DNA of 64,000 bases. Source: Pseudomonas sihuiensis. GTDB lineage: Bacteria; Pseudomonadota; Gammaproteobacteria; Pseudomonadales; Pseudomonadaceae. The first letter of the stretch is position 1. The number at the start of each line of letters is the position of its first letter. Below the pieces are notes generated by a model. That model was not told the DNA's origin. It worked only from the letters and a program-made list of their open reading frames with translations, and did no database searches. The stretch is from contig NZ_LT629797.1 in the NCBI RefSeq assembly GCF_900106015.1, positions 5,332,001 through 5,396,000 of the forward strand. Reading direction: 5' to 3'. Of the stretch, positions 1 to 64,000 are shown in pieces. The translations under genes and the position numbers were made by a program.

Positions 1-121
1 CGTCGGCATGCAGGCTGGCCTGGATGTAGGCCTTGCACGGGCCGCTGCCGTAACGCAGCACGCTGAGGTGACGGCTGGTTCCGGTCGGGCTCCAGGGCAG
101 TGGATGGTCGATACGTTGCAT
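1..121 (-). CDS. AotO/CphZ-like M14-family hydrolase, N-terminal fragment (cut by window edge)
   Basis: Only the first 40 codons are in the window. The start ATG is at 121 with a GGAAG-type ribosome site just upstream, 12 bases after the preceding permease gene. The visible peptide begins MQRIDHPLPWSPTGTSRHLS and continues to YIQASLHAD. It matches my memory of the N-terminus of the succinylglutamate desuccinylase/aspartoacylase-like zinc hydrolases, in which the H of SLHAD is a zinc ligand. AotO of the P. aeruginosa aot operon belongs to this family and has been reported as a cyanophycin dipeptide (beta-Asp-Arg) hydrolase, CphZ. Its place at the end of an Aot-like transporter operon, opposite two cyanophycinases, fits that role. 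The substrate is inferred from context; most of the protein is not visible. Confidence 0.75.
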   Translation of the reverse strand, partial: MQRIDHPLPWSPTGTSRHLSVLRYGSGPCKAYIQASLHAD

Positions 122-133
122 AGGGCTTCCTTG

Positions 134-829
134 TTAATGCTTGCGTGGGGTCAGGTGGGCCAGCCAGCGCAGTTCGGCGTATTTGAACAGGCGCACCAGG
201 CCCACCGTCAGCACCAGATAGAACAGGCCGGCGGTGATGAAGGCCTCGAACGGCATGTAGTACTGCGAGCTGATGGTGCGGGCTGCACCGGTGAGGTCGA
301 TGAGCGTCACCAGCGAGGCCAGCGAAGTGGTGTGCAGCATCATGATCACCTCGTTGCTGTACTGCGGCAGCGCGCGGCGCATGGCCGAAGGCAGCAGGAT
401 GCGCCGGTAGAGCTGGGCGCGTGACATGCCCATGGCCCTGGCTGCCTCGATCTCGCCGGGCGGCGTGGCCTTGAGGCTGCCGGCCAGAATCTCCGCCGTG
501 TAGGCGCTGGTGTTGATGGCGAAGGCCAGGCAGGCGCAGAAGGTGGCGCTGGAAAAGTACGGCCACATGAAGCTGTCGCGGATGACGTCGAACTGGGCCA
601 GGCCGTAGTAGAGCAGAAATAGCTGTACCAGCATCGGCGTGCCGCGAATCACGTAGGTATAGAGCCAGGCTGGGAAGTTCACCAGCGGCGAGCGCGACAC
701 CCGCATCAGGGCCAACGGCAGAGCCAGCAGCAGGCCCAGGGCGAGGGCGATCAGCAGCAGCTCGAAGGTGACCAGCAGACCGCTGGCATACAGCGGCAGG
801 CTGGAGAGGATCAGATGGAAATCGAGCAT
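134..829 (-). CDS. Amino-acid ABC transporter permease (HisM/AotM-like)
   Basis: Inner-membrane permease of 231 residues, the usual length for polar amino-acid importers. The EAA loop reads EIEAARAMGMSRAQLYRRIL around residues 125-144, the site that contacts the ATPase. Several hydrophobic segments surround it, with an N-terminal segment of the HisMQ type. It lies 11 bases after the other permease gene and 12 bases before the M14 hydrolase gene, so the four genes form one minus-strand operon. The ATP-binding subunit is not in the window and would be expected left of position 1. Context points to basic amino acids or beta-Asp-Arg dipeptide as substrate; the sequence alone does not settle this. 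Confidence 0.92.
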   Translation of the reverse strand: MLDFHLILSSLPLYASGLLVTFELLLIALALGLLLALPLALMRVSRSPLVNFPAWLYTYVIRGTPMLVQLFLLYYGLAQFDVIRDSFMWPYFSSATFCACLAFAINTSAYTAEILAGSLKATPPGEIEAARAMGMSRAQLYRRILLPSAMRRALPQYSNEVIMMLHTTSLASLVTLIDLTGAARTISSQYYMPFEAFITAGLFYLVLTVGLVRLFKYAELRWLAHLTPRKH

Positions 830-840
830 GGACGTGATCC

Positions 841-1530
841 TCAGATTTCAGCCGTGCGAACGCCGACCGAGTAACGCTTTTCGACGGCGCGCAGGAGCAG
901 CAGCGAGACGCTGGTCAGCAGCAGGTACAGGCCCGCCACGGCAAGATAGAACGTGAAGGGTTCACGGGTGGCGTCGGCGGCGTTCTTGGCCTTGAACATC
1001 ATGTCCTGCAGGCCGACCACCGAGATCAGCGCGGTGGCCTTGGTCAGCACCAGCCAGTTGTTGGTGAAGCCGGGAATGGCGAAGCGGATCATCTGCGGCA
1101 CCAGGATGCGCAAGAACACCTGGGCGCCGCTCATGCCATAGGCTGCACCGGCCTCGGCCTGGCCCTTGGCGATGGCCATAAAGGCGCCGCGGAAGGTCTC
1201 CGACAGATAGGCGCCGAAGATGAAGCCCATGGTGAACACACCGGCGACGAAGGGGTTGATGTCGATGTAGGCGGTGTAACCCAGGCTGGGCGCGATGCGG
1301 TTCACCAGGTCCTGACCGCCATAGAAGATCAGCAGGATCAGCACCAGGTCGGGGATGCCCCGGATCAGGGTGGCGTAGGCGTCGCCCAGATTGGCCAGCC
1401 AGCGCAGTGGCGAGAGGCGCAGCGCAGCGCCGGTGAGGCCGAGCAGGATGGCCAGCGCCATCGAACACAGAGCCAGAGTCAGGGTCAGCCAGGCGCCCTC
1501 GACGATGATCGGGCCGTAGCCTTGCAGCAT
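841..1530 (-). CDS. Amino-acid ABC transporter permease (HisQ/AotQ-like)
   Basis: Second inner-membrane permease, 229 residues, pairing with the downstream permease as HisQ pairs with HisM. The EAA-type loop appears as AEAGAAYGMSGAQVFLRILV in mid-protein, and the N-terminal segment beginning MLQGYGPIIVEGAW is typical of the HisQ side. It follows the binding-protein gene by 63 bases that contain a strong hairpin. Gene order is binding protein, Q-type, M-type, hydrolase. From memory the P. aeruginosa aot operon is J-Q-O-M-P, so the hydrolase has a different position here. Confidence 0.92.
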   Translation of the reverse strand: MLQGYGPIIVEGAWLTLTLALCSMALAILLGLTGAALRLSPLRWLANLGDAYATLIRGIPDLVLILLIFYGGQDLVNRIAPSLGYTAYIDINPFVAGVFTMGFIFGAYLSETFRGAFMAIAKGQAEAGAAYGMSGAQVFLRILVPQMIRFAIPGFTNNWLVLTKATALISVVGLQDMMFKAKNAADATREPFTFYLAVAGLYLLLTSVSLLLLRAVEKRYSVGVRTAEI

Positions 1531-1560
1531 GGTGGGAAACCTCGTTGCAGCGCAGAGAAA

Positions 1561-1583
1561 CCGGCGCCTGTTGCAGGCGCCGG
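1561..1583 (-). promoter_or_regulatory. Intercistronic hairpin after the binding-protein gene
   Basis: A perfect 10-bp inverted repeat (CCGGCGCCTG, loop TTG, CAGGCGCCGG) lies between the binding-protein gene and the first permease gene, with no T-tract. Such hairpins after binding-protein genes commonly protect the upstream message or let only part of transcription continue, giving more binding protein than permease. The structure is seen directly; the role is inferred. Confidence 0.6.
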
Positions 1584-1593
1584 GGTGGGCGGC

Positions 1594-2370
1594 TTACTGG
1601 CCGTAGATGTCGTAGTCGAAGTACTTGGCCTGTACCTCGGCGTACTTGCCGTTGCTGCGAATGGCGTCGATGGCGGTGTTGAGCTTCTCGGCGGTGGCTG
1701 CGTCGCCCTTGCGCACGGCGATGCCGGCGCCGCGACCGAAGTAGCGCGGGTCGTTGAAATCAGGGCCGACCAGGGCGAAACCCTTGCCACCGTCGGTTTT
1801 CAGGAAGCCCTCGTCGATGTTCACCACATCGGCCAGCACCGCATCCACCCGGCCTGCCAGCAGGTCGAGGAAGGCTTCGTTGTTGGAGCCGTAGCGCACC
1901 ACGTTGACGCCGGCCGGGGTCAGTTCGGCAGTAGCGTAGCGATCGTAGGTGGAGGCGCGCTGCACGGCTACCTTCTTGCCCTTGAGGTCGACGCTCGGGT
2001 CCTGGATCTGACTGCCTTCCTTCATCACCAGCTTGCCGGGGGTGTGGTAGTACTTCTTGGAGAAGTCCACCGACTTCAGACGGTCTTCGGTGATCGACAT
2101 CGAGGACAGCACGGCGTCGACCTTGCGCACCTTGAGCGAGGGAATCAGGCCGTCGAACTCCTGCTCGATCCACTGGCATTTGACCTGCATCTGCGCGCAC
2201 AGCTCGTTGCCGATGTCGTAGTCGAAGCCGGCGATCTTGCCGTCGGCGGTCTTGAACGCGAAGGGCGGGTAGGCCGCCTCGATGCCGATGCGCAGCGCCG
2301 GCTCGGCGGCGACGGCGAAGGTGCCGAAGGTGGAGAGCGCCAGGGCGCCGAATAGAGCGATCTTGTTCAT
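1594..2370 (-). CDS. Periplasmic amino-acid binding protein (HisJ/AotJ-like)
   Basis: Exported solute-binding protein of 258 residues, first gene of the minus-strand ABC operon. A signal peptide ends near FAVAAEP (residues 18-24). The mature protein shows class 3 features: IGIEAAYPPFAFK near the start, GFDYDIGNELC for the ligand-binding lobe, LSSMSITEDR, and the late segment GRGAGIAVRKGD. It should bind a ligand in the periplasm and deliver it to the two permeases. The start has GGAG spaced well upstream of the ATG. The ligand is probably a basic amino acid (Arg/Orn) or beta-Asp-Arg, because the operon ends in an AotO/CphZ-like hydrolase gene and lies opposite cyanophycinase genes. Confidence 0.93.
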   Translation of the reverse strand: MNKIALFGALALSTFGTFAVAAEPALRIGIEAAYPPFAFKTADGKIAGFDYDIGNELCAQMQVKCQWIEQEFDGLIPSLKVRKVDAVLSSMSITEDRLKSVDFSKKYYHTPGKLVMKEGSQIQDPSVDLKGKKVAVQRASTYDRYATAELTPAGVNVVRYGSNNEAFLDLLAGRVDAVLADVVNIDEGFLKTDGGKGFALVGPDFNDPRYFGRGAGIAVRKGDAATAEKLNTAIDAIRSNGKYAEVQAKYFDYDIYGQ

Positions 2371-2529
2371 CTTGTTACTCCAGTGGATGGCGGTTGGGAG
2401 GCAGCGTCCGTCGCGACAGGCGGCGGGGTTGAACGTTACGCCGACTGTTGCCAGGCGGCGCCGGCAGGGCCTCGTGAGCCTTGGCCGGTGGGCGATCGGG
2501 TGGGACGCCCGGGCAGATGCATAAATATC

Positions 2530-2580
2530 TTTGACATGTTTTTTTTCACGAATCTACGTTTAAGAAATATTTATGTCAAA
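2530..2580 (-). promoter_or_regulatory. Candidate promoter for the ABC operon inside a divergent AT-rich region
   Basis: An AT-rich island (about 2520-2670) interrupts GC-rich DNA between the divergent transporter and cyanophycinase genes. On the minus strand TTGACA (2579-2574) is followed after 17 bases by TAGATT (2556-2551), a good sigma-70-like pair. The same block has TTGACA on the plus strand at 2531-2536; the two TTGACA boxes are arms of an 8-bp inverted repeat (2530-2537 and 2573-2580). The implied 5' leader of the ABC operon is about 170 bases, and nothing else was recognised in it. Confidence 0.45.
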
Positions 2581-2595
2581 CGTGGCGTGTGGTGA

Positions 2596-2638
2596 TTGTG
2601 CCTTGAAAATGGCTGGTATATAAATTTTCACGTGTGAA
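2596..2638 (+). promoter_or_regulatory. Candidate promoter plus palindromic operator for the SLH-cyanophycinase
   Basis: TTGTGC at 2596-2601 and TATAAA at 2619-2624, separated by 17 bases, form a plausible sigma-70 promoter reading toward the cyanophycinase gene. A perfect 12-bp palindrome TTCACGTGTGAA (2627-2638) overlaps the expected transcription start, a typical place for a repressor operator. No regulator gene for it was recognised in the cluster, so the cognate protein is unknown. Confidence 0.4.
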
Positions 2639-2746
2639 TTTTGTGAAAAAAATAATTCATATCGCCGCGACCTGTCGCCAAGCCCATTTCATTTGGCCTG
2701 CGAGCAGGGGGCATACCGCTTTCGACTTCTGACAAGAGCAATAACA

Positions 2747-4510
2747 ATGAACAAACAGCGCAATCTTCGTGGCCTTCTCGCCGCGCTCCTCCTCTGCGGC
2801 AGTGCTGATCCGGTAATGGCCGATGGCAACCTCCTGGCGGTCGGCGGCATGCTGCGAGCCAGCAACAGCCTGGTCTACGAGAAACTCATCGAACTGGCGG
2901 GCGGTGCCCAGCAGGCGCGTATCGCCATCATGCCCACCGCCAGCGGCAGCCTGGGCTCCAGCAAGCGCTTCCAGGCCGAGCTCGAAGCCCTGGGCGTGCC
3001 CGCCGAGCACATCCGCATTGTCGGCATCGACCGCCACAACTATCAGGACACCATGAACGACCCTGCCGTGGTCGCGCCGCTGCGCGAGGCCAGTGCGGTC
3101 TGGTTCGTTGGTGGCGATCAGGCGCGCATCGCCCGTGCGCTGTTCAACGCCGACGGCAGCCCGTCGCTCGCCATGCAGGCCGTGCAGGCGATCTACGATA
3201 AGGGCGGCGTGGTGGCCGGTACCAGCGCCGGGGCCAGCATCCTCGGTGCGCGCATGCCCACCGCCTACGGGGTGGTCATGGACACCCTGGATTTCGGCGT
3301 GGCCACGGCCGAGGGCCGGCGCGGTACCGCCCTGCTCAGGGGCGCAGGTCTGTTCACCGCCGGCGTGATCGACCAGCACTTCGACAAGATCGAGGAAACC
3401 AGCAGCGGGCGCGCCGCGCGCATGGCCAGCTACCTGCTGGAACAGCCGGCTCCGGGCAAGGGCTTCGGTCTGGATACCAACACCGCCATGTGGATCAAGC
3501 CCAGTGGTGAGCTGGAGGTACTGGGCGAGGGCTACCTGACCATCATGGACCCTGCCGCGGCGAAGAAGAGCTTCGGGCTCTACGGCACGCGGATCGACGA
3601 CATGCGCCTGGCCATGCTCGGTCATGGTGATCGCTACGACCTGGCCTCGGGCGAGATCCGGCCGGACGCCGGCAAGCAGCTGATCGAGCCTGGCAATGAG
3701 TACCTGGTGGGCAACCGCCTGCTCACCGACCTGTCGGCCGTGTCGGCGATCAACCGAGCGGTGCTCTATGGCCTGGCCGACAATACGGCGAGCCGTCAGC
3801 TCGGGCTGATGACCCGCTACAACCCAGCCAACGGTTACCACTACGGCTATCGCTTCGAATTCAGCAAGCGGACGGACTTCGCCGCTCATAGCCGCTTCCA
3901 CGATTCGCAGACCAACTACAGCGTCAGCGACGTGCGCCTGGATATCCGCCCGGTGACCGCCGATCTGCGCGAGCCGGCCGCTGGCGCCCCGCGTGATGCC
4001 GGCAACGGTCGCCGCGGCGACGCCATTCGTGCGGTGACCTTCCGCGGCCTGATGACCCTCAACGCCGAAGGCGCCTTCGAGGCGCAGCGCCCGATAACCC
4101 GCGGCGAGCTGGCCAATGCCCTGCAGATGACCCTGGCCGCGGAGCCCAACCTCAAGGCCCTGCCGACGCTGAGCGACGTGCCGGCCGAGCATCCTCTACG
4201 CGAGCACATCGAAGTGGTGGTTTCCAACGGCTGGATGGATGGCGCCGAGCGCTTCGACGCCGAGCGGCCGGCCAGCCGCGCGGACTGGGCGCTGGCCTGC
4301 AAGACGCTGGTCGAGCGCTTCAGCGGAGCCACGTTGAGCAAGACCGTGGCGCTGCAGGACGTCGCCGGCCTCGCCGTAGCGAACGCCGAGGCTGCCGCGC
4401 AGACCGTGGCCGAAGGTTGGCTGAGCGCCAACCAGGGACGCTTCGAGCCTGCTGCGCCGGTCGCGCGCGCCGAGGTCGCCGAGACCCTGGCACGCATCAT
4501 CGGCCTCTAG
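2747..4510 (+). CDS. Exported cyanophycinase (peptidase S51) with three C-terminal SLH-like repeats
   Basis: Should hydrolyse cyanophycin (poly-Asp backbone with Arg side chains) to beta-Asp-Arg outside the cytoplasm. The start ATG at 2747 is chosen because it opens a signal peptide (MNKQRNLRGLLAALLLCG, cleavage near residue 25); the longer frame adds 18 unlikely residues. The S51 domain spans about residues 27-400: VGGDQAR (121-127), nucleophile Ser160 in AGTSAGA, His211 in DQHF. CphE-type enzymes such as the one at 7325 have the His loop as HFSERGR; here it is longer (HFDKIEETSSGR). Residues about 425-587 form three S-layer-homology-like repeats, with PITRGELANAL (449-459), DVP...ERPASRADWAL (477-516) and PVARAEVAETL (571-581). 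SLH tails are unusual in Pseudomonas and suggest envelope anchoring or polymer binding. Length 587 residues versus about 418 for CphE. Confidence 0.88.
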   Translation: MNKQRNLRGLLAALLLCGSADPVMADGNLLAVGGMLRASNSLVYEKLIELAGGAQQARIAIMPTASGSLGSSKRFQAELEALGVPAEHIRIVGIDRHNYQDTMNDPAVVAPLREASAVWFVGGDQARIARALFNADGSPSLAMQAVQAIYDKGGVVAGTSAGASILGARMPTAYGVVMDTLDFGVATAEGRRGTALLRGAGLFTAGVIDQHFDKIEETSSGRAARMASYLLEQPAPGKGFGLDTNTAMWIKPSGELEVLGEGYLTIMDPAAAKKSFGLYGTRIDDMRLAMLGHGDRYDLASGEIRPDAGKQLIEPGNEYLVGNRLLTDLSAVSAINRAVLYGLADNTASRQLGLMTRYNPANGYHYGYRFEFSKRTDFAAHSRFHDSQTNYSVSDVRLDIRPVTADLREPAAGAPRDAGNGRRGDAIRAVTFRGLMTLNAEGAFEAQRPITRGELANALQMTLAAEPNLKALPTLSDVPAEHPLREHIEVVVSNGWMDGAERFDAERPASRADWALACKTLVERFSGATLSKTVALQDVAGLAVANAEAAAQTVAEGWLSANQGRFEPAAPVARAEVAETLARIIGL

Positions 4511-4536
4511 AGCCTTTTTTCTACCTCTACCCCCAG

Positions 4537-4559
4537 CCCGCCTGCACCGCGCAGGCGGG
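4537..4559 (+). promoter_or_regulatory. Intergenic hairpin after the SLH-cyanophycinase gene
   Basis: A 9-bp perfect stem (CCCGCCTGC, 5-base loop, GCAGGCGGG) lies 26 bases after the stop codon. No T-run follows, so it is more likely an mRNA-stabilising or attenuating hairpin than a full terminator. The only T-run nearby (4514-4520) precedes the stem. Confidence 0.4.
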
Positions 4560-4589
4560 ACGGGCACGGCTGTGCCGGAGAAACGAGCC

Positions 4590-4910
4590 ATGCAATTGAA
4601 CCGAGTGGAAGTCTTCGCCCTGCACAAGCTGCTGCAGGACGACAGCCAGATGGCACAGACCGTCATCTCTTCCAGCGTGCGAGTGCACGAAAGGGTGCGC
4701 ACCCGGGCAGGTTTCTTCTCGGTGCTGCACCTGCCGCGCCGCCTCGAACTGAGCCGCGAGCTGCAGGAACGGCGCTGGCCGTTTCGCCTGAAGCGGCGCA
4801 GGGGCGTGGGCTACTTCGTGTGCTGGCTGGAAGAGCGCTCACTTTGCCTGGAGGCCGTGATCGAGCGCGGCGAATGCCCGGCTGACCTGGTTCCCGAGCT
4901 GTTCACCTGA
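4590..4910 (+). CDS. Small protein of unknown function in the cyanophycin cluster
   Basis: Predicted 106 residues. The start at 4590 has GGAG 10 bases upstream; an in-frame ATG at 4572 lacks a good ribosome site. No signal peptide or membrane segment is visible, so it is probably cytoplasmic. It is basic and Arg-rich in the middle (segments VRVHERVRTRAG and RRWPFRLKRRRGVGYFVCWL) and ends acidic. The mixed sequence with conserved-looking aromatic positions (GFFSVLHL, GVGYFVCW) suggests a small beta-rich domain, but I do not recognise the family with confidence. It lies 79 bases after the SLH-cyanophycinase gene and 62 bases before the porin gene, on the same strand, so it is probably part of the operon. 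Confidence 0.6.
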   Translation: MQLNRVEVFALHKLLQDDSQMAQTVISSSVRVHERVRTRAGFFSVLHLPRRLELSRELQERRWPFRLKRRRGVGYFVCWLEERSLCLEAVIERGECPADLVPELFT

Positions 4911-4925
4911 GCGGCTGCGAACACC

Positions 4926-4940
4926 GCCCGCGTTGCGGGC
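4926..4940 (+). promoter_or_regulatory. Short hairpin upstream of the porin gene
   Basis: A perfect 6-bp stem (GCCCGC, loop GTT, GCGGGC) lies 32 bases before the porin start. No T-run follows. It could stabilise the porin message; this is structural evidence only. Confidence 0.3.
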
Positions 4941-4972
4941 ACCCCATACCAATAAAACCAACGGAGTAAGGC

Positions 4973-6313
4973 ATGAAGATTCTCAAACTCAGCTGTCTCG
5001 CCCTGGCCATCGGTGCCGTGGCCTCGCAGGCTGCCGCCGCCGGTCAGCAGCAGGAAGCCAAGGGTTTCATCGAGGACAGCAGCCTGCAGCTGATCAACCG
5101 CAATTTCTACATGAACCGCGACTACCGTCATGGCGGCAGCAACAGCCAGGGCATCAACCGTGCCAAGCCGGTCAACGAACGCAACGGCTATCGCGAGGAG
5201 TGGGCACACGGTGCGCAGCTGAACTTCAGCTCGGGGTTCACCCAGGGGACCGTCGGTGTCGGCGCCGATGCCTTCGCCTACGGCGGGGTCAAGCTCGATA
5301 GCGGCCGTGGCCGGGTAGGCAACGGCCTGCTGCCGATCAGCAACAACCGCACCGCCGATGCCGAGGTGCCGGACAGCTACGGCCAGATCGGTGGTGCGGT
5401 GAAGCTGCGCGCCTCTTCCACCGAGCTGAAGTACGGCGAGATGCGCCCGACCGCACCGGTGTTCGCCACCGGCGATGCGCGCCTGCTGCCGGAGACCGCG
5501 ACCGGCTTCCAGATTTCCAGCAGCGAGTTCGACGCACTGTCCTTCGAGGCCGGCCACTTCACCTCGATCAATCGCCGCAACTCCACCAACTCCGATGACG
5601 ACCTGACCAGCGAGTACGCCGAGGTGGAGGCGCGCAGCGTCGACTTCGCAGGCCTCAGCTACGCGGTCAATGACGACCTGAGCCTGATGTTCTATGCCAG
5701 CGAGGCCAAGGATGTCTGGCGTCAGTACTTCGCCAACCTGAACTACAACATCCCGCTGGCCGATAGCCAGGCGCTGAACTTCGACCTGGTGGCGTACAAG
5801 ACCCGCGACGAAGGCGAGGCGCGTGCCGGCGAGCTGGACACCCTGACCTGGTCGCTCAAGGGCGCCTACAGCTTCGGCGCGCACAAGCTCAGCCTGGCCT
5901 ATCAGAAGGTGCGTGGCGACGAGTTCTTCGACTACATCGGCGGCGACTCCATCTGGCTGGCCAACTCGGTGCAGTACTCCGACTTCAACGCCCCCAACGA
6001 GCGCTCGGTGCAGATCCGCTACGACCTGAACATGAAGCACTACGGCGTTCCCGGCCTGACCTTCATGGCGCGCTACATCAAGGGCGACGACATCGACGGC
6101 ACCAAGGCCGATCCGAATGGCGCCTTCGCCGGCTGGGCCGGTGACGACGAGAAGCATTGGGAACGCGATCTGGAAGCGCGCTACGTGTTCCAGGAAGGCG
6201 CGGCCAAGGACCTGTCGCTGCGTCTGCGTCACGCCACTCACCGCTCCACGGCATTCGACGACGACCTCGACGAGGTGCGCCTGATCATCGAGTACCCGCT
6301 GAGCATCCTGTAA
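4973..6313 (+). CDS. OprD-family outer-membrane porin
   Basis: Outer-membrane 18-strand barrel of the OprD/OccD-OccK type, 446 residues, a normal precursor length. A signal peptide (MKILKLSCLALAIGAVASQA) is followed by the family hallmark GFIEDSSLQLINRNFYMNRDYR, with alternating barrel strands and a C-terminal aromatic-hydrophobic end (IIEYPLSIL). Members take up basic amino acids, small peptides or aromatic acids. Between two cyanophycinase genes and next to a binding protein gene, this one probably passes beta-Asp-Arg or arginine into the periplasm. A GGAG ribosome site precedes the ATG, and a strong terminator follows at 6321-6361. Confidence 0.93.
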   Translation: MKILKLSCLALAIGAVASQAAAAGQQQEAKGFIEDSSLQLINRNFYMNRDYRHGGSNSQGINRAKPVNERNGYREEWAHGAQLNFSSGFTQGTVGVGADAFAYGGVKLDSGRGRVGNGLLPISNNRTADAEVPDSYGQIGGAVKLRASSTELKYGEMRPTAPVFATGDARLLPETATGFQISSSEFDALSFEAGHFTSINRRNSTNSDDDLTSEYAEVEARSVDFAGLSYAVNDDLSLMFYASEAKDVWRQYFANLNYNIPLADSQALNFDLVAYKTRDEGEARAGELDTLTWSLKGAYSFGAHKLSLAYQKVRGDEFFDYIGGDSIWLANSVQYSDFNAPNERSVQIRYDLNMKHYGVPGLTFMARYIKGDDIDGTKADPNGAFAGWAGDDEKHWERDLEARYVFQEGAAKDLSLRLRHATHRSTAFDDDLDEVRLIIEYPLSIL

Positions 6314-6320
6314 CGGCATT

Positions 6321-6361
6321 CTCCGGGCGGCGACAGATCACGGGCCGTCCGGAGCTTTTTC
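6321..6361 (+). terminator. Rho-independent terminator after the porin gene
   Basis: CTCCGG (6321-6326) pairs with CCGGAG (6349-6354), and the inner CGGC pairs with GCCG through one G-T wobble, giving an 11-bp stem followed at once by CTTTTTCTT. It should end most transcription coming from the SLH-cyanophycinase and porin genes, so the next two genes may depend on read-through or their own promoter. Confidence 0.75.
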
Positions 6362-6467
6362 TTCAAGGTCAGCTCCCACGCTCCTTTGGCCTTAAGGCGT
6401 CGCCAGCGGCGCCTGCTTTTCCGCCAGGAGACCTGACCCCCTGGCCCCGCGCGGGCAAGGAGTCGAA

Positions 6468-7232
6468 ATGCTACGCATGCTGTTGTGTCTGTTCGCTGTG
6501 CTGCTCGCCCAATCGGGCACGGCAGGACCGTTGCGGGTCGCCATGGAGGGGCAGTTCCCGCCTTTCGAAGAACTCGATGCGCAGGGCAATCTGGTCGGCT
6601 TCAACGTCGACATCGCCAGGGCCCTGTGTCAGCGCATGCAGCGCGAATGCGAACTGCAGCGCTTCGCCTGGGATGACCTGATCCCGGCACTCGACGCGGG
6701 ACGCGCGGACCTGATCCTGGCGTCCATGTCGATCACCGCGGCGCGCGCCGAACGGGTGGACTTCACCGCTCGCTATGCGCAGACCCCGGCCTTCTTCTTT
6801 GCCCGCAAGGGCCATATCAATCAGATGCTGATCACCCCGCGGCGCATCGCCGGCAAGCGCGTCGGCGTGCAACAGGGCACCACCTACGAGCGCTTTCTCG
6901 AGGCCCGCTTCGCCGAGCATGTGCAGCTGCTGCGCTATCCCAGCGCCGCCCAGGCCTACCGGGCGCTCGCAGGCGGCGAGCTGGATCTGGTGCTCGACGA
7001 CGCCGTTTCCGGTTACTTCGGCTTCCTCCTGACCGAACTGGGCCGCGACTTCGAGCAGGTCGGCGGCCCCGTGGTGGCGCCGCAGTTCTTCGGCCAGGGG
7101 CAGGGCATCGCCGTGCGCAAGGGTGACGACGAGCTGCGCCAACAGCTCGATCGGGCGCTGGCCGCGATCCTTGCCGACGGCACCCACAAGCGCATCGAGA
7201 AACGCTACTTCAAACAGTTTTCCGTTTACTGA
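6468..7232 (+). CDS. Second periplasmic polar amino-acid binding protein
   Basis: Exported class 3 solute-binding protein of 254 residues with a signal peptide ending near QSGTAG (residues 15-20). Family motifs are LRVAMEGQFPPFEE, GFNVDIARALC, ILASMSITAARAERVDFT and GQGQGIAVRKGDD, paralogous to the protein at 1594-2370 but clearly divergent. The start has AGGAG seven bases upstream. No permease or ATPase genes lie beside it, so it probably docks on the Aot-like permeases of the divergent operon and widens their ligand range, for example to beta-Asp-Arg. This docking is inference from position. It sits 92 bases before the CphE-type gene. Confidence 0.9.
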   Translation: MLRMLLCLFAVLLAQSGTAGPLRVAMEGQFPPFEELDAQGNLVGFNVDIARALCQRMQRECELQRFAWDDLIPALDAGRADLILASMSITAARAERVDFTARYAQTPAFFFARKGHINQMLITPRRIAGKRVGVQQGTTYERFLEARFAEHVQLLRYPSAAQAYRALAGGELDLVLDDAVSGYFGFLLTELGRDFEQVGGPVVAPQFFGQGQGIAVRKGDDELRQQLDRALAAILADGTHKRIEKRYFKQFSVY

Positions 7233-7324
7233 GGCCGGCCCGCCGACTGCGCTCTGGCTCCCAATCGCCGTTCCCCAACCAGCGTCACCAACCGTGCCCC
7301 TGCGGCACCTGCGGAGAAATCGAA

Positions 7325-8581
7325 ATGATCGGATCGGTTATTCGTTACACCCTCATGCTGGCTCTTCTGTTACCGCTGCCGGCCCTGGCGGCCGGCCCGC
7401 TGCTGCTGGTGGGCGGCGGGCTCAAGGACGACAACGCGGTGATCTACCAACGTCTGGTGCAGCTGGCCGGCGGCAGTCAGGCGCGCATCGGCGTGATCAC
7501 CGCCGCCTCGATTCCACCGAGCCAGGACCCCGACGCCGGCACGGCCAACGCGCGCAACTCCAAGTCCAATGGCGAATTCTACGCGCAGCTGCTGAAGACC
7601 TACGGCGCCCAGGATGCCCAGTGGATTCCCATCGACCTGGACAGCATCGGCAACAACAGCAACCCGCAGGTGATCGCGCAGATCAACGGCATGACCGGCT
7701 TCTTCTTCGGCGGCGGCGACCAGGCGCGCCTGACCCAGACGCTGCAGACCGCAACGCGCGCCGACACGCCGGCACTGGCCGCGATTCGCGCCCGGCACGA
7801 TGCCGGCGCCGTGCTCGCCGGCAGCAGCGCGGGAACCGCGATCATGGTCGGCGGACCGATGATCACCGGCGGCGAGAGCTATCCCGCTCTGCGCTACGGC
7901 GTCTACACCACCTCGGGCGGTGATGACCTGTCCTACGACATGCAGGGCGGTTTCGGCTTCTTCAGCCACGGCCTGCTCGACACCCATTTCAGCGAGCGCG
8001 GCCGTCAGGGGCGCATCGTGCGCCTGGCCGACTACACCAACGTGCCGTTCGCCTACGGCGTCGACGAGGACACCGCGCTGCTGGTGCAGCACAACCCCAG
8101 CCTCGGCCAGGTGGAGATGGAAGTGCTCGGCAGCAACGGCGTGTTCATCTTCGACCTGCGCAACAAGCAGCGCGGCACTGGTAGCAGCTATGCCCTCTAC
8201 GACGTGCTGGCTAGCTACCTGACCGCCGGCGACCGTTACCGCCCGGCCAATCAGCAGTTCGTGATCGCCAGCGGCAAGACCAGCCTGCGTGGGCGCGAGT
8301 ACTACAGCTCGGCGATGACCGCCACCGGCGACATCTTCAGCAGCCCGAACAACAGTGGTGCCAACGGCCGACGCAACCCGCGCGAGTTCGTCAAGGTCAG
8401 TACCGACCTGTTCGACAGCCGCTCCACCAGCACCCTGGGCCGCACCTACGAAAGCAATCCGCGTTTCCGCGTCGACCTGATCAAGAGCACCACCTTTGAC
8501 AGTCACGGCTATCAGGGGCTTATCAACGGCAAGCGCCTGACCTCCTATCTGCGTCTGCGCGTGGATATGCGCCCCAACTGA
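7325..8581 (+). CDS. cphE: Extracellular cyanophycinase CphE (peptidase family S51)
   Basis: Secreted serine exopeptidase that splits cyanophycin into beta-Asp-Arg dipeptides. The length of 418 residues equals my memory of the Pseudomonas anguilliseptica CphE precursor. A signal peptide ends at PALAAG (residues 19-24). Key residues are FFFGGGDQAR (127-135), nucleophile Ser168 in AGSSAGTA, and His221 in LLDTHFSERGRQGR. A C-terminal domain after about residue 300 ends YLRLRVDMRPN and has a weak counterpart in the SLH-bearing enzyme. GGAG lies eight bases before the ATG. It probably shares a transcript with the upstream binding protein gene; a double hairpin follows the gene. Confidence 0.93.
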   Translation: MIGSVIRYTLMLALLLPLPALAAGPLLLVGGGLKDDNAVIYQRLVQLAGGSQARIGVITAASIPPSQDPDAGTANARNSKSNGEFYAQLLKTYGAQDAQWIPIDLDSIGNNSNPQVIAQINGMTGFFFGGGDQARLTQTLQTATRADTPALAAIRARHDAGAVLAGSSAGTAIMVGGPMITGGESYPALRYGVYTTSGGDDLSYDMQGGFGFFSHGLLDTHFSERGRQGRIVRLADYTNVPFAYGVDEDTALLVQHNPSLGQVEMEVLGSNGVFIFDLRNKQRGTGSSYALYDVLASYLTAGDRYRPANQQFVIASGKTSLRGREYYSSAMTATGDIFSSPNNSGANGRRNPREFVKVSTDLFDSRSTSTLGRTYESNPRFRVDLIKSTTFDSHGYQGLINGKRLTSYLRLRVDMRPN

Positions 8582-8588
8582 GAGTCGC

Positions 8589-8655
8589 GCTGCCTGCACC
8601 TGCTCAGGCAGCGCCGCTGTCAAGCCGCGAGAAGTTCTGCGCGCGGCTTCTTTGC
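8589..8655 (+). terminator. Tandem hairpins after cphE, probable terminator
   Basis: Two hairpins follow the stop codon: GCTGCCTG/CAGGCAGC (8589-8596 with 8605-8612) and AAGCCGCG/CGCGGCTT (8622-8629 with 8642-8649), the second followed by CTTTGCT. The T-tract is weak, but the position at the end of the cyanophycin cluster supports termination. Confidence 0.55.
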
Positions 8656-8702
8656 TACTCCCGTACGAGTCTTTCCCGCCAGACGGTCGCTGCGCAAAGT
8701 GC

Positions 8703-8757
8703 TTGACGAAGCTATATGAAGGTAGTCATATAAGTGGCTAGGATTATGGTCATAATC
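8703..8757 (+). promoter_or_regulatory. Promoter with two palindromic operators before the SDR gene
   Basis: TTGACG at 8703-8708 could be a -35 box. It is followed by a perfect 7-bp-arm palindrome (TATATGA 8713-8719 with TCATATA 8726-8732) and a second one (GATTATG 8742-8748, CATAATC 8751-8757). The ATTATGGTC core recurs at 10929-10937 in the thioesterase/MFS promoter. Palindromes of this size suit a TetR-type repressor, and a tetR-like gene lies at 9720-10286. The pairing of repressor and sites is inferred. Confidence 0.5.
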
Positions 8758-8799
8758 TAAATCGCTCACCTACCTTCATCCCTCATTCCGGAGACTTCC

Positions 8800-9594
8800 A
8801 TGAGCACTGCAAGCAAGCCTGCTACCGCCCTGATTACCGGCGCCTCGTCCGGCATCGGCGCCACCTACGCCGAGCGTCTGGCTCGGCGTGGTCACGACCT
8901 CCTGCTGGTGGCGCGTGATGCCCAGCGCCTGCAGGCCCTGGCAGAGCGCCTGGGCGGCGAATATGGCGTCGCCGTCGAGGTGCTGCCGGCCGACCTGACG
9001 CAGAAGGCCGATATCCTCAAGGTGGCGCAACGCCTGCGTGAGGATGCCGGTATCGGCCTGCTGGTAAACAACGCGGGTGTGGCGATGAACGGCAAGCTGG
9101 CCGACGCCGATCTGGAGCAGGCCGAGGCGATGATCCAGCTCAACGTGGTGGCACTGACCCACCTGGCGGCTGCGGCTGCAGCCAATTTCTCTGCGGCGGG
9201 GCGTGGCGGCATCATCAACCTCGGCTCGGTGGTGGCGCTGGCGCCGGAGATGTTCAACGCCGTGTACAGCGCGACCAAGGCCTACGTGCTGAGCCTGACC
9301 CAGACCCTGGCCGGTGAGTTGCGGGGTTCGGGCGTGCAGTTGCAGGCGGTGCTGCCGGGCGTGACCCGCACCGAGATCTGGGAGCGCAGCGGCACCGACG
9401 CCTCGGCGCTGCCGCCGTCGATGATCATGGAAGTGGGCGAGATGGTCGATGCGGCGCTGGCCGGTTTCGATCAGGGCGAACTGGTGACCATACCCTCGCT
9501 GCCGGATGCAGCCGACTGGGATGCCTTCGTCGCCGCCCGCGCCGCGCTGGGGCCGAACCTGTCGCACAGCCAGGCGGCGGCGCGCTACAAGTGA
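8800..9594 (+). CDS. Short-chain dehydrogenase/reductase (DltE-like SDR)
   Basis: NAD(P)-dependent oxidoreductase of 264 residues, substrate unknown. The Rossmann nucleotide-binding motif is TGASSGIG (about residues 13-20), with NNAG following near 86-89. The catalytic triad is visible as Ser in NLGSVV and Tyr/Lys in YSATK. It is cytoplasmic, with no signal. An A/G-rich ribosome site (GGAG) lies upstream of the ATG. The promoter carries two palindromes resembling a TetR-controlled operator, and the convergent tetR-like gene follows, so a small inducible oxidoreductase/regulator unit is likely. Confidence 0.88.
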   Translation: MSTASKPATALITGASSGIGATYAERLARRGHDLLLVARDAQRLQALAERLGGEYGVAVEVLPADLTQKADILKVAQRLREDAGIGLLVNNAGVAMNGKLADADLEQAEAMIQLNVVALTHLAAAAAANFSAAGRGGIINLGSVVALAPEMFNAVYSATKAYVLSLTQTLAGELRGSGVQLQAVLPGVTRTEIWERSGTDASALPPSMIMEVGEMVDAALAGFDQGELVTIPSLPDAADWDAFVAARAALGPNLSHSQAAARYK

Positions 9595-9639
9595 GTCCGA
9601 AGCAGTCTAGTTATTGGCTATGTGCACGTGAGTGACGTT

Positions 9640-9686
9640 GTAGGAGCGGCTTCAACCGTGAATTTCGCGGATAAATCCGCTCCTAC
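9640..9686. repeat. Palindromic intergenic repeat (GTAGGAGCGG family)
   Basis: Arms GTAGGAGCGG (9640-9649) and CCGCTCCTAC (9677-9686) enclose the usual CGTGAATTTCGCGGATAAAT-type core. Related arms occur at 38886-38950 and at about 55483-55506. It lies between the convergent SDR and tetR genes, so it may form a hairpin in both 3' ends. Confidence 0.7.
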
Positions 9687-9719
9687 GGGTGCACAGTTAA
9701 CTCAGGCATAGCCTTGTCA

Positions 9720-10286
9720 TTACGCGTCCTGCGTCTGCTCGATCAGCAGGCGACGGGTCGTTTTCAGCAGGCGGTCGGACAGCTCCGGGTCCTTGACGCT
9801 GCGCGACAGCAGCAGGGCGCCGACCATGCTCGAGAGCAGCAATACGCTCTGCTCGGCGGCATCATCTCCGCCGAGGTTGTCCTCGATCATGGCCAGACGG
9901 TCACGCACCAGGGCGTCGGTGGTTTCGCTGGCCTCGCCACGTTGACCCAGCTCGGCGGACATGGTCGGCAGCGGGCAGCCACTGCCGGGGTTGGCGCGAT
10001 GCGCGCTGGACAGGTAGCTGGCGATAAAGCGCGGCAGCGGTGCCTCGGCATCCTTGGCCAGCGCCTCGGTGCTGCGGGAAAGTTCCTCCACCGCATGGCG
10101 CAGGGCGTTTTCCACCAGATCGTCCTTGGACTTGAAGTGGGCATAGAAACCGCCGTGGGTCAGGCCCAGTGCCTTCATCAGCGGCTGCAGGCCGGTGGCG
10201 CCGACGCCATCGCGGCGAAAGCGCAGGGCCGCCTCCTCGATGATGCGTTGGTGGGTCTTGGCCTTGTGGTCTTCCGAATAGCGCAT
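9720..10286 (-). CDS. TetR/AcrR-family transcriptional regulator
   Basis: DNA-binding repressor of 188 residues. The N-terminal HTH is visible: RIIEEAALRFRRDGVGATGL followed by GLTHGGFYAHFKSKDDLVENAL (about residues 14-62), with the tyrosine/phenylalanine signature YAHF of the recognition helix. The C-terminal ligand domain contains SGCPLPTMSAELG, a motif seen in TetR members that regulate efflux or aldehyde/oxidoreductase genes. Its probable targets are the palindromes at 8713-8757 and 10901-10942, which share ATTATGGTC. The inducer is unknown. Confidence 0.88.
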   Translation of the reverse strand: MRYSEDHKAKTHQRIIEEAALRFRRDGVGATGLQPLMKALGLTHGGFYAHFKSKDDLVENALRHAVEELSRSTEALAKDAEAPLPRFIASYLSSAHRANPGSGCPLPTMSAELGQRGEASETTDALVRDRLAMIEDNLGGDDAAEQSVLLLSSMVGALLLSRSVKDPELSDRLLKTTRRLLIEQTQDA

Positions 10287-10315
10287 GGGCTTTCTCGTCT
10301 ATCAGATGCTGGCTG

Positions 10316-10885
10316 TCATCTTACACCTGCATCGCCGTTCTGGCGCGGCGCGTTCATGTCGAGAATCAGACAGGTGGTGGAGGCGACGGCGTAGAGGCGC
10401 TCGTCGACGTCGTACAGTCGACCTTCGGCCAGCGCGGTGGAGCGGCCGACATGGATGATGCGGCCTTCGGCGCGTACCGGACCGGCTTCACTGCGCAGCG
10501 CGCGGATGTAGCTCACCCGCAGGTCCGCGGTGGTGTAGCCCTGGCCCGTTTTGAGCAGGGTATGCACGGCGCAACCCATGCAGGAGTCGAGGAGTGTGGC
10601 GATGTAGCCGCCATGCACGCTGCCCAGCGGGTTGTAGTGGCGCTGATCGGGCGTGCCCTGGAAGACGAACAGGCCGCTGGCCCATTGCACCGGGGTGAAG
10701 TCGAGCACCGCGTTGATCGGCGGGGAGGGCAGGTCGCCGCGGCCGATGCCGTCGAAGAAATCCATCGGCGTCATGGCGGCCACCTCCGCCAGGCTGAGGG
10801 TGCCCGGGGCTGCGAGTTGATTGCGAATGGCCTGTTCCTCGGCAATCCAGGTGGCGAGGCGGGCGTCTCGGGATAAGGCGGTCAT
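10316..10885 (-). CDS. PaaI-type hotdog-fold acyl-CoA thioesterase
   Basis: Predicted 189-residue cytoplasmic thioesterase. The PaaI/4HBT core is in the second half: NPLGSVHGGYIATLLDSCMGCAV (about residues 85-107), where HGG plus the following Asp carry the catalytic features, then YTTADLRVSYIRAL. The N-terminal 60 residues are an extension found in PaaI-domain proteins of this type. It lies 29 bases upstream of the tetR start on the same strand, so the two may be co-transcribed, and it is divergent from the exporter gene at 10981. Confidence 0.82.
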   Translation of the reverse strand: MTALSRDARLATWIAEEQAIRNQLAAPGTLSLAEVAAMTPMDFFDGIGRGDLPSPPINAVLDFTPVQWASGLFVFQGTPDQRHYNPLGSVHGGYIATLLDSCMGCAVHTLLKTGQGYTTADLRVSYIRALRSEAGPVRAEGRIIHVGRSTALAEGRLYDVDERLYAVASTTCLILDMNAPRQNGDAGVR

Positions 10886-10900
10886 GCAGGCTCCAGATAA

Positions 10901-10942
10901 ATATGATGGACGACATTCAATGTTTCATATTATGGTCGAAAT
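10901..10942. promoter_or_regulatory. Divergent operator region, thioesterase/MFS exporter
   Basis: The 95-base divergent gap holds ATATGA (10901-10906) mirrored by TCATAT (10925-10930), then ATTATGGTCGAAAT (10929-10942). The last matches the operator core at 8743-8756 at 12 of 14 positions. This suggests one regulator, probably the TetR protein encoded at 9720, acts on both promoters. Confidence 0.45.
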
Positions 10943-10980
10943 ATAAATAGCCGCCAGTCGCTGTCGATCGGAGTTTCGCC

Positions 10981-12180
10981 ATGCAGCCTTCCCGTGTTTT
11001 GTTGATCATCCTGATGCTGCTCACCGCGTTGGGGGAGACCTCCACGCAGTTGCTGATTCCCGCCCTCGGTGAGCTGGAGCGCGGGCTGGAGGCCGAGCCT
11101 GGTAGCAGTCTGTTGGCGCTGTCGCTGTTCGTCGGCGCCTTTGGCCTTGGCCAATTGCTGCTCGGACCGCTGTCGGATCGGCTCGGGCGCCGTCCGGTGC
11201 TGCTTGCCGGGTTGAGCCTCTATCTGCTGGCGACCCTGGGCATGCTGCTGGCGCCGAACATCGACGTGCTGATCGGCATGCGCGTGCTGCAGGGGCTGGG
11301 CGCCTGTGCGGCGCTGGTGCTGGCGCGTGCCATCGTCCGTGACGTGTGGCAGGAACAGGCCGGGCCGGCCCTGGCGCTGACGGTGCTGGGCATGTTCGCG
11401 GCCATCGTCCTGTCGCCGGTGGTTGGCGGCCTGCTGACCCAGTTCGGCGGCTGGCGTGCGCCGCTGTTGGCGACCCTGGTACTTGGCAGCCTGGCCTTGT
11501 TGTCGGTGCTTACCGGCTACCGCGAAAGCCATCTGCAGCGCGATCCGCAGGCTGGTCGACTCAAGGGCCTGCTGGCCAGCTACCTGCAGGTGTGGCCCAG
11601 TTGCCGCGCGCTGGCGCTGACCATTGCCTGTACCTACGGCTCGATGTTCGTCGTGGTGGCCGGTTCCTCGTCGGTGTATATCGGCCTGCTGGGGCTGAGC
11701 GCGGCGCAGTACGGGTTGACCTTCGCCCTGATCGTTTCCGGTCTGCTCGGCGGTGCCCTGTTCACCCTGCGCAACGTGCAACGCCTGGGGCCGCAGAAGG
11801 TGGTGGGCATCGGCGTCGCGCTGGTGCTGCTCGGGTCGTTGCTGACCCTGGCGACCTACCTGCTGTTTGGCCTGTCGCTGCTGGGGCTGTCGCTGCCGCA
11901 GGTATTGGTGACGCTGGGCGGTGGCATGCTGCTGCCGGCCGCCGTGGCTGGCGCGGTGATTCCCAATCCGCAGCGTGCCGGATTGGCTGCGGGGCTGATG
12001 GGCTTCTCGCAGATGGCGGGCGCCACCCTGGCCGGCCTGCTGCTCGGCGCCCTGCAGGATGGCTCGGCCTGGCCTATGGTTGCCTTGAATGCGCTATTCG
12101 CCGTGTTGGCGTTTCTGTTCTTCCACCTCTTGCGCGTGCGCCCGGCCGTCACGGCTGTGGTGGCCGGCAAACTTCCCTGA
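10981..12180 (+). CDS. Bcr/CflA-type MFS drug exporter
   Basis: Inner-membrane proton antiporter of 399 residues with about 12 transmembrane segments. Hallmarks of the Bcr/CflA drug:H+ antiporter family are the loop 2-3 motif GPLSDRLGRRPVLLAGLSLY (about residues 61-80), LQGLGACAALVLARAIVRDV (the family signature after segment 4), and MFAAIVLSPVVGG in segment 5. It lies 15 bases before the dihydrolipoamide dehydrogenase gene. The substrate is unknown; control by the nearby TetR protein is plausible. Confidence 0.9.
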   Translation: MQPSRVLLIILMLLTALGETSTQLLIPALGELERGLEAEPGSSLLALSLFVGAFGLGQLLLGPLSDRLGRRPVLLAGLSLYLLATLGMLLAPNIDVLIGMRVLQGLGACAALVLARAIVRDVWQEQAGPALALTVLGMFAAIVLSPVVGGLLTQFGGWRAPLLATLVLGSLALLSVLTGYRESHLQRDPQAGRLKGLLASYLQVWPSCRALALTIACTYGSMFVVVAGSSSVYIGLLGLSAAQYGLTFALIVSGLLGGALFTLRNVQRLGPQKVVGIGVALVLLGSLLTLATYLLFGLSLLGLSLPQVLVTLGGGMLLPAAVAGAVIPNPQRAGLAAGLMGFSQMAGATLAGLLLGALQDGSAWPMVALNALFAVLAFLFFHLLRVRPAVTAVVAGKLP

Positions 12181-12195
12181 TTCGAGGACAAAGTT

Positions 12196-13596
12196 ATGAG
12201 CAGCTATGACGTGGTCATCATCGGCGCCGGACCCGGTGGCTACAACGCGGCCATTCGCGCCGGGCAACTGGGTCTGAAGGTGGCCTGCGTGGAAGGGCGA
12301 GAAACGCTCGGTGGCACCTGCCTGAACGTCGGCTGCATGCCGTCCAAGGCCTTGCTGCATGCATCCGAACTCTACGAGGCCGCGGCCGGTGGTGAGTTGA
12401 GTGCCCTGGGGGTGGAGGTCACGCCGACGCTCAACCTGGCGCAGATGATGAAGCAGAAGGCCGATAGCGTCGAAGCGCTGACCAGGGGCGTGGAGTTTCT
12501 GTTTCGCAAGAACAAGGTGGAGTGGGTCAAGGGCTGGGGGCGGATCGATGGTCCAGGGCGAGTGCAGGTCAAGCTGAGCGAGGGCGGCGAGCGTTTGCTG
12601 GAAACCAGGAACATCGTCATCGCCACCGGCTCGGAGCCAGCACCTTTGCCGGGTGTGGAGATCGACAACGCGCGCATCCTCGACTCCACTGGCGCGCTGG
12701 CGTTGCCCGAGGTGCCGAAGCACCTGGTGGTGATCGGCGCCGGGGTGATCGGTCTGGAGCTGGGCTCGGTGTGGCGCCGCCTGGGCAGCCAGGTCACGGT
12801 GGTGGAATACCTTGAGCGCATCTGCCCCGGTCTTGACGGCGAGACGGCCAAGACCCTGCAGCGCACCCTGAGCAAGCAAGGCATGAGTTTCAAGCTCGGC
12901 ACCAAGGTCACCGGTGCCAAGACGGGCAAGTCCGGCGTGACCCTGACGCTGGAGCCGGCAGTAGGCGGTGCGAGCGAGACCCTGGAGGCCGATTACGTGC
13001 TGGTGGCCATCGGTCGACGTCCTTATACCAAAGGGCTCGGGTTGGAGAGCGTCGGCCTGAGCACAGACAAACGCGGCATGCTCGGTAACGAAAAGCACCA
13101 GAGCGGAGTGCCCGGTGTGTGGGTGATCGGCGACGTCACTTCCGGGCCGATGCTGGCGCACAAGGCTGAGGACGAGGCGGTGGCCTGCATCGAACGCATC
13201 GCCGGGCACGCCGCCGAGGTCAACTACGGGGTGATCCCCGGCGTGATCTACACCCGCCCGGAAGTGGCCAGCGTCGGCAAGGGCGAGGAGGAGCTGAAGG
13301 CCGAAGGCCGCGCCTACAAGGTCGGCAAGTTCCCCTTCACGGCCAACAGCCGGGCGAAGATCAACCACGAGACCGAAGGTTTCGTGAAGATTCTCGCCGA
13401 CGCCAATACCGACCAGATTCTCGGCGTGCACATGATCGGCCCGAGCGTAGGTGAGCTGATTGGCGAGTATTGCGTGGCCATGGAGTTCTCAGCCTCGGCC
13501 GAGGACATCGCGCTCACCTGCCATCCGCACCCGACTCGCTCCGAGGCAGGGCGCCAAGCAGCGATGGGTGTGCATGGCTGGACGATGCAGGCCTGA
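12196..13596 (+). CDS. lpd3: Dihydrolipoamide dehydrogenase (Lpd3-like)
   Basis: Flavoprotein disulfide oxidoreductase of 466 residues that reoxidises dihydrolipoyl groups with NAD+. FAD-binding GAGPGGYNAAIRAGQLG is at residues 10-26, the redox disulfide is in GGTCLNVGCMPSKALLH (about 41-57), NAD-binding VIGAGVIGLELGSVW lies in mid-protein, and the catalytic His-Glu pair is in LTCHPHPTRSE near the C-terminus. GAGGA precedes the ATG. No E1/E2 dehydrogenase genes adjoin it, so it is one of the extra Lpd copies of Pseudomonas; the symbol is by resemblance to lpd3 and is less certain than the function. Confidence 0.9.
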   Translation: MSSYDVVIIGAGPGGYNAAIRAGQLGLKVACVEGRETLGGTCLNVGCMPSKALLHASELYEAAAGGELSALGVEVTPTLNLAQMMKQKADSVEALTRGVEFLFRKNKVEWVKGWGRIDGPGRVQVKLSEGGERLLETRNIVIATGSEPAPLPGVEIDNARILDSTGALALPEVPKHLVVIGAGVIGLELGSVWRRLGSQVTVVEYLERICPGLDGETAKTLQRTLSKQGMSFKLGTKVTGAKTGKSGVTLTLEPAVGGASETLEADYVLVAIGRRPYTKGLGLESVGLSTDKRGMLGNEKHQSGVPGVWVIGDVTSGPMLAHKAEDEAVACIERIAGHAAEVNYGVIPGVIYTRPEVASVGKGEEELKAEGRAYKVGKFPFTANSRAKINHETEGFVKILADANTDQILGVHMIGPSVGELIGEYCVAMEFSASAEDIALTCHPHPTRSEAGRQAAMGVHGWTMQA

Positions 13597-13676
13597 GAAC
13601 GGGCTGGGTGTCGCGGGTAGTCCAGGCCGTGCTTATCGGGTGTTGCGTCGATTGAACGATCACATCTGAAAAAGCC

Positions 13677-13744
13677 GTCATGCCCGCGCAGGCGGGCATC
13701 CAGAACCTAGGAATCATCTGGGCTCCCGCCTTCGCGGGAGTGAC
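13677..13744. repeat. Imperfect palindromic repeat
   Basis: A 68-base element begins GTCATGCCCGCGCAGGCGGG and ends CTCCCGCCTTCGCGGGAGTG plus AC, forming a long stem-loop with small mismatches. This is a widespread proteobacterial intergenic repeat type. It lies between the convergent lpd and DUF5064 genes, in a 195-base gap with nothing else recognised apart from the next palindrome. Confidence 0.65.
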
Positions 13745-13765
13745 GATAAATGGCTGTTTCAGCGC

Positions 13766-13790
13766 GTAGCCCGGATGCAATCAGGGCTAC
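13766..13790. repeat. Short GTAGCCC palindrome
   Basis: GTAGCCC (13766-13772) and GGGCTAC (13784-13790) flank GGATGCAATCA. The same element family (CCGGATGCAATCCGGG with CTAC ends) occurs three times between arcC and arcB. It ends one base before the stop codon of the DUF5064 gene. Confidence 0.6.
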
Positions 13791-13791
13791 G

Positions 13792-14157
13792 TCATAGGAT
13801 GTGGTCGAGATTTACCGGTTCGCCCGGTTGGGCGTTGAGTTTGCTGCGGATGTCGGCGAACACCTTGTCGTATTCGTCATGGCCGCGCATCACCGGGCTG
13901 GCGTTGGGGTGCAGGCCATGGCGGGCGGCCACGCGGGTGGCGACGCTGGCAAAGTTGAAGGCGACGTCGCGATGCAGTTCGAATTCTTCCTCGAAATGCT
14001 TGCCGTCCACCTCGCCGACCAGGCGCATGTGCAGCATCGGCCCCTGCTGCGGGTCCTTGCGGACTTCGTAGTAGAAGTCCACCGAGAAGGGCGGCAGCAG
14101 GCGCATGTGCTCGGGGCGGTCGTTATTGTCGCGGTGCAGGTGACCGGGGGTGAACAT
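13792..14157 (-). CDS. DUF5064-family protein at the end of the arc operon
   Basis: Small cytoplasmic protein of 121 residues. The sequence starting MFTPGHLHRDNNDRPEHM, with FELHRDVAFNFASVATRVAA and NASPVMRGHDEYDKVFADIR, matches my memory of the Pseudomonas DUF5064 family, which has no assigned function. It starts 12 bases after the arcC stop with GAGAGGG as ribosome site, so it is very probably co-transcribed, and perhaps translationally linked, with arcC. A role connected with arginine fermentation or anaerobiosis is suggested only by position. Confidence 0.8.
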   Translation of the reverse strand: MFTPGHLHRDNNDRPEHMRLLPPFSVDFYYEVRKDPQQGPMLHMRLVGEVDGKHFEEEFELHRDVAFNFASVATRVAARHGLHPNASPVMRGHDEYDKVFADIRSKLNAQPGEPVNLDHIL

Positions 14158-14169
14158 GATTGTGCCCTC

Positions 14170-15096
14170 TCAGCGATAGACGATGCCCTTGCAGTCCAGG
14201 CTGATGCGCGTGCCTGAACGACCCTGGACGATGGCTTCGATATTTTCCAACGAACCGATCACCGCGCTGCTGCCGGTATTGCGCGCGAACTCGCAGGCGG
14301 CCTGTACTTTCGGACCCATGGAGCCGGCGGCGAAGCCGAGCGCTTCGATGGCGTCGGGATGAGCTTCGGCGATGGATTTCTGCGTGGGTTTGCCCCAGTC
14401 GACATAGGCAGCGTCGACATCGGTGGCGATCACCAGCAGGTCGGCATTGAGCTGTTCGGCCAGCAGCGCCGAGCACAGGTCCTTGTCGATCACCGCTTCG
14501 ACGCCGCGCAGTTGGTTGCCGTCGTACATGGTCGGGATGCCACCGCCACCGGCGCAGATCACCACGCTGCCCTTTTCCAGCAGCCACTTGATCGGGCGAA
14601 TTTCGAAGATGCGCTGCGGGCGCGGGCTGGCCACCACGCGGCGGAACTTGTCGCCGTCCGGGGCGATACTCCAGCCTTTTTCGGCGGCCAGACGCTCGGC
14701 TTCCTCTTTGCTGTAGACCGGGCCGATGGGTTTGCTCGGTTTCTTGAAAGCAGGGTCGGCGGTGTCCACTTCCACCTGGGTGAGTAGGGTGGCGAAGGGC
14801 ACTTCGAACGGCAGCAGGTTACCCAGCTCCTGTTCGATCATGTAACCGATCATGCCTTCGGTCTCGGCGCCGAGCACGTCCAGCGGGTAGGGATTGGCCG
14901 CGTCATAGGCATTGCCCTGCAAGGCCAGCAGGCCGACTTGCGGGCCGTTACCGTGAGCGATGACCAGCTCGTTACCGGGTGCCACCTTGGCGATCTGCTG
15001 GCAGGCGATACGTACGTTCTCTCGTTGATTTTCCGCGGTCATGGCTTCACCGCGGCGAAGCAGGGCGTTACCGCCCAGGGCGATGACGAGTCGCAT
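14170..15096 (-). CDS. arcC: Catabolic carbamate kinase
   Basis: Last enzyme of the arginine deiminase pathway: carbamoyl phosphate + ADP gives ATP, CO2 and NH3. 308 residues from the start at 15096, preceded by AAGGAG; an upstream in-frame ATG (15156) lies inside a repeat and was rejected. Motifs: [17 protein letters not shown] at the N-terminus, [11 protein letters not shown] (about 55-65), CAGGGGIP (about 206-213) and [19 protein letters not shown]. It is the fourth gene of arcDABC, separated from arcB by 182 bases full of palindromic repeats. Confidence 0.96.
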
Positions 15097-15278
15097 GGTG
15101 TTCTCCTTGTTCGTGTTCGTAGTCCGGATGCAATCCGGGGCAGTGGAACAGGCCATTCCCGGATTTCATCCGGGCTACATGACTGCGTTGCCGGTCAGAC
15201 CCTCTCCCCCGGCCCCTCTCCCATAAATGGGAGAGGGGAGACAAGCTCATCCCCGGATTGCATCCGGGCTACGTCAAC
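15097..15278. repeat. Cluster of palindromic repeats between arcB and arcC
   Basis: Three copies of a CCGGAT(G/T)(C/G/T)AATCCGGG-type palindrome with GTAG/CTAC ends lie at about 15119-15140, 15159-15178 and 15253-15272. A separate perfect 12-bp stem, CCCCTCTCCCAT paired with ATGGGAGAGGGG, sits at 15213-15238. The region contains no gene. Such insertions between operon genes usually form mRNA hairpins that alter decay or partially terminate, so arcC and DUF5064 may be expressed below arcDAB. Confidence 0.7.
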
Positions 15279-16289
15279 CTAAATATCAGCCAGGGTCGCC
15301 ACCAGAATCGCCTTTATGGTGTGCATGCGGTTTTCCGCTTGCTCGAAGGCGATGTTCCAAGGCGACTCGAACACCTCTTCGGTGACCTCGATGCCGTTCT
15401 TCAGGTGCGGATACTGCTCGGCGATCTGCTTGCCGACCTTGGTCTCGCTGTTGTGGAAGGCCGGCAGGCAGTGCATGAACTTCACCCGCGGGTTGCCGGA
15501 GGCCTTCATGATCTCGGCATTGACCTGATAGGGCAGTAGTTCCTGGATGCGTTCGCCCCAGGCTTCCACCGGCTCGCCCATGGACACCCAGACGTCGGTA
15601 TGGACGAAGTCGACGCCCTTGACCGCCTCCTTCGGGTCTTCGGTGAGCAGGATGCGTGCGCCACTTTCTTCCGCGAACTTCTTGCAGGCGGCGACGTGTT
15701 CCTCGCTGGGCCACAGCGCCTTGGGCGCGGCGATGCGCACATCCATGCCGAGCTTGGCGCCGATCAGCAGCAATGAGTTGCCCATGTTGTTGCGCGCGTC
15801 ACCCAGGTAGGCGTAGGCAATGTCGTGCAGCGGCTTGTCGCTGTGCTCGCGCATGGTCAGCACGTCGGCGAGCATCTGCGTCGGGTGGTACTCGTCGGTC
15901 AGGCCGTTGAACACCGGCACCCCGGCGTACTGGGCCAGTTCTTCGACGATTTCCTGCTTGAAGCCGCGGTACTCGATGGCGTCGTACATGCGCCCGAGCA
16001 CGCGGGCGGTGTCCTTCATCGACTCCTTGTGGCCGATCTGCGAGGAGTTGGGGTCGATGTAGGTAACGTTGGCGCCCTGGTCGTAGGCCGCCACCTCGAA
16101 GGCGCAGCGGGTGCGGGTGGAGGTTTTCTCGAAGATCAGCGCGATGTTCTTGCGAGTCAGGTGCTGCTGCTCGGTGCCGGTGTACTTGGCGCGCTTGAGG
16201 TCGCGTGACAGGTCGAGCAGGTAACGCAACTCGCGGGTGCTGTGGTGCATCAGGCTGAGCAGGTTACGGTTGTGCATGTTGAAAGCCAT
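15279..16289 (-). CDS. arcB: Catabolic ornithine carbamoyltransferase
   Basis: Converts citrulline + phosphate to ornithine + carbamoyl phosphate in the arginine deiminase pathway. 336 residues, normal for catabolic OTCase. Carbamoyl-phosphate binding motif STRTRC near residue 56, HPTQ in [15 protein letters not shown], catalytic Cys in MHCLPAFHN, and the ornithine-binding region following [12 protein letters not shown]. The N-terminus [20 protein letters not shown] resembles P. aeruginosa ArcB. It follows arcA by 64 bases containing a hairpin. Confidence 0.97.
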
Positions 16290-16319
16290 GATTCGTTCTC
16301 CTCGTGGGCAGTGGAAACA

Positions 16320-16344
16320 CCCCGGCAGCGGATGGCCGCCGGGG
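16320..16344 (-). promoter_or_regulatory. Hairpin between arcA and arcB
   Basis: CCCCGGC (16320-16326) pairs with GCCGGGG (16338-16344) in the 64-base gap after arcA. No T-run follows on the minus strand. Processing or stabilising hairpins are known in the Pseudomonas arc message; this is a candidate for one. Confidence 0.45.
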
Positions 16345-16353
16345 CTGGCTGGA

Positions 16354-17604
16354 TCAGTAGTCGATAGGGTCGCGGATGATCGGGCAGGTCATGCAGTGGC
16401 CGCCGCCACGTCCGCGCCCCAGTTCGCTGGCGCTGATGGTGATGACCTCGACGCCGGCCTTGCGCAACAGCGTGTTGGTGTAAGTGTTGCGGTCGTAGCC
16501 GATCACCACGCCGGGCTCCAGACAGACCACGTTGTTGCCGTCGTCCCACTGCTCGCGTTCGGCCTCGTATGCGTCGCCGCCGGTTTCCACCACGCGCAGC
16601 TTCTTCAGATTGAGGGATTCGGCGACCACGTCGACGAAGGGTTTGTCCTCGCGGCGTACGTCGATGCCACCCGGGCGGCTCTCGTCCGGGCGCAGGGTGA
16701 AGGGCACGATGCTGTTAGCCACTTCCGGGAAAATGGTCACCAGGTCGCGGTCGCAGAAACTGAACACGGTGTCCAGGTGCATGGCCGCACGGGAGCGGCC
16801 GAGGCCAGCGACCACTACCCGCTCGGCCGCGCCCTTGGCGAACAGTGCGCGCGCCACCTGGCCGATGGCCTGGTGCGAGCTGCGTTCGCCCATGCCGATC
16901 AGCACGGTGCCGTTGCCGATGGGCATCACGTCGCCGCCTTCCAGGGTGGCCGAGCCGTGGTCCTGGTCCGGATCGCCGTACCAGATCTCGAAGGGCTCAT
17001 TGGCGAAGTCCGGATGGAAGGTGTAGATGGCGCTGGCGAGCAGGGTTTCCTGACGGCGTGCTGGCCAGTACATGGGGTTCAAGGTGACGCCGCCGTAGAT
17101 CCAGCAGGTGGTGTCACGGGTGAACTGGGTGTTGGGCAGCGGCGGGAAGATGAAGCTGGCTTCGCCGAGGTAGGCGTTGAACATCTTCGCTGCCTCGGAA
17201 TCCGTGTGCTTGGCCAGGTCTGCGCCGGATACGCCGCCGATCAGGAATTCGGCGATCTTGCGTGGCTCCAGCCCTTCGATGAAGGCGCGCACTTCATTCT
17301 GCAGGCCGAGGCCGACACTGTTGGGGGTGATCTTGCGGTCGAGTATCCACTTCAGCGCGTTGGGGTCGCTGACGGTCTCTTCCAGCAGGTTGTGCATCTC
17401 CACCACTTCGATGCCACGTTCGCGCATCTTGGTCATGAAATCGAAGTGGTCGCGCTTGGCCTGGGATACCCAGATCACATCGTCGAACAACAGTTCGTCG
17501 CAGTTACCGGGGGTCAGGCGCAGGTGGGCGAGGCCTGGCGAACAGACCATCACCTTGTGCAGTTTGCCGGCTTCGGAATGAACGCCGAGGGGCTTCTTGG
17601 ACAT
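16354..17604 (-). CDS. arcA: Arginine deiminase
   Basis: Hydrolyses L-arginine to citrulline + NH3, first enzyme of the arginine deiminase pathway, cytoplasmic. 416 residues, close to P. aeruginosa ArcA. Motifs: [19 protein letters not shown] near the N-terminus, [34 protein letters not shown] (substrate loop), [12 protein letters not shown] (catalytic His and Asp), and the nucleophilic Cys in [19 protein letters not shown] at the C-terminus. It starts 15 bases after arcD with GGAG upstream. Confidence 0.98.
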
Positions 17605-17619
17605 ATCGAACTCCTTCTC

Positions 17620-19047
17620 TTACAGACTCAGGAAGCCGTCATACAGCCCGTAGGCGGCGATGGCGGCACCGATCAGCACGGCGACGAAAATGATCTTCTC
17701 GACGCCGGTGAAAATGGGCTGTCCCAGTTCGCGCTTGGCCTTGGCGAAAAGGAGCGCGCCAGGGGCATAGAGCAGCGCGGACAGCAGCAGGTACTGCACG
17801 CCGGCGGCGTATACCAGCCACACCGCGTACAGGGTGGAGATGCCTGCGATCAGCAGGTCCTTGTTGCGCTCGCCGGCGGCGTTCTCGTAGGTCTCGCCGC
17901 GCACCGCCAGCAGTACTGCGTAGGCGCTGGACCAGAAGTAGGGCACCAGGATCATCGAGGTGGCCAGGTACAGCAGACTGAGGTAGGTGGAGGCGTTGAA
18001 CAGGGTGATGATCAGAAACAGCTGGATCAGTCCGTTGGACAGCCACAGCGCATTGGCCGGAACGTGATTGGCGTTCTCCTTGCGCAGGAACTCGGGCATG
18101 GTGTGGTCGCGGGCGCTGGCGAAGAGAATCTCGGCGCACAGCAGCGTCCACGACAGCAGCGCGCCGGCCAGCGAGACGATCAGGCCGATGGCGATCAGCT
18201 GCGCGCCCCAGGGACCGACCACCTGCTCCAGCACGCCGGCCATGGACGGGTTCTTCAGCCCGGCCAGTTCGGCCTGGGCCATGATGCCCTGAGACAGGAT
18301 GTTGACCAGCACCAGCAGCAGAAGCACGCCGACGAAACCGATCACCGTGGCCTTGCCGACGTCGCTGCGCTTCTCGGCACGGGCGGAGAAGATGCTCGCG
18401 CCTTCGATGCCGATGAACACCCAGACGGTGACCAGCATCATGTTGCGCACCTGATCCATCACGCTGCCCAGCTCGCTGTTGCCACGGCCCCAGAAGTCCG
18501 CGGTGAACACGTCCATCTTGAAGGCGATGGCGGCGATGACGATGAACAGCGCCAGCGGCAGCATCTTGGCGATGGTGGTCACGGTGTTGATAAAGGCCGC
18601 TTCCTTGATCCCGCGTAGCACCAGAAAGTGCAGCAGCCAGAGCAGCACCGAGGCGCCGATCACCGCCGGCAGGGTGTTGCCTTCGCCGAAGACCGGGAAG
18701 AAGTAACCCAGAGTGGAAAACAGCAGCACCATGTAGCTGACGTTGCCGATCCAGGCGCTGATCCAGTAGCCCCAGGCCGAGGAGAAGCCCATGTAGTCGC
18801 CGAAACCGGCCTTGGCGTAGGCGTAGACGCCGCCGTCGAGTTCGGGCTTGCGGTTGGCCAGGGTCTGGAACACGAAGGCCAGGGTCAGCATGCCCACGCC
18901 GGTGATCAGCCAGCCGATCAGGGTGGCACCGGCGCTGGCGCTGGCGGCGATGTTCTGCGGCAGCGAAAAGATACCGCCGCCGACCATGGAGCCGACGACC
19001 AGCGCGATCAGCGCACCTAGGCGGAGTTTTTGCGTTGAATCAGACAT
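17620..19047 (-). CDS. arcD: Arginine/ornithine antiporter
   Basis: Inner-membrane APC-family exchanger, 475 residues, about 12 membrane segments, swapping external arginine for ornithine. The start at 19047 (MSDSTQKLRLGALIALVVGS) has GGAGG upstream; a longer frame from 19077 adds ten residues without support. Family motif VVGSMVGGGIFSLPQNIAA lies in segment 1 and GGVYAYAKAGFGDYMGF in the loop before segment 3. It is the first gene of the arc operon; an Anr-like site lies 62-75 bases upstream of the start codon. Confidence 0.96.
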   Translation of the reverse strand: MSDSTQKLRLGALIALVVGSMVGGGIFSLPQNIAASASAGATLIGWLITGVGMLTLAFVFQTLANRKPELDGGVYAYAKAGFGDYMGFSSAWGYWISAWIGNVSYMVLLFSTLGYFFPVFGEGNTLPAVIGASVLLWLLHFLVLRGIKEAAFINTVTTIAKMLPLALFIVIAAIAFKMDVFTADFWGRGNSELGSVMDQVRNMMLVTVWVFIGIEGASIFSARAEKRSDVGKATVIGFVGVLLLLVLVNILSQGIMAQAELAGLKNPSMAGVLEQVVGPWGAQLIAIGLIVSLAGALLSWTLLCAEILFASARDHTMPEFLRKENANHVPANALWLSNGLIQLFLIITLFNASTYLSLLYLATSMILVPYFWSSAYAVLLAVRGETYENAAGERNKDLLIAGISTLYAVWLVYAAGVQYLLLSALLYAPGALLFAKAKRELGQPIFTGVEKIIFVAVLIGAAIAAYGLYDGFLSL

Positions 19048-19108
19048 CTCAATTACCTCCGTGTCACAGGGGGACATAGGTATTGAGCGCGTTTGGCGAG
19101 CACAGCAT

Positions 19109-19131
19109 CCTGACTTGAATCAAAAGTCAGG
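19109..19131 (-). promoter_or_regulatory. Candidate Anr (FNR-type) site in the arcDABC promoter
   Basis: On the minus strand the box reads TTGATTCAAGTCAG (19123-19110): a perfect TTGAT half-site, four bases, then GTCAG (consensus ATCAA). It is embedded in an 8-bp-arm inverted repeat (CCTGACTT 19109-19116, AAGTCAGG 19124-19131). A weak -10-like CTCAAT lies about 22 bases downstream, as in Anr-dependent class II promoters. Oxygen-limited induction of arcDABC by Anr is established in P. aeruginosa; the site here is inferred. Confidence 0.6.
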
Positions 19132-19426
19132 ATTCGTCAACGCACATCCTTGTTGCAAGCGTTGTCGAGCACCTGAACGAGTCAGGACTGCTGCTCTGGC
19201 TGGTACGCTGAGGCGCCAGTCCAATCACGATAGTCCGTACTTTCTGTTACGCAATGATGGCGAGTTGAGATGGGATGAAGGCGGGGGGATGAAATGGGCG
19301 GGGCGGTTGGCCCCGCTCGACGCACCGGCCGGATAGGCTGGCGCAGACCCGAAGGTCAGAAGGAGAGAACACGGCGCCGGGCGGGTAGCCCCTGCTGGCA
19401 GTTGCACCGTGTGGGTGCAGCATGAC

Positions 19427-19451
19427 GCGGAAAGCTTTCAGCCAGCTTTCC
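19427..19451 (-). terminator. Hairpin after putA, possible terminator
   Basis: GGAAAGCT (19429-19436) pairs with AGCTTTCC (19444-19451), about 20 bases after the putA stop on the minus strand. No T-run follows, so termination is uncertain. Between this and the arc promoter (19135-19425) I see no gene, only another short TGCACC/GGTGCA stem near 19403-19419. Confidence 0.4.
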
Positions 19452-19470
19452 ACGCCATTACCGGCTGCGA

Positions 19471-22400
19471 TCAGCCGATGGTCATCAGGCTGGCGTTGCC
19501 GCCGGCCGCCGCGGTGTTGACGCTCAGGGCGTGTTCCACCAGCAGACGTTCCAGGGCGATGTCGGTCTCGCCCTTGTTCAGGCCGTGTACACCGACGATG
19601 GCGCCCTTGCGCTGGGCCGCCTGCTCGCTGACCGCGCGCAGCTGGTCGGAGTCGCCGTGGTGCAGGATGGCGTCCAGCTCCACGTCGACGCTGTTCCAGT
19701 CGGCCACCAGCTGGATGTGCTTCTGCACCTCTTTCGGCAGTTCGGCGTATAGCGCGCGCTGGCTCTCCAGCCAGATCGCCTGGCTGCCCACGGCCAGGGT
19801 GGCGGCCAGCTGGGCCAGCAGGTCGTTGCGCTCGTCGGCCAGGTTGAGCACATGCTCACGCGGCAGCAGGGTGTAGCTGTTGCGCTCGCCGGTCGGGCCG
19901 GTCAGCACGTGGCTGCTGTAGCTCTGCGACAGCGTGCGGTACTGCTCGAACAGTGCGGCGATGGCCGGCTCCTGCTTGCCTGCCCAGTCGGCGAAGGCAC
20001 TGCGCACCTTGTCCAGCTCGCTCGGCACCGGCAGGGCCTGCACTTCGGCCTGTTGCAGGTACTGGGCGACGGCCTCCTGCGGGCGGGTCGACAGCAGACG
20101 GTAGAGGTACAGCGGGCCACCGGCTTTCGGGCCGGTACCGGACAGACCTTCGCCACCGAACGGCTGCACGCCGACCACGGCGCCGACCATGTTGCGGTTC
20201 ACATACAGGTTGCCGACCTTGGCGGTGCCGACCACCTGGGCGATGGTTTCGTCGATGCGCGTGTGCACGCCGAGGGTCAGGCCGTAGCCGCTGTCGTTGA
20301 TCTGCTGCAGCAACTTGCCCAGATCCGCGCGCTGGTAGCGCACCACGTGCAGTACCGGGCCGAAGATCTCGCGCTTCATCTCGTCGAAGCTGTCCAGCTC
20401 GATCAGGGTCGGCACGACGAAGGTGCCGCGCTTGATGTCGTCAGCGTTGACGCGCGCCAGTTGGGTGACCTTGCGGCCTTTCTCGCGCAGCTTGGCGATG
20501 TGCGTGTCGATGCCGGCCTTGGCTTCGGCGTCGATCACCGGGCCGATGTCGGTGTTCAGGCGCTCGGGGTTGCCGAGTGTGTACTCGGCCATGGCGCCCT
20601 TGAGCATGGTCAGCACGCGGTCGGCGACGTCGTCCTGCACGCACAGCACGCGCAGGGCCGAGCAGCGCTGGCCGGCGCTGTCGAAGGCGGAGGCGACCAC
20701 GTCCATCACCACCTGCTCGGTCAGCGCCGAGGAGTCGACGATCATGGCGTTGAGGCCGCCGGTTTCGGCGATCAGCGGGATGGTGCGGCCCTGGGCATCC
20801 AGGCGCCCGGCGATATTGCGCTGGAGGATGCCGGCCACTTCGGTAGAGCCGGTGAACATCACCCCGCGCACGCGCTCGTCACCGACCAGGCGCGCACCGA
20901 CGGTTTCGCCACGGCCCGGCAGCAACTGCACGGCGCCGGCCGGTACGCCGGCCTCGAGCAGAATACGCACGGCCTGGGCGGCGATCAGCGGCGTCTGTTC
21001 GGCCGGCTTGGCCAGCACGGTGTTGCCGGCGGCGAGCGCGGCGGCCACCTGGCCACTGAAGATCGCCAGGGGAAAGTTCCACGGGCTGATGCACACCACC
21101 GGGCCCAGCGGGCGGTGGCTGTCGTTGCCGAAGCTGCGGGCCTGGATCGCGTAGTAACGCAGGAAGTCCACCGCCTCACGCACCTCGGCGATGGCGTTGG
21201 CGAAGGTCTTGCCGGACTCGCGCACCAGCAGGCCCATCAGCTGTTGCAGTTCGGCTTCCATCAGGTCGGCGGCGCGTTCCAGCACGGCGGCACGTTCGGC
21301 CGACAGGGTCGACTGCCAGATCTGCCCGCTGGCCAGGGCGCAGAGGATGGCGCTGTCGACATCCTTGACGCTGGCTTCGCGCACGTGGCCGACCAGGTCA
21401 CGGTGATCGGCCGGGTTGCGCACTGGCTCCGGCTCGCCCGGGTTAGGTGCATCGCAGCCGAGCATCGGTTCGGCGACGTAGCTGAGATTGGTGGACGACA
21501 GCAGCGCCGAGGACAGCGAGCCGAGGCGGTGTTCGTTGGCCAGGTCGAGGCCAGCGGAGTTGACCCGCTCCTTGCCGTACAGGTCACGCGGCAGGGCGAT
21601 ACGCGGATGCGGCAGGCCGATGGCACCTTCCTGCGCGGCCATCTGCTCGACCTGCAGCACCGGGTCGAGGACCAGGTCTTTCAGCGAGATGCTGTGGTCG
21701 GCGATGCGGTTGACGAAGCTGGTGTTGGCGCCGTTTTCCAGCAGACGGCGTACCAGGTAGGCCAGCAGGGTTTCATGGCTGCCCACCGGTGCGTAGATGC
21801 GGCACGGGCGGTTCAGCTTGCCGTCGGCGATCTTGCCCACCACCTGCTCGTACAACGGCTCGCCCATGCCATGCAGGCACTGGAACTCGTACTGGCCCGG
21901 GTAGTAGTTCTGCCCGGCCAGCTGGTAGATGGCCGACAGCGAGTGGGCGTTGTGGGTGGCGAACTGCGGGTAGATGGCTTCCGGCGCGGCCAGCAGCTTG
22001 CGTGCGCAGGCCAGGTAGGACACGTCGGTGTACGGCTTGCGGGTGTACACCGGGTAGCCTTCCAGACCATTGACCTGGGCCAGCTTGATCTCGCTGTCCC
22101 AGTAGGCGCCCTTGACCAGACGGATCATCAGGCGATGACGGCTGCGCTTGGCCAGGTCGATGACGTAGTCGATCACATAGGGGCAGCGCTTCTGGTAGGC
22201 CTGGATGACGAAACCGATGCCGTTCCAGCCGGCCAGGGAGGGCTCGAAGCACAGGCGCTCGAGCAGATCCAGCGACAGCTCCAGGCGGTCGGCTTCCTCG
22301 GCGTCGATGTTGAGGCCGATGTCGTACTGCTTGGCCAGCTGGGTCAGGCCCAGCAGGGTCGGGTACAGCTCGTCCATCACGCGCTCGTACTGGGCGCGGC

Positions 22401-23406
22401 TGTAGCGCGGGTGCAGGGCGGAGAGCTTGATCGAGATGCCCGGGCCTTCGTAGATGCCGCGACCGTGCGAGGCCTTGCCGATGGCATGAATCGCCTGCTC
22501 GTAGGAGGCCAGGTAGCGCTTGGCGTCTTCCTCGGTCAGCGCGGCTTCACCGAGCATGTCGTAGGAGTAGCGGAAGCCCTTGGCTTCCAGGGTGGCGGCG
22601 TTGGCCAGGGCCTCGGCGATGGTTTCGCCGGTGACGAACTGTTCGCCCATCAGGCGCATGGCCATGTCCACACCCTTGCGGATCACCGGCTCGCCGCTCT
22701 TGCCGATCAGGCGGTTGAGCGCCGAGGTCATGCCGGCCTCGGTGTGGGTCGACACCAGCTTGCCGGTGATCAGCAGGCCCCAGCTCGCCGCGTTGACGAA
22801 CATCGACGGGCTCTGGCCGAGGTGCTGGCTCCAGTTGCCGTTGGCAATCTTGTCGCGGATCAGTGCATCGCGAGTGGCCTTGTCGGGAATGCGCAGCAGG
22901 GCTTCAGCCAGGCACATCAGCGCCACGCCTTCCTGCGACGACAGCGAGAACTCCTGCAGCAGGCCCTGCACCAGGCCCTGACGGCCGCTGGCGTTCTTCT
23001 GGTTGCGCAGCTTCTCGGCAATCCCCAGGGCCAGCTTCTGCGAAGCCTCGGCCTGTTCCTTGTTCAGGCGCGCCTGCTCCAGCAGCATCGGCACCACTTC
23101 GGTTTCCGGGCGGCGATAGGCGCTGGTGATGGCGGCGCGCAGCACCGACTGCGGGAGGATGCTTTCGGCGAAATCGAGGAACACCTGCAGGCCCTGCTCG
23201 GTCAGCGACTCCAGCGCTTCTTCACCGGCGGCAGCAGCCAGGCCGGCATGCTCGGCGGGCGTCAGGCCACTCTCGACTTGCTCCAGATAATTGAAGATCG
23301 CCTGCTTGATCATCCAGTGCGGCGTACGGTCGATCTGCGCAGCGGCCTTTTTCAGGCGCTCGCGGGTAGCATCGTCGAGTTTTACGCCAAGCGTGGTGGT
23401 GGCCAT
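19471..23406 (-). CDS. putA: Trifunctional PutA: proline dehydrogenase, P5C dehydrogenase and repressor
   Basis: Oxidises proline to glutamate in two steps and represses its own gene. 1311 residues, the long trifunctional type. The N-terminal ribbon-helix-helix domain is TTTLGVKLDDATRERL...IDRTPHWMIKQAIFNYL (residues 2-43). The proline dehydrogenase barrel spans about 230-580 (IKLSALHPRY, FVIQAYQKR, IRLVKGAYWDSE). The aldehyde dehydrogenase follows with ISPWNFPLAIFSGQVAAALA, ETGGLNAMIVDSSAL and the catalytic Cys in FDSAGQRCSALR. A C-terminal extra domain follows the ALDH. No putP transporter adjoins it. Confidence 0.98.
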   Translation of the reverse strand: MATTTLGVKLDDATRERLKKAAAQIDRTPHWMIKQAIFNYLEQVESGLTPAEHAGLAAAAGEEALESLTEQGLQVFLDFAESILPQSVLRAAITSAYRRPETEVVPMLLEQARLNKEQAEASQKLALGIAEKLRNQKNASGRQGLVQGLLQEFSLSSQEGVALMCLAEALLRIPDKATRDALIRDKIANGNWSQHLGQSPSMFVNAASWGLLITGKLVSTHTEAGMTSALNRLIGKSGEPVIRKGVDMAMRLMGEQFVTGETIAEALANAATLEAKGFRYSYDMLGEAALTEEDAKRYLASYEQAIHAIGKASHGRGIYEGPGISIKLSALHPRYSRAQYERVMDELYPTLLGLTQLAKQYDIGLNIDAEEADRLELSLDLLERLCFEPSLAGWNGIGFVIQAYQKRCPYVIDYVIDLAKRSRHRLMIRLVKGAYWDSEIKLAQVNGLEGYPVYTRKPYTDVSYLACARKLLAAPEAIYPQFATHNAHSLSAIYQLAGQNYYPGQYEFQCLHGMGEPLYEQVVGKIADGKLNRPCRIYAPVGSHETLLAYLVRRLLENGANTSFVNRIADHSISLKDLVLDPVLQVEQMAAQEGAIGLPHPRIALPRDLYGKERVNSAGLDLANEHRLGSLSSALLSSTNLSYVAEPMLGCDAPNPGEPEPVRNPADHRDLVGHVREASVKDVDSAILCALASGQIWQSTLSAERAAVLERAADLMEAELQQLMGLLVRESGKTFANAIAEVREAVDFLRYYAIQARSFGNDSHRPLGPVVCISPWNFPLAIFSGQVAAALAAGNTVLAKPAEQTPLIAAQAVRILLEAGVPAGAVQLLPGRGETVGARLVGDERVRGVMFTGSTEVAGILQRNIAGRLDAQGRTIPLIAETGGLNAMIVDSSALTEQVVMDVVASAFDSAGQRCSALRVLCVQDDVADRVLTMLKGAMAEYTLGNPERLNTDIGPVIDAEAKAGIDTHIAKLREKGRKVTQLARVNADDIKRGTFVVPTLIELDSFDEMKREIFGPVLHVVRYQRADLGKLLQQINDSGYGLTLGVHTRIDETIAQVVGTAKVGNLYVNRNMVGAVVGVQPFGGEGLSGTGPKAGGPLYLYRLLSTRPQEAVAQYLQQAEVQALPVPSELDKVRSAFADWAGKQEPAIAALFEQYRTLSQSYSSHVLTGPTGERNSYTLLPREHVLNLADERNDLLAQLAATLAVGSQAIWLESQRALYAELPKEVQKHIQLVADWNSVDVELDAILHHGDSDQLRAVSEQAAQRKGAIVGVHGLNKGETDIALERLLVEHALSVNTAAAGGNASLMTIG

Positions 23407-23550
23407 AGGGGTGTCCTATTTTTGTCGGTTGTACAGGGTGAAGCTGCCTGGAGCAGTTTCTGGCGTCGCTTGCGACGGCCCTAGGGGCTGCCGCCATGGA
23501 TGGCGGGCAACAAAAAAGCTGCGGGAGATTAAACCTGCTTTGGCATCTGG

Positions 23551-23566
23551 TGCAACTAGGTGCAAC
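23551..23566 (-). promoter_or_regulatory. Candidate PutA operator pair upstream of putA
   Basis: Two GTTGCA motifs on the minus strand (complements of TGCAAC at 23551-23556 and 23561-23566) are spaced exactly 10 bp, one helical turn, about 150 bases upstream of putA. A third lies at 23732-23737. E. coli PutA's ribbon-helix-helix domain recognises GTTGCA, so autorepression here is plausible. The six-base motif also occurs in unrelated repeats, so spacing and position carry the argument. Confidence 0.5.
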
Positions 23567-23969
23567 CAATTTGGGTGGCATCCCGACGGACGTTCATTTC
23601 ACCCTCAAGGTTGACGCTGTAGCCCCTGTGCTCCTTGAGTTGCAGAGTATCAACCACACTCCGCAGCTTCGATTCGGGCAAGAGCGAAGGATTCGCCCAA
23701 TCCAGTCTGCCGAGGCGCTGCGTCATCATGGTGCAACCGTGGTGCTACCCCTGTGCCTGGGCTCACAACGGTGCTGAGCTGCGCTTCGAGCGCATCGCGA
23801 CTGGGTAGTACCTGTTCAGCATAGACCGCGTCATCGGAGCAACGTGGCTCCCGGTCGTCGGGAGCCAGCTGCTGTAGCAGGCAGTTGAAGAACGCAGGCG
23901 GCGACTGCCTGCATGCAGGCGCTAGGGCGACGCGTGAGGCCAAGGCCGAGGTGATTTTTCAACAGCCTG
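23567..23969. other. Gene-poor region between putA and a LysR gene
   Basis: About 400 bases without a convincing gene. A 97-codon minus frame at 23650-23943 has an unusual composition, no homology I recognise and no good ribosome site. The end (about 23953-23970) reads TTTTTCAACAGCCTGCTAG, a sequence I associate with 3' flanks of mobile or repeated elements in Pseudomonas, so the block could be a decayed insertion. This is weak. Confidence 0.3.
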
Positions 23970-24860
23970 CTAGGCCCGTTCGCGGAGGATGGCAATGAAG
24001 GCCTGCAGCGGCGCCGGAACGTGGCGATAGCTGGAGTAGTAGAGACACAGGCCCGGGAAAGGCGGCGTCCAGTCCTCCAGCAGCAAGATCAGCTTGCCTG
24101 CCTCCAGTGCCTTGCGAGCAAAAGCCTGTGGAACGTAGGCGATACCCAGCCCGCGACAGGCAGCCTCGACCAGCAAGTCGTTGTCATCCAGGCTCAATGT
24201 GCCCGGTACATCGAGCGCCAGGTGCTGCGTGCCCCGTTCGAACTCCCAGCGATAACGCTTGCCGCTGGGCATGCGTTGGCGGATGCAGCGATGGCATCGT
24301 AGCTCGTCAGGTGTGTCAGGACGCCCGAAGGTGGCGATATACGCCGGTGAGGCGACGGTGACGAAGCGTACGTCACCGCCGAAGGGTACCGCCACCATGT
24401 CCTTGGGGACCGACTCGGCCAGGCGCACGCCGGCGTCGAAACCCTCGGCGACGATATCCACCAGCCTGCCCTCGCTGACCAGGTCGAGCTCCACGTGGGG
24501 ATGGCGTTGCAGGAAAATCGGTATCACCTGCTCGAGCAACCAGCGCGCGCCGCCCTTGCTGGCATTGATGCGCAGGGTCCCGGCGAGTTCCTCGGGCCCA
24601 TGGCTGACCGCATCCAGTGCGTCGTCCAGCTCCTGAAGCAGAGGCGTCAGGCGCTGCAGCAACTGTTCCCCGGCCTCCGTCACGGCCACGCTGCGGGTGG
24701 TGCGGTGCAGCAGGCGAACCCCCAGGCGCTGTTCGAGCCCCTTGATTGCATGACTGAGAGAGGAGCGCGATACCCCGAGGGAATCGGCGGCCTTCTGGAA
24801 GCTGCGCTGCTGAGCGACCTGAATGAAGGCCTTGAGATCGGGGAGGCTGGCGTTGCTCAT
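23970..24860 (-). CDS. LysR-family transcriptional regulator
   Basis: DNA-binding regulator of 296 residues, standard for the family. HTH at residues 8-65: LKAFIQVAQQRSFQKAADSL, SRSSLSHAIKGLEQRLGVRL, LHRTTRSVAVTEAG. The effector domain follows, with GTLRINASKGGARWLLEQVI and EGFDAGVRLAESVPKDMVAV, the pattern of the CrgA/PA3398-type subgroup. It is divergent from the lipocalin-like gene at 24957, 96 bases away, and is therefore a likely regulator of it. The inducer is unknown. Confidence 0.88.
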   Translation of the reverse strand: MSNASLPDLKAFIQVAQQRSFQKAADSLGVSRSSLSHAIKGLEQRLGVRLLHRTTRSVAVTEAGEQLLQRLTPLLQELDDALDAVSHGPEELAGTLRINASKGGARWLLEQVIPIFLQRHPHVELDLVSEGRLVDIVAEGFDAGVRLAESVPKDMVAVPFGGDVRFVTVASPAYIATFGRPDTPDELRCHRCIRQRMPSGKRYRWEFERGTQHLALDVPGTLSLDDNDLLVEAACRGLGIAYVPQAFARKALEAGKLILLLEDWTPPFPGLCLYYSSYRHVPAPLQAFIAILRERA

Positions 24861-24956
24861 TGGTGAGTTTTCTTCACGAGGGCGTTCGTATTGGTGGGGC
24901 TTATCATAGCTCGACCCGGCTCATACCATCGGTTTCACCCTTTAAGGAGATTACCG

Positions 24957-25526
24957 ATGAAGATCGAGCAGAGCACCCGAGCCTCCCTGTGGATTGATCT
25001 GGCTGACAGGGGCTGGTCCTTTTCGCGGCCAACACTGATGGCCGGTTTGCTGGCACTGGCCCTGAGCGCCACGGCCAGCGGGAGCGAATCCGACGCGCGT
25101 GCGATCAACCAGGTGGCAGGCACCTGGCGTATGGTTTCCGCCACCCTGGAAGCAGATGGCAGGATCGAGCGTCCGTACGGTGACAACCCGCAAGGCATGC
25201 TGGTATTCACGCCTGACATGCATTTCGTCGAAGTGCTGACCAACGGCGATACACCGCGTTTTGCATCCGATGCGCGCGGCGGGGGTAGTGACGAAGAAAA
25301 TCGCCGTGCCATGGCGTCGAGCATCGGCTTCTTTGGCACCTACAGCGTCGACGAGCAGGGGCGTTTTGCCGGTAACCGGGTCGAGGGCGCCACCTTTCCC
25401 AACTGGGTCGGTGGCGTCAGGACGACGAAGGAGTTGCAGCTGAGGGTCGAGGGGGATCGGATGTACGAGACCTTCACGCGGCCAGACGGTGGACGCTTCA
25501 GCGCCGAGTTCGTGCGGTCCAGGTAG
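24957..25526 (+). CDS. Exported lipocalin-like domain protein
   Basis: 189 residues from the ATG at 24957, chosen for its AAGGAG ribosome site; an earlier in-frame start at 24891 has none. A hydrophobic stretch near residues 28-43 (LMAGLLALALSATASG) could be a signal or anchor with an unusually long, Trp-containing N-region. The rest, INQVAGTWRMVSATLEADGR, PYGDNPQGMLVFTPDMHFVE and GFFGTYSVDEQGRF, matches the lipocalin-like 5 domain found in small fungal and bacterial proteins, often one-gene partners of oxidoreductases. The ligand is unknown. Probably controlled by the divergent LysR protein. Confidence 0.72.
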   Translation: MKIEQSTRASLWIDLADRGWSFSRPTLMAGLLALALSATASGSESDARAINQVAGTWRMVSATLEADGRIERPYGDNPQGMLVFTPDMHFVEVLTNGDTPRFASDARGGGSDEENRRAMASSIGFFGTYSVDEQGRFAGNRVEGATFPNWVGGVRTTKELQLRVEGDRMYETFTRPDGGRFSAEFVRSR

Positions 25527-25553
25527 AGCCAGGATGTGTGGCCTTTGCGGTGC

Positions 25554-25781
25554 TCAGTAGCGGCAGTCTTCGCCGGTACGTTGGTAGATCAGCGTGTGCT
25601 GTTCACCTTTGGAATCCAGGTAGACCATGCGGGCTTCACCCGCTTCGCAGCCTTGCGGCAGGGTCTGGCTGATGACCTTGGCAATGTCCAGGTGCATGCC
25701 GTAGTGGTAGTGCTCGGGCGTTTCGGCATGTGCCAGGGTGGCGGCGCAGCCGAAAGCGAGCAGGCAGACGATACGTTTCAT
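25554..25781 (-). CDS. DUF2790 small exported protein
   Basis: 75 residues with a signal peptide (MKRIVCLLAFGCAATLAHAE). The mature part, HYHYGMHLDIAKVISQ, CEAGEARMVYLDSKGE and LIYQRTGEDCRY, fits the Pseudomonas-specific DUF2790 family as I remember it, with two Cys that could form a disulfide. Members are periplasmic and often respond to metals such as copper; no function is established. It ends 27 bases after the lipocalin gene's end, convergently, and lies downstream of another tiny exported-protein gene. Confidence 0.8.
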   Translation of the reverse strand: MKRIVCLLAFGCAATLAHAETPEHYHYGMHLDIAKVISQTLPQGCEAGEARMVYLDSKGEQHTLIYQRTGEDCRY

Positions 25782-25867
25782 GGTGGCCTCGATGCAGGAA
25801 AAAGGGCCGTTTCAGCGGCCCGAGGGACGCCGGTCAGGAGCGCGGCCGGCGCCAGGTAAGCTCTGGT

Positions 25868-26050
25868 TCAACCGTGCTGATCGCTGTTCTGTGTGCTCGC
25901 GGTTTGCGCCTGCTGGGTGGCTGTGGCGTGCGGCTGTTGCTGGTGGGCCTGTTGATGAGCGACGAAGGCCGCCGACTCTTCGGCGAAGCAGGCCTGAGTG
26001 GCCAGCAGAGTGGAAAGGGACAGGACAGTGGCAGTGAGAAGGTTCTTCAT
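25868..26050 (-). CDS. Tiny exported His/Gln-rich protein, unknown function
   Basis: 60 residues. The first 23 are a convincing signal peptide (MKNLLTATVLSLSTLLATQA, then CFAEE). The mature 37-residue part is low complexity, rich in His, Gln, Ala and Thr (AHQQAHQQQPHATATQQAQT), without Cys after cleavage. A possible GGATCG ribosome site precedes the ATG. The His-rich tail could bind metal, in keeping with the neighbouring DUF2790 gene, but this is speculation. It lies 90 bases downstream of a LysR gene on the same strand. Confidence 0.6.
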   Translation of the reverse strand: MKNLLTATVLSLSTLLATQACFAEESAAFVAHQQAHQQQPHATATQQAQTASTQNSDQHG

Positions 26051-26140
26051 TGGGGCGATCCTCTTGGGATTCTTCGTGGGTTCGAAGTCATCCTAGTGAG
26101 GCATCGAGGTGCGAAAAAGCGCGTTCCGGGTGAATGACCA

Positions 26141-27097
26141 TTACCTATAGCGCAACAATCCTGCAGGCGTCGCCCAGTATTGCGCGTCGTCCAGTACCGC
26201 TTCGTCAGCGCGCAGCAGCGGCGGCAGTTCGGCCTTGAGAAACTCCACCCAGGTGCGGGTCTTGGCATCGAGAAAGCGTCGTGACGGATACATCGCATAG
26301 ATGTTCAGGGCGCGCAGCCGGTGCTGCGGCAGGATGCGCAGCAGGCGTCCTTCACGCAGCGGCTGGCTGGCGACGAACGAAGGCAGCAGACAGAAACCCA
26401 TGCCGGCCTGGGCCGCCTTGACCAGGGCTTCAGCGACGTTGACCTGAAAGCACTCGGCCGGCAGCGCCTCCAGTTGCTCGTCGCCGAAATCCCATTGGCC
26501 ACGGTACAGCGGGTCGGTCAGGCGCAGGTAGCGGTGCTGCTGCAGATCGCTCGGCTGCTGCGGGATGCCATGCTGGGCCAGGTAGCTGGGGGCGGCGCAG
26601 AGTACGCTGTAGACCGGACCCAGGCGTTGCGCCACCAGTTGCGAGTCCGGCAGGTCGCGGGCGAAGGCGACGGTCACGTCGTGGCCGTCTTCGAGCAGAT
26701 CAGGGGTGCGTTGCGCCAGGGTGAGCTCTACCACCACCTGTGGATAACGCTCGGCGTAGCGGGCGATCAATGGCGTCAGGTGCTGCAGGCCGAGGCCGGT
26801 CATGGTGTGCACGCGCAAGCGACCGCTGGGGGTGTGGTGGGCGCCGCGCGCTTCGGCGTCGGCTTCGTCGATCTGGCCAAGAATCTGCCGGCAGCGCTCC
26901 AGATAGCGCTCGCCGGTTTCGGTCAGCGCCAGGCGCCGCGTGGTGCGCTGCAGCAGGCGTGCCTCGAGATGTTGCTCCAGCTCGGTGATCAGTCGCGATA
27001 CCTGCGCGGTGGACAGATCCAGCGCCTGGGCCGCAGCGGTGAAGCTGCCGCGCTCGACCACTTGAACGAACACGCGCATCGCATGCAGGGTATCCAT
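26141..27097 (-). CDS. LysR-family transcriptional regulator
   Basis: 318 residues from the ATG at 27097 (MDTLHAMRVFVQVVERGSFT), with CAGGAG upstream; a longer frame from 27145 was rejected. HTH: SFTAAAQALDLSTAQVSRLITELEQHL, then LQRTTRRLALTETGERYLER. The effector domain reads GRLRVHTMTGLGLQHLTPLIARY. It belongs to the DsdC/PA0477-like subgroup common in Pseudomonas. The target is unknown; a 193-base gap carrying a structured repeat separates it from argO. Confidence 0.87.
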   Translation of the reverse strand: MDTLHAMRVFVQVVERGSFTAAAQALDLSTAQVSRLITELEQHLEARLLQRTTRRLALTETGERYLERCRQILGQIDEADAEARGAHHTPSGRLRVHTMTGLGLQHLTPLIARYAERYPQVVVELTLAQRTPDLLEDGHDVTVAFARDLPDSQLVAQRLGPVYSVLCAAPSYLAQHGIPQQPSDLQQHRYLRLTDPLYRGQWDFGDEQLEALPAECFQVNVAEALVKAAQAGMGFCLLPSFVASQPLREGRLLRILPQHRLRALNIYAMYPSRRFLDAKTRTWVEFLKAELPPLLRADEAVLDDAQYWATPAGLLRYR

Positions 27098-27149
27098 TGT
27101 TGCTCCTGGCGTAAGGGCATCTCTAACAACTACCTGCGTTGCCATCGCG

Positions 27150-27220
27150 GCGTTAAAAACAGGCTCAAAATGCTCATTTACAACTCGTAAACTGCGCTTT
27201 TTCGCCTGTTTTTGCCTTGC
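27150..27220. repeat. 71-base structured repeat, copy A
   Basis: Begins GCGTTAAAAACAGGCTCAAA and ends TTTTTGCCTTGC. A second copy at 52500-52569 matches over its whole length with scattered substitutions. The two ends are complementary (AACAGGC with GCCTGTT), so it can fold into one long stem-loop. Not coding; this is a Pseudomonas-type dispersed intergenic element. Confidence 0.65.
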
Positions 27221-27290
27221 GCTGGCTGCCTCGCTTACGTTGCTAGAGGCGCCCGTAATAGGCCAGACGCATTATGCGCGACTGCAAACC

Positions 27291-27896
27291 TTACAACGCA
27301 CCCAGAATCAACTGCGCCGCCACCGCGAACATCATCGCCGCCACGCCCAGATCGATCAGGCGCCAGGTCAACGGCTTTGCCAACCAGGGCGCCAGCCAGG
27401 CCGCGCCGAGCGCCAGAGCGCTGAACCAGAGAAAGGACGCGCTGGCCGCGCCAGCGGCATAGGCGCCGGGTTCAGGTTGCTGGGCACCGAGCGAGCCGAT
27501 CAGCAGCACGGTATCCAGATAGACGTGCGGGTTGAGCAGGGTGACCGCCAGCGCTGCGAGCAGCACCGCGCGCAATGAGCGCGGTTCGCTACCGGCCGCC
27601 TGCAGCGATTGCGGGCGCGCAGCGCGCAGCAGCGCCTGGCTGCCGTACCAGATCAGGAAGGCGGCGCCGCCCCAGCGAGCGATGGCCAGCAAGGTCGGAC
27701 TCTGTGCCAGCAGGGTGGCCAGGCCGAACACGCCAGCGGCCACCAGCAGGGCATCGCAGACGATGCACAGGGCTGCCACTGGCAAATGATGTTCGCGGCG
27801 CAGGCTCTGCGCCAGGACGAAGGCGTTCTGCGCACCGATGGCCATGATCAGACCGATGGCCACCAGCAGGCCATTGCTGTAGCTCTGCCACATCAT
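27291..27896 (-). CDS. argO: LysE/ArgO-family amino-acid exporter
   Basis: Inner-membrane exporter of about 201 residues with 5-6 membrane segments. The LysE-family signature GLIMAIGAQNAFVLAQSLRR (about residues 14-33) and the segment ALAVTLLNPHVYLDTVLLIG with the NPH motif are clear. It probably exports arginine and lysine when internal levels are high. The start ATG at 27896 overlaps the stop of the ACT-domain gene as ATGA, so translation is probably coupled. The ArgP-like gene lies just beyond, divergent, as expected for an ArgP-controlled argO. Confidence 0.9.
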   Translation of the reverse strand: MMWQSYSNGLLVAIGLIMAIGAQNAFVLAQSLRREHHLPVAALCIVCDALLVAAGVFGLATLLAQSPTLLAIARWGGAAFLIWYGSQALLRAARPQSLQAAGSEPRSLRAVLLAALAVTLLNPHVYLDTVLLIGSLGAQQPEPGAYAAGAASASFLWFSALALGAAWLAPWLAKPLTWRLIDLGVAAMMFAVAAQLILGAL

Positions 27897-28306
27897 GCCG
27901 GCTCCGGCAGGGATGCCGCCGACAGGGCGCGCAGGGTGGAGAGCGCCCGTTCGGCTCGTTCGCTGGGCACGAAGATATGGTCGTGATGAAAGCCGGCGAC
28001 CACGTTGCAACTGATGCCGGCCTGCGCCAGGGCGGCGGAAAAGGAAGCAGTAAGACCCACGGCCGCCAGCGACGAATGCACCTCAAGGGTGATCCAGGCG
28101 GCGACGTAGTCGTAGCTCAGGCCATGGGCATCGGCGATTTCGCGCGTCAGCACCAGGCTCAGACCTTCAGGCTCGTGCATGCTGGCGAGCGGCTGCAGGG
28201 TGCTGCAGTCATGCTCGGCTGGGACACAGCAGAACACGTACTGACCGGGATTGAGCTGCGGCGTCATGCTCTGCAGCAGGCGTGCGAGGTTGGTTTCGCC
28301 AGACAT
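27893..28306 (-). CDS. ACT-domain protein, translationally coupled to argO
   Basis: 137 residues from the ATG at 28306 with CAGGAG upstream. It is of the ACT_3-type: LARLLQSMTPQLNPGQYVFC, LEVHSSLAAVGLTASFSAAL and CNVVAGFHHDHIFVP, the pattern of small stand-alone ACT proteins that bind amino acids. Its stop overlaps the argO start by four bases (ATGA). It could sense arginine or lysine and modulate the exporter or ArgP; no enzyme domain is attached. This arrangement implies one amino-acid-responsive module. Confidence 0.82.
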   Translation of the reverse strand: MSGETNLARLLQSMTPQLNPGQYVFCCVPAEHDCSTLQPLASMHEPEGLSLVLTREIADAHGLSYDYVAAWITLEVHSSLAAVGLTASFSAALAQAGISCNVVAGFHHDHIFVPSERAERALSTLRALSAASLPEPA

Positions 28307-28400
28307 GGCGGGCTCCTGATTGGGTTGAATGCTGGCGAGTCTGCTGTGTGTGGATGTATAAGAGAAACCAATATTGCTGATCACTCATTAGGAAAATCGA

Positions 28401-29303
28401 TTGTTCGATTACAAACTTCTCGCCGCTCTGGCCGCGGTGGTGGAGCAGGCCGGCTTCGAGCGTGCGGCGCAGGTGCTGGGGCTGTCGCAGTCGGCGGTGT
28501 CGCAACGCATCAAGTTGCTCGAAGCGCGGGTCGGCCAGCCGGTGCTGGTGCGCGCGACGCCGCCAGCGCCTACCGAAATCGGTCGGCGCCTGCTCAACCA
28601 CGTGCAGCAGGTGCGCCTGCTCGAGCGCGACCTGCAAGGCCAGGTGCCGGGGCTGGATGAACAGGCCTTGCCCGAGCGCCTGCGCATCGCCATCAACGCC
28701 GACAGCCTGGCGACCTGGTGGGCGGCGGCGACCGCCGAATTCTGTGCCGCTCAGCAGGTGTTGATGGAGTTGGTGGTGGAGGATCAGGAGGTCGGTCTCA
28801 AGCGCATGCGCGCGGGCGAGGTGGCCGGTTGCGTGTGTGCTGCCGAGCGCCCGGTGGCGGGTGCGCGCAGTCTGGCGCTGGGGGCGATGCGCTATCGCGC
28901 GCTGGCCAGCCCGGCCTTCATCGCCCGGCATTTTGCCGCTGGCGTCAGCGCTGACGCGCTGGTGCGTGCGCCGGCCATCGTTTATGGCCCGGATGATCAG
29001 TTGCAGCATCGTTACCTGGCGGGCTTCGGTGTCACTGGTGCTTTTGCCTATCACCTGTGCCCCTCGTCCGAAGGCTTCGTGCGTCTCGCTGAAGGCGGTT
29101 TGGGCTGGGGCCTGGTGCCGGAACTGCAGGTGCGCGAGGAACTGGCCAGCGGCAGGCTGGTGGATCTGCTGCCCGAGCGTTTCATCGATGTGCCGTTGTA
29201 CTGGCACCATTGGCGCAATGGCGGCGAATTGCTCAGCGAGCTGACCGAATGCCTGCGTCGCGCAGCCGGCGGCGCGCTGGTGCAGGTGCAACCCGGTCCG
29301 TAG
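28401..29303 (+). CDS. argP: ArgP-type LysR regulator
   Basis: LysR regulator of 300 residues that in enterobacteria activates argO in response to arginine and represses it with lysine. The start is TTG at 28401 with AGGAAAA upstream, chosen because the following residues FDYKLLAALAAVVEQAGFER match the ArgP/LysG N-terminus exactly where it should begin. HTH: GFERAAQVLGLSQSAVSQRI, KLLEARVGQPVLVRATPPAP. It is divergent from the ACT-argO pair (94-base gap), which is its probable target. Its TAG stop falls at the start of a GTAGGGTGCGCC repeat. Confidence 0.9.
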   Translation: MFDYKLLAALAAVVEQAGFERAAQVLGLSQSAVSQRIKLLEARVGQPVLVRATPPAPTEIGRRLLNHVQQVRLLERDLQGQVPGLDEQALPERLRIAINADSLATWWAAATAEFCAAQQVLMELVVEDQEVGLKRMRAGEVAGCVCAAERPVAGARSLALGAMRYRALASPAFIARHFAAGVSADALVRAPAIVYGPDDQLQHRYLAGFGVTGAFAYHLCPSSEGFVRLAEGGLGWGLVPELQVREELASGRLVDLLPERFIDVPLYWHHWRNGGELLSELTECLRRAAGGALVQVQPGP

Positions 29304-29419
29304 GGTGCGCCCTGCCAGGCGAGTACGGCCTGGCGGGTCGGTATTCTGGCCGTTACCGACAGGGCAGCGGGGGACGAGCGCTGCTAGAGTGCGGCAACTA
29401 CAAGAATCAATGGTAGGGG

Positions 29420-30424
29420 ATGGCGATGAAGATTCTGGTCACCGGCGCGAGTGGCTTCATCGGGGGGCGCTTCGCTCGTTTCGCGCTCGAACAGGGCCTG
29501 GACGTGCGGGTCAACGGCCGTCGTGCCGAGGGCGTGCAGCATCTGATCAAGCGCGGCGCCGAGTTCGTCCAGGGCGATCTGGGGGATGCCGAGCTGGCCC
29601 AGGCGCTGTGCCGGGATGTCGAGGCCGTGGTGCACTGCGCAGGTGCGGTGGGCGTGTGGGGCGACTATGCGCATTTTCATCAGGCCAACGTCACGGTCAC
29701 CGAGAATGTCGTCGATGCCTGTCTCAAACAGAAGGTGCGGCGCCTGGTGCATCTGTCCTCACCGTCGATCTATTTCGATGGCAAGTCCCATGTCGATATT
29801 CGCGAGGAGCAGGTGCCCAGGCGCTTCTCCGATCACTACGGCAAGACCAAGTACCTGGCCGAGCAGCAGGTGTTCGCCGCGCAGGAGTTCGGCCTGGAGG
29901 TAATCGCTCTGCGTCCGCGCTTCGTCACCGGCGCGGGTGATACCAGCATCTTCCCGCGCTTGATCGGCATGCAGCGCAAGGGTCGCCTGGCGATCATCGG
30001 CAATGGTCTGAACAAGGTCGACTTCACCAACGTGCACAATCTCAATGACGCCTTGCTCAGCTCGCTGCAGGTGGACGGGGCGGCGCTCGGCCAGGTGTAC
30101 AACATCAGCAACGGCGCGCCGGTGCCGCTGTGGGACGTGGTCAATTACGTCTTGCGTCGCCTCGAGCTGCCCCCGGTGACGCGGCATGTGCCGTTCCCGC
30201 TGGCTTACGCCGCGGCGACGCTCAACGAAGGCGTGTGTCGGGTGCTGCCGGGGCGGCCCGAGCCGAGTCTGTTTCGTCTTGGCGTGGCGGTGATGGCCAG
30301 GGATTTCTCTCTGAACATCGACCGTGCCCGCGAGTACCTTGGTTACGAACCCCGGGCCAGTCTGTGGGATGCACTGGATGAATTCTGCACCTGGTGGCAG
30401 GCGCAGATGGGACCTCAGGCGTAG
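29420..30424 (+). CDS. NAD(P)-dependent epimerase/dehydratase (extended SDR)
   Basis: 334-residue cytoplasmic oxidoreductase of the extended SDR/3-beta-HSD-like group. Rossmann motif VTGASGFIGGRFARF at residues 6-20, VVHCAGAVGVWGDYAHFHQANV, catalytic Tyr/Lys in HYGKTKYLAE (YxxxK), and ALRPRFVTGAGDTSIFPRLI as in 3-beta-hydroxysteroid or dihydroflavonol reductase-like enzymes. The substrate is unknown. The ATG at 29420 has GGGGATGGCG around it; the second Met at residue 3 is an alternative start. Its end overlaps the convergent small gene by 10 bases. Confidence 0.85.
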   Translation: MAMKILVTGASGFIGGRFARFALEQGLDVRVNGRRAEGVQHLIKRGAEFVQGDLGDAELAQALCRDVEAVVHCAGAVGVWGDYAHFHQANVTVTENVVDACLKQKVRRLVHLSSPSIYFDGKSHVDIREEQVPRRFSDHYGKTKYLAEQQVFAAQEFGLEVIALRPRFVTGAGDTSIFPRLIGMQRKGRLAIIGNGLNKVDFTNVHNLNDALLSSLQVDGAALGQVYNISNGAPVPLWDVVNYVLRRLELPPVTRHVPFPLAYAAATLNEGVCRVLPGRPEPSLFRLGVAVMARDFSLNIDRAREYLGYEPRASLWDALDEFCTWWQAQMGPQA

Positions 30425-30702
30425 ATGCGTTGGCCGCGATAGATACGTACCGAGCCGCTTGGCGCGCCGACCGGTATCTCGACGGCGGCCAGTGGGGTGG
30501 CCGATGCGCGCTGCGGTTGATCGGACAGTTCGGCCAGGCGCTGGCCGAGGCGGCGGGTTTCTTCATCGTCGGATTTCAGGCTGCCATCGAGCATGGCGCC
30601 GACCGCGTTGGGCTGGCTCAGGCGAATGTCCACGTCCTGCTCTTCGCGTAGACGGCGACGCAGCGCTTTCATGCAGTCCAGTACTTCTTTGTTCAGTTCC
30701 AT
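30415..30702 (-). CDS. Small hypothetical protein
   Basis: 95 residues from the ATG at 30702; the GGGGGAA ribosome site abuts a GTG at 30708 but is spaced seven bases from the ATG, so the ATG is preferred. It is soluble, with a charged helical N-terminus (MELNKEVLDCMKALRRRLRE), an internal acidic segment (LKSDDEETRRLGQRLAELSD) and a C-terminal strand (GSVRIYRGQRIYA). I do not recognise the family. It overlaps the convergent SDR gene by 10 bases. Confidence 0.65.
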   Translation of the reverse strand: MELNKEVLDCMKALRRRLREEQDVDIRLSQPNAVGAMLDGSLKSDDEETRRLGQRLAELSDQPQRASATPLAAVEIPVGAPSGSVRIYRGQRIYA

Positions 30703-31053
30703 TGCCACTTCCCCCGATTGGTTGAAGGGTCACGGGTTCAGGCCTTCCTCACCATCCGTAACCGCGCCAGCCGTAATCCTTCGGCTGGGACACATCTTCG
30801 TGCTTTGCAGAACTTTCAGGCCGCCTGCTGGCTTGTGAGCGACGCGCTATCGGCTCGTTCACGACGGGAGAAAAAAGCAAAGTGCGTACCAGTTCATGTT
30901 TTGCGGAACTGCTGGGCTGCAGGCGAGTCGATGGCCCTGTCGCGCCCTTCGTCGGTGCGCCGCGCACCTGCTTGGCGCGACGCTGATGGTGTAATGGCGA
31001 ATCGGTATACTGCGCGGCATTTCCGTTCATTCGTTCCAACCATAGGTCCGACC
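30703..31053 (+). promoter_or_regulatory. Intergenic region with a -10-like element upstream of the coiled-coil gene
   Basis: A 351-base gap without a convincing gene; the long frame from 30718 is an upstream extension of the next gene with no ribosome site. TATACT at 31006-31011, 43 bases before the start codon, is a good -10 sequence, but no clear -35 is 16-18 bases upstream. A small stem CCAGCCG/CGGCTGG lies near 30760-30786. Nothing else recognised. Confidence 0.35.
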
Positions 31054-31902
31054 ATGCGTAACGACGCCAACGACGAACTCGACAATCTGCCCAGCCTGAC
31101 TCCGGAGCGCCGTGAGGATTTCGCCGAGCCGCGTGAGGAGCCCGCTGCGCGCAGCAGCCGTGTCACCAGCAGCAAGGCTGCAGTGGCCAAGGGCGCCAGT
31201 ACCGGTCCGCTGTGGGCGCTGGTTGGCGCGCTGAGTTTCGCCCTGGCCGGCCTGGGCTGGTGGAGCCTGCAGCAGATCGGCCTGATGGAGCAGCGCCTGG
31301 TGGCGACCCAGGAAAGCTTCGCGCGCATCAGCGAGGAGGCGGCCGGACGAATTCAGGATATTTCCGGCAAGGTGGTGGCCACCGAGTCCAACGTCACCAG
31401 CGGCAGCGAGGCACTCAAGCTGCAGGTCAAGCAGCTGGAAAATCGCCTGGCCGAGCTGGGCAAGCAGCAACAGCAGAGCGCCACGGCGCAAGCAGCGCTG
31501 GACAAGCGTATCGAGCAGTTGGGTGCGGAGCTCAAGAGTGGCATCGGCGCCAGCGCCGACTTCGACAAGCGTCTGCAGGCGCTCTCCACCGAGCAGGCAG
31601 CGCTGAAATCTGCCCAGGCGGACGTCAAGGCGACCCAGGCCGAACTGGCCAAGCTCGATACCCGCATCAAGACCCTCGGTGGCGATATTGATGCGCTGAA
31701 GAAGCAGGGCAATCCGGCGCAATCGATCCGTAGCCTGGAGCAGGATCTGCTGGTGCTGCGCAGCGAGCTGGACAACCGCCCGGCCGCCAGTGCCGGGCCG
31801 AATACCGCCGAGTTCGATGCCTTCCGCGCGCAGATGACGCGCAACATCAATACCCTGCAGAGCCAGGTGGTGAATCTGCAGCAGCAGATCAATCAGCGCT
31901 GA
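31054..31902 (+). CDS. Single-span membrane protein with a long coiled coil
   Basis: 282 residues from the ATG at 31054. Residues 1-48 are cytoplasmic-like and charged (MRNDANDELDNLPSLTPERR). One transmembrane segment follows at about 50-72 (GPLWALVGALSFALAGLGWW), then a heptad-rich coiled coil to the end (KLQVKQLENRLAELGKQQQQ, QAELAKLDTRIKTLGGDIDA, LQSQVVNLQQQINQ). The topology suggests an N-in inner-membrane protein with a periplasmic coiled-coil arm. The function is unknown; such proteins often tether envelope complexes. A strong terminator follows immediately. Confidence 0.75.
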   Translation: MRNDANDELDNLPSLTPERREDFAEPREEPAARSSRVTSSKAAVAKGASTGPLWALVGALSFALAGLGWWSLQQIGLMEQRLVATQESFARISEEAAGRIQDISGKVVATESNVTSGSEALKLQVKQLENRLAELGKQQQQSATAQAALDKRIEQLGAELKSGIGASADFDKRLQALSTEQAALKSAQADVKATQAELAKLDTRIKTLGGDIDALKKQGNPAQSIRSLEQDLLVLRSELDNRPAASAGPNTAEFDAFRAQMTRNINTLQSQVVNLQQQINQR

Positions 31903-31918
31903 GTGCCACCATCTCGAT

Positions 31919-31951
31919 AAACGAACGCCCCGCAATGCGGGGCGTTCGTTT
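31919..31951. terminator. Strong bidirectional terminator
   Basis: A perfect 15-bp inverted repeat (31919-31933 with 31937-31951, loop AAT) carries A-rich and T-rich outer ends, so it can stop transcription in both directions. It sits between the coiled-coil gene (plus) and xenB (minus). A GCGGGAGG-type palindrome (about 31966-32000) lies between it and xenB. Confidence 0.85.
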
Positions 31952-32014
31952 ATTGGTCGCGGCTAAAGCCCCTCCCGCAGGATATCGCTTGCGGGAGGTG
32001 CATTAGCTGCGATC

Positions 32015-33064
32015 TTACAGACGCGGATAGTCGATATAGCCGACCGGGCCGGAGCCGTAGAAGGTTTCCGGGTGCGGCTCGTTCAGCGCGGCGTCCTGTT
32101 CCAGGCGCTGCGGCAGGTCCGGGTTGGCGATGAAGGGGATGCCGAAGGCCACGGCATCAGCCTTGCCTTCGGCCAGCCAGGCGTTGGCCTGATCCTTGGT
32201 GAAACGTTCGTTGGCGATGAATACGCCGCCGAACTCCTTCTTCAGTTGCGGCGTCAGGCTGTCGTCGTCGGCTTTTTCGCGAGCGCAGATGAAGGCGATG
32301 CCGCGTTTGCCCAGCTCGCGAGCGACGTAGCCGAAGGTTTCGCCTCGGTTGGCGTCACCCATGTCGTGCGAATCGGCACGCGGTGCCAGGTGTACGCCGA
32401 CGCGGCCGGCGCCCCATACCGAGATGGCTGCATCGGTCACTTCCAGCAGCAGACGCGCGCGGTTCTCGATGCTGCCGCCGTAGCGGTCGGTGCGCTGGTT
32501 GGTGCTGCTCTGCAGGAACTGGTCGAGCAGGTAACCGTTGGCGCCGTGGATTTCCACGCCATCGAAACCGGCAGCCATGGCGTTTTCGGCGCCCTGACGA
32601 TAAGCCTCGACGATATCGGCGATCTCTTCGGTTTCCAGCGCGCGCGGGGTAACGAAGTCCTTGATCGGGCGTACCAGGCTGACGTGGCCGGCCGGCTGGA
32701 TCGCGCTGGGAGCGACCGGCAGTTCGCCGTTCAGGTAGATGGGGTCGGAGATGCGGCCGACGTGCCACAGCTGCAGGACGATCTTGCCGCCGTTGGCGTG
32801 TACCGCCTGGGTGATGTTGCTCCAGCCGCGAATCTGCGCATCCGACCAGATGCCGGGGGTGTTCGGGTAGCCCACGCCCATCGGCGTGACGGCAGTGGCT
32901 TCGCTGATGATCAGGCCGGCCGAGGCGCGCTGCACGTAGTACTCGGCCATCAGCGCGTTGGGCACGCGGCCTTCGTCGGCGCGGCAGCGGGTCAGCGGCG
33001 CCATGATGATGCGGTTGTTCAGTTGCAGATCACCGATCTGGATGGGGTCGAACAGTGTGGGCAT
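32015..33064 (-). CDS. xenB: XenB-type old yellow enzyme, alkene/nitro reductase
   Basis: FMN-dependent NADPH:acceptor oxidoreductase of 349 residues, the same length as P. fluorescens/putida XenB, which reduces nitroesters, TNT-like nitroaromatics and activated alkenes. FMN and active-site motifs: IIMAPLTRCRAD (residues 19-30), EATAVTPMGVGY, QLWHVGRIS, the catalytic His-Asn in EIHGANGYL, and NQRTDRYGGSIENRARL. It lies 27 bases after an ArsR-type repressor gene on the same strand, probably in one operon controlled by it. Confidence 0.93.
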   Translation of the reverse strand: MPTLFDPIQIGDLQLNNRIIMAPLTRCRADEGRVPNALMAEYYVQRASAGLIISEATAVTPMGVGYPNTPGIWSDAQIRGWSNITQAVHANGGKIVLQLWHVGRISDPIYLNGELPVAPSAIQPAGHVSLVRPIKDFVTPRALETEEIADIVEAYRQGAENAMAAGFDGVEIHGANGYLLDQFLQSSTNQRTDRYGGSIENRARLLLEVTDAAISVWGAGRVGVHLAPRADSHDMGDANRGETFGYVARELGKRGIAFICAREKADDDSLTPQLKKEFGGVFIANERFTKDQANAWLAEGKADAVAFGIPFIANPDLPQRLEQDAALNEPHPETFYGSGPVGYIDYPRL

Positions 33065-33091
33065 GGTGGTTTCTCCGAGGGAAAGGTCAAA

Positions 33092-33412
33092 TCAGAGTTG
33101 CTGGCCGAGGCGCTCGACGAAAGCCTGGATCAGCTCGTCGTTGCGCTTGAAGAAGTGCCACTGGCCGACCTTGCGACTGGTCACCAGACCGGCGCGTTGC
33201 AGGGTGGTCAGATGGGCGGAAACGGTGGATTGCGACAGCCCGGTGCGCAGGAAGATCTTGCCGGCGCACACGCCGATCTCCAGCGGATGATCCTGTTCGG
33301 CGAAGTTGAGCTCGGGCTCCTTCAGCCAGTCGAGGATGTCGCGGCGCACTGGGTGGGCGAGGGCCTTGATGATGGTGTCGATGTCCATGGCGGTGTCGGT
33401 GTGTATCGTCAT
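33092..33412 (-). CDS. ArsR-family repressor, probably of xenB
   Basis: 106 residues from an ATG at 33412; a longer frame from 33475 would run through its own operator, and a start at 33388 is also possible. Winged HTH: IDTIIKALAHPVRRDILDWL, then TGLSQSTVSAHLTTLQRAGL and VTSRKVGQWHFFKRN. The metal-box CxC of classical ArsR is absent; a single Cys sits in EIGVCAGKIF, so the signal may be thiol-reactive electrophiles, a fit for an old-yellow-enzyme operon. The operator candidate is at 33424-33445. Confidence 0.87.
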   Translation of the reverse strand: MTIHTDTAMDIDTIIKALAHPVRRDILDWLKEPELNFAEQDHPLEIGVCAGKIFLRTGLSQSTVSAHLTTLQRAGLVTSRKVGQWHFFKRNDELIQAFVERLGQQL

Positions 33413-33423
33413 GGGGCGAACCT

Positions 33424-33445
33424 TATATCGTCTCCGAGCGATATA
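33424..33445 (-). promoter_or_regulatory. Candidate ArsR operator
   Basis: Perfect 7-bp arms TATATCG (33424-33430) and CGATATA (33439-33445) with an 8-base spacer, 12 bases upstream of the repressor start. Size, AT-rich ends and position match ArsR-type operators, implying autoregulation of the repressor-xenB operon. Confidence 0.6.
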
Positions 33446-33514
33446 CAGATTGATTGTTCCAATAGTCTCCATCAACGGCTTCGATTGTTCTGCTCACGGC
33501 GGTAAGCTCGCGGG

Positions 33515-34099
33515 ATGAACTATCTGGCCCATCTCCATCTTGGTGGCGACGCACCACCGCAGTTGCTTGGCAGCCTCTACGGCGATTTCGTCAAAGGCCC
33601 GTTGAGCGGGCGCTGGCCGGCACAAATCGAGGCGGCCATTCGTCTGCACCGGCGCATCGATGCCTTCACCGACAGCCACCCACTGCAAGCCTGCGCGCGT
33701 GCCCGCTTTCCCGCCGCGCGGCGACGCACGGCCGGCATGCTGCTGGACCTGTTCTTCGACCATTGCCTGGCCCGCGATTGGGCCGAGTATGCGGCGCAGC
33801 CGCTGGACCATTTCACCCGCGAGGTGTACCGGGTGCTGGCCGCCGAGGCCGAGCTGCCAGGGCGCCTGGCACTGATGGCACCGCGCATGGCCGCGCAGGA
33901 CTGGCTCGGCAGCTACCGCGAGTTCGCGGTGCTGGAGCAGGTGATCGCCGGCATGCAGCGACGGCTGTCGCGGCCGCAGTTGCTCGACGGCAGCCTGGCG
34001 GAGTTGGAGCGGCTGTACGAGCCGCTCAGTGAGGACTTCAGTGCCTTCTACCCCGAACTGATGGCCTTCGCCGAGGCCGAACTGAACGCATCGAGGTAG
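33515..34099 (+). CDS. acpH: Acyl carrier protein phosphodiesterase
   Basis: Hydrolyses the phosphopantetheine prosthetic group from holo-ACP; cytoplasmic, 194 residues, as in E. coli AcpH. Family features: N-terminal MNYLAHLHLG, GSLYGDFVKGPLSG, metal-ligand region IRLHRRIDAFTDSHPLQ, and MLLDLFFDHCLARDW. It is divergent from the ArsR gene. Repeats follow its stop codon. The start was chosen for the exact family N-terminus. Confidence 0.9.
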   Translation: MNYLAHLHLGGDAPPQLLGSLYGDFVKGPLSGRWPAQIEAAIRLHRRIDAFTDSHPLQACARARFPAARRRTAGMLLDLFFDHCLARDWAEYAAQPLDHFTREVYRVLAAEAELPGRLALMAPRMAAQDWLGSYREFAVLEQVIAGMQRRLSRPQLLDGSLAELERLYEPLSEDFSAFYPELMAFAEAELNASR

Positions 34100-34103
34100 C
34101 GGC

Positions 34104-34165
34104 GGTGCGCGCAGCGCACCCTACATGTGAACCGAGTCTGGACCGTAGGGTGCGCCGTGCGCACC
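34104..34165. repeat. Palindromic repeat (GTAGGGTGCGC family)
   Basis: A 21-base left arm (34104-34124, ending GCGCACCCTAC) pairs imperfectly with a right arm starting GTAGGGTGCGCC (34145-34165). The same family begins at 29300 after argP. From here to the ATPase stop codon (34283) nothing else is recognised. Confidence 0.6.
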
Positions 34166-34282
34166 AGGGCTTTCGCCGCTGCGACGTTCGCTGCCAAAGC
34201 GCCTACCACCAGGTTTCGCGTCGGGCGCTGTGGGAGGGGCGTCAGCCGCGGCGACCATCACTGCAATCTCTCCTTCAGCGGC

Positions 34283-37000
34283 TCAGGTCGCCTGAGCATG
34301 CAGGCCAAAGCGCCGCACCACCCATTTCTCCAGCTCCGCCACGGCGAACAGCGCCAGGCCTGCCAGCAGTACACGCAGCCATTCCTCTGGGCTCAGGCCG
34401 ACCGAGCCGAATACCCCCTGCAGCGGCGGTGCATAGGTGAACAACAGCTGCAGCACCAGGCAGATGGCGATGGTCACCAGCACCGCGCGGTTGCCCAGCA
34501 GGGCGTCGCGGTTGAGCACCGAGCCGAAGATGCTGCGGCTGTTGAACAGGTAGAAGATTTCGCACATCACTATGGCATTCACTGCGATGGTGCGGGCGCT
34601 TTCCAGGCTGTTGCCAAGCTTCAGCTCCCAGAGGAACAGGCCGATGCCCGCGCCGGCAATCAGCAGCGAAACCATTACCACGCGCCAGACGAAGAAGCCG
34701 GATAGCAGGGGCTCGTTCGGCGCGCGTGGGGCGCGCTGCATCAAACCGCGTTCGCTGGGTTCGAAGGCCAGCGCCAGGCCCAGGGTGCTGGAGGTGACCA
34801 TGTTGATCCACAGCACCTGCGCCGGCGTCAGTGGCAGCACCACCTGGAACAGAATGGCGAAGATCACGATCAGCGACTGGCCGCCATTGGTCGGTAGAGA
34901 AAACAGGATGAATTTCTTCAGGTTGTCGTAGATCGCCCGACCCTCGCGCACGGCCCCGGCGATGGTGGCGAAGTTGTCGTCGGCCAGCACTACTTCGGCT
35001 GCTTCCTTGGCCGCTTCGGTGCCCTTGTTGCCCATCGCCACGCCGACGTCGGCGCGCTTCAGGGCCGGTGCGTCGTTGACGCCATCGCCGGTCATGGCCA
35101 CGACCTCGCCGCTGTCCTGCATGGCCTGCACCAGGCGCAGTTTGTGCTCGGGGCTGGCGCGGGCGAATACCTCGACGCCGGGCAACACCTCGCGCAGGCG
35201 GCGGTCATCGAGCAGTTCCAGCTCGGCGCCGGTCATCGCCGGCAGGCCGACGCCGATGCCTAGTTGCGCACCGATGGCGCGGGCCGTCTCGGCATGGTCG
35301 CCAGTGATCATCTTTACCCGGATACCGGCGCGCTGGCATTCGGCGACAGCGGCGATGGCCTCCTCGCGTGGCGGGTCGATGATGCCGACCAGAGCGAGCA
35401 GAGTCAGCCCATCTTCTACGTCGTCGAAGCTCAGGTTGCGTTGCTCGGTCGGTGCCGTTTTGCTGGCCAGGGCCAGCAGGCGCAGGCCACGGGCAGCCAG
35501 ATCGGTGGCCTGGCGTCGCCAGTAGTCGGCATCCAGAGCCGTGTTAGCGCCGTCGGCGCTGCGCTGGCTGGCGCACATTTCCAGCACGCGCTCGGGGGCG
35601 CCCTTGAGGTAGACCAGGCCATGGCCTGCGTGGTCATGGTGCAGGGTGGCCATGAAACGGTGTTCGGACTCGAACGGAATCGCGTCACTGCGGGGCAGTT
35701 GTGTGTGCAGCGACTGGATATCGAGACCGCTTTTCAGCGCCAGGGTCAGCAGCGCGCCTTCGGTCGGGTCGCCATGCAGTTGCCAGTGGCCGGCGGCGTC
35801 CTGTTGCAGGCGGGCGTCGTTGCACAGCTGTGCGGCACGGGCGATCTCCAGCAGTTCGGTGTCGGGCTCAAGCAGCTTGCCGTCCTGGTGGAAGGCGCCT
35901 TCCGGGGCATAGCCGACGCCGCTGATATCGAGGATGCGGCTGGCGCTGACCACGCGTTGTACGGTCATTTCGTTGCGGGTCAGGGTGCCGGTCTTGTCCG
36001 AGCAGATCACCGTCACCGAGCCCAGGGTTTCCACTGCCGGCAGGCTGCGGACGATGGCATTGTGGCCGGCCATGCGCTGCACGCCGAGGGCGAGGATCAC
36101 CGTCATGATCGCCGGCAGACCCTCGGGGATGGCCGAGGCGGTCAGCGCCACCACCATCATGAACATCTCCCCCGGATTCTGGCTGTGCCAGAGGATGCCA
36201 AGGATGAAGGTGGCCAAGGCTAGGATCAGGATGATCACCGCCAGCCAGCGGCTGAACTGTTCGATCTGTCGCAGCAGCGGCGTGGACAACGCCTGTACCT
36301 GCTGCAGCATCGCGCCGATTCGGCCGAGCTCGGTGTCGGCGCCGCTGGCCACCACCACACCGCTGGCCTGGCCGCTACTGACCAGCGTGCCCGAATAAGC
36401 CATGCAGCGGCGGTCGCCGAGTGCGGCGTCGGCGTTGCAGTGCGCCACGGATTTTTCCACCGGTACCGATTCGCCGGTCAGCGCCGCTTCTTCCACCAGC
36501 AGGTTCTTCACGCTGATCAGGCGCAGGTCGGCTGGCACCTTGTCGCCGGATACCAGCAGCACGATGTCGCCGGGCACCAGGCGCTCGGCATCGATTTCAT
36601 GGCGTTCACCGCCACGCAGCACCATGGCGTGGGGCGAGAGCATGCTGCGGATGGCGTCCAGCGCGTTCTCCGCCTTGCCTTCCTGGATGAAGCCGATGAT
36701 CACGTTGATCAGCACGGCGGCAAGGATCACCGAGGTATCGACCCAATGGCCGAGCAGGGCGGTGATCAGGGCGGCGACCAGCATCATGTAGAGCAGCACG
36801 TTGTGGAACTGATAGAGCAGGCGCAGCAGCGGTCCACGGCGTTGCGGCGGCGGCAGGCGGTTGGCGCCGTGGCGTTGCAGGCGCAGTTCGGCTTCGTCCT
36901 GGCTGAGACCGCTGGCGCTGCTGTGCTGGGCATCGAGCGCTTGTTGTGCAGTCAAACCGTGCCAGGTGTGGTCACTATGTTGTGAGGGGGCATTGCCCAT
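34283..37000 (-). CDS. P2-type cation-transporting P-type ATPase
   Basis: Inner-membrane P-type pump of 905 residues from the ATG at 37000 (AAGGAG upstream; the longer frame to 37114 was rejected). Domains in order: cation ATPase N-domain (HGLTAQQALDAQ), actuator loop EAALTGESVPVEK, segment 4 IPEGLPAIM, phosphorylation site CSDKTGTLTRNEM, hinge MTGDGVNDAPALKRADVGVAMG, then C-terminal segments. The expected acidic ligands of Ca2+ pumps are changed: segment 5 reads TNGGQ, where SERCA has NxGE, and segment 6 has NMVTSSTLG with no Asp. So the ion is uncertain; Ca2+ is not assured. An Anr-like site lies in its promoter. Confidence 0.9.
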   Translation of the reverse strand: MGNAPSQHSDHTWHGLTAQQALDAQHSSASGLSQDEAELRLQRHGANRLPPPQRRGPLLRLLYQFHNVLLYMMLVAALITALLGHWVDTSVILAAVLINVIIGFIQEGKAENALDAIRSMLSPHAMVLRGGERHEIDAERLVPGDIVLLVSGDKVPADLRLISVKNLLVEEAALTGESVPVEKSVAHCNADAALGDRRCMAYSGTLVSSGQASGVVVASGADTELGRIGAMLQQVQALSTPLLRQIEQFSRWLAVIILILALATFILGILWHSQNPGEMFMMVVALTASAIPEGLPAIMTVILALGVQRMAGHNAIVRSLPAVETLGSVTVICSDKTGTLTRNEMTVQRVVSASRILDISGVGYAPEGAFHQDGKLLEPDTELLEIARAAQLCNDARLQQDAAGHWQLHGDPTEGALLTLALKSGLDIQSLHTQLPRSDAIPFESEHRFMATLHHDHAGHGLVYLKGAPERVLEMCASQRSADGANTALDADYWRRQATDLAARGLRLLALASKTAPTEQRNLSFDDVEDGLTLLALVGIIDPPREEAIAAVAECQRAGIRVKMITGDHAETARAIGAQLGIGVGLPAMTGAELELLDDRRLREVLPGVEVFARASPEHKLRLVQAMQDSGEVVAMTGDGVNDAPALKRADVGVAMGNKGTEAAKEAAEVVLADDNFATIAGAVREGRAIYDNLKKFILFSLPTNGGQSLIVIFAILFQVVLPLTPAQVLWINMVTSSTLGLALAFEPSERGLMQRAPRAPNEPLLSGFFVWRVVMVSLLIAGAGIGLFLWELKLGNSLESARTIAVNAIVMCEIFYLFNSRSIFGSVLNRDALLGNRAVLVTIAICLVLQLLFTYAPPLQGVFGSVGLSPEEWLRVLLAGLALFAVAELEKWVVRRFGLHAQAT

Positions 37001-37072
37001 GCGGCGCGTCTCCTTGTTTGGGCCGGGCTGCGCTTGTTGGCCGCCATCCGGCGGGCAGTGAGCAGTCCTGAT

Positions 37073-37142
37073 TACCCTAGTCCGCTTTACCGCGTCGGGC
37101 CTGACCTGCATCAAGGAGTACGGAGTCGAGAGGCGCTTGAAT
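37073..37142. promoter_or_regulatory. Shared Anr-like site between the P-type ATPase and universal stress genes
   Basis: CTGACCTGCATCAA (37101-37114), read on the minus strand TTGATGCAGGTCAG, resembles the Anr box and the arcD site (same CTGAC...ATCAA outer bases). At 22 bases downstream on the plus strand lies TTGAAT (37137-37142); about 21 bases away on the minus strand lies TAGGGT (37079-37074). Both fit Anr class II -10 elements, so one site may drive both divergent genes under low oxygen. Confidence 0.55.
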
Positions 37143-37175
37143 GTAACGCGGTGTTAAACCCATGGAGGAAACGAG

Positions 37176-38024
37176 ATGATCAAGATTCTGGTAGCGACCG
37201 ACCTGTCCGAGCGTTCGGCGCATGCGGTGCAGCGCGCCGTGCAACTGATCCGCCGTCAGGGTGGCGGTGAGTGGAGTCTTCTGCATGTGATCGATGACGA
37301 TGCGCCGGCCGCGCACGTGCAGCGTCAGGTGCAACAAGCCGAGACGCTCTTGCAGGCGCAGGCTGAACGCCTGGGCGAGCAGGCCGGCAGCGTTCCGCGG
37401 GTGATCGTGGGCACTGGCGAGGCCGCGGCGGTGATCGTCGAGAGCGCGCAGGGCATGGGCGCCGATCTACTGCTGGTGGGCGCGCATCGCAAGTCGGCGC
37501 TGCGCGACTTCTTCGTCGGCACCACGCTCGAACGCGTGGTGCGCAGCAGCCATCTGCCGGTGCTGCGGGTCAATGGCCCGGTGACCCACGAGTATCGTCA
37601 TGCGCTGCTGGCGATGGACCTGTCGCGTACGTCGCAACAGGCTCTGAACCGGGCGCGTGAGCTGGGCCTGGCGAGCCTGGACAACCTGCATGTGGCCAGT
37701 GCGGTCGAGCCGGTGGCGGCGGGCGCGATGATGGAAGCCGGCATCAGCGCCGAGGTGCTGGAGAACCAGCGCGAGCTGCTGCGTCAGCAACTGGTGGAGC
37801 GCCTCGATGCAGTCGGTGCGAAGCTGGGTCACGAGCGTTTGCTGGTACAGATTGGCTCACCGGAAGGGGTGATTGGCGAGGCCTTGCGCCACTCCGGCGC
37901 GGACCTGCTGGTTCTGGGCACCCACGCCCGTGAAGGCGTTTCGCGCCTCTTCCTCGGCAGCGTGGCCAGCCAGCTGCTGGCGTCGGTCGACAGCGACGCC
38001 TTGATCGTACCGCCGGCTGACTGA
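37176..38024 (+). CDS. Tandem universal stress protein
   Basis: 282 residues with two UspA domains (about 1-135 and 140-282). Domain 1 starts MIKILVATDLSERSAHAVQR and has the nucleotide-type loop GADLLLVGAHRKS. Domain 2 has ALLAMDLSRTSQQALNRARE and GADLLVLGTHAREGVSRLFLGSV, the ATP-binding GxHxR-G-(S) type motif. Cytoplasmic. Homologues beside olsBA in P. aeruginosa (PA4352, from memory) are Anr-induced and support survival without oxygen. GAGGAAACGAG precedes the ATG. Confidence 0.92.
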   Translation: MIKILVATDLSERSAHAVQRAVQLIRRQGGGEWSLLHVIDDDAPAAHVQRQVQQAETLLQAQAERLGEQAGSVPRVIVGTGEAAAVIVESAQGMGADLLLVGAHRKSALRDFFVGTTLERVVRSSHLPVLRVNGPVTHEYRHALLAMDLSRTSQQALNRARELGLASLDNLHVASAVEPVAAGAMMEAGISAEVLENQRELLRQQLVERLDAVGAKLGHERLLVQIGSPEGVIGEALRHSGADLLVLGTHAREGVSRLFLGSVASQLLASVDSDALIVPPAD

Positions 38025-38030
38025 GTGCGC

Positions 38031-38807
38031 TCAGGCCGCCTCGGCCTGCTCCTGCTCGGCTGTGTTCAGCAGCAGGGCGCTGGCGATGATGGCCTGGCTG
38101 TGCCGGGCCAGTTCGTTGCGGCTGCGTGATTCGCTGGGAATCGGCGCGAGCAGGCGGATCTCCACTTCACAGGCTGAGCTCGAGAGCAGGCGCAGCAGGT
38201 GCGAGAGCATGTCGTCGTCGCCGATGAAGGGTGCCACGGGGCAGGGCTGGCCGTCGCGCAGATAGCGGATGGCGACGGGTTGTACGGCCACGCCGCTGTC
38301 GATGGCGCTGCTCAGCAGGCGGCCGTGGAAAGTGCGTAGCGCGAGGCCGTCGGTGGTAGTGCCTTCGGGAAATATCAGCAGGTGATGACCCTGCTGCAGA
38401 TGGCGGGTGAGCTGCTGGCCGACCTGGCTGCTGTCGCCCGCACCGCGGCGGATGAACTGCGTGCCGGCCTTGTGTGCCAGCCAGCCGGCGACCGGCCAGT
38501 CGCGCACCTCTGCCTTGGACAGGAAGGACAGCGGCTGCAGGGCGCCCAACAGCGGAATGTCGGTCCATGACACATGGTTGCTGACCCACAGCATCGGCTG
38601 CGTCGGCAGCTCGCCCTCGACCCGTACGCGAAATGGCAGGGCGCCGCCCAGGCGTGCCAGGAACCAGCGCGTCAGACGCTGGCGCAGCGGCATCAGATCG
38701 TGCCGAACTACCCGCTCGACCAGGCTGACGATGCCGGCCAGCAAGGTACCGAAGGCGATTACCAGGGCCAGATGAAAGAGGCGCAGGGACAGACGCAGTT
38801 TGGCCAT
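38031..38807 (-). CDS. olsA: Lyso-ornithine lipid O-acyltransferase (PlsC family)
   Basis: Inner-membrane acyltransferase that adds the second fatty acid to lyso-ornithine lipid. 258 residues from the ATG at 38807, chosen for GGAGG six bases upstream. N-terminal membrane segment (LRLFHLALVIAFGTLLAGIV), catalytic NHVSWTD (HX4D), FIRRGAGDSSQVGQQL and the substrate motif FPEGTTTDGLALRTFHGRLL. It is downstream of olsB on the same strand, separated by a large palindrome, which matches the olsB-olsA order of P. aeruginosa. General lysophosphatidic acid acylation is an alternative activity. Confidence 0.88.
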   Translation of the reverse strand: MAKLRLSLRLFHLALVIAFGTLLAGIVSLVERVVRHDLMPLRQRLTRWFLARLGGALPFRVRVEGELPTQPMLWVSNHVSWTDIPLLGALQPLSFLSKAEVRDWPVAGWLAHKAGTQFIRRGAGDSSQVGQQLTRHLQQGHHLLIFPEGTTTDGLALRTFHGRLLSSAIDSGVAVQPVAIRYLRDGQPCPVAPFIGDDDMLSHLLRLLSSSACEVEIRLLAPIPSESRSRNELARHSQAIIASALLLNTAEQEQAEAA

Positions 38808-38885
38808 CGCGGCCTCCGCTCGTGAATGAGTGCCGACATTATCCATGGCTCGAACCGCTTGGCGATGCCTTATCGTCATATGTTC

Positions 38886-38950
38886 TGTAGGAGCGAGCTC
38901 TGCTCGCGAATGCTGGACACTCTCGTTCGCGAGCAGAGCTCGCTCCTACA
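38886..38950. repeat. Large perfect palindrome between olsB and olsA
   Basis: Arms of 25 bp (38886-38910 and 38926-38950) are perfect complements around a 15-base loop; the outer end is TGTAGGAGCGAGCTCTGCTC. It belongs to the GTAGGAGCG repeat family of this genome. It sits eight bases after the olsB stop codon on the minus strand, so olsB and olsA are separated by a very stable RNA hairpin. Confidence 0.8.
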
Positions 38951-38958
38951 GCCGGGTT

Positions 38959-39690
38959 TCAGACTGCCGCCTTGAAGTGCCGAGCGTAGCGCGGGCACAG
39001 CTCGTCGCGCTTGAGCAGGATGAACACGTCGGCCACCTGGAAGTCCTTGTCCCAGCACGGCTCGCCGCAGATTTTTGCGCCCAGGCGCATGTAGGCCTTG
39101 AGCAGTGGTGGCATCTCGGCGATGACGTTGCCCGGCAGATCCAGTTGCGGCAGGGGATGTTTGGGCTCGGCACGCAGGTGTTCGGTGCACAGGTAACGTT
39201 CGCGCAGACGCTGCATCACGGCATGCGCCTGGATGCCGCCGTCCTGCATGGAGATGCTGGCGCAGCCCATCAGGTAGCGGTAGCCGCCTTCGTTGAGTAC
39301 CTCGGCCAGTTCGCCCCAGAGCACGGCGATGGTGGCGCCGTTGCGGTAGGCGACATCGACGCAGGTGCGGCCGATTTCCAGTACCGGGCCTTCCAGTTTG
39401 GCCAGGCCGTGCAGGGCGAATTCCTCTTCGCTGTAGTAGCGACCGAGACCCGCGGCGGCCTGGTGATCGAGCAGGCGAGTGGTGGCGACCAGTTCGCCGC
39501 TGTTCAGATCACGCACGCCGATATGGCTGCAGTGAATGTCGTAGTCGTCCATGTCCAGACCCAGTTCGGCGCCGTTGAGCTTGGCATCGAATTCCGCGCT
39601 GAATACGCGGTAGCGCAAGGCCTGAGCTTCACGCAGGGCGGCGGGGCCTTGCAGACGTTCGGCCTGCAGACGGCGAGCGGTTTGAGTCAT
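38959..39690 (-). CDS. olsB: L-ornithine N-alpha-acyltransferase
   Basis: Makes lyso-ornithine lipid from ornithine and 3-hydroxyacyl-ACP. 243 residues, GNAT-like acyltransferase-5 fold: [20 protein letters not shown] near the N-terminus, [20 protein letters not shown], the region [21 protein letters not shown], and [14 protein letters not shown]. Cytoplasmic face of the inner membrane. The downstream olsA gene completes the pathway. Ornithine supply could link it to the arc pathway in the same window. Confidence 0.9.
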
Positions 39691-39838
39691 GCCAGATCCT
39701 CCGTGTGCCGGCTGAATGCTTGCAGCCGGTCGATCTTGTTGGGCAAGCTCAGGCTAGGTAGCTGCGGTGTCACCACCGTGACGCTTTTTTTATGCTTATG
39801 TGACAGCGGCGCAGATACTGCTGCGAGGAGCCCGTGCG

Positions 39839-40729
39839 ATGCCCTGGTCGAGTCTGTTTCAGCCCAATGAGCGCCTGACTGCCGAGGTGGGCCTGGAAGA
39901 CTGGTACGCCCGTTTGCTGGAGCGCCTGGGCGGCACGCCGCAACCCTTCGAACTGGCACTGGTGGGCGGCCTGCTGGCGGCCACGCCGGGCTTGGCCTTT
40001 CTCGCCGGCTATCAGGCGGCGTTGCGCATGCTGTGGCCGGCGGCGCCCTGGACGGCAGGCGCGCTGTGCGTGACGGAGAACCGCAGCACCCGCCCGGCGG
40101 ACATGAACACACGTATCGACGGCCTGCAGATCACGGGGCGCAAGGATTTCGTCACCGCTGCCGAATGTGCCGACTGGCTGCTGGTGGCGGCGCGTGAGGA
40201 GGACGAGGGGCAGGCGCCGCGTCTGGCTCTGGGCGTGGTACGCCAGGGCGCGCCAGGTGTACGTATCGAGCCGCTGCCGGCCCTGCCGTTGATGCCGGAT
40301 ATCGGCCATGCGCGACTGCACCTGGAACAGGCCCACGGCGAGCGCCTGGCCGGCGACGGCTGGGACGACTACGTCAAACCCTTCCGCACCCTGGAAGACG
40401 TGCACGTACTTACCGCTGTTGTCGCCTGGCAGTTTGGCGTGGGGCGCGATTGTGCCTGGCCTGAAACGCTGCTATTGCGCCTGCAGGCGCTGCTGGCCGG
40501 TTGTGCCGAGGTCGCGCGGCAGGCGCCCGATGCGCCCACCACCCATCTGCTGCTGGCCGGGTTGTTCGCCGAGCAGCAGGCGTTGGCCGATGAGCTGAAG
40601 GTGGCCTTTGCCGGCGGTCCTGCGCATTGGGCCGAGCTGTGGCAGCGCGACAAGGGCTTGCTGCGCATCGCCGAGGCGGCGCGCAGCAAGCGTCTGGAGA
40701 AAGCGCGGCGGATTGTCGCCGGCCGTTGA
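39839..40729 (+). CDS. Acyl-CoA dehydrogenase-like protein, short and degenerate
   Basis: 296 residues from the ATG at 39839 (GAGGAG upstream), starting MPWSSLFQPNERLTAEVGLE. The middle part resembles an acyl-CoA dehydrogenase core: GALCVTENRSTRPADMNTRI then GLQITGRKDFVTAAECADWL, as in the ACAD middle domain (TE..G, G.K.yiT.a). It is much shorter than true acyl-CoA dehydrogenases (about 380) and I do not see the conserved catalytic Glu. It may be a non-catalytic or altered flavoprotein. Divergent from olsB. Confidence 0.7.
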   Translation: MPWSSLFQPNERLTAEVGLEDWYARLLERLGGTPQPFELALVGGLLAATPGLAFLAGYQAALRMLWPAAPWTAGALCVTENRSTRPADMNTRIDGLQITGRKDFVTAAECADWLLVAAREEDEGQAPRLALGVVRQGAPGVRIEPLPALPLMPDIGHARLHLEQAHGERLAGDGWDDYVKPFRTLEDVHVLTAVVAWQFGVGRDCAWPETLLLRLQALLAGCAEVARQAPDAPTTHLLLAGLFAEQQALADELKVAFAGGPAHWAELWQRDKGLLRIAEAARSKRLEKARRIVAGR

Positions 40730-40795
40730 TCCATATCAGTACCGTCCTGCGGTCGTGCGCCTAAGGTTGCCTCGCGTTTCTTCTACGAGGTTTCC

Positions 40796-41581
40796 ATGCG
40801 CCGCGAGCCCATCGTGCTGTTCGATAACGGCAGCCACCAATGCCTGATGTTCGATGACCTGGTCAGCGGCGAAGGCGTGCAATCCAACCAGTTTCTGATC
40901 ACCGACAACGAGCAGTACCTGCTGCTCGATCCGGGCGGTGATCTGACCTATACGCCGCTGTCGCTGGAACTGTCCAAGCACATTCCGGTGCAGGACCTGA
41001 CCTACATCTTCGCCTCGCACCAGGACCCGGACATCATCGCCTCGCTCGACAAGTGGCTGCTGCACACCCGTGCGCGGGTGATCTGCTCCAAGCTGTGGGC
41101 GCGTTTTCTGCCGCACCTGACCGCCAACTACCTGGTGTTGAGCCGTGGCATCAACACCTTCGATCGCATCATCGCGTTGCCGGATCGTGGCCAGAGCATC
41201 CCGCTCGGCAAATGCTCGCTCAAGGCCGTGCCGGCGCACTTCCTGCACTCGGTGGGAAACTTCCAGGTCTATGACCCGGTGAGCAAGATCCTTTTCTCCG
41301 GTGACATGGGCGCTTCGCTGGTCGACGACGCTTCGCCGGTGCGCGACTTCGTCAACCACGTGCCGAATATGGAAGGCTTCCACCGCCGCTATATGGCCGG
41401 CAACAAGGCCTGTCGCCTGTGGGCGGCGATGGTGCGGCAGATGGATGTGGAAATGATCGTGCCGCAGCACGGCCGGCCCTTCGTCGGCCCGGAAATGATC
41501 AGCGCCTTTCTCTACTGGATCGAGAACCTCGAATGCGGTCTCGACCTGATGGGCCCGGAGGATTACCAACTGCCCAAATGA
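40796..41581 (+). CDS. MBL-fold protein of the oxygen-binding di-iron (ODP) type
   Basis: 261 residues, metallo-beta-lactamase fold with features of di-iron oxygen sensors rather than hydrolases. The canonical HxHxDH is replaced by SHQDPDIIASLDKWL (about residues 64-78); further ligand positions are VPAHFLHSVGNFQVYDP, LFSGDMGASLVDD and VPQHGRPFVG. This layout is like the ODP domains related to flavodiiron proteins. It is expected to bind O2 reversibly or reduce it; cytoplasmic. Near the Anr-linked usp and ATPase genes, an oxygen-related role is plausible. Confidence 0.75.
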   Translation: MRREPIVLFDNGSHQCLMFDDLVSGEGVQSNQFLITDNEQYLLLDPGGDLTYTPLSLELSKHIPVQDLTYIFASHQDPDIIASLDKWLLHTRARVICSKLWARFLPHLTANYLVLSRGINTFDRIIALPDRGQSIPLGKCSLKAVPAHFLHSVGNFQVYDPVSKILFSGDMGASLVDDASPVRDFVNHVPNMEGFHRRYMAGNKACRLWAAMVRQMDVEMIVPQHGRPFVGPEMISAFLYWIENLECGLDLMGPEDYQLPK

Positions 41582-41664
41582 GGGGCGCAGATGGCGGTTC
41601 CGTCGCTTCAAGCCGTCATCATGGCCATGCTAGGGTGCGCCACGATTTCTGATCGAGGCCGCCC

Positions 41665-42783
41665 ATGTCCATCTCCTTGCTTCGTCGACTGAGCCTGGCG
41701 CTCGGTTTCAGCCTGGCTGCCAGTACCGCCTTGGCGGAAAACTGGCCGCAACCCGACTGGCAGAGTCAACCCCGTGTCGAGAGCACCGCGCTGGCCGAGC
41801 TCGAACAGTACGCCTTCCCGGAACGCGATGACGTCGAACGCACGGGCGTGCGTACCGATGCGCTGCTGGTGATACGCGACGGGCAGATCGTTTACGAGCG
41901 CTACGCCGAACCGACCACGGCGCGGACCGCGCACCTGACCTGGTCGATGGCCAAGAGCCTGCTCGCTACCACCCTCGGCGTCGCTTACGGCGAGGGGCGC
42001 TTCAAGCTCGATGCACCGGCCGCGCAGTACTACCCGGCGATGGCCGAGCACCCGCAGATCAAGATCGGTCACTTGCTCAACTGGGCCTCGGGCCTGGCCT
42101 GGGAAGAGGACTACGAGTATGCGCCGCTGAAATCCTCGGTGGTGGCCATGCTCTACACCCGCGGCCGCACCGACATGGCGGCCTTCACCGCTGCGCATGC
42201 GGCGGACGCCGCGCCGGGCACGCGCTTTCGTTATTCCAGTGGCGACAGCAACGTGCTGGCCGCCGCGTTGCGTGGCATGGTCGGCGAGCAGGCTTACGCT
42301 GACTATCCCTGGACAGCGTTGTTCGAGCCGCTGGGCATCACCAGAGCGACCTGGGAGCGCGATGCCAGCGGCACCTTCGTTGCGTCGTCCTATGCCTACC
42401 TGAGCGCGCGCGACCTGGCCCGTGTCGGCCTGCTGATGCAGCGCGGCGGTCGCTGGGGCGAGCGCCAGTTGCTGCCGGCTGCCTGGGTCGATTTCGTATC
42501 CACGCCTTTCGCTGACTACCAGCCGCAGTTGGCCAAGCCGGGGGATGCCGTGCCAGGCGGGCATTGGTGGCTCAACGCCGAACTGCCAGGCAGCACGCGG
42601 CCCTGGCCGGATGCACCGGCCGATACCATCGCCGCGCTCGGGCATTGGGGGCAGGGGCTGTACGTGATGCCACAAGACAACCTGCTGGTGGTGCGTTACG
42701 CCGATGACCGCGACGGCAGCTTCAACCACAACGAGCTGCTCAAACGCGTGCGTGCGGCCTTCGCCGAAGAGGTGCAGCCATGA
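41665..42783 (+). CDS. Exported serine hydrolase of the beta-lactamase/DD-peptidase family
   Basis: 372 residues with a signal peptide (MSISLLRRLSLALGFSLAAS, cleavage near ALA). Class C beta-lactamase-like fold: nucleophile in TWSMAKSLL (SxxK), second motif YSSGDSN (Y-x-x-x-x-x-N type), and LGHWGQGLYV near the C-terminus as KTG-box equivalent. It acts in the periplasm or outside on an ester or peptide; the substrate is unknown (EstB/nylon hydrolase-like relatives exist). Translationally coupled (ATGA) to the small protein gene after it. Confidence 0.85.
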   Translation: MSISLLRRLSLALGFSLAASTALAENWPQPDWQSQPRVESTALAELEQYAFPERDDVERTGVRTDALLVIRDGQIVYERYAEPTTARTAHLTWSMAKSLLATTLGVAYGEGRFKLDAPAAQYYPAMAEHPQIKIGHLLNWASGLAWEEDYEYAPLKSSVVAMLYTRGRTDMAAFTAAHAADAAPGTRFRYSSGDSNVLAAALRGMVGEQAYADYPWTALFEPLGITRATWERDASGTFVASSYAYLSARDLARVGLLMQRGGRWGERQLLPAAWVDFVSTPFADYQPQLAKPGDAVPGGHWWLNAELPGSTRPWPDAPADTIAALGHWGQGLYVMPQDNLLVVRYADDRDGSFNHNELLKRVRAAFAEEVQP

Positions 42784-43100
42784 TCCGTCGCCATCCGATC
42801 CGCAGCGCGCTGGCGCTGCTGATGGTCCTGCTGCTGGCCTGGGCCTGGCCTAATCGCGCCCATCTGGCCGCCTTCCCCGACATCATCGGCGCCTACACGG
42901 CCAAGGAGTACTGCTCCTGTCGCTACGTCAGCGGCAACCCGGCGGCTTACTGTGAAGGCTATGTGAAGCAGTACGTGCCGATCAGCAGCCTGCTCGATGA
43001 CGACAGCGCCAAGCGCGTTACCGCCACCGGGCTGGGCCGTACTCACAGCGCGGTCTGGCTGGGCGAGCGGCAGGGTTGTCAGTTGTTGCCGAGCAAGTAG
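42780..43100 (+). CDS. Small exported or anchored Cys-containing protein, coupled to the serine hydrolase
   Basis: 106 residues; the ATG overlaps the stop of the serine hydrolase gene by four bases. N-terminal membrane or signal segment SALALLMVLLLAWAWPNR, then an outside domain with four cysteines in YCSCRYVSGNPAAYCEGYVK and RQGCQL. Its TAG stop is formed by the first bases of a GTAGGGCGGG repeat. I do not recognise the family. Coupling suggests it works with the serine hydrolase, perhaps as partner or chaperone. Confidence 0.68.
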   Translation: MIRRHPIRSALALLMVLLLAWAWPNRAHLAAFPDIIGAYTAKEYCSCRYVSGNPAAYCEGYVKQYVPISSLLDDDSAKRVTATGLGRTHSAVWLGERQGCQLLPSK

Positions 43101-43149
43101 GGCGGGTGAAACCCGCCACCTTGGAAGCGGCGGGTTGCACCCGCTCTAC
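43097..43149. repeat. Palindromic repeat (GTAGGGCGGGTG family)
   Basis: Starts GTAGGGCGGGTGAAACCCGC and ends GGGTTGCACCCGCTCTAC, forming a double-stem structure. The same family occurs at 54197-54251 (longer, perfect) and 57948-57970 (half copy). Its TAG is the stop codon of the preceding gene. Confidence 0.75.
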
Positions 43150-43228
43150 GGTGCTGTGGGCGCCGGGCTTTGCAAGGCTCGCGCTGGCGACTATCGTTGC
43201 CGCCTGGTCATGCCGTTTTCGAGTTCTC

Positions 43229-43801
43229 ATGCGCCGTTCGCTTCTCGCCCTGTTGCTTGCCGCTGCCTTGCCCGTTCACGCCGACTGGTACCTGGACAAC
43301 GAGTCCTCGCGGCTGTCGTTCATCTCCACCCATTCCGGCAGTCAGTCGGAGGTGCATCGCTTTCTTACCCTGCACGGGCAGATCGCGGCCGATGGTCGCG
43401 CGCGCCTGCGCGTGGATCTTGACTCGCTGAGCACCGGTATCCCGCTGCGTGACGAGCGCCTGCGCGCCATGCTGTTCGACACTTCGCGTCTGCCCGAGGC
43501 GCGCATCAGCGCGCAGGTCAACCTGCCGCAACTCACCGACCTGGCACCCGGGGCGCAGCTGGAATTGCGCTTGCCCCTGCAACTGACCCTCAACGAGCGC
43601 ACGCGCGAGCTGCATAGCGAACTGTTGGTGACGCGGCTGGATGATCGCCGCTTCCAGGTGGTGACCCTGGCGCCGCTGGTGCTGCACGCCGAAGATTTCG
43701 CCCTGGCCAGCGGCATCGAAGCGCTGCGTAAAATCGCCGAACTGCCGGCCATCAGCCTGTCGGTGCCGGTGGGCGCCGTGCTGATCTTTACGGCGCGTTG
43801 A
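43229..43801 (+). CDS. YceI-family periplasmic protein
   Basis: 190 residues from the ATG at 43229, which opens a signal peptide (MRRSLLALLLAAALPVHA); the longer frame from 43076 crosses a repeat and was rejected. YceI-like beta-barrel: WYLDNESSRLSFISTHSG, GRARLRVDLDSLSTGIPLRDERLRA (divided by the usual D-S-L-x-T pattern), MLFDTSRLPEARISAQVNL. Members bind isoprenoid-like lipids in the periplasm; the ligand is unknown. Its stop overlaps the next start codon. Confidence 0.82.
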   Translation: MRRSLLALLLAAALPVHADWYLDNESSRLSFISTHSGSQSEVHRFLTLHGQIAADGRARLRVDLDSLSTGIPLRDERLRAMLFDTSRLPEARISAQVNLPQLTDLAPGAQLELRLPLQLTLNERTRELHSELLVTRLDDRRFQVVTLAPLVLHAEDFALASGIEALRKIAELPAISLSVPVGAVLIFTAR

Positions 43802-44958
43802 GCGTGCATGCGCGCGGCAGCATCTTCCCCTGGCGAGGCGGCAATCGCTTCGAATTGCTGCTGGACGGGTCGGTATTTTTCCCGCGTATGCTGGCAGCCA
43901 TCGAGGGCGCCCAGCAGCAGGTAGAAATCGAGCTTTACCTGATCGAGGACGGCAGTTGCAGCGAGCGTCTGGTCGAGGCGCTGTGCCGAGCGGCTGAGCG
44001 TGGGGTGAGGGTACGTGGTCTGTTCGATGCCTACGGTGCGGCAGGCCTGGGCATCGCATTACGTGAGCGCATGCAGACCGCCGGTGTGCAGCTGCGCTGG
44101 TACAACCCGGTGCGCTGGCGGCGGGGTATCCGCAACTTTCATCGCGATCACCGCAAGCTGCTGCTGGTGGACCAGCGCCTGGCCTATGTTGGCGGCACTG
44201 GCTCCACCGATGAGTTCTGGCTGCCAGACGAGCCTCGGAGTCCCTGGCACGAAGCCATGGTGGAAATCGAAGGGCCGCTGGTGGGCGACTGGCAGCAGCT
44301 GTTCGAGCAACTGTGGCTGGCGCGCTTTTCCTGGCGCCCGAGTTATCAGCCGATACCGCTGAGCCTGCCTGAATGCCCGCCGGCCGGCGTTGGTCTGGGG
44401 CGCGTGGCCTATGCCGATGCTGCGCAGCACCGCGACATTCTGCTGTCGCTGTTGCGCGCACTGAAGGGCGCCAAGCAGCGCGTCTGGCTGGCCACACCTT
44501 ACTTCCTGCCGACCTGGAAAATCCGCCGCGCCCTGCGCCGCGCCGCAGCGCGCGGTGTCGAGGTGCGCCTGCTGCTGGCCGGGCGCAACACCGATCACCC
44601 GCCGGTGCGTTTTGCCGGGCAGCGCTACTACCCCAAGTTGCTCAGGGCCGGGGTGCGCATCTTCGAATACCAGCCACGCTTCCTGCACCTGAAGATGGTG
44701 CTGGTGGACGACTGGGTCAGCGTCGGCTCGTGCAACTTCGACCACTGGAACCTGCGCTTCAACCTCGACGCCAATGTCGAGGCGCTGGACCCGGATTTCA
44801 CCCGGGCAGTGACGGCCAGCTTCATCGAGGACTTCGGCGTCAGCCGCGAGATCACCCTCGATGATTGGCACCAGCGCCCCTGGTGGCGCCGCGCGCAACA
44901 GCGCCTGTGGGGCTGGCTGGACCGGCTGGCGGTGAATCTGCTGGATCGCTGGCGGTAA
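43798..44958 (+). CDS. Cardiolipin synthase-like phospholipase D family protein
   Basis: 386 residues with two HKD motifs: HRKLLLVD in NFHRDHRKLLLVD (about residue 120) and HLKMVLVD in RFLHLKMVLVDDW (about 300), each followed by a G-S/G-T pair (GGTGSTDEF, VGSCNFD). This is the ClsB-type two-domain layout without N-terminal membrane anchors. It probably makes cardiolipin or related phospholipid at the inner membrane. The TTG at 43798 overlaps the YceI stop; a GTG at 43804 is an alternative start. Coupling to YceI suggests joint membrane-lipid work. Confidence 0.83.
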   Translation: MSVHARGSIFPWRGGNRFELLLDGSVFFPRMLAAIEGAQQQVEIELYLIEDGSCSERLVEALCRAAERGVRVRGLFDAYGAAGLGIALRERMQTAGVQLRWYNPVRWRRGIRNFHRDHRKLLLVDQRLAYVGGTGSTDEFWLPDEPRSPWHEAMVEIEGPLVGDWQQLFEQLWLARFSWRPSYQPIPLSLPECPPAGVGLGRVAYADAAQHRDILLSLLRALKGAKQRVWLATPYFLPTWKIRRALRRAAARGVEVRLLLAGRNTDHPPVRFAGQRYYPKLLRAGVRIFEYQPRFLHLKMVLVDDWVSVGSCNFDHWNLRFNLDANVEALDPDFTRAVTASFIEDFGVSREITLDDWHQRPWWRRAQQRLWGWLDRLAVNLLDRWR

Positions 44959-45024
44959 TCCATGTCGATATCCTGAAGGCTCTATCTCAGGCGTTTCGTT
45001 CACATCCAGAAAAGTTTTGCCGCC

Positions 45025-45051
45025 TTGGTAGCGGAGAGTGGTTGCTATAGT
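45025..45051 (+). promoter_or_regulatory. Candidate promoter of the alpha/beta hydrolase gene
   Basis: TATAGT at 45046-45051 is a strong -10 match 72 bases before the GTG start. The only -35-like element is TTGGTA at 45025-45030 with a short 15-base spacer. The rest of the 164-base gap after the phospholipase D gene shows nothing else. Confidence 0.4.
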
Positions 45052-45122
45052 CGACAGCCTTTTTACGCCTGAGCTTGGCCGTGGCAGGCATGCAGTAGCG
45101 ACTCAGTCAGAGGAATGCGCCC

Positions 45123-46139
45123 GTGACGAAAACCCTGCTTATCGCGACACTTTCCGCCAGCCTCCTTCCCCTCTCTGTGCTCCAGGCCTCGCCGCAGGCT
45201 GGTTATGGCCCGCAGCTGGAAGGTTTCGAGTATCCCCACCCGATCCAGCGCTTCGAATTCAGTTCGCAGCAGCAGGATCTGTCGATGGGCTACATGGACG
45301 TGAAGCCAACCGGCCAGGCCAATGGCCGCACAGCTGTGCTGCTGCATGGTAAGAATTTCTGCGGCGCTACCTGGGAGGCGACCATCAAGGCGCTGAGCGA
45401 TGCCGGCTACCGCGTGATCGCACCGGATCAGATCGGTTTTTGCAGCTCAAGCAAACCGCGTGGCTATCAGTTCAGCTTCGGCCAACTGGCCAGCAATACT
45501 GACGCACTGCTCGAGTCGTTGGGGGTGGAGAAGGCCACAATGATCGGTCATTCCATGGGCGGCATGCTGGCCGCGCGCTATACCCTGAACCATGCCCTGC
45601 GCGTCGAGAAGCTGGTGCTGGTCAACCCTATCGGTCTGGAGGACTGGCAGGCGGAGGGTGTTCCCTACGTGACGGTCGACCAGCTCTATCAGGGCGAGTT
45701 GAAGACCTCCTATGACGGCATCAAGAACTACCAGCTGAAGTTCTACTACAACGGTGTGTGGAAGCCCGAGTACGACCGCTGGGTCGACATGCTCAACGGC
45801 ATGTATAGCGGGCCAGGCAAAGAGATCGTCGCCTGGAACCAGGCGCAGACGGCGGAGATGTTGTTCACCCAGCCAGTGGTGCACGAGTTCGCCAACATCA
45901 AAGCGCAGACCCTGCTGCTGATCGGTGGCAAAGATCGCACCGCCCCAGGCGCCAACCGCGCGCCGGAAGAAATCGCACAGCGCCTTGGCAACTACCCAGA
46001 ACTGGGCCGCAAGACCGCCGAGGCGATTCCCGAGGCAAAACTCGTGGAGTGGCCGGAGCTGGGCCATTCGCCGCAGGTCGAAGCGCCGGTGCTGTTCCAC
46101 GAGGTTCTGTTGCGCGAACTGGCGGCCAGCAGCGACTGA
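45123..46139 (+). CDS. Exported alpha/beta-hydrolase
   Basis: 338 residues starting at GTG 45123, preceded by AGAGGA; the GTG opens a signal peptide (MTKTLLIATLSASLLPLSVL, cleavage near QAS). Catalytic features: nucleophile elbow GHSMGGM (about residue 145), acid in LLIGGKDRTAPG, and His in ELGHSPQVEAP. The oxyanion region is LLHGKNFCGATWEATI. A periplasmic or secreted esterase/hydrolase with unknown substrate; prolyl-iminopeptidase-like and haloalkane dehalogenase-like relatives exist. Followed by a GGCAGAG/CTCTGCC hairpin (46147-46172). Confidence 0.86.
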   Translation: MTKTLLIATLSASLLPLSVLQASPQAGYGPQLEGFEYPHPIQRFEFSSQQQDLSMGYMDVKPTGQANGRTAVLLHGKNFCGATWEATIKALSDAGYRVIAPDQIGFCSSSKPRGYQFSFGQLASNTDALLESLGVEKATMIGHSMGGMLAARYTLNHALRVEKLVLVNPIGLEDWQAEGVPYVTVDQLYQGELKTSYDGIKNYQLKFYYNGVWKPEYDRWVDMLNGMYSGPGKEIVAWNQAQTAEMLFTQPVVHEFANIKAQTLLLIGGKDRTAPGANRAPEEIAQRLGNYPELGRKTAEAIPEAKLVEWPELGHSPQVEAPVLFHEVLLRELAASSD

Positions 46140-46502
46140 TCGACCAGGCAGAGCCCGATTCCGGACTCTGCCGATGGTGATCGGGTTAGGCGCTCCCGGC
46201 GGCTTTCGTTACAGCCCAGCCTGGTGGCGGAGCTGTCCTGGCTTCGCGGCCCTGTTCGCGGCGCGGCGCCGCTCCTGCAGTTCAGAGCCGTGGCGCATTG
46301 GGCAGCATGGCCTGCCAATAAATAGTTCCCCACCTTCCTGATACCTCGTCATTCAGCAGGCTGAGTGTTGCGGCTTGCGCCCCGCGCCAGGGCGCCATTC
46401 ATCCTTTTGGGCGACAGATGAAATCCCTCCTTGGTGCGCTTATCCGAGGTGTGGTCGCTGCGTAGGGTTCCCTGCAGTTGCACCCCACTTCAGGAGACCC
46501 GC
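46140..46502. other. Gene-free intergenic region before the DUF1302 gene
   Basis: 363 bases with no supported gene. It contains the hairpin GGCAGAG/CTCTGCC (46147-46172) and GC-rich palindromic stretches (GGCGGAGCTGTCC...GGCGCCGCTCCTGCAG, about 46224-46280) that look like a degenerate repeat. I saw no convincing sigma-54 or sigma-70 promoter. The frame from 46431 into the DUF1302 gene is an upstream extension without a ribosome site. Confidence 0.4.
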
Positions 46503-48299
46503 ATGACAAGAACAACAGGGCCCGGACTATTCCAGCCGCACACCTTGGCTTTGGCCGTCGCCGTCGGTTTTGTCGCACCGGCACAGGCCGTCAACTTCAA
46601 CATCGGTGAGATCGAAGGGCAGTTCGACAGCTCGCTGTCGGTCGGCGCCAGCTGGTCGATGCGCAGTCCGGATCGCGATCTGATCGGCCCCAACAACGGC
46701 GGCCAGGGCCAGGCGCAGACTGGTGACGATGGGCGCTTGAATTTCAAGAAGGGCGAGACCTTCTCGAAGATCTTCAAGGGCATCCACGACCTCGAACTGA
46801 AGTACCGCGATACCGGCGTATTCGTGCGCGGCAAGTACTGGTACGACTTCGAGCTCAAGGACGAAAGCCGCCTGTTCAAGGATATCGACGACAGCAATCG
46901 CAAGGAGGGCGCCAAGTCTTCGGGGGCGGAAATTCTCGATGCCTTCCTCTACCACAACTACGCCATTGGCGATCTGCCTGGCACGGTGCGGGTCGGCAAG
47001 CAGGTGGTGAGCTGGGGCGAGAGCACTTTCATCGGCAACAGCATCAACGCCATCAACCCGATCGACGTGGCCGCCTTCCGCCGCCCCGGCGCGGAGATCA
47101 AGGAAGGCCTGATCCCGGTGAACATGCTCTACCTGTCGCAGAGCCTCACCGACCGCCTGAGCATGGAAGCCTTCTACCAGCTGGAGTGGGACCAGACCAT
47201 CCTCGACAACTGCGGCACCTTCTTCTCCACCGCCGATGTGGCCGCCGATGGCTGCGACAACGGCTACCACATCGGCTCGCCGGCCATCGCGCCGTTGCAG
47301 CCGATTGCCGCCGCGTTCGGGCAGGGCTTCCGCGTCGACAGCGAAGGGGTGATCCTGCCGCGTGCCGGTGATCGTGATGCGCGTGATAGCGGCCAGTGGG
47401 GCCTGGCCCTGCGCTGGCTTGGTGACGAGACCGAGTACGGCGCCTACTTCATGAACTACCACAGCCGCACGCCCATCGTCAGCACGCAGAACGCCGGGCA
47501 GGCGACCTTGAATGCGCTGCCGGGGATCATTGGCACCGCCAATGGCATCGTACCCGGCAGCGGCGCCGGCCTGGCGCAGAGCGTAATGCTCGGTAATGGC
47601 CGCTACTACCTGGAGTATCCGGAGGACATCCGTCTCTACGGTCTGAGCTTCTCCACCACGCTACCCACCGGCACCGCCTGGGCCGGCGAGGTCAGCTACC
47701 GGCCCAACCTGCCGCTGCAGATCAACACCACCGACATGACCCTGAGCCTGCTCAACCCGATCACCAATGGAGCAGCTGCTCCAGTGGTGGCCGGACCGGG
47801 TCAGGACAACGTCGGCTACCGGCGCAAGGAAGTCACCCAGGTGCAGACCACCTTCACCCATTTCTTCGATCAGGTGATGGGCGCCGGGCGCTTCACCCTG
47901 GTCGGCGAAATCGGCATGGCCCATGTCGGTGGGCTGGAGAGCCGTGAAGACCTGCGCTACGGCCGCGATTCGCTGTTCGGTGCCTACGGATTCCGTGGCG
48001 ACACTCACGGCTTCGTCACCAGCACTTCCTGGGGCTACCGGGTGCGTGGCATCTGGGAGTACAGCAACGTGTTCGCCGGGGTGAACCTGCGGCCGAACGT
48101 CTCCTGGTCGCATGACGTCGACGGCTATGGCCCCAACGGCCTGTTCAACGAGGGTGCCAAGGCGGTGAGTTTCGGGGTCGATGCCGACTACCGCAACACC
48201 TATACAGCCAGCCTCTCGTACACCGACTTCTTCGGTGGCGAGTACAACACCGCGGTCGACCGCGACTTCCTGGCGCTCAGCTTCGGCGTGAGCTTCTAG
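46503..48299 (+). CDS. DUF1302 outer-membrane protein
   Basis: 598 residues from the ATG at 46503 (AGGAG upstream). A signal peptide (ALAVAVGFVAPAQA, cleavage near residue 31) precedes the DUF1302 pattern VNFNIGEIEGQFDSSLSVGA and KYRDTGVFVRGKYWYDFEL, with many barrel-like strands and a C-terminal FLALSFGVSF ending in Phe, as outer-membrane barrels do. Family members occur beside DUF1329 genes in Pseudomonas clusters for hydrophobic compounds (steroids, long-chain or aromatic esters). It is probably a channel for a lipidic substrate. Followed by the DUF1329 gene after 27 bases. Confidence 0.88.
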   Translation: MTRTTGPGLFQPHTLALAVAVGFVAPAQAVNFNIGEIEGQFDSSLSVGASWSMRSPDRDLIGPNNGGQGQAQTGDDGRLNFKKGETFSKIFKGIHDLELKYRDTGVFVRGKYWYDFELKDESRLFKDIDDSNRKEGAKSSGAEILDAFLYHNYAIGDLPGTVRVGKQVVSWGESTFIGNSINAINPIDVAAFRRPGAEIKEGLIPVNMLYLSQSLTDRLSMEAFYQLEWDQTILDNCGTFFSTADVAADGCDNGYHIGSPAIAPLQPIAAAFGQGFRVDSEGVILPRAGDRDARDSGQWGLALRWLGDETEYGAYFMNYHSRTPIVSTQNAGQATLNALPGIIGTANGIVPGSGAGLAQSVMLGNGRYYLEYPEDIRLYGLSFSTTLPTGTAWAGEVSYRPNLPLQINTTDMTLSLLNPITNGAAAPVVAGPGQDNVGYRRKEVTQVQTTFTHFFDQVMGAGRFTLVGEIGMAHVGGLESREDLRYGRDSLFGAYGFRGDTHGFVTSTSWGYRVRGIWEYSNVFAGVNLRPNVSWSHDVDGYGPNGLFNEGAKAVSFGVDADYRNTYTASLSYTDFFGGEYNTAVDRDFLALSFGVSF

Positions 48300-48326
48300 G
48301 CCAACAGGATCAGTTGAGGAATGCAG

Positions 48327-49694
48327 ATGAATACAACCCTGAAGATGCTCGGCGCGCTGTCCCTGAGCCTGCTGGCCAGCGGTGTGCTGGCTGCGGTCAG
48401 CGAGCAGGAAGCAGCCAAGCTCGGTACCAGTTTGACCCCGCTGGGCGGCGAGATGGCCGGCAACGCAGCCGGCACCATCCCCAGCTGGACGGGCGGCCTG
48501 GCGACCAATGCCGGGCAGGTCGATGCACGCGGTTTTCTCAGTGACCCGTTCGCCGGCGAGCAGCCGCTGTTCACCATCACCGCGCAGAACCTGGAGCAGT
48601 ACCGCGAGCAGTTGTCGGCCGGGCAACTGGCGATGTTCGCGCGCTATCCGGAAAGCTATCGCATGCCGGTGTACCCGACGCACCGCAGCACGGTGGTGCC
48701 GGATGCGATCAACGCTGCGGCCAAAACCAGCGCGCTGAAGACCGGCCTGCGTGATGGCGGCAACGGCCTGACCGGCTTCACCGATAGCCGCTATTACGCC
48801 TTCCCGATTCCGCAGAACGGCCTGGAGGTGGTATGGAACCACATCACCCGTTACCGCGGTGGCAACCTCAAGCGCAGCATCGTGCAGGCCTCGCCGCAGA
48901 CCAACGGCGCCTACACCCTGGTGAACTTCGAGGACGAAGTGGCCTTCCCGGACAACGTCCCCGATATCGATCCGGGCAAGGCGGAAAATGCGCTGCTGTT
49001 CTTCAAGCAGCGGGTCACCGCGCCGGCGCGTCTGGCCGGCAACGTACTGCTGGTGCACGACTCGCTCGACCAGGTGGCCGAGCCGCGCATGGCCTGGCTG
49101 TACAACGCCGGTCAGCGTCGTGTACGGCGTGCGCCGCAGGTGGCCTATGACGGCCCGGGCACTGCGTCGGACGGTCTGCGTACTTCGGACAACTTCGACA
49201 TGTTCAACGGCGCCCCGGATCGCTACGACTGGAAGCTGGTGGGCAAGCGCGAGCTGTTCATCCCCTACAACAACTACCGCCTGGCGCTGCCGAGCGTGAA
49301 GTACGCCGACATCCTCAAGGCCGGGCACATCAACCAGGACCTGACCCGCTACGAGCTGCACCGCGTGTGGGAAGTGGAGGCGACGCTGAAGTCCGGCGAG
49401 CGCAACATCTACGCCAAGCGCCGCTTCTATGTCGACGAGGACTCCTGGCAGATCGCCCTGTCCGAGCACTATGACGGTCGCGGCCAGCTCTGGCGTGTCG
49501 GCGAGGCCATGCTGCTGCAGCACTACGCGCAGAAGATCCCGGTCTACGCCCTGGAAGCGCTGTACGACGTCATCGCCGGTCGCTACGTCGCCGTCGGCAT
49601 GGCCAACGAGGAGAAGATGTCGATCCAGTACGGCACCCAGGCCTCGGCCAAGGACTTCACCCCGGCAGCCCTGCGTAACGCCGGCGTGCGCTGA
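48327..49694 (+). CDS. DUF1329 outer-membrane lipoprotein-sorting-like protein
   Basis: 455 residues. The ATG at 48327 is preferred to the one at 48321 because GAGGA lies seven bases before it. Signal peptide (MNTTLKMLGALSLSLLASGV). Family features: SEQEAAKLGTSLTPLGGEMA, YPTHRSTVVPDAINAAAK, FPIPQNGLEVVWNHITRYRG and KLVGKRELFIPYNNYRLALP, a LolA/LolB-like half-barrel in the periplasm. It works with DUF1302 proteins, probably in carrying a lipidic compound. A clear terminator follows. Confidence 0.9.
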   Translation: MNTTLKMLGALSLSLLASGVLAAVSEQEAAKLGTSLTPLGGEMAGNAAGTIPSWTGGLATNAGQVDARGFLSDPFAGEQPLFTITAQNLEQYREQLSAGQLAMFARYPESYRMPVYPTHRSTVVPDAINAAAKTSALKTGLRDGGNGLTGFTDSRYYAFPIPQNGLEVVWNHITRYRGGNLKRSIVQASPQTNGAYTLVNFEDEVAFPDNVPDIDPGKAENALLFFKQRVTAPARLAGNVLLVHDSLDQVAEPRMAWLYNAGQRRVRRAPQVAYDGPGTASDGLRTSDNFDMFNGAPDRYDWKLVGKRELFIPYNNYRLALPSVKYADILKAGHINQDLTRYELHRVWEVEATLKSGERNIYAKRRFYVDEDSWQIALSEHYDGRGQLWRVGEAMLLQHYAQKIPVYALEALYDVIAGRYVAVGMANEEKMSIQYGTQASAKDFTPAALRNAGVR

Positions 49695-49713
49695 CCACTA
49701 AGCAACTCGAAGC

Positions 49714-49749
49714 AAGCCGGTGTCGCCTTGTGCGCCACCGGCTTTTTTC
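49714..49749 (+). terminator. Rho-independent terminator of the DUF1302-DUF1329 operon
   Basis: AAGCCGGTG (49714-49722) pairs with CACCGGCTT (49736-49744), followed by TTTTCT. Located 20 bases after the DUF1329 stop, so the LuxR gene needs its own promoter. Confidence 0.85.
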
Positions 49750-49864
49750 TGTGCGCCTCTCTCACGTGAATCTCGCGCCATAAGCACCAAGGGGTGGTCG
49801 CACGCGGTGAGCGGGGTACCATCGTCTGGTGGTTCAACAATGACAAGCAGAGAGAACCGCTGCC

Positions 49865-52471
49865 ATGCCTACCCTTGCCATCGCCCGTCCGAGTGCGTTG
49901 CAGGTGCAACCTGCCGATCTACCGCGATTGCCGCCGTGTGTGGTTTCCCGCCCAGCCCTGCTGCAGCGCCTGCTCGCCAGCGAGTCGCGACTGCGCTTGC
50001 TGTGCGCGCCTGCCGGTACCGGCAAGAGCGTGCTGCTCGGCCAGTGCGCACGCCACACACCAGCCGCCGTCGAGCGTGTATGGCTCGATCTCGGTGGCCG
50101 CAGCCTGACACCGACGCAGCTGTGCAAGCGACTGGCCGCAGCCATGCAGTTGCCGTTCGACGATGGCGGTGAAGCGGGGCTGATCGATCGGCTGCATGAG
50201 CGCGCGGGGCGTTTGTGGATCTTTATCGACGACTACCCGCGACAGGCTGACGATGAGCTCGATGCCTGCCTCGACCGGTTGTTCGCCGCGGCGCCGCAGC
50301 AGGTCACCTGGTGGGTCGCCAGCCGCCGCACACCGGCCTGGAACCTGCCGCGCCTGCTGCTGCAGGGCGATCTGCTGGAGCTCAAGGGTGACGAGCTGGC
50401 GCTGGATGATGCGGCATTGAATGAGCTGTTGGCGGCGCTGCAGGTGACGCTGGCGCAAGACGTGCGGCAGGCTCTGCTGGAGAGCAGCGAAGGCTGGCTG
50501 GCGGCGATTCGCCTGCTGCTGCTCGATGTCGACGAGGATGCGCTGCGTCAGCGTTTGCAGGCTGGTTGCCCGCTGCTACGCGATTACGTACAGCGCGAGG
50601 TGCTGGCCGACCTGGACGAAGAGCTGCGCAGCGATCTGCATGCACTGGCCTTGTTGCCGCGTTTTTCCCGGTCGCTCTGCGAGCATCTGCTGGAGGGCCG
50701 TGGCAGTGAGCTGCTCGGCGAACTGCAACGACGACAGCTGTTCGTGCGCAGCCTCGACAGCAGCGGCACCTGGTTCCGCCTGTGGCGACCGCTGGCCGAG
50801 GTATTACGTCTTCTGCCGGGGGCGCCGGCGCCGGCGCCGATCCATGTGCGCGCCTGCCAGTGGTTCGCTCAGCACGGCGATATTCGCGAGGCCGTCGAAC
50901 ACGCCCTGCTGGCAGGGCAGGTCGAGGTCGCGGTCAATTACCTGCAGCGGTTCAGCCAGGAGCAATTGCTGCAGGGGCACTCTGTCGCGCAGTTCCTGCA
51001 ATGGCGCGAAGAGCTGCCGGCCTGGCTGTTCGCCAGCTCGCCGCGACTGATCGTGCTGCAGGCCTGGGCCCTGATCATCTGTGCCCGTTTCGATGAAGCT
51101 GCCGACTGCATCCAGGGGTTGGCGCATTTCATGCCGCAACCGGATGAGCGCCGCCAGCGCAAACTGATCGCCCATTGGCAGGCATTGACGGGCGTATTGG
51201 CGCGTCAGTGCGGACGCCGTGATGCCCGGATGCACTGCGAACAGGCCCTGCAGATGCTGGACGAGGGCAGTTGGTCGCAGCGCGTGCTCTGTTACCAGGC
51301 GCTGGCCCAGCAGCATATGGCCGAACATGCGCTGGACCAGGCCAAGCAGGCGCTGGATCAGGGCCTACGCCTGGCGCGGCTCAATGGCAGCCTGATTTTC
51401 GAGGCTTTGCTCAATACCGATCACTGCCTGCTGCTGCAGATGCGTGGCGAGGCCGGGCGCGCTGCGGAGCTCGCCGAACAGTCCCTGGCGCTGCTGCGCG
51501 AACGCTTCAACCATAGCCCGGTGGTCGCTCGCCTGCTGCTGGTACGGGCCAGCCTGCTGGCTCGTCAGGGTCTCGACGAGGCGGCGCAGCAGGCGTATCG
51601 GCTGGGGCTGCAGGAAGCCGAGCACTGCGAGGATGCCTACATCATTTCCGGCTACCTCGGCATGCTGGAGCTGGCGGAAAGTCGTGGCGATCTCGACGAG
51701 GCCCATCAGTGGTTGCAGCGGGCCGAGCGAGTGATGCAGTGGTCGCATGTGCCGGAAGTGCGTTACCGCTGTGTGCTGCAGTTGCAGGCTGGGCGGCTGC
51801 TGCTGCGTCAGGGGCAGACCGGGCGGGCGCGGGAACTGTTCGCCCAGACGCTGCAGCAGCTGCAGCAACGCCAGCAGCTGGCGCCTTCCGAGTTCTACGA
51901 TTTGTTGCCGCGCTTGCGTCGTTACCTGGCGCTGAGCGATCTGCTGCTCGGCCACCACGCTGCCGCTGAGCATGCACTGCGCCTGCTGCTGGAGGAATGC
52001 CAGCTCGCCGGGCATCGCAGTCTGGCCTGCGAATGTCGGGTCAGCCTGGCCGAGGCGCTGCTCATGCAGGACGAGTTGGAGCAGGCAGATAACCTGTTGC
52101 AGCAGGCGCTTGGTGAGGCGCGACAGCTGCGCCTGCTGCGGCCGTTACAGGAGCTGCAGCAGCGTCAGGCGCAATGGCTCGATCGCCTGTTGCCGGGTGA
52201 GGCTGGGCAGAACCTGCATCAGCGCCTGTTCGATCCGGCGCCGTGCTTGGATGAGCCGGCCAGTGCCGGTACTGCGCTGCTCAGCTCGCGGGAGTTGGCA
52301 GTGCTGCAGTTGATCGCGCAGGGCTGTTCCAATCAGGAAATCGCCGATCGTCTGTTCATCTCGCTGCACACGGTCAAGACTCATGCGCGGCGGATCAACG
52401 TCAAGCTCGGCGTGCAAAGACGCACCCAGGCCGTGGCGATGGCCAAGGCGCAGGGGCTGATGGGGGATTGA
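49865..52471 (+). CDS. MalT-like LuxR-family transcriptional regulator
   Basis: 868-residue regulator of the large ATP-dependent LAL/MalT class. N-terminal Walker A in CAPAGTGKSVLL (residues 47-58) with the NB-ARC-type ATPase to about 300, then a long TPR-rich helical sensor region (about 330-780), and a C-terminal LuxR HTH: LSSRELAVLQLIAQGCSNQE, IADRLFISLHTVKTHARRIN. It probably senses an inducer and activates the DUF1302/DUF1329 pair, a recurrent neighbourhood in Pseudomonas. The inducer is unknown. Confidence 0.9.
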   Translation: MPTLAIARPSALQVQPADLPRLPPCVVSRPALLQRLLASESRLRLLCAPAGTGKSVLLGQCARHTPAAVERVWLDLGGRSLTPTQLCKRLAAAMQLPFDDGGEAGLIDRLHERAGRLWIFIDDYPRQADDELDACLDRLFAAAPQQVTWWVASRRTPAWNLPRLLLQGDLLELKGDELALDDAALNELLAALQVTLAQDVRQALLESSEGWLAAIRLLLLDVDEDALRQRLQAGCPLLRDYVQREVLADLDEELRSDLHALALLPRFSRSLCEHLLEGRGSELLGELQRRQLFVRSLDSSGTWFRLWRPLAEVLRLLPGAPAPAPIHVRACQWFAQHGDIREAVEHALLAGQVEVAVNYLQRFSQEQLLQGHSVAQFLQWREELPAWLFASSPRLIVLQAWALIICARFDEAADCIQGLAHFMPQPDERRQRKLIAHWQALTGVLARQCGRRDARMHCEQALQMLDEGSWSQRVLCYQALAQQHMAEHALDQAKQALDQGLRLARLNGSLIFEALLNTDHCLLLQMRGEAGRAAELAEQSLALLRERFNHSPVVARLLLVRASLLARQGLDEAAQQAYRLGLQEAEHCEDAYIISGYLGMLELAESRGDLDEAHQWLQRAERVMQWSHVPEVRYRCVLQLQAGRLLLRQGQTGRARELFAQTLQQLQQRQQLAPSEFYDLLPRLRRYLALSDLLLGHHAAAEHALRLLLEECQLAGHRSLACECRVSLAEALLMQDELEQADNLLQQALGEARQLRLLRPLQELQQRQAQWLDRLLPGEAGQNLHQRLFDPAPCLDEPASAGTALLSSRELAVLQLIAQGCSNQEIADRLFISLHTVKTHARRINVKLGVQRRTQAVAMAKAQGLMGD

Positions 52472-52499
52472 GTTCGGCCTGCTGCGCGTCGGCGCTGCT

Positions 52500-52569
52500 G
52501 CGTTAGAGGCAGGCTCACAATGCTCATGTACAAAAGTACACTCCGCTTGCTCGCCTGCCTCTGCCTTGC
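52500..52569. repeat. 70-base structured repeat, copy B
   Basis: Begins GCGTTAGAGGCAGGCTCACA and ends CTCTGCCTTGC; it aligns with copy A at 27150-27220 across the full length. Arms GAGGCAGGC and GCCTGCCTC, with inner GTAC...GTAC, give a long stem-loop. It lies between the LuxR and atoE genes. Confidence 0.65.
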
Positions 52570-52640
52570 ATCGCTCTAGCTCGCGAGGCCTCACAGTGCG
52601 GTGATCGCGAGCGGGGATTCAACCGAGCAAATAGTCAGCT

Positions 52641-52715
52641 CGTAGGGTGGGCTTTAGCCCACCTGGGTTGGTCAGCGTGGGCCGAAGCGGATCGCCGCCC
52701 AGCCCACCCTGCAAG
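52641..52715. repeat. Palindromic repeat (GTAGGGTGGGC family)
   Basis: Begins CGTAGGGTGGGCTTTAGCCC and ends CCCAGCCCACCCTGCAAG, an imperfect stem-loop. It occupies most of the gap before the atoE stop codon on the opposite strand. Confidence 0.6.
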
Positions 52716-52729
52716 GCCTCGCTGCCTGG

Positions 52730-54073
52730 TCAGCCGAGGAAGTAGAATGCGCCGCAGATCACCACGCCCGAGTACAGCAGCATGATCAGGCAGTAGCCCA
52801 TGATGTCGCGGGCGCCGAGACCGACGATGCCGAGCAGCGGCAGTGCCCAGAACGGCTGGATCATGTTGGTCCAGGCGTCGCCCCAGGCAATCGCCATGGC
52901 GGTGACGGTCGGCGAGACGCCCAGTGCCTGAGCAGCCGGCAGCATGATCGGGCCTTGCACGGCCCACTGGCCGCCACCAGACGGCACGAACACGTTGACC
53001 ACGCCAGCGCTGAGGAAGGCCAGCAGCGGGAAGGTGTCAGCCGAGGACCAGGAGATGAACGCTTCGGTGATCTGCCGGCCGAGGGAAATACCGTCGGCGT
53101 TGGCGCCCATCATCATGCCCATGATCCCGGCATAGAAGGGGAACAGCAGGACGATGCCGCCGATGCCACGCACGCTCTCGTCCACCGCGCGCATGTAGCG
53201 CTCTGGGGTGCCGTGCATCAGCAGGCCGCTGAACAGGAAGATGGCGATGACCACGTCCAGGCCAAGCACGAAGCCCTTGGTGGCGAAGTGGTTGAACAGG
53301 TAGATACCGGCCATGGCCACCAGTGCCAGACCGAGGATGCGGCTGTCGTCCAGGCGCTGCGCCGGGGTTTCACGAGCCGGCAGTTCCGCACGCGATTCCA
53401 CCAGTTTGGCTGGGTCGGCGATCTTGGCGCCCTGACGCGGGTGCATGGCGCGGTTGAGCAGCGGCAGGCCGATGAACAGCAGGACCACGATGGTCAGGTT
53501 CAACGGGCTGAACAGGGTTTCGGTGATGCTCACTGGATCGGTCAGCACGCCTGCGGTGATGCGCGCCAGATCCGGGCCGCCGGTGGCCATGGACAGCGGA
53601 ATCGAGCCGGCCAGGCCGCCGTGCCAGACCAGGAAGCCCGAGTAGGCCGAGGCCACCAGCAGCGGGTAATCGACGCCATCGACCTTGCGTGCCAGGGCGC
53701 GGGCGAACACCGCGCCGATCACCAGGCCGAAGCCCCAGTTGACCCAGCAACCGACCAGCGCCACCAGGGTGACCATGATGATCGCCTGACCGGGTGTGCG
53801 TGCCAGGCCGGCCAGGCGGTCGAGTTGGCGATTGATGATCGGTGCGCTGGCCAGAGCGTGGCCGGTGACGAAGATCAGCGACATCTGCATGGCGAAGCCG
53901 AGCAGCGTCCAGAAACCGCTGCTCCAGTGCTGCACCATGGCCGGTAGCGATTGGCCAGTGGAGAAGATACCAGCGAGCAGCACGCCCAGAGTTAGCAAGG
54001 CGGAGAAAACGAACGGTGAGGGCAGGTACTTTTGTACCAGGCTCACGCTCATGCGGGTGAGGGTGTTGAACAT
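52730..54073 (-). CDS. atoE: Short-chain fatty acid/acetoacetate transporter
   Basis: Inner-membrane AtoE-family permease of 447 residues, about 11-12 segments, from the ATG at 54073 (MFNTLTRMSVSLVQKYLPSP); the longer frame to 54337 runs through a repeat and was rejected. Family motif regions: FSPLNLTIVVLLFIGLPLLN, FAFSA-like SPFVFSALLTLGVLLAG, and VNVFVPSGGGQWAVQGPIML. It should import acetoacetate or butyrate for the CoA transferase and thiolase encoded next to it. It follows atoB by a large palindrome. Confidence 0.92.
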   Translation of the reverse strand: MFNTLTRMSVSLVQKYLPSPFVFSALLTLGVLLAGIFSTGQSLPAMVQHWSSGFWTLLGFAMQMSLIFVTGHALASAPIINRQLDRLAGLARTPGQAIIMVTLVALVGCWVNWGFGLVIGAVFARALARKVDGVDYPLLVASAYSGFLVWHGGLAGSIPLSMATGGPDLARITAGVLTDPVSITETLFSPLNLTIVVLLFIGLPLLNRAMHPRQGAKIADPAKLVESRAELPARETPAQRLDDSRILGLALVAMAGIYLFNHFATKGFVLGLDVVIAIFLFSGLLMHGTPERYMRAVDESVRGIGGIVLLFPFYAGIMGMMMGANADGISLGRQITEAFISWSSADTFPLLAFLSAGVVNVFVPSGGGQWAVQGPIMLPAAQALGVSPTVTAMAIAWGDAWTNMIQPFWALPLLGIVGLGARDIMGYCLIMLLYSGVVICGAFYFLG

Positions 54074-54196
54074 GGATGACGCCTCTTTCTTATGGTTGTG
54101 TAAGGGCTTTACCAGGCATTCAGGGTTGGCTATGCCTGCGGGTTGCAGTGGATATGACAACGCTCGGCCGAGGCCGAGCGGGTGGTTGTGTTGAAC

Positions 54197-54251
54197 CGTA
54201 GGGCGGGTGCAACCCGCCATCCCTGTAGTGGCGGGTTGCACCCGCCCTACG
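54197..54251. repeat. Perfect palindrome between atoB and atoE
   Basis: 23-bp perfect arms (54197-54219 and 54229-54251) with a 9-base loop; outer end CGTAGGGCGGGTGCAACCCG. It belongs to the GTAGGGCGGGTG repeat family. It lies 12 bases after the atoB stop on the minus strand, so atoB and atoE are separated by a very stable hairpin. Confidence 0.8.
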
Positions 54252-54263
54252 TTTTCTAGCTGC

Positions 54264-55445
54264 TCAGGCGCGCTCGATGGCCAGTGCCACGCCCTGGCCG
54301 CCACCGATGCACAGCGTGGCAAGGCCTTTCTTGACATCGCGGCGGATCATCTCGTGCAGTAGGCTGACCAGCACGCGGCAGCCCGAGGCGCCGATGGGAT
54401 GGCCGAGGGCGATGGCGCCGCCGTTAACGTTGACCTTGTCGGCATCCCAGCCCAGCTCTTGGCCGACCGACAGCGCCTGGGCCGCGAAGGCTTCGTTGGC
54501 TTCGATCAGGTCCAGGTCGGCCAGGCTCCAGCCGGCCTTGTCCAGGCAGCGACGGGTGGCCGACACCGGGGCGATGCCCATGATCGCCGGGTCGACACCG
54601 GCATTGGCATAGCCTTTGATCTTCGCCAGTACCGGCAGACCCAGCGCCTGCGCCTTGGCCGCGCTCATCAGCAGCACGGCAGCGGCGCCGTCGTTGAGGC
54701 TGGAGGCGTTGCCGGCTGTAACGCTGCCGTCTTTCTTGAATGCGGGTTTGAGCTTGGCCAGGGATTCGGCTGTGGTGCCGGCGCGCGGCTGCTCGTCACG
54801 GGCGAAGGCGATAGGGTCGCCCTTGCGCTGCGGGATCAGCACTGGAGTGATCTCGGCATCGAAGCGACCGGCCTCGATGGCGGCCACGGCCTTTTGTTGC
54901 GATGCAGCGGCGAAGGCGTCCTGGGCTTCACGGCTGATACCGTATTTCTCCACCAGATTCTCGGCGGTGATGCCCATGTGGTAGTCGTTGAAGGCGTCCC
55001 ACAGGCCGTCGACGATCATGCTGTCGAGCATCTGCGCGTGGCCCATGCGCAGGCCGGTGCGGGCCTTGGGCAGCACGTAGGGCGCCAGGCTCATGTTCTC
55101 CATACCGCCGGCGATGATCACCTCGGCGTCACCGCAGCGAATGGCCTGGGCAGCCAGGTGCAGGGCTTTCAAGCCCGAGCCACAAACCTTGTTCAGGGTC
55201 ATGGCCGGTACGGCATGGGGCAGGCCGGCACGAATGGCGGCCTGGCGCGCGGGGTTCTGGCCACTGCCTGCGGTAAGCACCTGGCCAAGGATCACTTCAT
55301 CGACCTGGGCTGCGTCGAGACCGGTCTGCTCCAGCAGGCGCTTGATGACGATGGCGCCGAGTTCCGGCGCAGGAATCTCGGCCAGGCTGCCCTGGAAGCT
55401 GCCGATGGCGGTGCGGGTGGCGGCAACGATGACGACGTCTTGCAT
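54264..55445 (-). CDS. atoB: Acetyl-CoA acetyltransferase (thiolase II)
   Basis: Cleaves acetoacetyl-CoA to two acetyl-CoA. 393 residues, the normal thiolase length. Nucleophile Cys in [19 protein letters not shown] (about residue 89), [25 protein letters not shown] (His), and the second Cys in [19 protein letters not shown] at the C-terminus. It lies 131 bases after the CoA transferase subunits, with a terminator-like hairpin in between. Confidence 0.96.
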
Positions 55446-55522
55446 GGGAAATCCTCTTGGCGCGGTAGGGCGGAAAAAGCTTCGCGGATGAATCCGCTCC
55501 TACAGGGTGTAGGACATAGCCA

Positions 55523-55566
55523 AAAAAACGCTCTGTAGGCGCCGTGCGTGGTGGCGCCTACAGAAC
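55523..55566 (-). terminator. Rho-independent terminator between atoA and atoB
   Basis: On the minus strand TCTGTAGGCGCC-type arms (55553-55564 and 55532-55543, 12 bp perfect) are followed by GCG and seven T's (complement of 55524-55530). It is a textbook terminator 13 bases after the atoA stop. It splits the CoA transferase genes from atoB, so atoB relies on read-through or its own promoter. Confidence 0.8.
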
Positions 55567-55576
55567 GGTAGACAAC

Positions 55577-56233
55577 TTAGAAGCTCATTTCCGGTACGTG
55601 TTCGGGGACGATCAGCTTGCCGGCGGTCTTGGCGACGATTTCCTCGACGCTCACGCCCGGTGCGCGCTCGCGCAGGATGAAGGCGTTGTCCTCGATCTCC
55701 AGGTAGGCCAGATCGGTCAGCACCTTGCGAATGCAGCCGCAGCCGGTCAGCGGCAGACTGCAATGCTCCAGCAGCTTGGATTCGCCGTCCTTGGACGCGT
55801 GGGTCATGGTAACGATGATGTTGTCGGCGCCGGCCACCAGGTCCATGGCGCCGCCCATGCCCTTGACCAGCTTGCCGGGGATCATCCACGAGGCGATATT
55901 GCCGCGCACGTCTACCTCAAAGGCGCCGAGCACGGTGAGGTCGACGTGGCCGCCACGGATCATGGCGAAGGACTGCGACGAGTCGAAGATCGCCGCGCCC
56001 TTGATCGCGGTGACGGTCTGCTTGCCGGCGTTGATCATGTCGGCGTCCACTTCTTCTTCGGTGGGGAAGGCGCCCATGCCGAGCAGGCCGTTCTCTGACT
56101 GCAGCATCACCTGCATGCCTTCGGGTACGTAGTTGGCCACCAGGGTGGGAATGCCGATGCCGAGGTTGACGTAGAAGCCGTCCTGCAGCTCGCGGGCGAC
56201 GCGCTGGGCCATTTGTTCACGGGTAAGAGCCAT
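55577..56233 (-). CDS. atoA: 3-oxoacid/acetoacetate CoA-transferase subunit B
   Basis: Catalytic subunit that moves CoA to acetoacetate. 218 residues. The active-site motif SENGLLGMGAFPTEEEVDAD contains the catalytic Glu, and GIGIPTLVANYVPEGMQVML and GGHVDLTVLGAFEVD are family signatures of the beta subunit (ScoB/AtoA). It lies 11 bases after the A subunit. Succinyl-CoA or acetyl-CoA could be donor; the sequence does not decide. Confidence 0.94.
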   Translation of the reverse strand: MALTREQMAQRVARELQDGFYVNLGIGIPTLVANYVPEGMQVMLQSENGLLGMGAFPTEEEVDADMINAGKQTVTAIKGAAIFDSSQSFAMIRGGHVDLTVLGAFEVDVRGNIASWMIPGKLVKGMGGAMDLVAGADNIIVTMTHASKDGESKLLEHCSLPLTGCGCIRKVLTDLAYLEIEDNAFILRERAPGVSVEEIVAKTAGKLIVPEHVPEMSF

Positions 56234-56244
56234 GGTCTTTCTCC

Positions 56245-56943
56245 TCAGGCGCGCAGCGTGCGTTTTTCGATGCGTTTCTCGAAGTTGCCGCAGATCAGCC
56301 GGTCGACGTAGATGCCGGGGGTGTGAATCTGCGTCGGGTCGAGTTCACCGGGTTCGACGATCTCCTCGACCTCGACCACGGTGATGCGCCCGGCAGTGGC
56401 GACCACCGGGTTGAAGTTCTGCGCGGTGTGGCGGTAGACCACATTGCCGAAGTGGTCGGCTTTCCAGCCCTTGACGATGGCGAAGTCGCCGGTGATGGCC
56501 GGCTCGAGGATGTAGTGGCGGCCGTTGATTTCGCGCGCTTCCTTGCCTTCGGCGACCGGGGTGCCATAGCCGGTAGCGGTGAAGAAAGCGGGGATGCCGG
56601 CGCCGCCAGCGCGCAGCTTCTCGGCCAGGGTGCCTTGCGGGGTGAGTTCGACTTCCAGCTCGCCGGAGAGCAGTTGCTGTTCGAACAGGGCGTTCTCGCC
56701 GACGTAGGAGGCGATCATCTTGCGGATCTGCCGGTCTTCCAGCAGCACGCCGAGGCCGAAGCCATCGACGCCGCAGTTGTTGGACACCACGGTCAGATCG
56801 CGCACGCCACGACGGCGGATCTCGGCGATCAGGTTCTCGGGGATGCCGCACAGGCCGAAACCGCCGGCCAGTACGGTCATGCCGTCCTGTAGGCCGTCCA
56901 GGGCTTCTGCATAGCTGCCGACGCGTTTGTCGAGTCCGCTCAT
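56245..56943 (-). CDS. atoD: 3-oxoacid/acetoacetate CoA-transferase subunit A
   Basis: Partner of the B subunit. 232 residues from the ATG at 56943 (GAGAGG upstream; the longer frame to 57000 was rejected). The CoA-transferase signature 1 reads [19 protein letters not shown] (about residues 24-42), then [20 protein letters not shown] and [20 protein letters not shown]. First gene of the minus-strand ato set and divergent from the LysR gene at 57067. Confidence 0.94.
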
Positions 56944-57066
56944 TCGAGGCTGCCTCTCTTTTGTCGTTATGGGGCAGGAGCACTGCCAGGCTGCGGTCAA
57001 GCTTCAGTGCTGCGAGCTTATTTGTTAAGTTTGTTTTTCCTCTTGATTGATCAGGTAAATAAATCA

Positions 57067-57951
57067 ATGACCGTCAAGCAGCTACGCGCCTTTCTCGCCG
57101 TGGCGCAAAGCCTGAGCTTCGCCCAGGCCTGCGAACGCCTGCATCTGTCGCAGCCGGCGCTGAGCCTGGCGATCAAGAATCTGGAGCAATCGCTCGGTGG
57201 CCAGTTGCTGGTGCGCACCACCCGTAGCGTGGCGCTGACGCCCGAGGGCGAGACGTTGCTGCCGATTGCCGTGCGCCTGCTGGCCGACTGGGACAATGCC
57301 GAGGACCTGCTGCGCCAGCACTTCACTTTGCAGATGGGCAAGGTGGCGGTAGCAGCCATGCCCTCGTTCGCCGGTAACCGCCTGCCGGCGGCGTTGCGCG
57401 CCTTTCGCGACGCCTACCCACGGGTCAACGTGGCGGTGCACGACGTGATCAACGAGCAGGTGATGGAGATGGTGCGCGACGGTCGCGTCGAGCTGGGTAT
57501 CGCCTTCGAGCCGGCGACCCTCGACGGCCTGCAGTTCACCCCGTTGTACGAGGACCGTTTCGTTGCCGTGGTGCCGGCAGCCAGCAATCTTGCCGACCAC
57601 GAAGCGCTGACCTGGGCGCAACTGCTGGAACAACCCTTCATCACCCTGCAACGGCCTTCGGCGGTACGCCTGCTGCTGGAAGACAGCGTGACCTCCAGCC
57701 ACGGCAAGCTGCCGGTAGCGTTCGAAAGTCATCAGTTGGTCACGGTCGGGCGCATGGTTGCCGAAGGCCTCGGCGTCAGCGCCGTGCCGCAACTGTGCCG
57801 GCAGCAGATGGAAGAGCTGGGCGCCCGCTGCCTACCGCTGAGCGAGCCACAGGTGTCGCGTCGCGTCGGCCTGCTGCACCAGGCCGGGCATCAGCTATCC
57901 AGCGCGGCGCAGGCGTTGAGTGAGGTGCTGCTGCATCAGGCCGGGCAGTAG
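57067..57951 (+). CDS. LysR-family regulator of the ato genes
   Basis: 294 residues from the ATG at 57067; the frame from 57007 adds 20 hydrophobic residues and was rejected. HTH: MTVKQLRAFLAVAQSLSFAQACERLHLSQ and PALSLAIKNLEQSLGGQLLV with TTRSVALTPEGE. The effector domain begins GKVAVAAMPSFAGNRLPAAL. Divergent from atoD with a 123-base AT-richer gap, so it is probably the activator of the acetoacetate genes. Its TAG stop is in a GTAGGGCGGGTG repeat start. Confidence 0.88.
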   Translation: MTVKQLRAFLAVAQSLSFAQACERLHLSQPALSLAIKNLEQSLGGQLLVRTTRSVALTPEGETLLPIAVRLLADWDNAEDLLRQHFTLQMGKVAVAAMPSFAGNRLPAALRAFRDAYPRVNVAVHDVINEQVMEMVRDGRVELGIAFEPATLDGLQFTPLYEDRFVAVVPAASNLADHEALTWAQLLEQPFITLQRPSAVRLLLEDSVTSSHGKLPVAFESHQLVTVGRMVAEGLGVSAVPQLCRQQMEELGARCLPLSEPQVSRRVGLLHQAGHQLSSAAQALSEVLLHQAGQ

Positions 57952-57970
57952 GGCGGGTGAAACCCGCCGC
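57948..57970. repeat. Half copy of the GTAGGGCGGGTG repeat
   Basis: GTAGGGCGGGTGAAACCCGCC starts on the last bases of the LysR gene and supplies its TAG stop. The second stem of the full element is degenerate here. The rest of the gap to 58003 shows nothing. Confidence 0.6.
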
Positions 57971-58002
57971 CTGCGTTGTGGCGAGTGAACCCCTTGGCGG
58001 AC

Positions 58003-58596
58003 CTATAACTGAGACAGGTCTGCCGGGGTGTCGATGTCCTGCAGTACGCCAGGATCGTTCAGCTCGACGATGCGCACAGCCTCGGGGTGCTGCTGCAGCA
58101 CCGGCTTGGCGCCGGCATCGCCGTTCAGCGTCGCGAGCTGCGGCCAGAAAGCGCGGCCGAACAGCACCGGGTGGCCGCGTTTGCCCTGGTAGCTGGGCAG
58201 CACGATGGCGTTCGCGCTGGCGTGAGCGAACAGGGTTTCCAGGCTGTCGCGGCGAATCGCCGGCATATCGGCGAGAAAGATCGCCACTGCCTCGGCGCCG
58301 GATTCGGCCAGTAGTCGCTCGGCGCCTACCGCCAGGCTGTGGCCCATGCCCTGGGCGGTGGCCGGGTTCTGCACGATACGCACACCCGTCGGCAGATCCA
58401 GCGCTGCTGGCGCTTCGTCCGGGCGTAGCACCAGCCAGACCTCTTCCAGCATCGAGCAGGGCAGTGCCAGGCTGGCGCTGAGCAACGAGCGGCCGTCGGC
58501 GAGTTCCAGCCGGCGCTTGTCGGCACCGAAGCGGCGGCTATAACCGGCCGCCAGCATCAGCGCTGCGACTCTGTGGGTTGGGCGCTCGCTGACCAT
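58003..58596 (-). CDS. MocA-like molybdenum-cofactor nucleotidyltransferase
   Basis: 197 residues from the ATG at 58596, two bases after the stop of the OsmC-YcaO gene. NTP-transferase fold: the glycine-rich loop VAALMLAAGYSRRFGADKRR (GS-rich LxAGxSxRxGxxK), then NPATAQGMGHSLAVGAERLL, AIFLADMPAIRRDSLETLF and GKRGHPVLFGRAFWPQLATL, the pattern of MocA cytidylyltransferases. It probably attaches CMP to molybdopterin for hydroxylase-type enzymes; no such enzyme is in the window, so the partner is unknown. The very close spacing suggests coupling to the upstream gene. Confidence 0.83.
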   Translation of the reverse strand: MVSERPTHRVAALMLAAGYSRRFGADKRRLELADGRSLLSASLALPCSMLEEVWLVLRPDEAPAALDLPTGVRIVQNPATAQGMGHSLAVGAERLLAESGAEAVAIFLADMPAIRRDSLETLFAHASANAIVLPSYQGKRGHPVLFGRAFWPQLATLNGDAGAKPVLQQHPEAVRIVELNDPGVLQDIDTPADLSQL

Positions 58597-58598
58597 GT

Positions 58599-60797
58599 TC
58601 AGCCGGCCAGCCCGGCTGCTTTGGCGCGCGCAGCGTGCAGTTTCTTGTAGCTGTCGATCAGGCGCAGGTGCTTGTCCAGGCCTTCGAGTTTCATGCTGGT
58701 CGGCGTCAGGCCATGGAAGCGCACGCTGCCGTCCACCGAGCCGATCACTGCATCCATGCGCTCGTTGCCGAACATACGGCGCAGGTTGTGCTCGTAGTTG
58801 GCCAGCTCCAGCTCGTCGTCCAGCTGGATCTCCAGCACGGCGTTGACCGCCTGGTAGAACAGGCCGCGCTCGACGGTGTTGTCGTTGTACTGCAGGAAGG
58901 CCTCGACCAGCTCCTTGGCATCGTCGTATTTCTTCAGCGCCAGGTTGATCAGCAGCTTCAGCTCGAGGATGGTCAGCTGGCCCCACACCGTGTTGTCGTC
59001 GAACTCGATGCCGATCAGCGTGGTGATATCGGTGTAGTCGTCGACCTCGGTGTTGTTGAGGTTGCGCAGCAGCGACTTCAGTTCGCGGTCGCTCAGGCTG
59101 TGCAGGTTGAGGATGTCCTTGCGGAACAGCAGCGCCTTGTTGGTGTTGTCCCAGATCAGATCCTCGACCGGATAGATTTCCGAGTAGCCCGGCACCAGGA
59201 TGCGGCAGGCGTTGGCGCCGAGATCGTCATAGGTGGCCACGTAAACCTCCTTGCCCATGTCCTCGAGGATGCCGAACAGGGTCGCGGCTTCCTGCTCATT
59301 CGAGTCGCTGCCTTCGCCGGAGAAATCCCATTCGACGAATTCGAAGTCCGGCGTGGCGCCGAAGAAGCGCCAGGACACCACGCCGCTGGAGTCGATGAAG
59401 TGCTCGACGAAGTTGTTCGGCTCGGTCAGCGCCAGGCTGTCGAAGGTCGGCTGCGGCAGGTCGTTGAGGCCTTCGAAGCTGCGGCCCTGCAGCAGTTCGG
59501 TGAGGCTGCGCTCCAGCGCCACTTCCAGGCTCGGGTGCGCTCCGAAGGAGGCGAATACGCCGCCGGTGCGCGGGTTCATCAGGGTTACGCACATCACCGG
59601 GAATTCACCGCCGAGGGAAGCATCCTTCACCAGCACCGGGAAGCCTTGTTCCTCCAAGCCCTTAATGCCGGCGACGATGCCCGGGTACTTGGCCAGCACT
59701 TCCTGCGGCACGTCCGGCAGGCACAGCTCGCCTTCGAGGATCTCGCGTTTCACCGCCCGCTCGAATATCTCCGACAGGCACTGTACCTGGGCTTCGGCCA
59801 GGGTGTTGCCGGCGCTCATGCCGTTGGACAGATACAGGTTCTCGATCAGGTTGGACGGGAAGTACACCGTCTCGCCGTCGCTCCTGCGCACGAATGGCAG
59901 CGAACAGATGCCGCGCAGGGTGTTGCCCGAGTTGGTGTCATACAGGTGCGAGCCGCGCAGTTCGCCATCCGGGTTGTAGATAGCCAGGCAATGCTCGTCG
60001 AGGATTTCCTCGGGCAGCGCATCCTTCGGGCCCGGCTTGAACCAGCGCTCGTTGGGGTAGTGGACGAACTCGGCGCTGGCGATGTCCTCGCCCCAGAACT
60101 GGTCGTTGTAGAAGAAATTGCAGTTCAGCCGCTCGATGAACTCGCCCAGGGCCGAGGCCAGTGCGCTTTCCTTGGTCGATCCTTTGCCGTTGGTGAAGCA
60201 CAGGTTCGACTGCGCGTCGCGAATGTGCAGCGACCAGACGTTGGGCACGATGTTGCGCCAAGAGGCGATCTCGATCTTCATGCCGAGGTCCGCGAGGATG
60301 CCCGACATGTTGGCGATGGTCTGCTCCAGCGGCAGATCCTTGCCCGGGATGTAGGTGGTGGTGTCACTCACCGGCATCAGCAGCGCCTGGGCATCGGCGT
60401 CGAGGTTGTCGACTTCCTCGATGATGAATTCGGGGCCCTGCTGCACCACCTTCTTCACGGTGCAGCGGTCGATGGAGCGCAGGATGCCTAAGCGATCCTT
60501 CTCGGAAATGTCCGCCGGCAGCTCGACCTGGATCTTGAAGATCTGCGCGTAGCGGTTCTCCGGGTCGACGATGTTGTTCTGCGACAGGCGAATGTTCTCG
60601 GTGGGAATGTCGCGCGTCTGGCAGTACAGCTTGACGAAGTACGCCGCGCACAGCGCCGAGGAGGCCAGGAAATAGTCGAACGGCCCCGGCGCCGAGCCAT
60701 CGCCCTTGTAGCGAATCGGCTGATCGGCAATCACCGTGAAGTCATCGAACTTGGCTTCGAGGCGAAGGTTGTCGAGAAAGTTGACCTTGATTTCCAT
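58599..60797 (-). CDS. ycaO: OsmC-YcaO fusion protein
   Basis: 732 residues. Residues 1-150 form an OsmC/Ohr-type domain (VIADQPIRYKGDGSAPGPFD, FLASSALCAAYFVKLYCQTR, LRSIDRCTVKKVV) with two Cys positions typical of peroxidase-like OsmC. Residues about 160-590 are YcaO: FTNGKGSTKESALASALGEF, IERLNCNFFYND and CLSEIFERAVKREILEGELC with the ExxxE/QxxxE ATP-binding pattern. The C-terminal helical part is E. coli YcaO-like. YcaO proteins activate backbone amides with ATP; E. coli YcaO supports RimO methylthiolation. Followed directly by a MocA-like gene. Confidence 0.87.
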   Translation of the reverse strand: MEIKVNFLDNLRLEAKFDDFTVIADQPIRYKGDGSAPGPFDYFLASSALCAAYFVKLYCQTRDIPTENIRLSQNNIVDPENRYAQIFKIQVELPADISEKDRLGILRSIDRCTVKKVVQQGPEFIIEEVDNLDADAQALLMPVSDTTTYIPGKDLPLEQTIANMSGILADLGMKIEIASWRNIVPNVWSLHIRDAQSNLCFTNGKGSTKESALASALGEFIERLNCNFFYNDQFWGEDIASAEFVHYPNERWFKPGPKDALPEEILDEHCLAIYNPDGELRGSHLYDTNSGNTLRGICSLPFVRRSDGETVYFPSNLIENLYLSNGMSAGNTLAEAQVQCLSEIFERAVKREILEGELCLPDVPQEVLAKYPGIVAGIKGLEEQGFPVLVKDASLGGEFPVMCVTLMNPRTGGVFASFGAHPSLEVALERSLTELLQGRSFEGLNDLPQPTFDSLALTEPNNFVEHFIDSSGVVSWRFFGATPDFEFVEWDFSGEGSDSNEQEAATLFGILEDMGKEVYVATYDDLGANACRILVPGYSEIYPVEDLIWDNTNKALLFRKDILNLHSLSDRELKSLLRNLNNTEVDDYTDITTLIGIEFDDNTVWGQLTILELKLLINLALKKYDDAKELVEAFLQYNDNTVERGLFYQAVNAVLEIQLDDELELANYEHNLRRMFGNERMDAVIGSVDGSVRFHGLTPTSMKLEGLDKHLRLIDSYKKLHAARAKAAGLAG

Positions 60798-60926
60798 GGG
60801 GCAATACCAGCGAGCGAAACAAAATGGCGGCCATTATCCGGGTTTTCGGCGGCCTGTCTTGCTCGGTGGTTGCTGATGAAAGCGCGTCGGACCGGCGGCG
60901 AGTGCGACGCCGGCCCAAGAGATAGC

Positions 60927-61859
60927 TCAGCTTTCGAGTTCGGCAGGGTTACTGGTGCCGATGGAGGTGTAGCTCGGCCATTGCCGCAGCAGGGTTTCGA
61001 CGAACTGTTCGGCTGCCGGCGACAGCGAAGAGCCGCGGCGGCGTACCAGGCCCAGCGTACGACTGATCACCGGATCGACCAGTGGCCGGCTGACCAGAAT
61101 CGGATGATCCTCGGCCGGCATCGCCAAGCTGGGGAGGGCGGCGATGCCCAGGCCGGCCTCGACCATGCCGAGTGATGTCGACAGATGCTGCACCTCGTAG
61201 AACCAGCTTGGGCGCCAGTCGAGATGGGCCAGGCCGTGATCGAGCAGCACACGGTTGCCACTCAGGCGGCCGACGCCGATCAGGCGATAGTCGCTGAGCT
61301 CGCGCCAGGCCACTTCTGGCTGCTTGGCCAGGGGATGGTCACGCCGGCAGGCGAGCACGAAGGGCTCATTGACCAGCGGGGTGAAGTCGATCTCTGCGCT
61401 CTGCCCACTCTGCATGTTGATACCGAAATCCGCTTCGCCGCGAATAACCGCTTCCAGCCCTTCATGGGCGCTGAGGTCGAGGATACGGATGCGGATCTTC
61501 GGGTACTGCAGGTTGAAGGCGCGGATCACCGTCGGCAGGAAGTAGAAGGCCGCCGTCGGGATGCAGGCGAGGGTGACCTGGCCGGACTGGCGCTCGGCCA
61601 GTTCGCGGATGCCGAGGATCGAGCGCTCAAAGTCGTCCAGCAGGCGCTGCGCCTTGGGCAGAAAATCCCGGCCCACGGCAGTCAGGCTGACCCGACGCGT
61701 GGTGCGATCCAGCAACTGGATGCCGAGGCTTTCTTCCAGTTTCTGCATGCGCCGGGTCAGGGCCGGCTGGGACAGGTGGATGGCGTTGGCGGCCTCGTGA
61801 AAGTTGCCGAACTCGGCGATTTTCACGAAAGCGCGGATGTCTTGCAGTTCGTAATTCAT
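60927..61859 (-). CDS. galR: GalR-type LysR regulator of gallate degradation
   Basis: 310 residues, HTH: MNYELQDIRAFVKIAEFGNF, AANAIHLSQPALTRRMQKLE, LLDRTTRRVSLTAVG. The effector domain has QVTLACIPTAAFYFLPTVIR and DFGINMQSGQSAEIDFTPLV. Its position divergent from galD and next to an OprD-type porin gene matches the gal cluster of P. putida, where GalR activates gallate genes. Direct repeats in the divergent promoter (61974-62014) could be its sites. The symbol rests on context more than sequence. Confidence 0.75.
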   Translation of the reverse strand: MNYELQDIRAFVKIAEFGNFHEAANAIHLSQPALTRRMQKLEESLGIQLLDRTTRRVSLTAVGRDFLPKAQRLLDDFERSILGIRELAERQSGQVTLACIPTAAFYFLPTVIRAFNLQYPKIRIRILDLSAHEGLEAVIRGEADFGINMQSGQSAEIDFTPLVNEPFVLACRRDHPLAKQPEVAWRELSDYRLIGVGRLSGNRVLLDHGLAHLDWRPSWFYEVQHLSTSLGMVEAGLGIAALPSLAMPAEDHPILVSRPLVDPVISRTLGLVRRRGSSLSPAAEQFVETLLRQWPSYTSIGTSNPAELES

Positions 61860-61973
61860 GCGCTTGGGTTATCAGTCGTGCGTATTTTTGTTTGAAATTT
61901 ACCAATGAACCCTAGTCTTTCGGCTCAGGACTGGCAAGCGAGGAAATATGCACATGCATTAATGCGTTAAATG

Positions 61974-62014
61974 GAATAAATATCAAAATATATGCATTTT
62001 ACAGAATAAATATC
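61974..62014. promoter_or_regulatory. Direct repeats in the galR-galD divergent promoter
   Basis: GAATAAATATC occurs at 61974-61984 and again at 62004-62014, exactly 30 bp apart, about three helical turns. They sit in an AT-rich patch of the 212-base divergent gap, 58-98 bases before galD. ATGCAT occurs at about 61953 and 61992. Spacing and place fit binding by a LysR tetramer; no clear -35/-10 was identified. Confidence 0.45.
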
Positions 62015-62071
62015 CGCTCCCCATAATCGACGCAAAGCAACAATCACTGGTTTTATTGCGTTGGAGGCATC

Positions 62072-63148
62072 ATGCGGACGGTACCTTGTGTACTCATGCG
62101 AGGCGGTACTTCGAAAGGGCCGGTCTTTCTGGCCAATCACCTGCCCACGGACCCGCAACAGCGCGACGAGGTATTGCTCAGCCTGATGGGATCGGGCCAT
62201 GAGCTGGAAATCGATGGTATCGGCGGCGGCAGCCCGCAGACCAGCAAGGTGGCGATCGTCAGCCGCTCGCCGCATCCGGACGCCGATGTCGACTACCTGT
62301 TCGTGCAGGTCATGGTCACCCAGCGCCGCGTCGACACCGCGCCCAACTGCGGCAACATGCTCTGTGCCATCGGTCCTTTCGCCATCGAGCACGGCCTGGT
62401 CAATGCCGGTTCGCCGATGACCCGGGTGCGCATTCGCAACCTCAATACCAACACCTTCGTCGATTCCGACGTGATGACCCCCAATGGCCGCGTGCGCTAT
62501 GACGGCGACACCGCCATCGACGGCGTACCTGGCACTGCCGCGCCGATCAAGCTGACCTTCCTCAATGCCGCTGGCGCCAAGACCGGCCGCCTGCTGCCCA
62601 CCGGCCGCGTGCGTGACGAGTTCGACGGGGTCGTGGCCACCTGCATCGACATGGCCATGCCGATGGTGCTGCTGCATGCCGAGGCGCTGGGCAAGACCGG
62701 CTACGAGTCACCGGCTGAACTGGATGCCGACAGCGCCTTTCTCCAGCGCCTGGAACGCATTCGCCTGCAGGCCGGCCTGGCCATGGGGCTTGGTGACGTG
62801 TCGCAGATGGTCATTCCCAAGCCGGTGCTGCTGGCACCTGCACGCCATGGCGGCACGCTGAGCGTGCGCTATTTCATGCCGCATACCTGCCACCGCTCGG
62901 TCGCTGCCACCGGTGCCATCGGCCTGGCCACGGCCTGCGCGCTACCCGGCAGCGTCGCCCATGACGTCGCGCCCATCGAAGGCGAGGCGCTGGTACGCCT
63001 GGAGCATCCGGGCGGGCAGATCGAGGTTTCCCTGCAGCCTGCCGCTGATGGCAACCCCGACAACCTGCGTGCCTCGCTGGTGCGCACGGCCCGTCGCCTG
63101 TTCTCGGGTGAGGTGTACATCCCCAGCCTGAGGCGCACCGGCAGCTGA
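62072..63148 (+). CDS. galD: 4-oxalomesaconate tautomerase (PrpF/GalD family)
   Basis: Converts the keto to the enol form of 4-oxalomesaconate in gallate breakdown. 358 residues, PrpF-like diaminopimelate-epimerase fold. Start MRTVPCVLMRGGTSKGPVFL with GGAGG upstream; the RGGTSKG motif and the Cys in APNCGNMLCAIGPF (about residue 91) are family signatures, and YFMPHTCHRSVAATGAIGLA carries the second active-site Cys. Next to a galR-like gene and an OprD-family porin gene. Related PrpF aconitate isomerases are the alternative, but prp genes are absent. Confidence 0.88.
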   Translation: MRTVPCVLMRGGTSKGPVFLANHLPTDPQQRDEVLLSLMGSGHELEIDGIGGGSPQTSKVAIVSRSPHPDADVDYLFVQVMVTQRRVDTAPNCGNMLCAIGPFAIEHGLVNAGSPMTRVRIRNLNTNTFVDSDVMTPNGRVRYDGDTAIDGVPGTAAPIKLTFLNAAGAKTGRLLPTGRVRDEFDGVVATCIDMAMPMVLLHAEALGKTGYESPAELDADSAFLQRLERIRLQAGLAMGLGDVSQMVIPKPVLLAPARHGGTLSVRYFMPHTCHRSVAATGAIGLATACALPGSVAHDVAPIEGEALVRLEHPGGQIEVSLQPAADGNPDNLRASLVRTARRLFSGEVYIPSLRRTGS

Positions 63149-63187
63149 TTTCGCTTCACCACAACCACACCCGTAGGGCCAGTCACA

Positions 63188-64000
63188 ATGATAAGAACAA
63201 GATCCCTCAGTTGCTCCGTCGTCGGTATGACGGTCATGGCGCTGCCTGCTGTCGGTGCCAGCGCTGCCGGTTTCATCGAGGACAGCAAGGCCAGCCTGGA
63301 GCTGCGCAACTTCTACCTCAACCGCGACTTTCGCGAGAATGCCGGGCAGAACAAGCGCGAAGAATGGGCGCAAGGCTTCATCCTCAACCTGGAGTCCGGC
63401 TACACCCAGGGCACCGTCGGTTTTGGTGTCGATGCCATCGGCATGCTGGGTCTGAAACTCGACTCCTCGCCAGATCGCAGCGGCACCGACCTGCTAACGC
63501 GTGACAGCCGCAATCGCGCCGAGGACGATTACAGCAAGCTGGGCGTGACCGGCAAGGTGCGTTTCGCCGAGAGCCAACTGCGCGTGGGCACGTTGTTGCC
63601 GAAGATGCCCTACCTGCAATACAGCAACGCACGCCTGCTGCCGCAGGTGTTCGAGGGCTGGCAGCTGCAGAGCAAGGACCTCGAACGCGCCACCTTCACC
63701 CTGGGCGAGATCGACCGCGTGGTGCAGCGCAGCGTGTCCGGCTCCGAGAAACTGTCGCTGAACAACAAGAACGGCCGATTCGGTCGCAGCCCCGAAAGCG
63801 ACGAGCTGCGCTTCGCCGGCGTCGATTACGCGATCAACCCGCAGTTGCTCGCCAGTTATCACTACGCCGAACTGAGCGACGTCTATCGCCAGCATTTCCT
63901 CGGCCTGCAACACAGCCTGGCACTGGGGCCTGGCAAGCTGAAAAGCGACCTGCGTTATTTCAGCAACAGCGAAGCTGGGCGCGAGCTGGTTGGTGACATC
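63188..64000 (+). CDS. galP: OprD-family porin, GalP-like (cut by window edge)
   Basis: The frame is open from the ATG at 63188 to the last base, 271 codons, so only about two thirds of a 400-420 residue porin is seen. Signal peptide (MIRTRSLSCSVVGMTVMALP, cleavage near SAA), then the OprD hallmark GFIEDSKASLELRNFYLNRD and barrel strands to YHYAELSDVYRQHFLGLQHS. In the gallate cluster of P. putida the OprD-type GalP porin follows galD-like genes, so it probably admits gallate or related aromatic acids. The ribosome site is weak. Confidence 0.85.
   Translation, partial: MIRTRSLSCSVVGMTVMALPAVGASAAGFIEDSKASLELRNFYLNRDFRENAGQNKREEWAQGFILNLESGYTQGTVGFGVDAIGMLGLKLDSSPDRSGTDLLTRDSRNRAEDDYSKLGVTGKVRFAESQLRVGTLLPKMPYLQYSNARLLPQVFEGWQLQSKDLERATFTLGEIDRVVQRSVSGSEKLSLNNKNGRFGRSPESDELRFAGVDYAINPQLLASYHYAELSDVYRQHFLGLQHSLALGPGKLKSDLRYFSNSEAGRELVGDI

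Follow-up and report, generated by a model that had tools for sequence, protein, structure and literature searches.

We find that a single open reading frame of Pseudomonas sihuiensis joins a cyanophycinase-family (S51) domain to a C-terminal tail of three S-layer homology (SLH) repeats, and that this fusion is real. The gene lies in a window of 64,000 nucleotides, by which we mean the whole stretch of DNA that was analysed; its features and those of its neighbours are collected in Table 1. We tentatively read the protein as a secreted S51 enzyme for the scavenging of cyanophycin, perhaps with a moved catalytic acid, which carries its SLH trimer as a non-canonical retention module. The computed basis of this reading is the fold, the domain order, the locus, the absence of a cyanophycin synthetase match in the Pseudomonas carriers and the constraint on the tail among close relatives.

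Table 1. Features of the fusion protein, its locus and the LysM-tailed relatives. Positions are those of the window unless a locus is named.
Feature	Position	Strand	Basis or remark
S51-SLH fusion protein, 587 aa	2747..4510	+	open reading frame, profile, AlphaFold
Sec-type leader, residues 1-26	2747..2824	+	by-eye reading: basic start, hydrophobic core, VMA-DG end
S51 cyanophycinase-fold domain, residues 27-300	2825..3646	+	profile, fold
Ser160, nucleophile position (= Ser132 of Synechocystis CphB)	3224..3226	+	43/43 rows; 3en0 alignment
His211, catalytic His position	3377..3379	+	43/43 rows
Four-residue insert after His motif, residues 214-217 KIEE, then Thr218	3386..3397	+	alignment
Thr244, position of catalytic Glu in known cyanophycinases	3476..3478	+	alignments
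Middle beta-rich region, residues 301-408	3647..3970	+	AlphaFold model
SLH repeat 1, about residues 411-464, ITRGE	3977..4138	+	profile, alignment, model
SLH repeat 2, about residues 475-527, SRADW, Gly at Gly29 position	4169..4327	+	alignment, model
SLH repeat 3, about residues 536-587, ARAEV	4352..4507	+	alignment, model
Amino-acid ABC permease perm2	134..829	-	named from sequence and context
Amino-acid ABC permease perm1	841..1530	-	named from sequence and context; position conserved in some carriers
SBP1, lysine/arginine/ornithine-type substrate-binding protein	1594..2370	-	TIGR01096 267.6 bits, cut-off 256.35; divergent from fusion
OprD-family porin	4973..6313	+	PF03573 512.4 bits
SBP2, second basic-amino-acid substrate-binding protein	6468..7232	+	TIGR01096 210.2 bits, below 256.35
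CphE-type extracellular cyanophycinase, 418 aa	7325..8581	+	TIGR02069 128.2 bits, cut-off 126.6
S51-LysM proteins	L062:3521-4954, L069:4930-6369, L075:7959-9401, L076:7998-9437		

The fusion was assigned to the S51 family (PF03575) by a profile score over the cut-off and by its S51 fold, and the tail to SLH (PF00395) by a profile match and a three-repeat, six-helix fold. The AlphaFold model is confident, and its tail matches the SLH trimers of Sap and SpaA in structure; searched alone against the PDB sequences, the tail reached only E 0.1 at best, to Sap. The preliminary description, made from the sequence alone, had proposed an S51 domain followed by three SLH repeats, and the Pfam-type profile search, the AlphaFold model and the structural match to SLH trimers all agree with it. 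That the SLH match arose by chance or as an artefact is ruled out by the relatives, the family profile and the fold. In the leader region pLDDT is <50 at residues 1-6 and 14-24, and by eye no lipobox is seen at Cys17. The middle region aligns weakly, up to residue 402, with the C-terminal part of CphE. Against TIGR02069, the cyanophycinase equivalog, the fusion scores 103.3 bits, below the cut-off of 126.6, hence we call it cyanophycinase-like only; sequence sources label its relatives cyanophycinase.

Among the Pseudomonas genomes sampled, 10 of 199 hold the fusion, and the SLH profile exceeds its cut-off in 9 of 199, seven of these matches being the fusion and two being frames of 199 and 170 aa. 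It should be noted that the fusion tails of the window genome, G063 and G177 were too weak for the E 0.01 threshold of the SLH genome scan, so that counting by SLH gives too low a figure for the fusion. Both counts bear out the earlier remark that SLH modules are rare in Pseudomonas. The other SLH-like matches in the genus (L025, L031 and L032; frames of 199, 170 and 796 aa, the last below the cut-off) come from genomes with no match to the fusion (P0001). The protein searches for relatives, in each of which 8000 candidates were scored, and a scan of genome contigs do away with the idea that the architecture is peculiar to one Pseudomonas genome: among the matches listed by the contig scan, P. 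guguanensis, P. alcaliphila, P. guryensis and Vogesella urethralis are named carriers, and more distant ones are MAGs of Deinococcales and Planctomycetota. The architecture thus has named members in at least three phyla (Pseudomonas/Vogesella, Deinococcota and Planctomycetota), where the clade names used for our alignment A1 rest on the rows that carry organism names.

To place these proteins we used a tree of 58 rows over the S51 and middle regions, from which the tail, the insert and the columns around position 244 were left out. The S51-SLH proteins form one clade of 26 rows (support 94/99) and 25 of them match the SLH profile; the remaining row, L061, is cut off by the end of its contig, and its available part gives no SLH match. 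Outside the clade SLH was matched in none of the 31 rows scanned out of 32, CphE among them, at E <=0.01. Within the clade the planctomycete-type rows are set apart, while the Deinococcota-type rows group with those having Thr at position 244 (100/99), and the latter are themselves one clade (100/98). As the root was placed at the midpoint, we infer the direction of change, namely one old fusion of which Pseudomonas and Vogesella would hold a derived form. A C-terminal LysM is carried by three of the 31 scanned rows outside the clade (L062, L069 and L075, from Clostridia and Fusibacter), and also by L076, which is not in the tree; hence modules of wall type were acquired at the C-terminus of such S51 enzymes on at least two occasions.

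The open-licence literature yielded no description of a cyanophycinase or cyanophycin together with SLH or an S-layer, nor of a cyanophycinase with LysM, subscription papers being mostly outside the search; a search of PMC2605481 for S51 or cyanophycin gave no match. Within that literature the architecture is, as first supposed, undescribed.

The active site is kept in part. Ser160 and His211, together with Gln125, Asp209, Gln210, Arg222 and Arg225, are identical in all 43 rows of A1. Aligned to 3en0 and 7uqv, the fusion shows Thr244 at the position of the catalytic Glu, for which the CphB equivalent, counted from Ser132, is Glu201. At the Arg178 position of CphB, an arginine that we take, along with Arg180 and Arg183, to have a role in substrate binding, the fusion has Ser220, and the Deinococcota-type rows are non-Arg there too. 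The catalytic Glu of CphEal is Glu251 (PMC3235067). The S51 domain had been described as intact; this stands for Ser160 and His211, but the Glu has given way to Thr244 and an insert has brought in Glu217.

These two changes go together throughout. Position 244 is Thr in 28 rows of A1 and Glu in 15; the four-residue insert occurs in 28/28 Thr rows and 0/15 Glu rows. Within the insert, Glu217, six residues after His211, is found in all Thr rows, with a gap in all Glu rows, and Glu216 in 27 of the 28. Over residues 25-408, columns 31, 217 and 244 alone are fixed differently between the two groups. A wider count covered 95 proteins, near copies included, of which 8 were left out for want of a readable His motif: of the remaining 87, 47 combine the insert with Thr, and the other 40 lack both and retain Glu (read by pattern in 34 and from the printed stretch in 6). 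In the fetched loci the non-insert S51 frames read Glu, 15 that the pattern had missed being read from printed stretches, and so does every CphE frame found; L058 stops short of the position-244 site and gives no reading there. A Glu gained where a Glu was lost suggests that the catalytic acid may have moved. The tree has a single change of the Thr244/Glu217 pair, which leaves the pairing without an independent replicate, and hence we offer the moved acid as a hypothesis. In the fusion model the block 211-220 has a pLDDT of 75 only. PDB 7uqv, the nearest solved S51 fold, bears the title pseudo-CphB even though all three of its motifs (Ser, His and Glu) can be aligned; the presence of the motifs is thus not enough to decide on activity.

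The fusion is a paralogue of the free CphE of the same locus, which is encoded 2.8 kb downstream, is 28% identical to it, has Ser168/His221/Glu248 and shows no SLH match (Pfam). Just outside the window, after perm2, locus L035 continues with a CphZ-type hydrolase, an ABC ATPase and an RpiR-type regulator, the last two both below the NCBIfam equivalog cut-offs. The hydrolase is of the AstE/AspA family (PF24827) and matches 8ein, which we take to be CphZ (PDB name: succinylglutamate desuccinylase), at E 1.2e-78. Hydrolases annotated as AstE/AspA are reported to be beta-Asp-Arg/Lys-specific dipeptidases in proteobacterial cyanophycin clusters, and a cyanophycin-scavenging locus is described as a cyanophycinase, a dipeptidase and a transporter without CphA (PMC10206079). 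The fusion locus has this composition: cyanophycinase, dipeptidase and transporter genes, and no CphA. None of the ten Pseudomonas carriers has a match to the cyanophycin synthetase profile TIGR02068 at E <=1e-100, the window genome holding a partial match of 204 bits, far below the cut-off of 850. Cyanophycin of the cell's own making was considered as the substrate in Pseudomonas and rejected, there being no full CphA in the ten carriers. The planctomycete genomes G201 and G202 have CphA, so the protein may serve own stores there.

The RpiR-type gene, the CphZ-type gene and SBP1 stand beside the fusion in 10/10 Pseudomonas carriers, and CphE, OprD and SBP2 are present in 7/10. G049, G131 and G184 are without these latter three in the 17-18 kb fetched, and have no second fusion-like (P0001) match at 1e-10. 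The fusion alone matches TIGR02069 (E <=0.001) in G131, G184 and Vogesella (G199); in G049 there is one further match of 38 bits. A Thr form that is the sole cyanophycinase candidate, and in Pseudomonas stands beside a dipeptide hydrolase, argues that this form works. Taking this with the residues identical in 43/43 rows, we consider it likely that the S51 activity is kept. In several carriers the permeases and the ATPase are away from the fusion, the fetched locus L053 has no CphZ match, and in the Vogesella locus L055 the 8 kb on each side show no more than an RpiR-like gene besides the fusion. The Pseudomonas loci L040, L041 and L042 have the RpiR-type and CphZ-type genes, SBP1 and the fusion, with no CphE, OprD or SBP2 in the fetched stretch. 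The divergent intergenic region of the window contains an inverted repeat, TTTGACAT/ATGTCAAA, at 2530-2537 and 2573-2580. Its 7-base halves are both found in 2 of 13 other loci, both near relatives, and TTTGACAT...ATGTCAAA is a possible operator for the RpiR-type regulator.

On our tentative reading the fusion would be exported by Sec and probably on across the outer membrane; a type II secretin scores over its cut-off in the window genome, so export beyond the outer membrane is predicted to be possible. The S51 domain would still cleave cyanophycin or a close analogue by means of Ser160-His211, and the acid of the inserted loop, Glu217, may now do what the catalytic Glu does in other cyanophycinases. 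The beta-Asp-Arg dipeptides would then be taken up by way of OprD and the ABC transporter, and the CphZ-type hydrolase would split them. We see the SLH trimer as a putative retention module of non-canonical specificity, with a ligand other than pyruvylated ManNAc, which would hold the enzyme at a wall-type surface, either the producer's own or that of polymer-containing cyanobacterial remains; the LysM tails on S51 relatives raise the likelihood of own-surface retention. Counted against this reading are the TIGR02069 score under the cut-off, the single origin of the Thr244/Glu217 pairing, Ser220 at the Arg178 position, the variable pI of the tail, its faster evolution relative to S51 and the trimming of repeat 3 in some Thr rows.

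SLH trimers bind pyruvylated ManNAc via Trp13, Gly29 and Arg43 contributed by three repeats, and TRAE/Arg43 also matters for the folding of the trimer (PMC6081394). A TRAE-type Arg43 is present in all three repeats of the fusion (R452, R511 and R574). In our own alignment, Trp13 is found in none of the three repeats of the window protein and Gly29 in one, repeat 2. Across the Thr rows Gly29 occurs in repeat 2 in 8/28 and in no other repeat, and in 0/15 Glu rows. A Trp before the motif is seen for repeat 1 in 7/28 Thr rows, for repeat 2 in 1/28 Thr and 2/15 Glu rows, and for repeat 3 in none. Further, repeat 3 is mostly lost ahead of its last helix in 6/28 Thr rows, so the full trimer is not always needed.

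The tail is nonetheless under constraint in close relatives. We calculated omega with our own NG86 script for 18 sequences, L049 having been dropped as a copy of L037; this gave 153 pairs, of which 127 were usable and 26 were left out since dS was undefined or zero. In the 15 closest pairs (S51 dN <=0.06) the omega of the tail was 0.07-0.40, and <=0.18 in 14 of them, while that of S51 was 0.00-0.13. The tail exceeded S51 in 14/15 of these pairs, with a median ratio of 1.8, and in 126/127 overall, and it rose to as much as 0.94 in pairs far apart, whose dS approaches saturation. A decaying tail was also considered and is disfavoured by the low omega in close pairs. Searches for a pyruvyl transferase (PF04230) gave 0 matches at E <=1 in the window genome, the same search matching in 10/14 genomes as a control. 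Among the other Pseudomonas carriers the transferase is present in 3/9 and absent from 6/9, and it is also found in Vogesella, a Deinococcales genome and one of two planctomycete genomes. As the pocket residues are mostly lost and the tail is still constrained, wall anchoring of the canonical SLH type, brought up in the preliminary description as a possible surface anchor, is unlikely, and it is likely that the tail keeps a different role.

What that role might be can be read in other ways. The tail may dock on the substrate side and bind the cyanophycin granule or cyanobacterial wall debris, not the producer's surface, which we hold to be unlikely. The SLH tail is kept across the envelope types of Proteobacteria, Deinococcota and Planctomycetota, hosts that share the substrate, and a ligand for SLH may be present on the prey wall even where the Pseudomonas host is without PF04230, because cyanobacterial SLH proteins bind pyruvylated polymers (PMC10628300). 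However, the mostly missing Trp13 and Gly29 weaken binding to a pyruvylated prey wall too; the pI of the tail, 5.1 in the window protein and 9.6 in Vogesella (range 4.8-9.6 over the six tails computed), speaks against a simple charge interaction with cyanophycin, and the LysM tails of Firmicutes S51 proteins fit own-wall anchoring equally.

A purely structural tail, which would serve to stabilise or oligomerise the enzyme without any ligand, seems rather unlikely as well. It would agree with the loss of ligand residues while fold residues are kept, TRAE being important for trimer folding (PMC6081394), and with the trimmed repeat 3 and the higher omega of the tail relative to S51, but that omega is still low in close pairs, and 31/31 scanned S51 rows outside the clade, CphE included, have no SLH match. 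It is a doubtful proposal that the acid moved to the inserted loop after the His and that the SLH trimer, having lost its wall sugar as ligand, docks on the polymer or on cyanobacterial prey remains in the manner of a carbohydrate-binding module. We find it improbable that the fusion is a pseudoenzyme which captures cyanophycin for CphE to cut: Thr244 replaces the catalytic Glu and a Glu-bearing CphE adjoins the fusion in 7/10 Pseudomonas carriers, but Ser160 and His211 are kept in every row of A1 and the fusion is the sole TIGR02069 match in Vogesella and, beside a CphZ-type gene, in G131 and G184. Quite improbable is a canonical anchor on the producer's pyruvylated wall polymer, as the transferase is absent from the window genome and six of the nine other carriers and Trp13 and Gly29 are largely missing from the window protein, despite the three TRAE-type arginines and the PF04230 matches elsewhere.

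Compared with known systems, the fusion shares with CphE/CphEal of Pseudomonas (PMC3235067) the S51 fold, a leader, Ser and His and a cyanophycin locus, whereas these enzymes have the Glu (251 in CphEal, 248 in the window CphE) and no SLH tail. Synechocystis CphB (3en0, 7uqw) and Pseudobacteroides pseudo-CphB (7uqv) are likewise without a tail, and the fusion differs from them by Thr244 at the Glu201 equivalent and Ser220 at the Arg178 equivalent (numbers counted from Ser132). Unlike the SLH trimers of Bacillus Sap and Paenibacillus SpaA (3pyw, 6bt4, 6cwc and others), that of the fusion mostly lacks the Trp13 and Gly29 pocket residues, sits C-terminal to a hydrolase and belongs to a Gram-negative host. 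The S51-SLH proteins of Deinococcota and Planctomycetota have the same domain order and fall in the one clade with the fusion (94/99), but keep the Glu and have no insert (15/15 Glu rows). The S51-LysM proteins of Clostridia and Fusibacter carry a wall-type module at the same C-terminal place, of LysM and not SLH kind, with the Glu kept, and L062, L069 and L075 are in another part of the tree.

With its acid swap and its pocketless SLH trimer, this architecture, new to the open-licence literature searched and with a function that we infer, is more than an odd fusion. It presents a candidate for a natural, clade-wide swap of the catalytic acid, and as structures have been solved for this serine hydrolase family, relocation within a triad becomes testable. 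An SLH trimer without the usual ligand pocket, in a host where no ligand pathway was detected, may probe the range of ligands of the SLH fold. For the cyanophycin field the fusion is a second candidate type of secreted enzyme, the sole one found in some genomes, and tails of wall type, whether SLH or LysM, are seen repeatedly among S51 enzymes.

Other S51 arrangements were met on the way. Two Bacillaceae proteins of 834 and 858 aa (L063:7899-10403 and L067:7881-10457) have two tandem S51 stretches, and Rugamonas rivuli has a tandem pair of S51 frames (L090:7743-9134 and 9210-10457). In a planctomycete MAG an S51 frame (L060:8353-10224) lies beside the fusion, and the genome has two further TIGR02069 matches.
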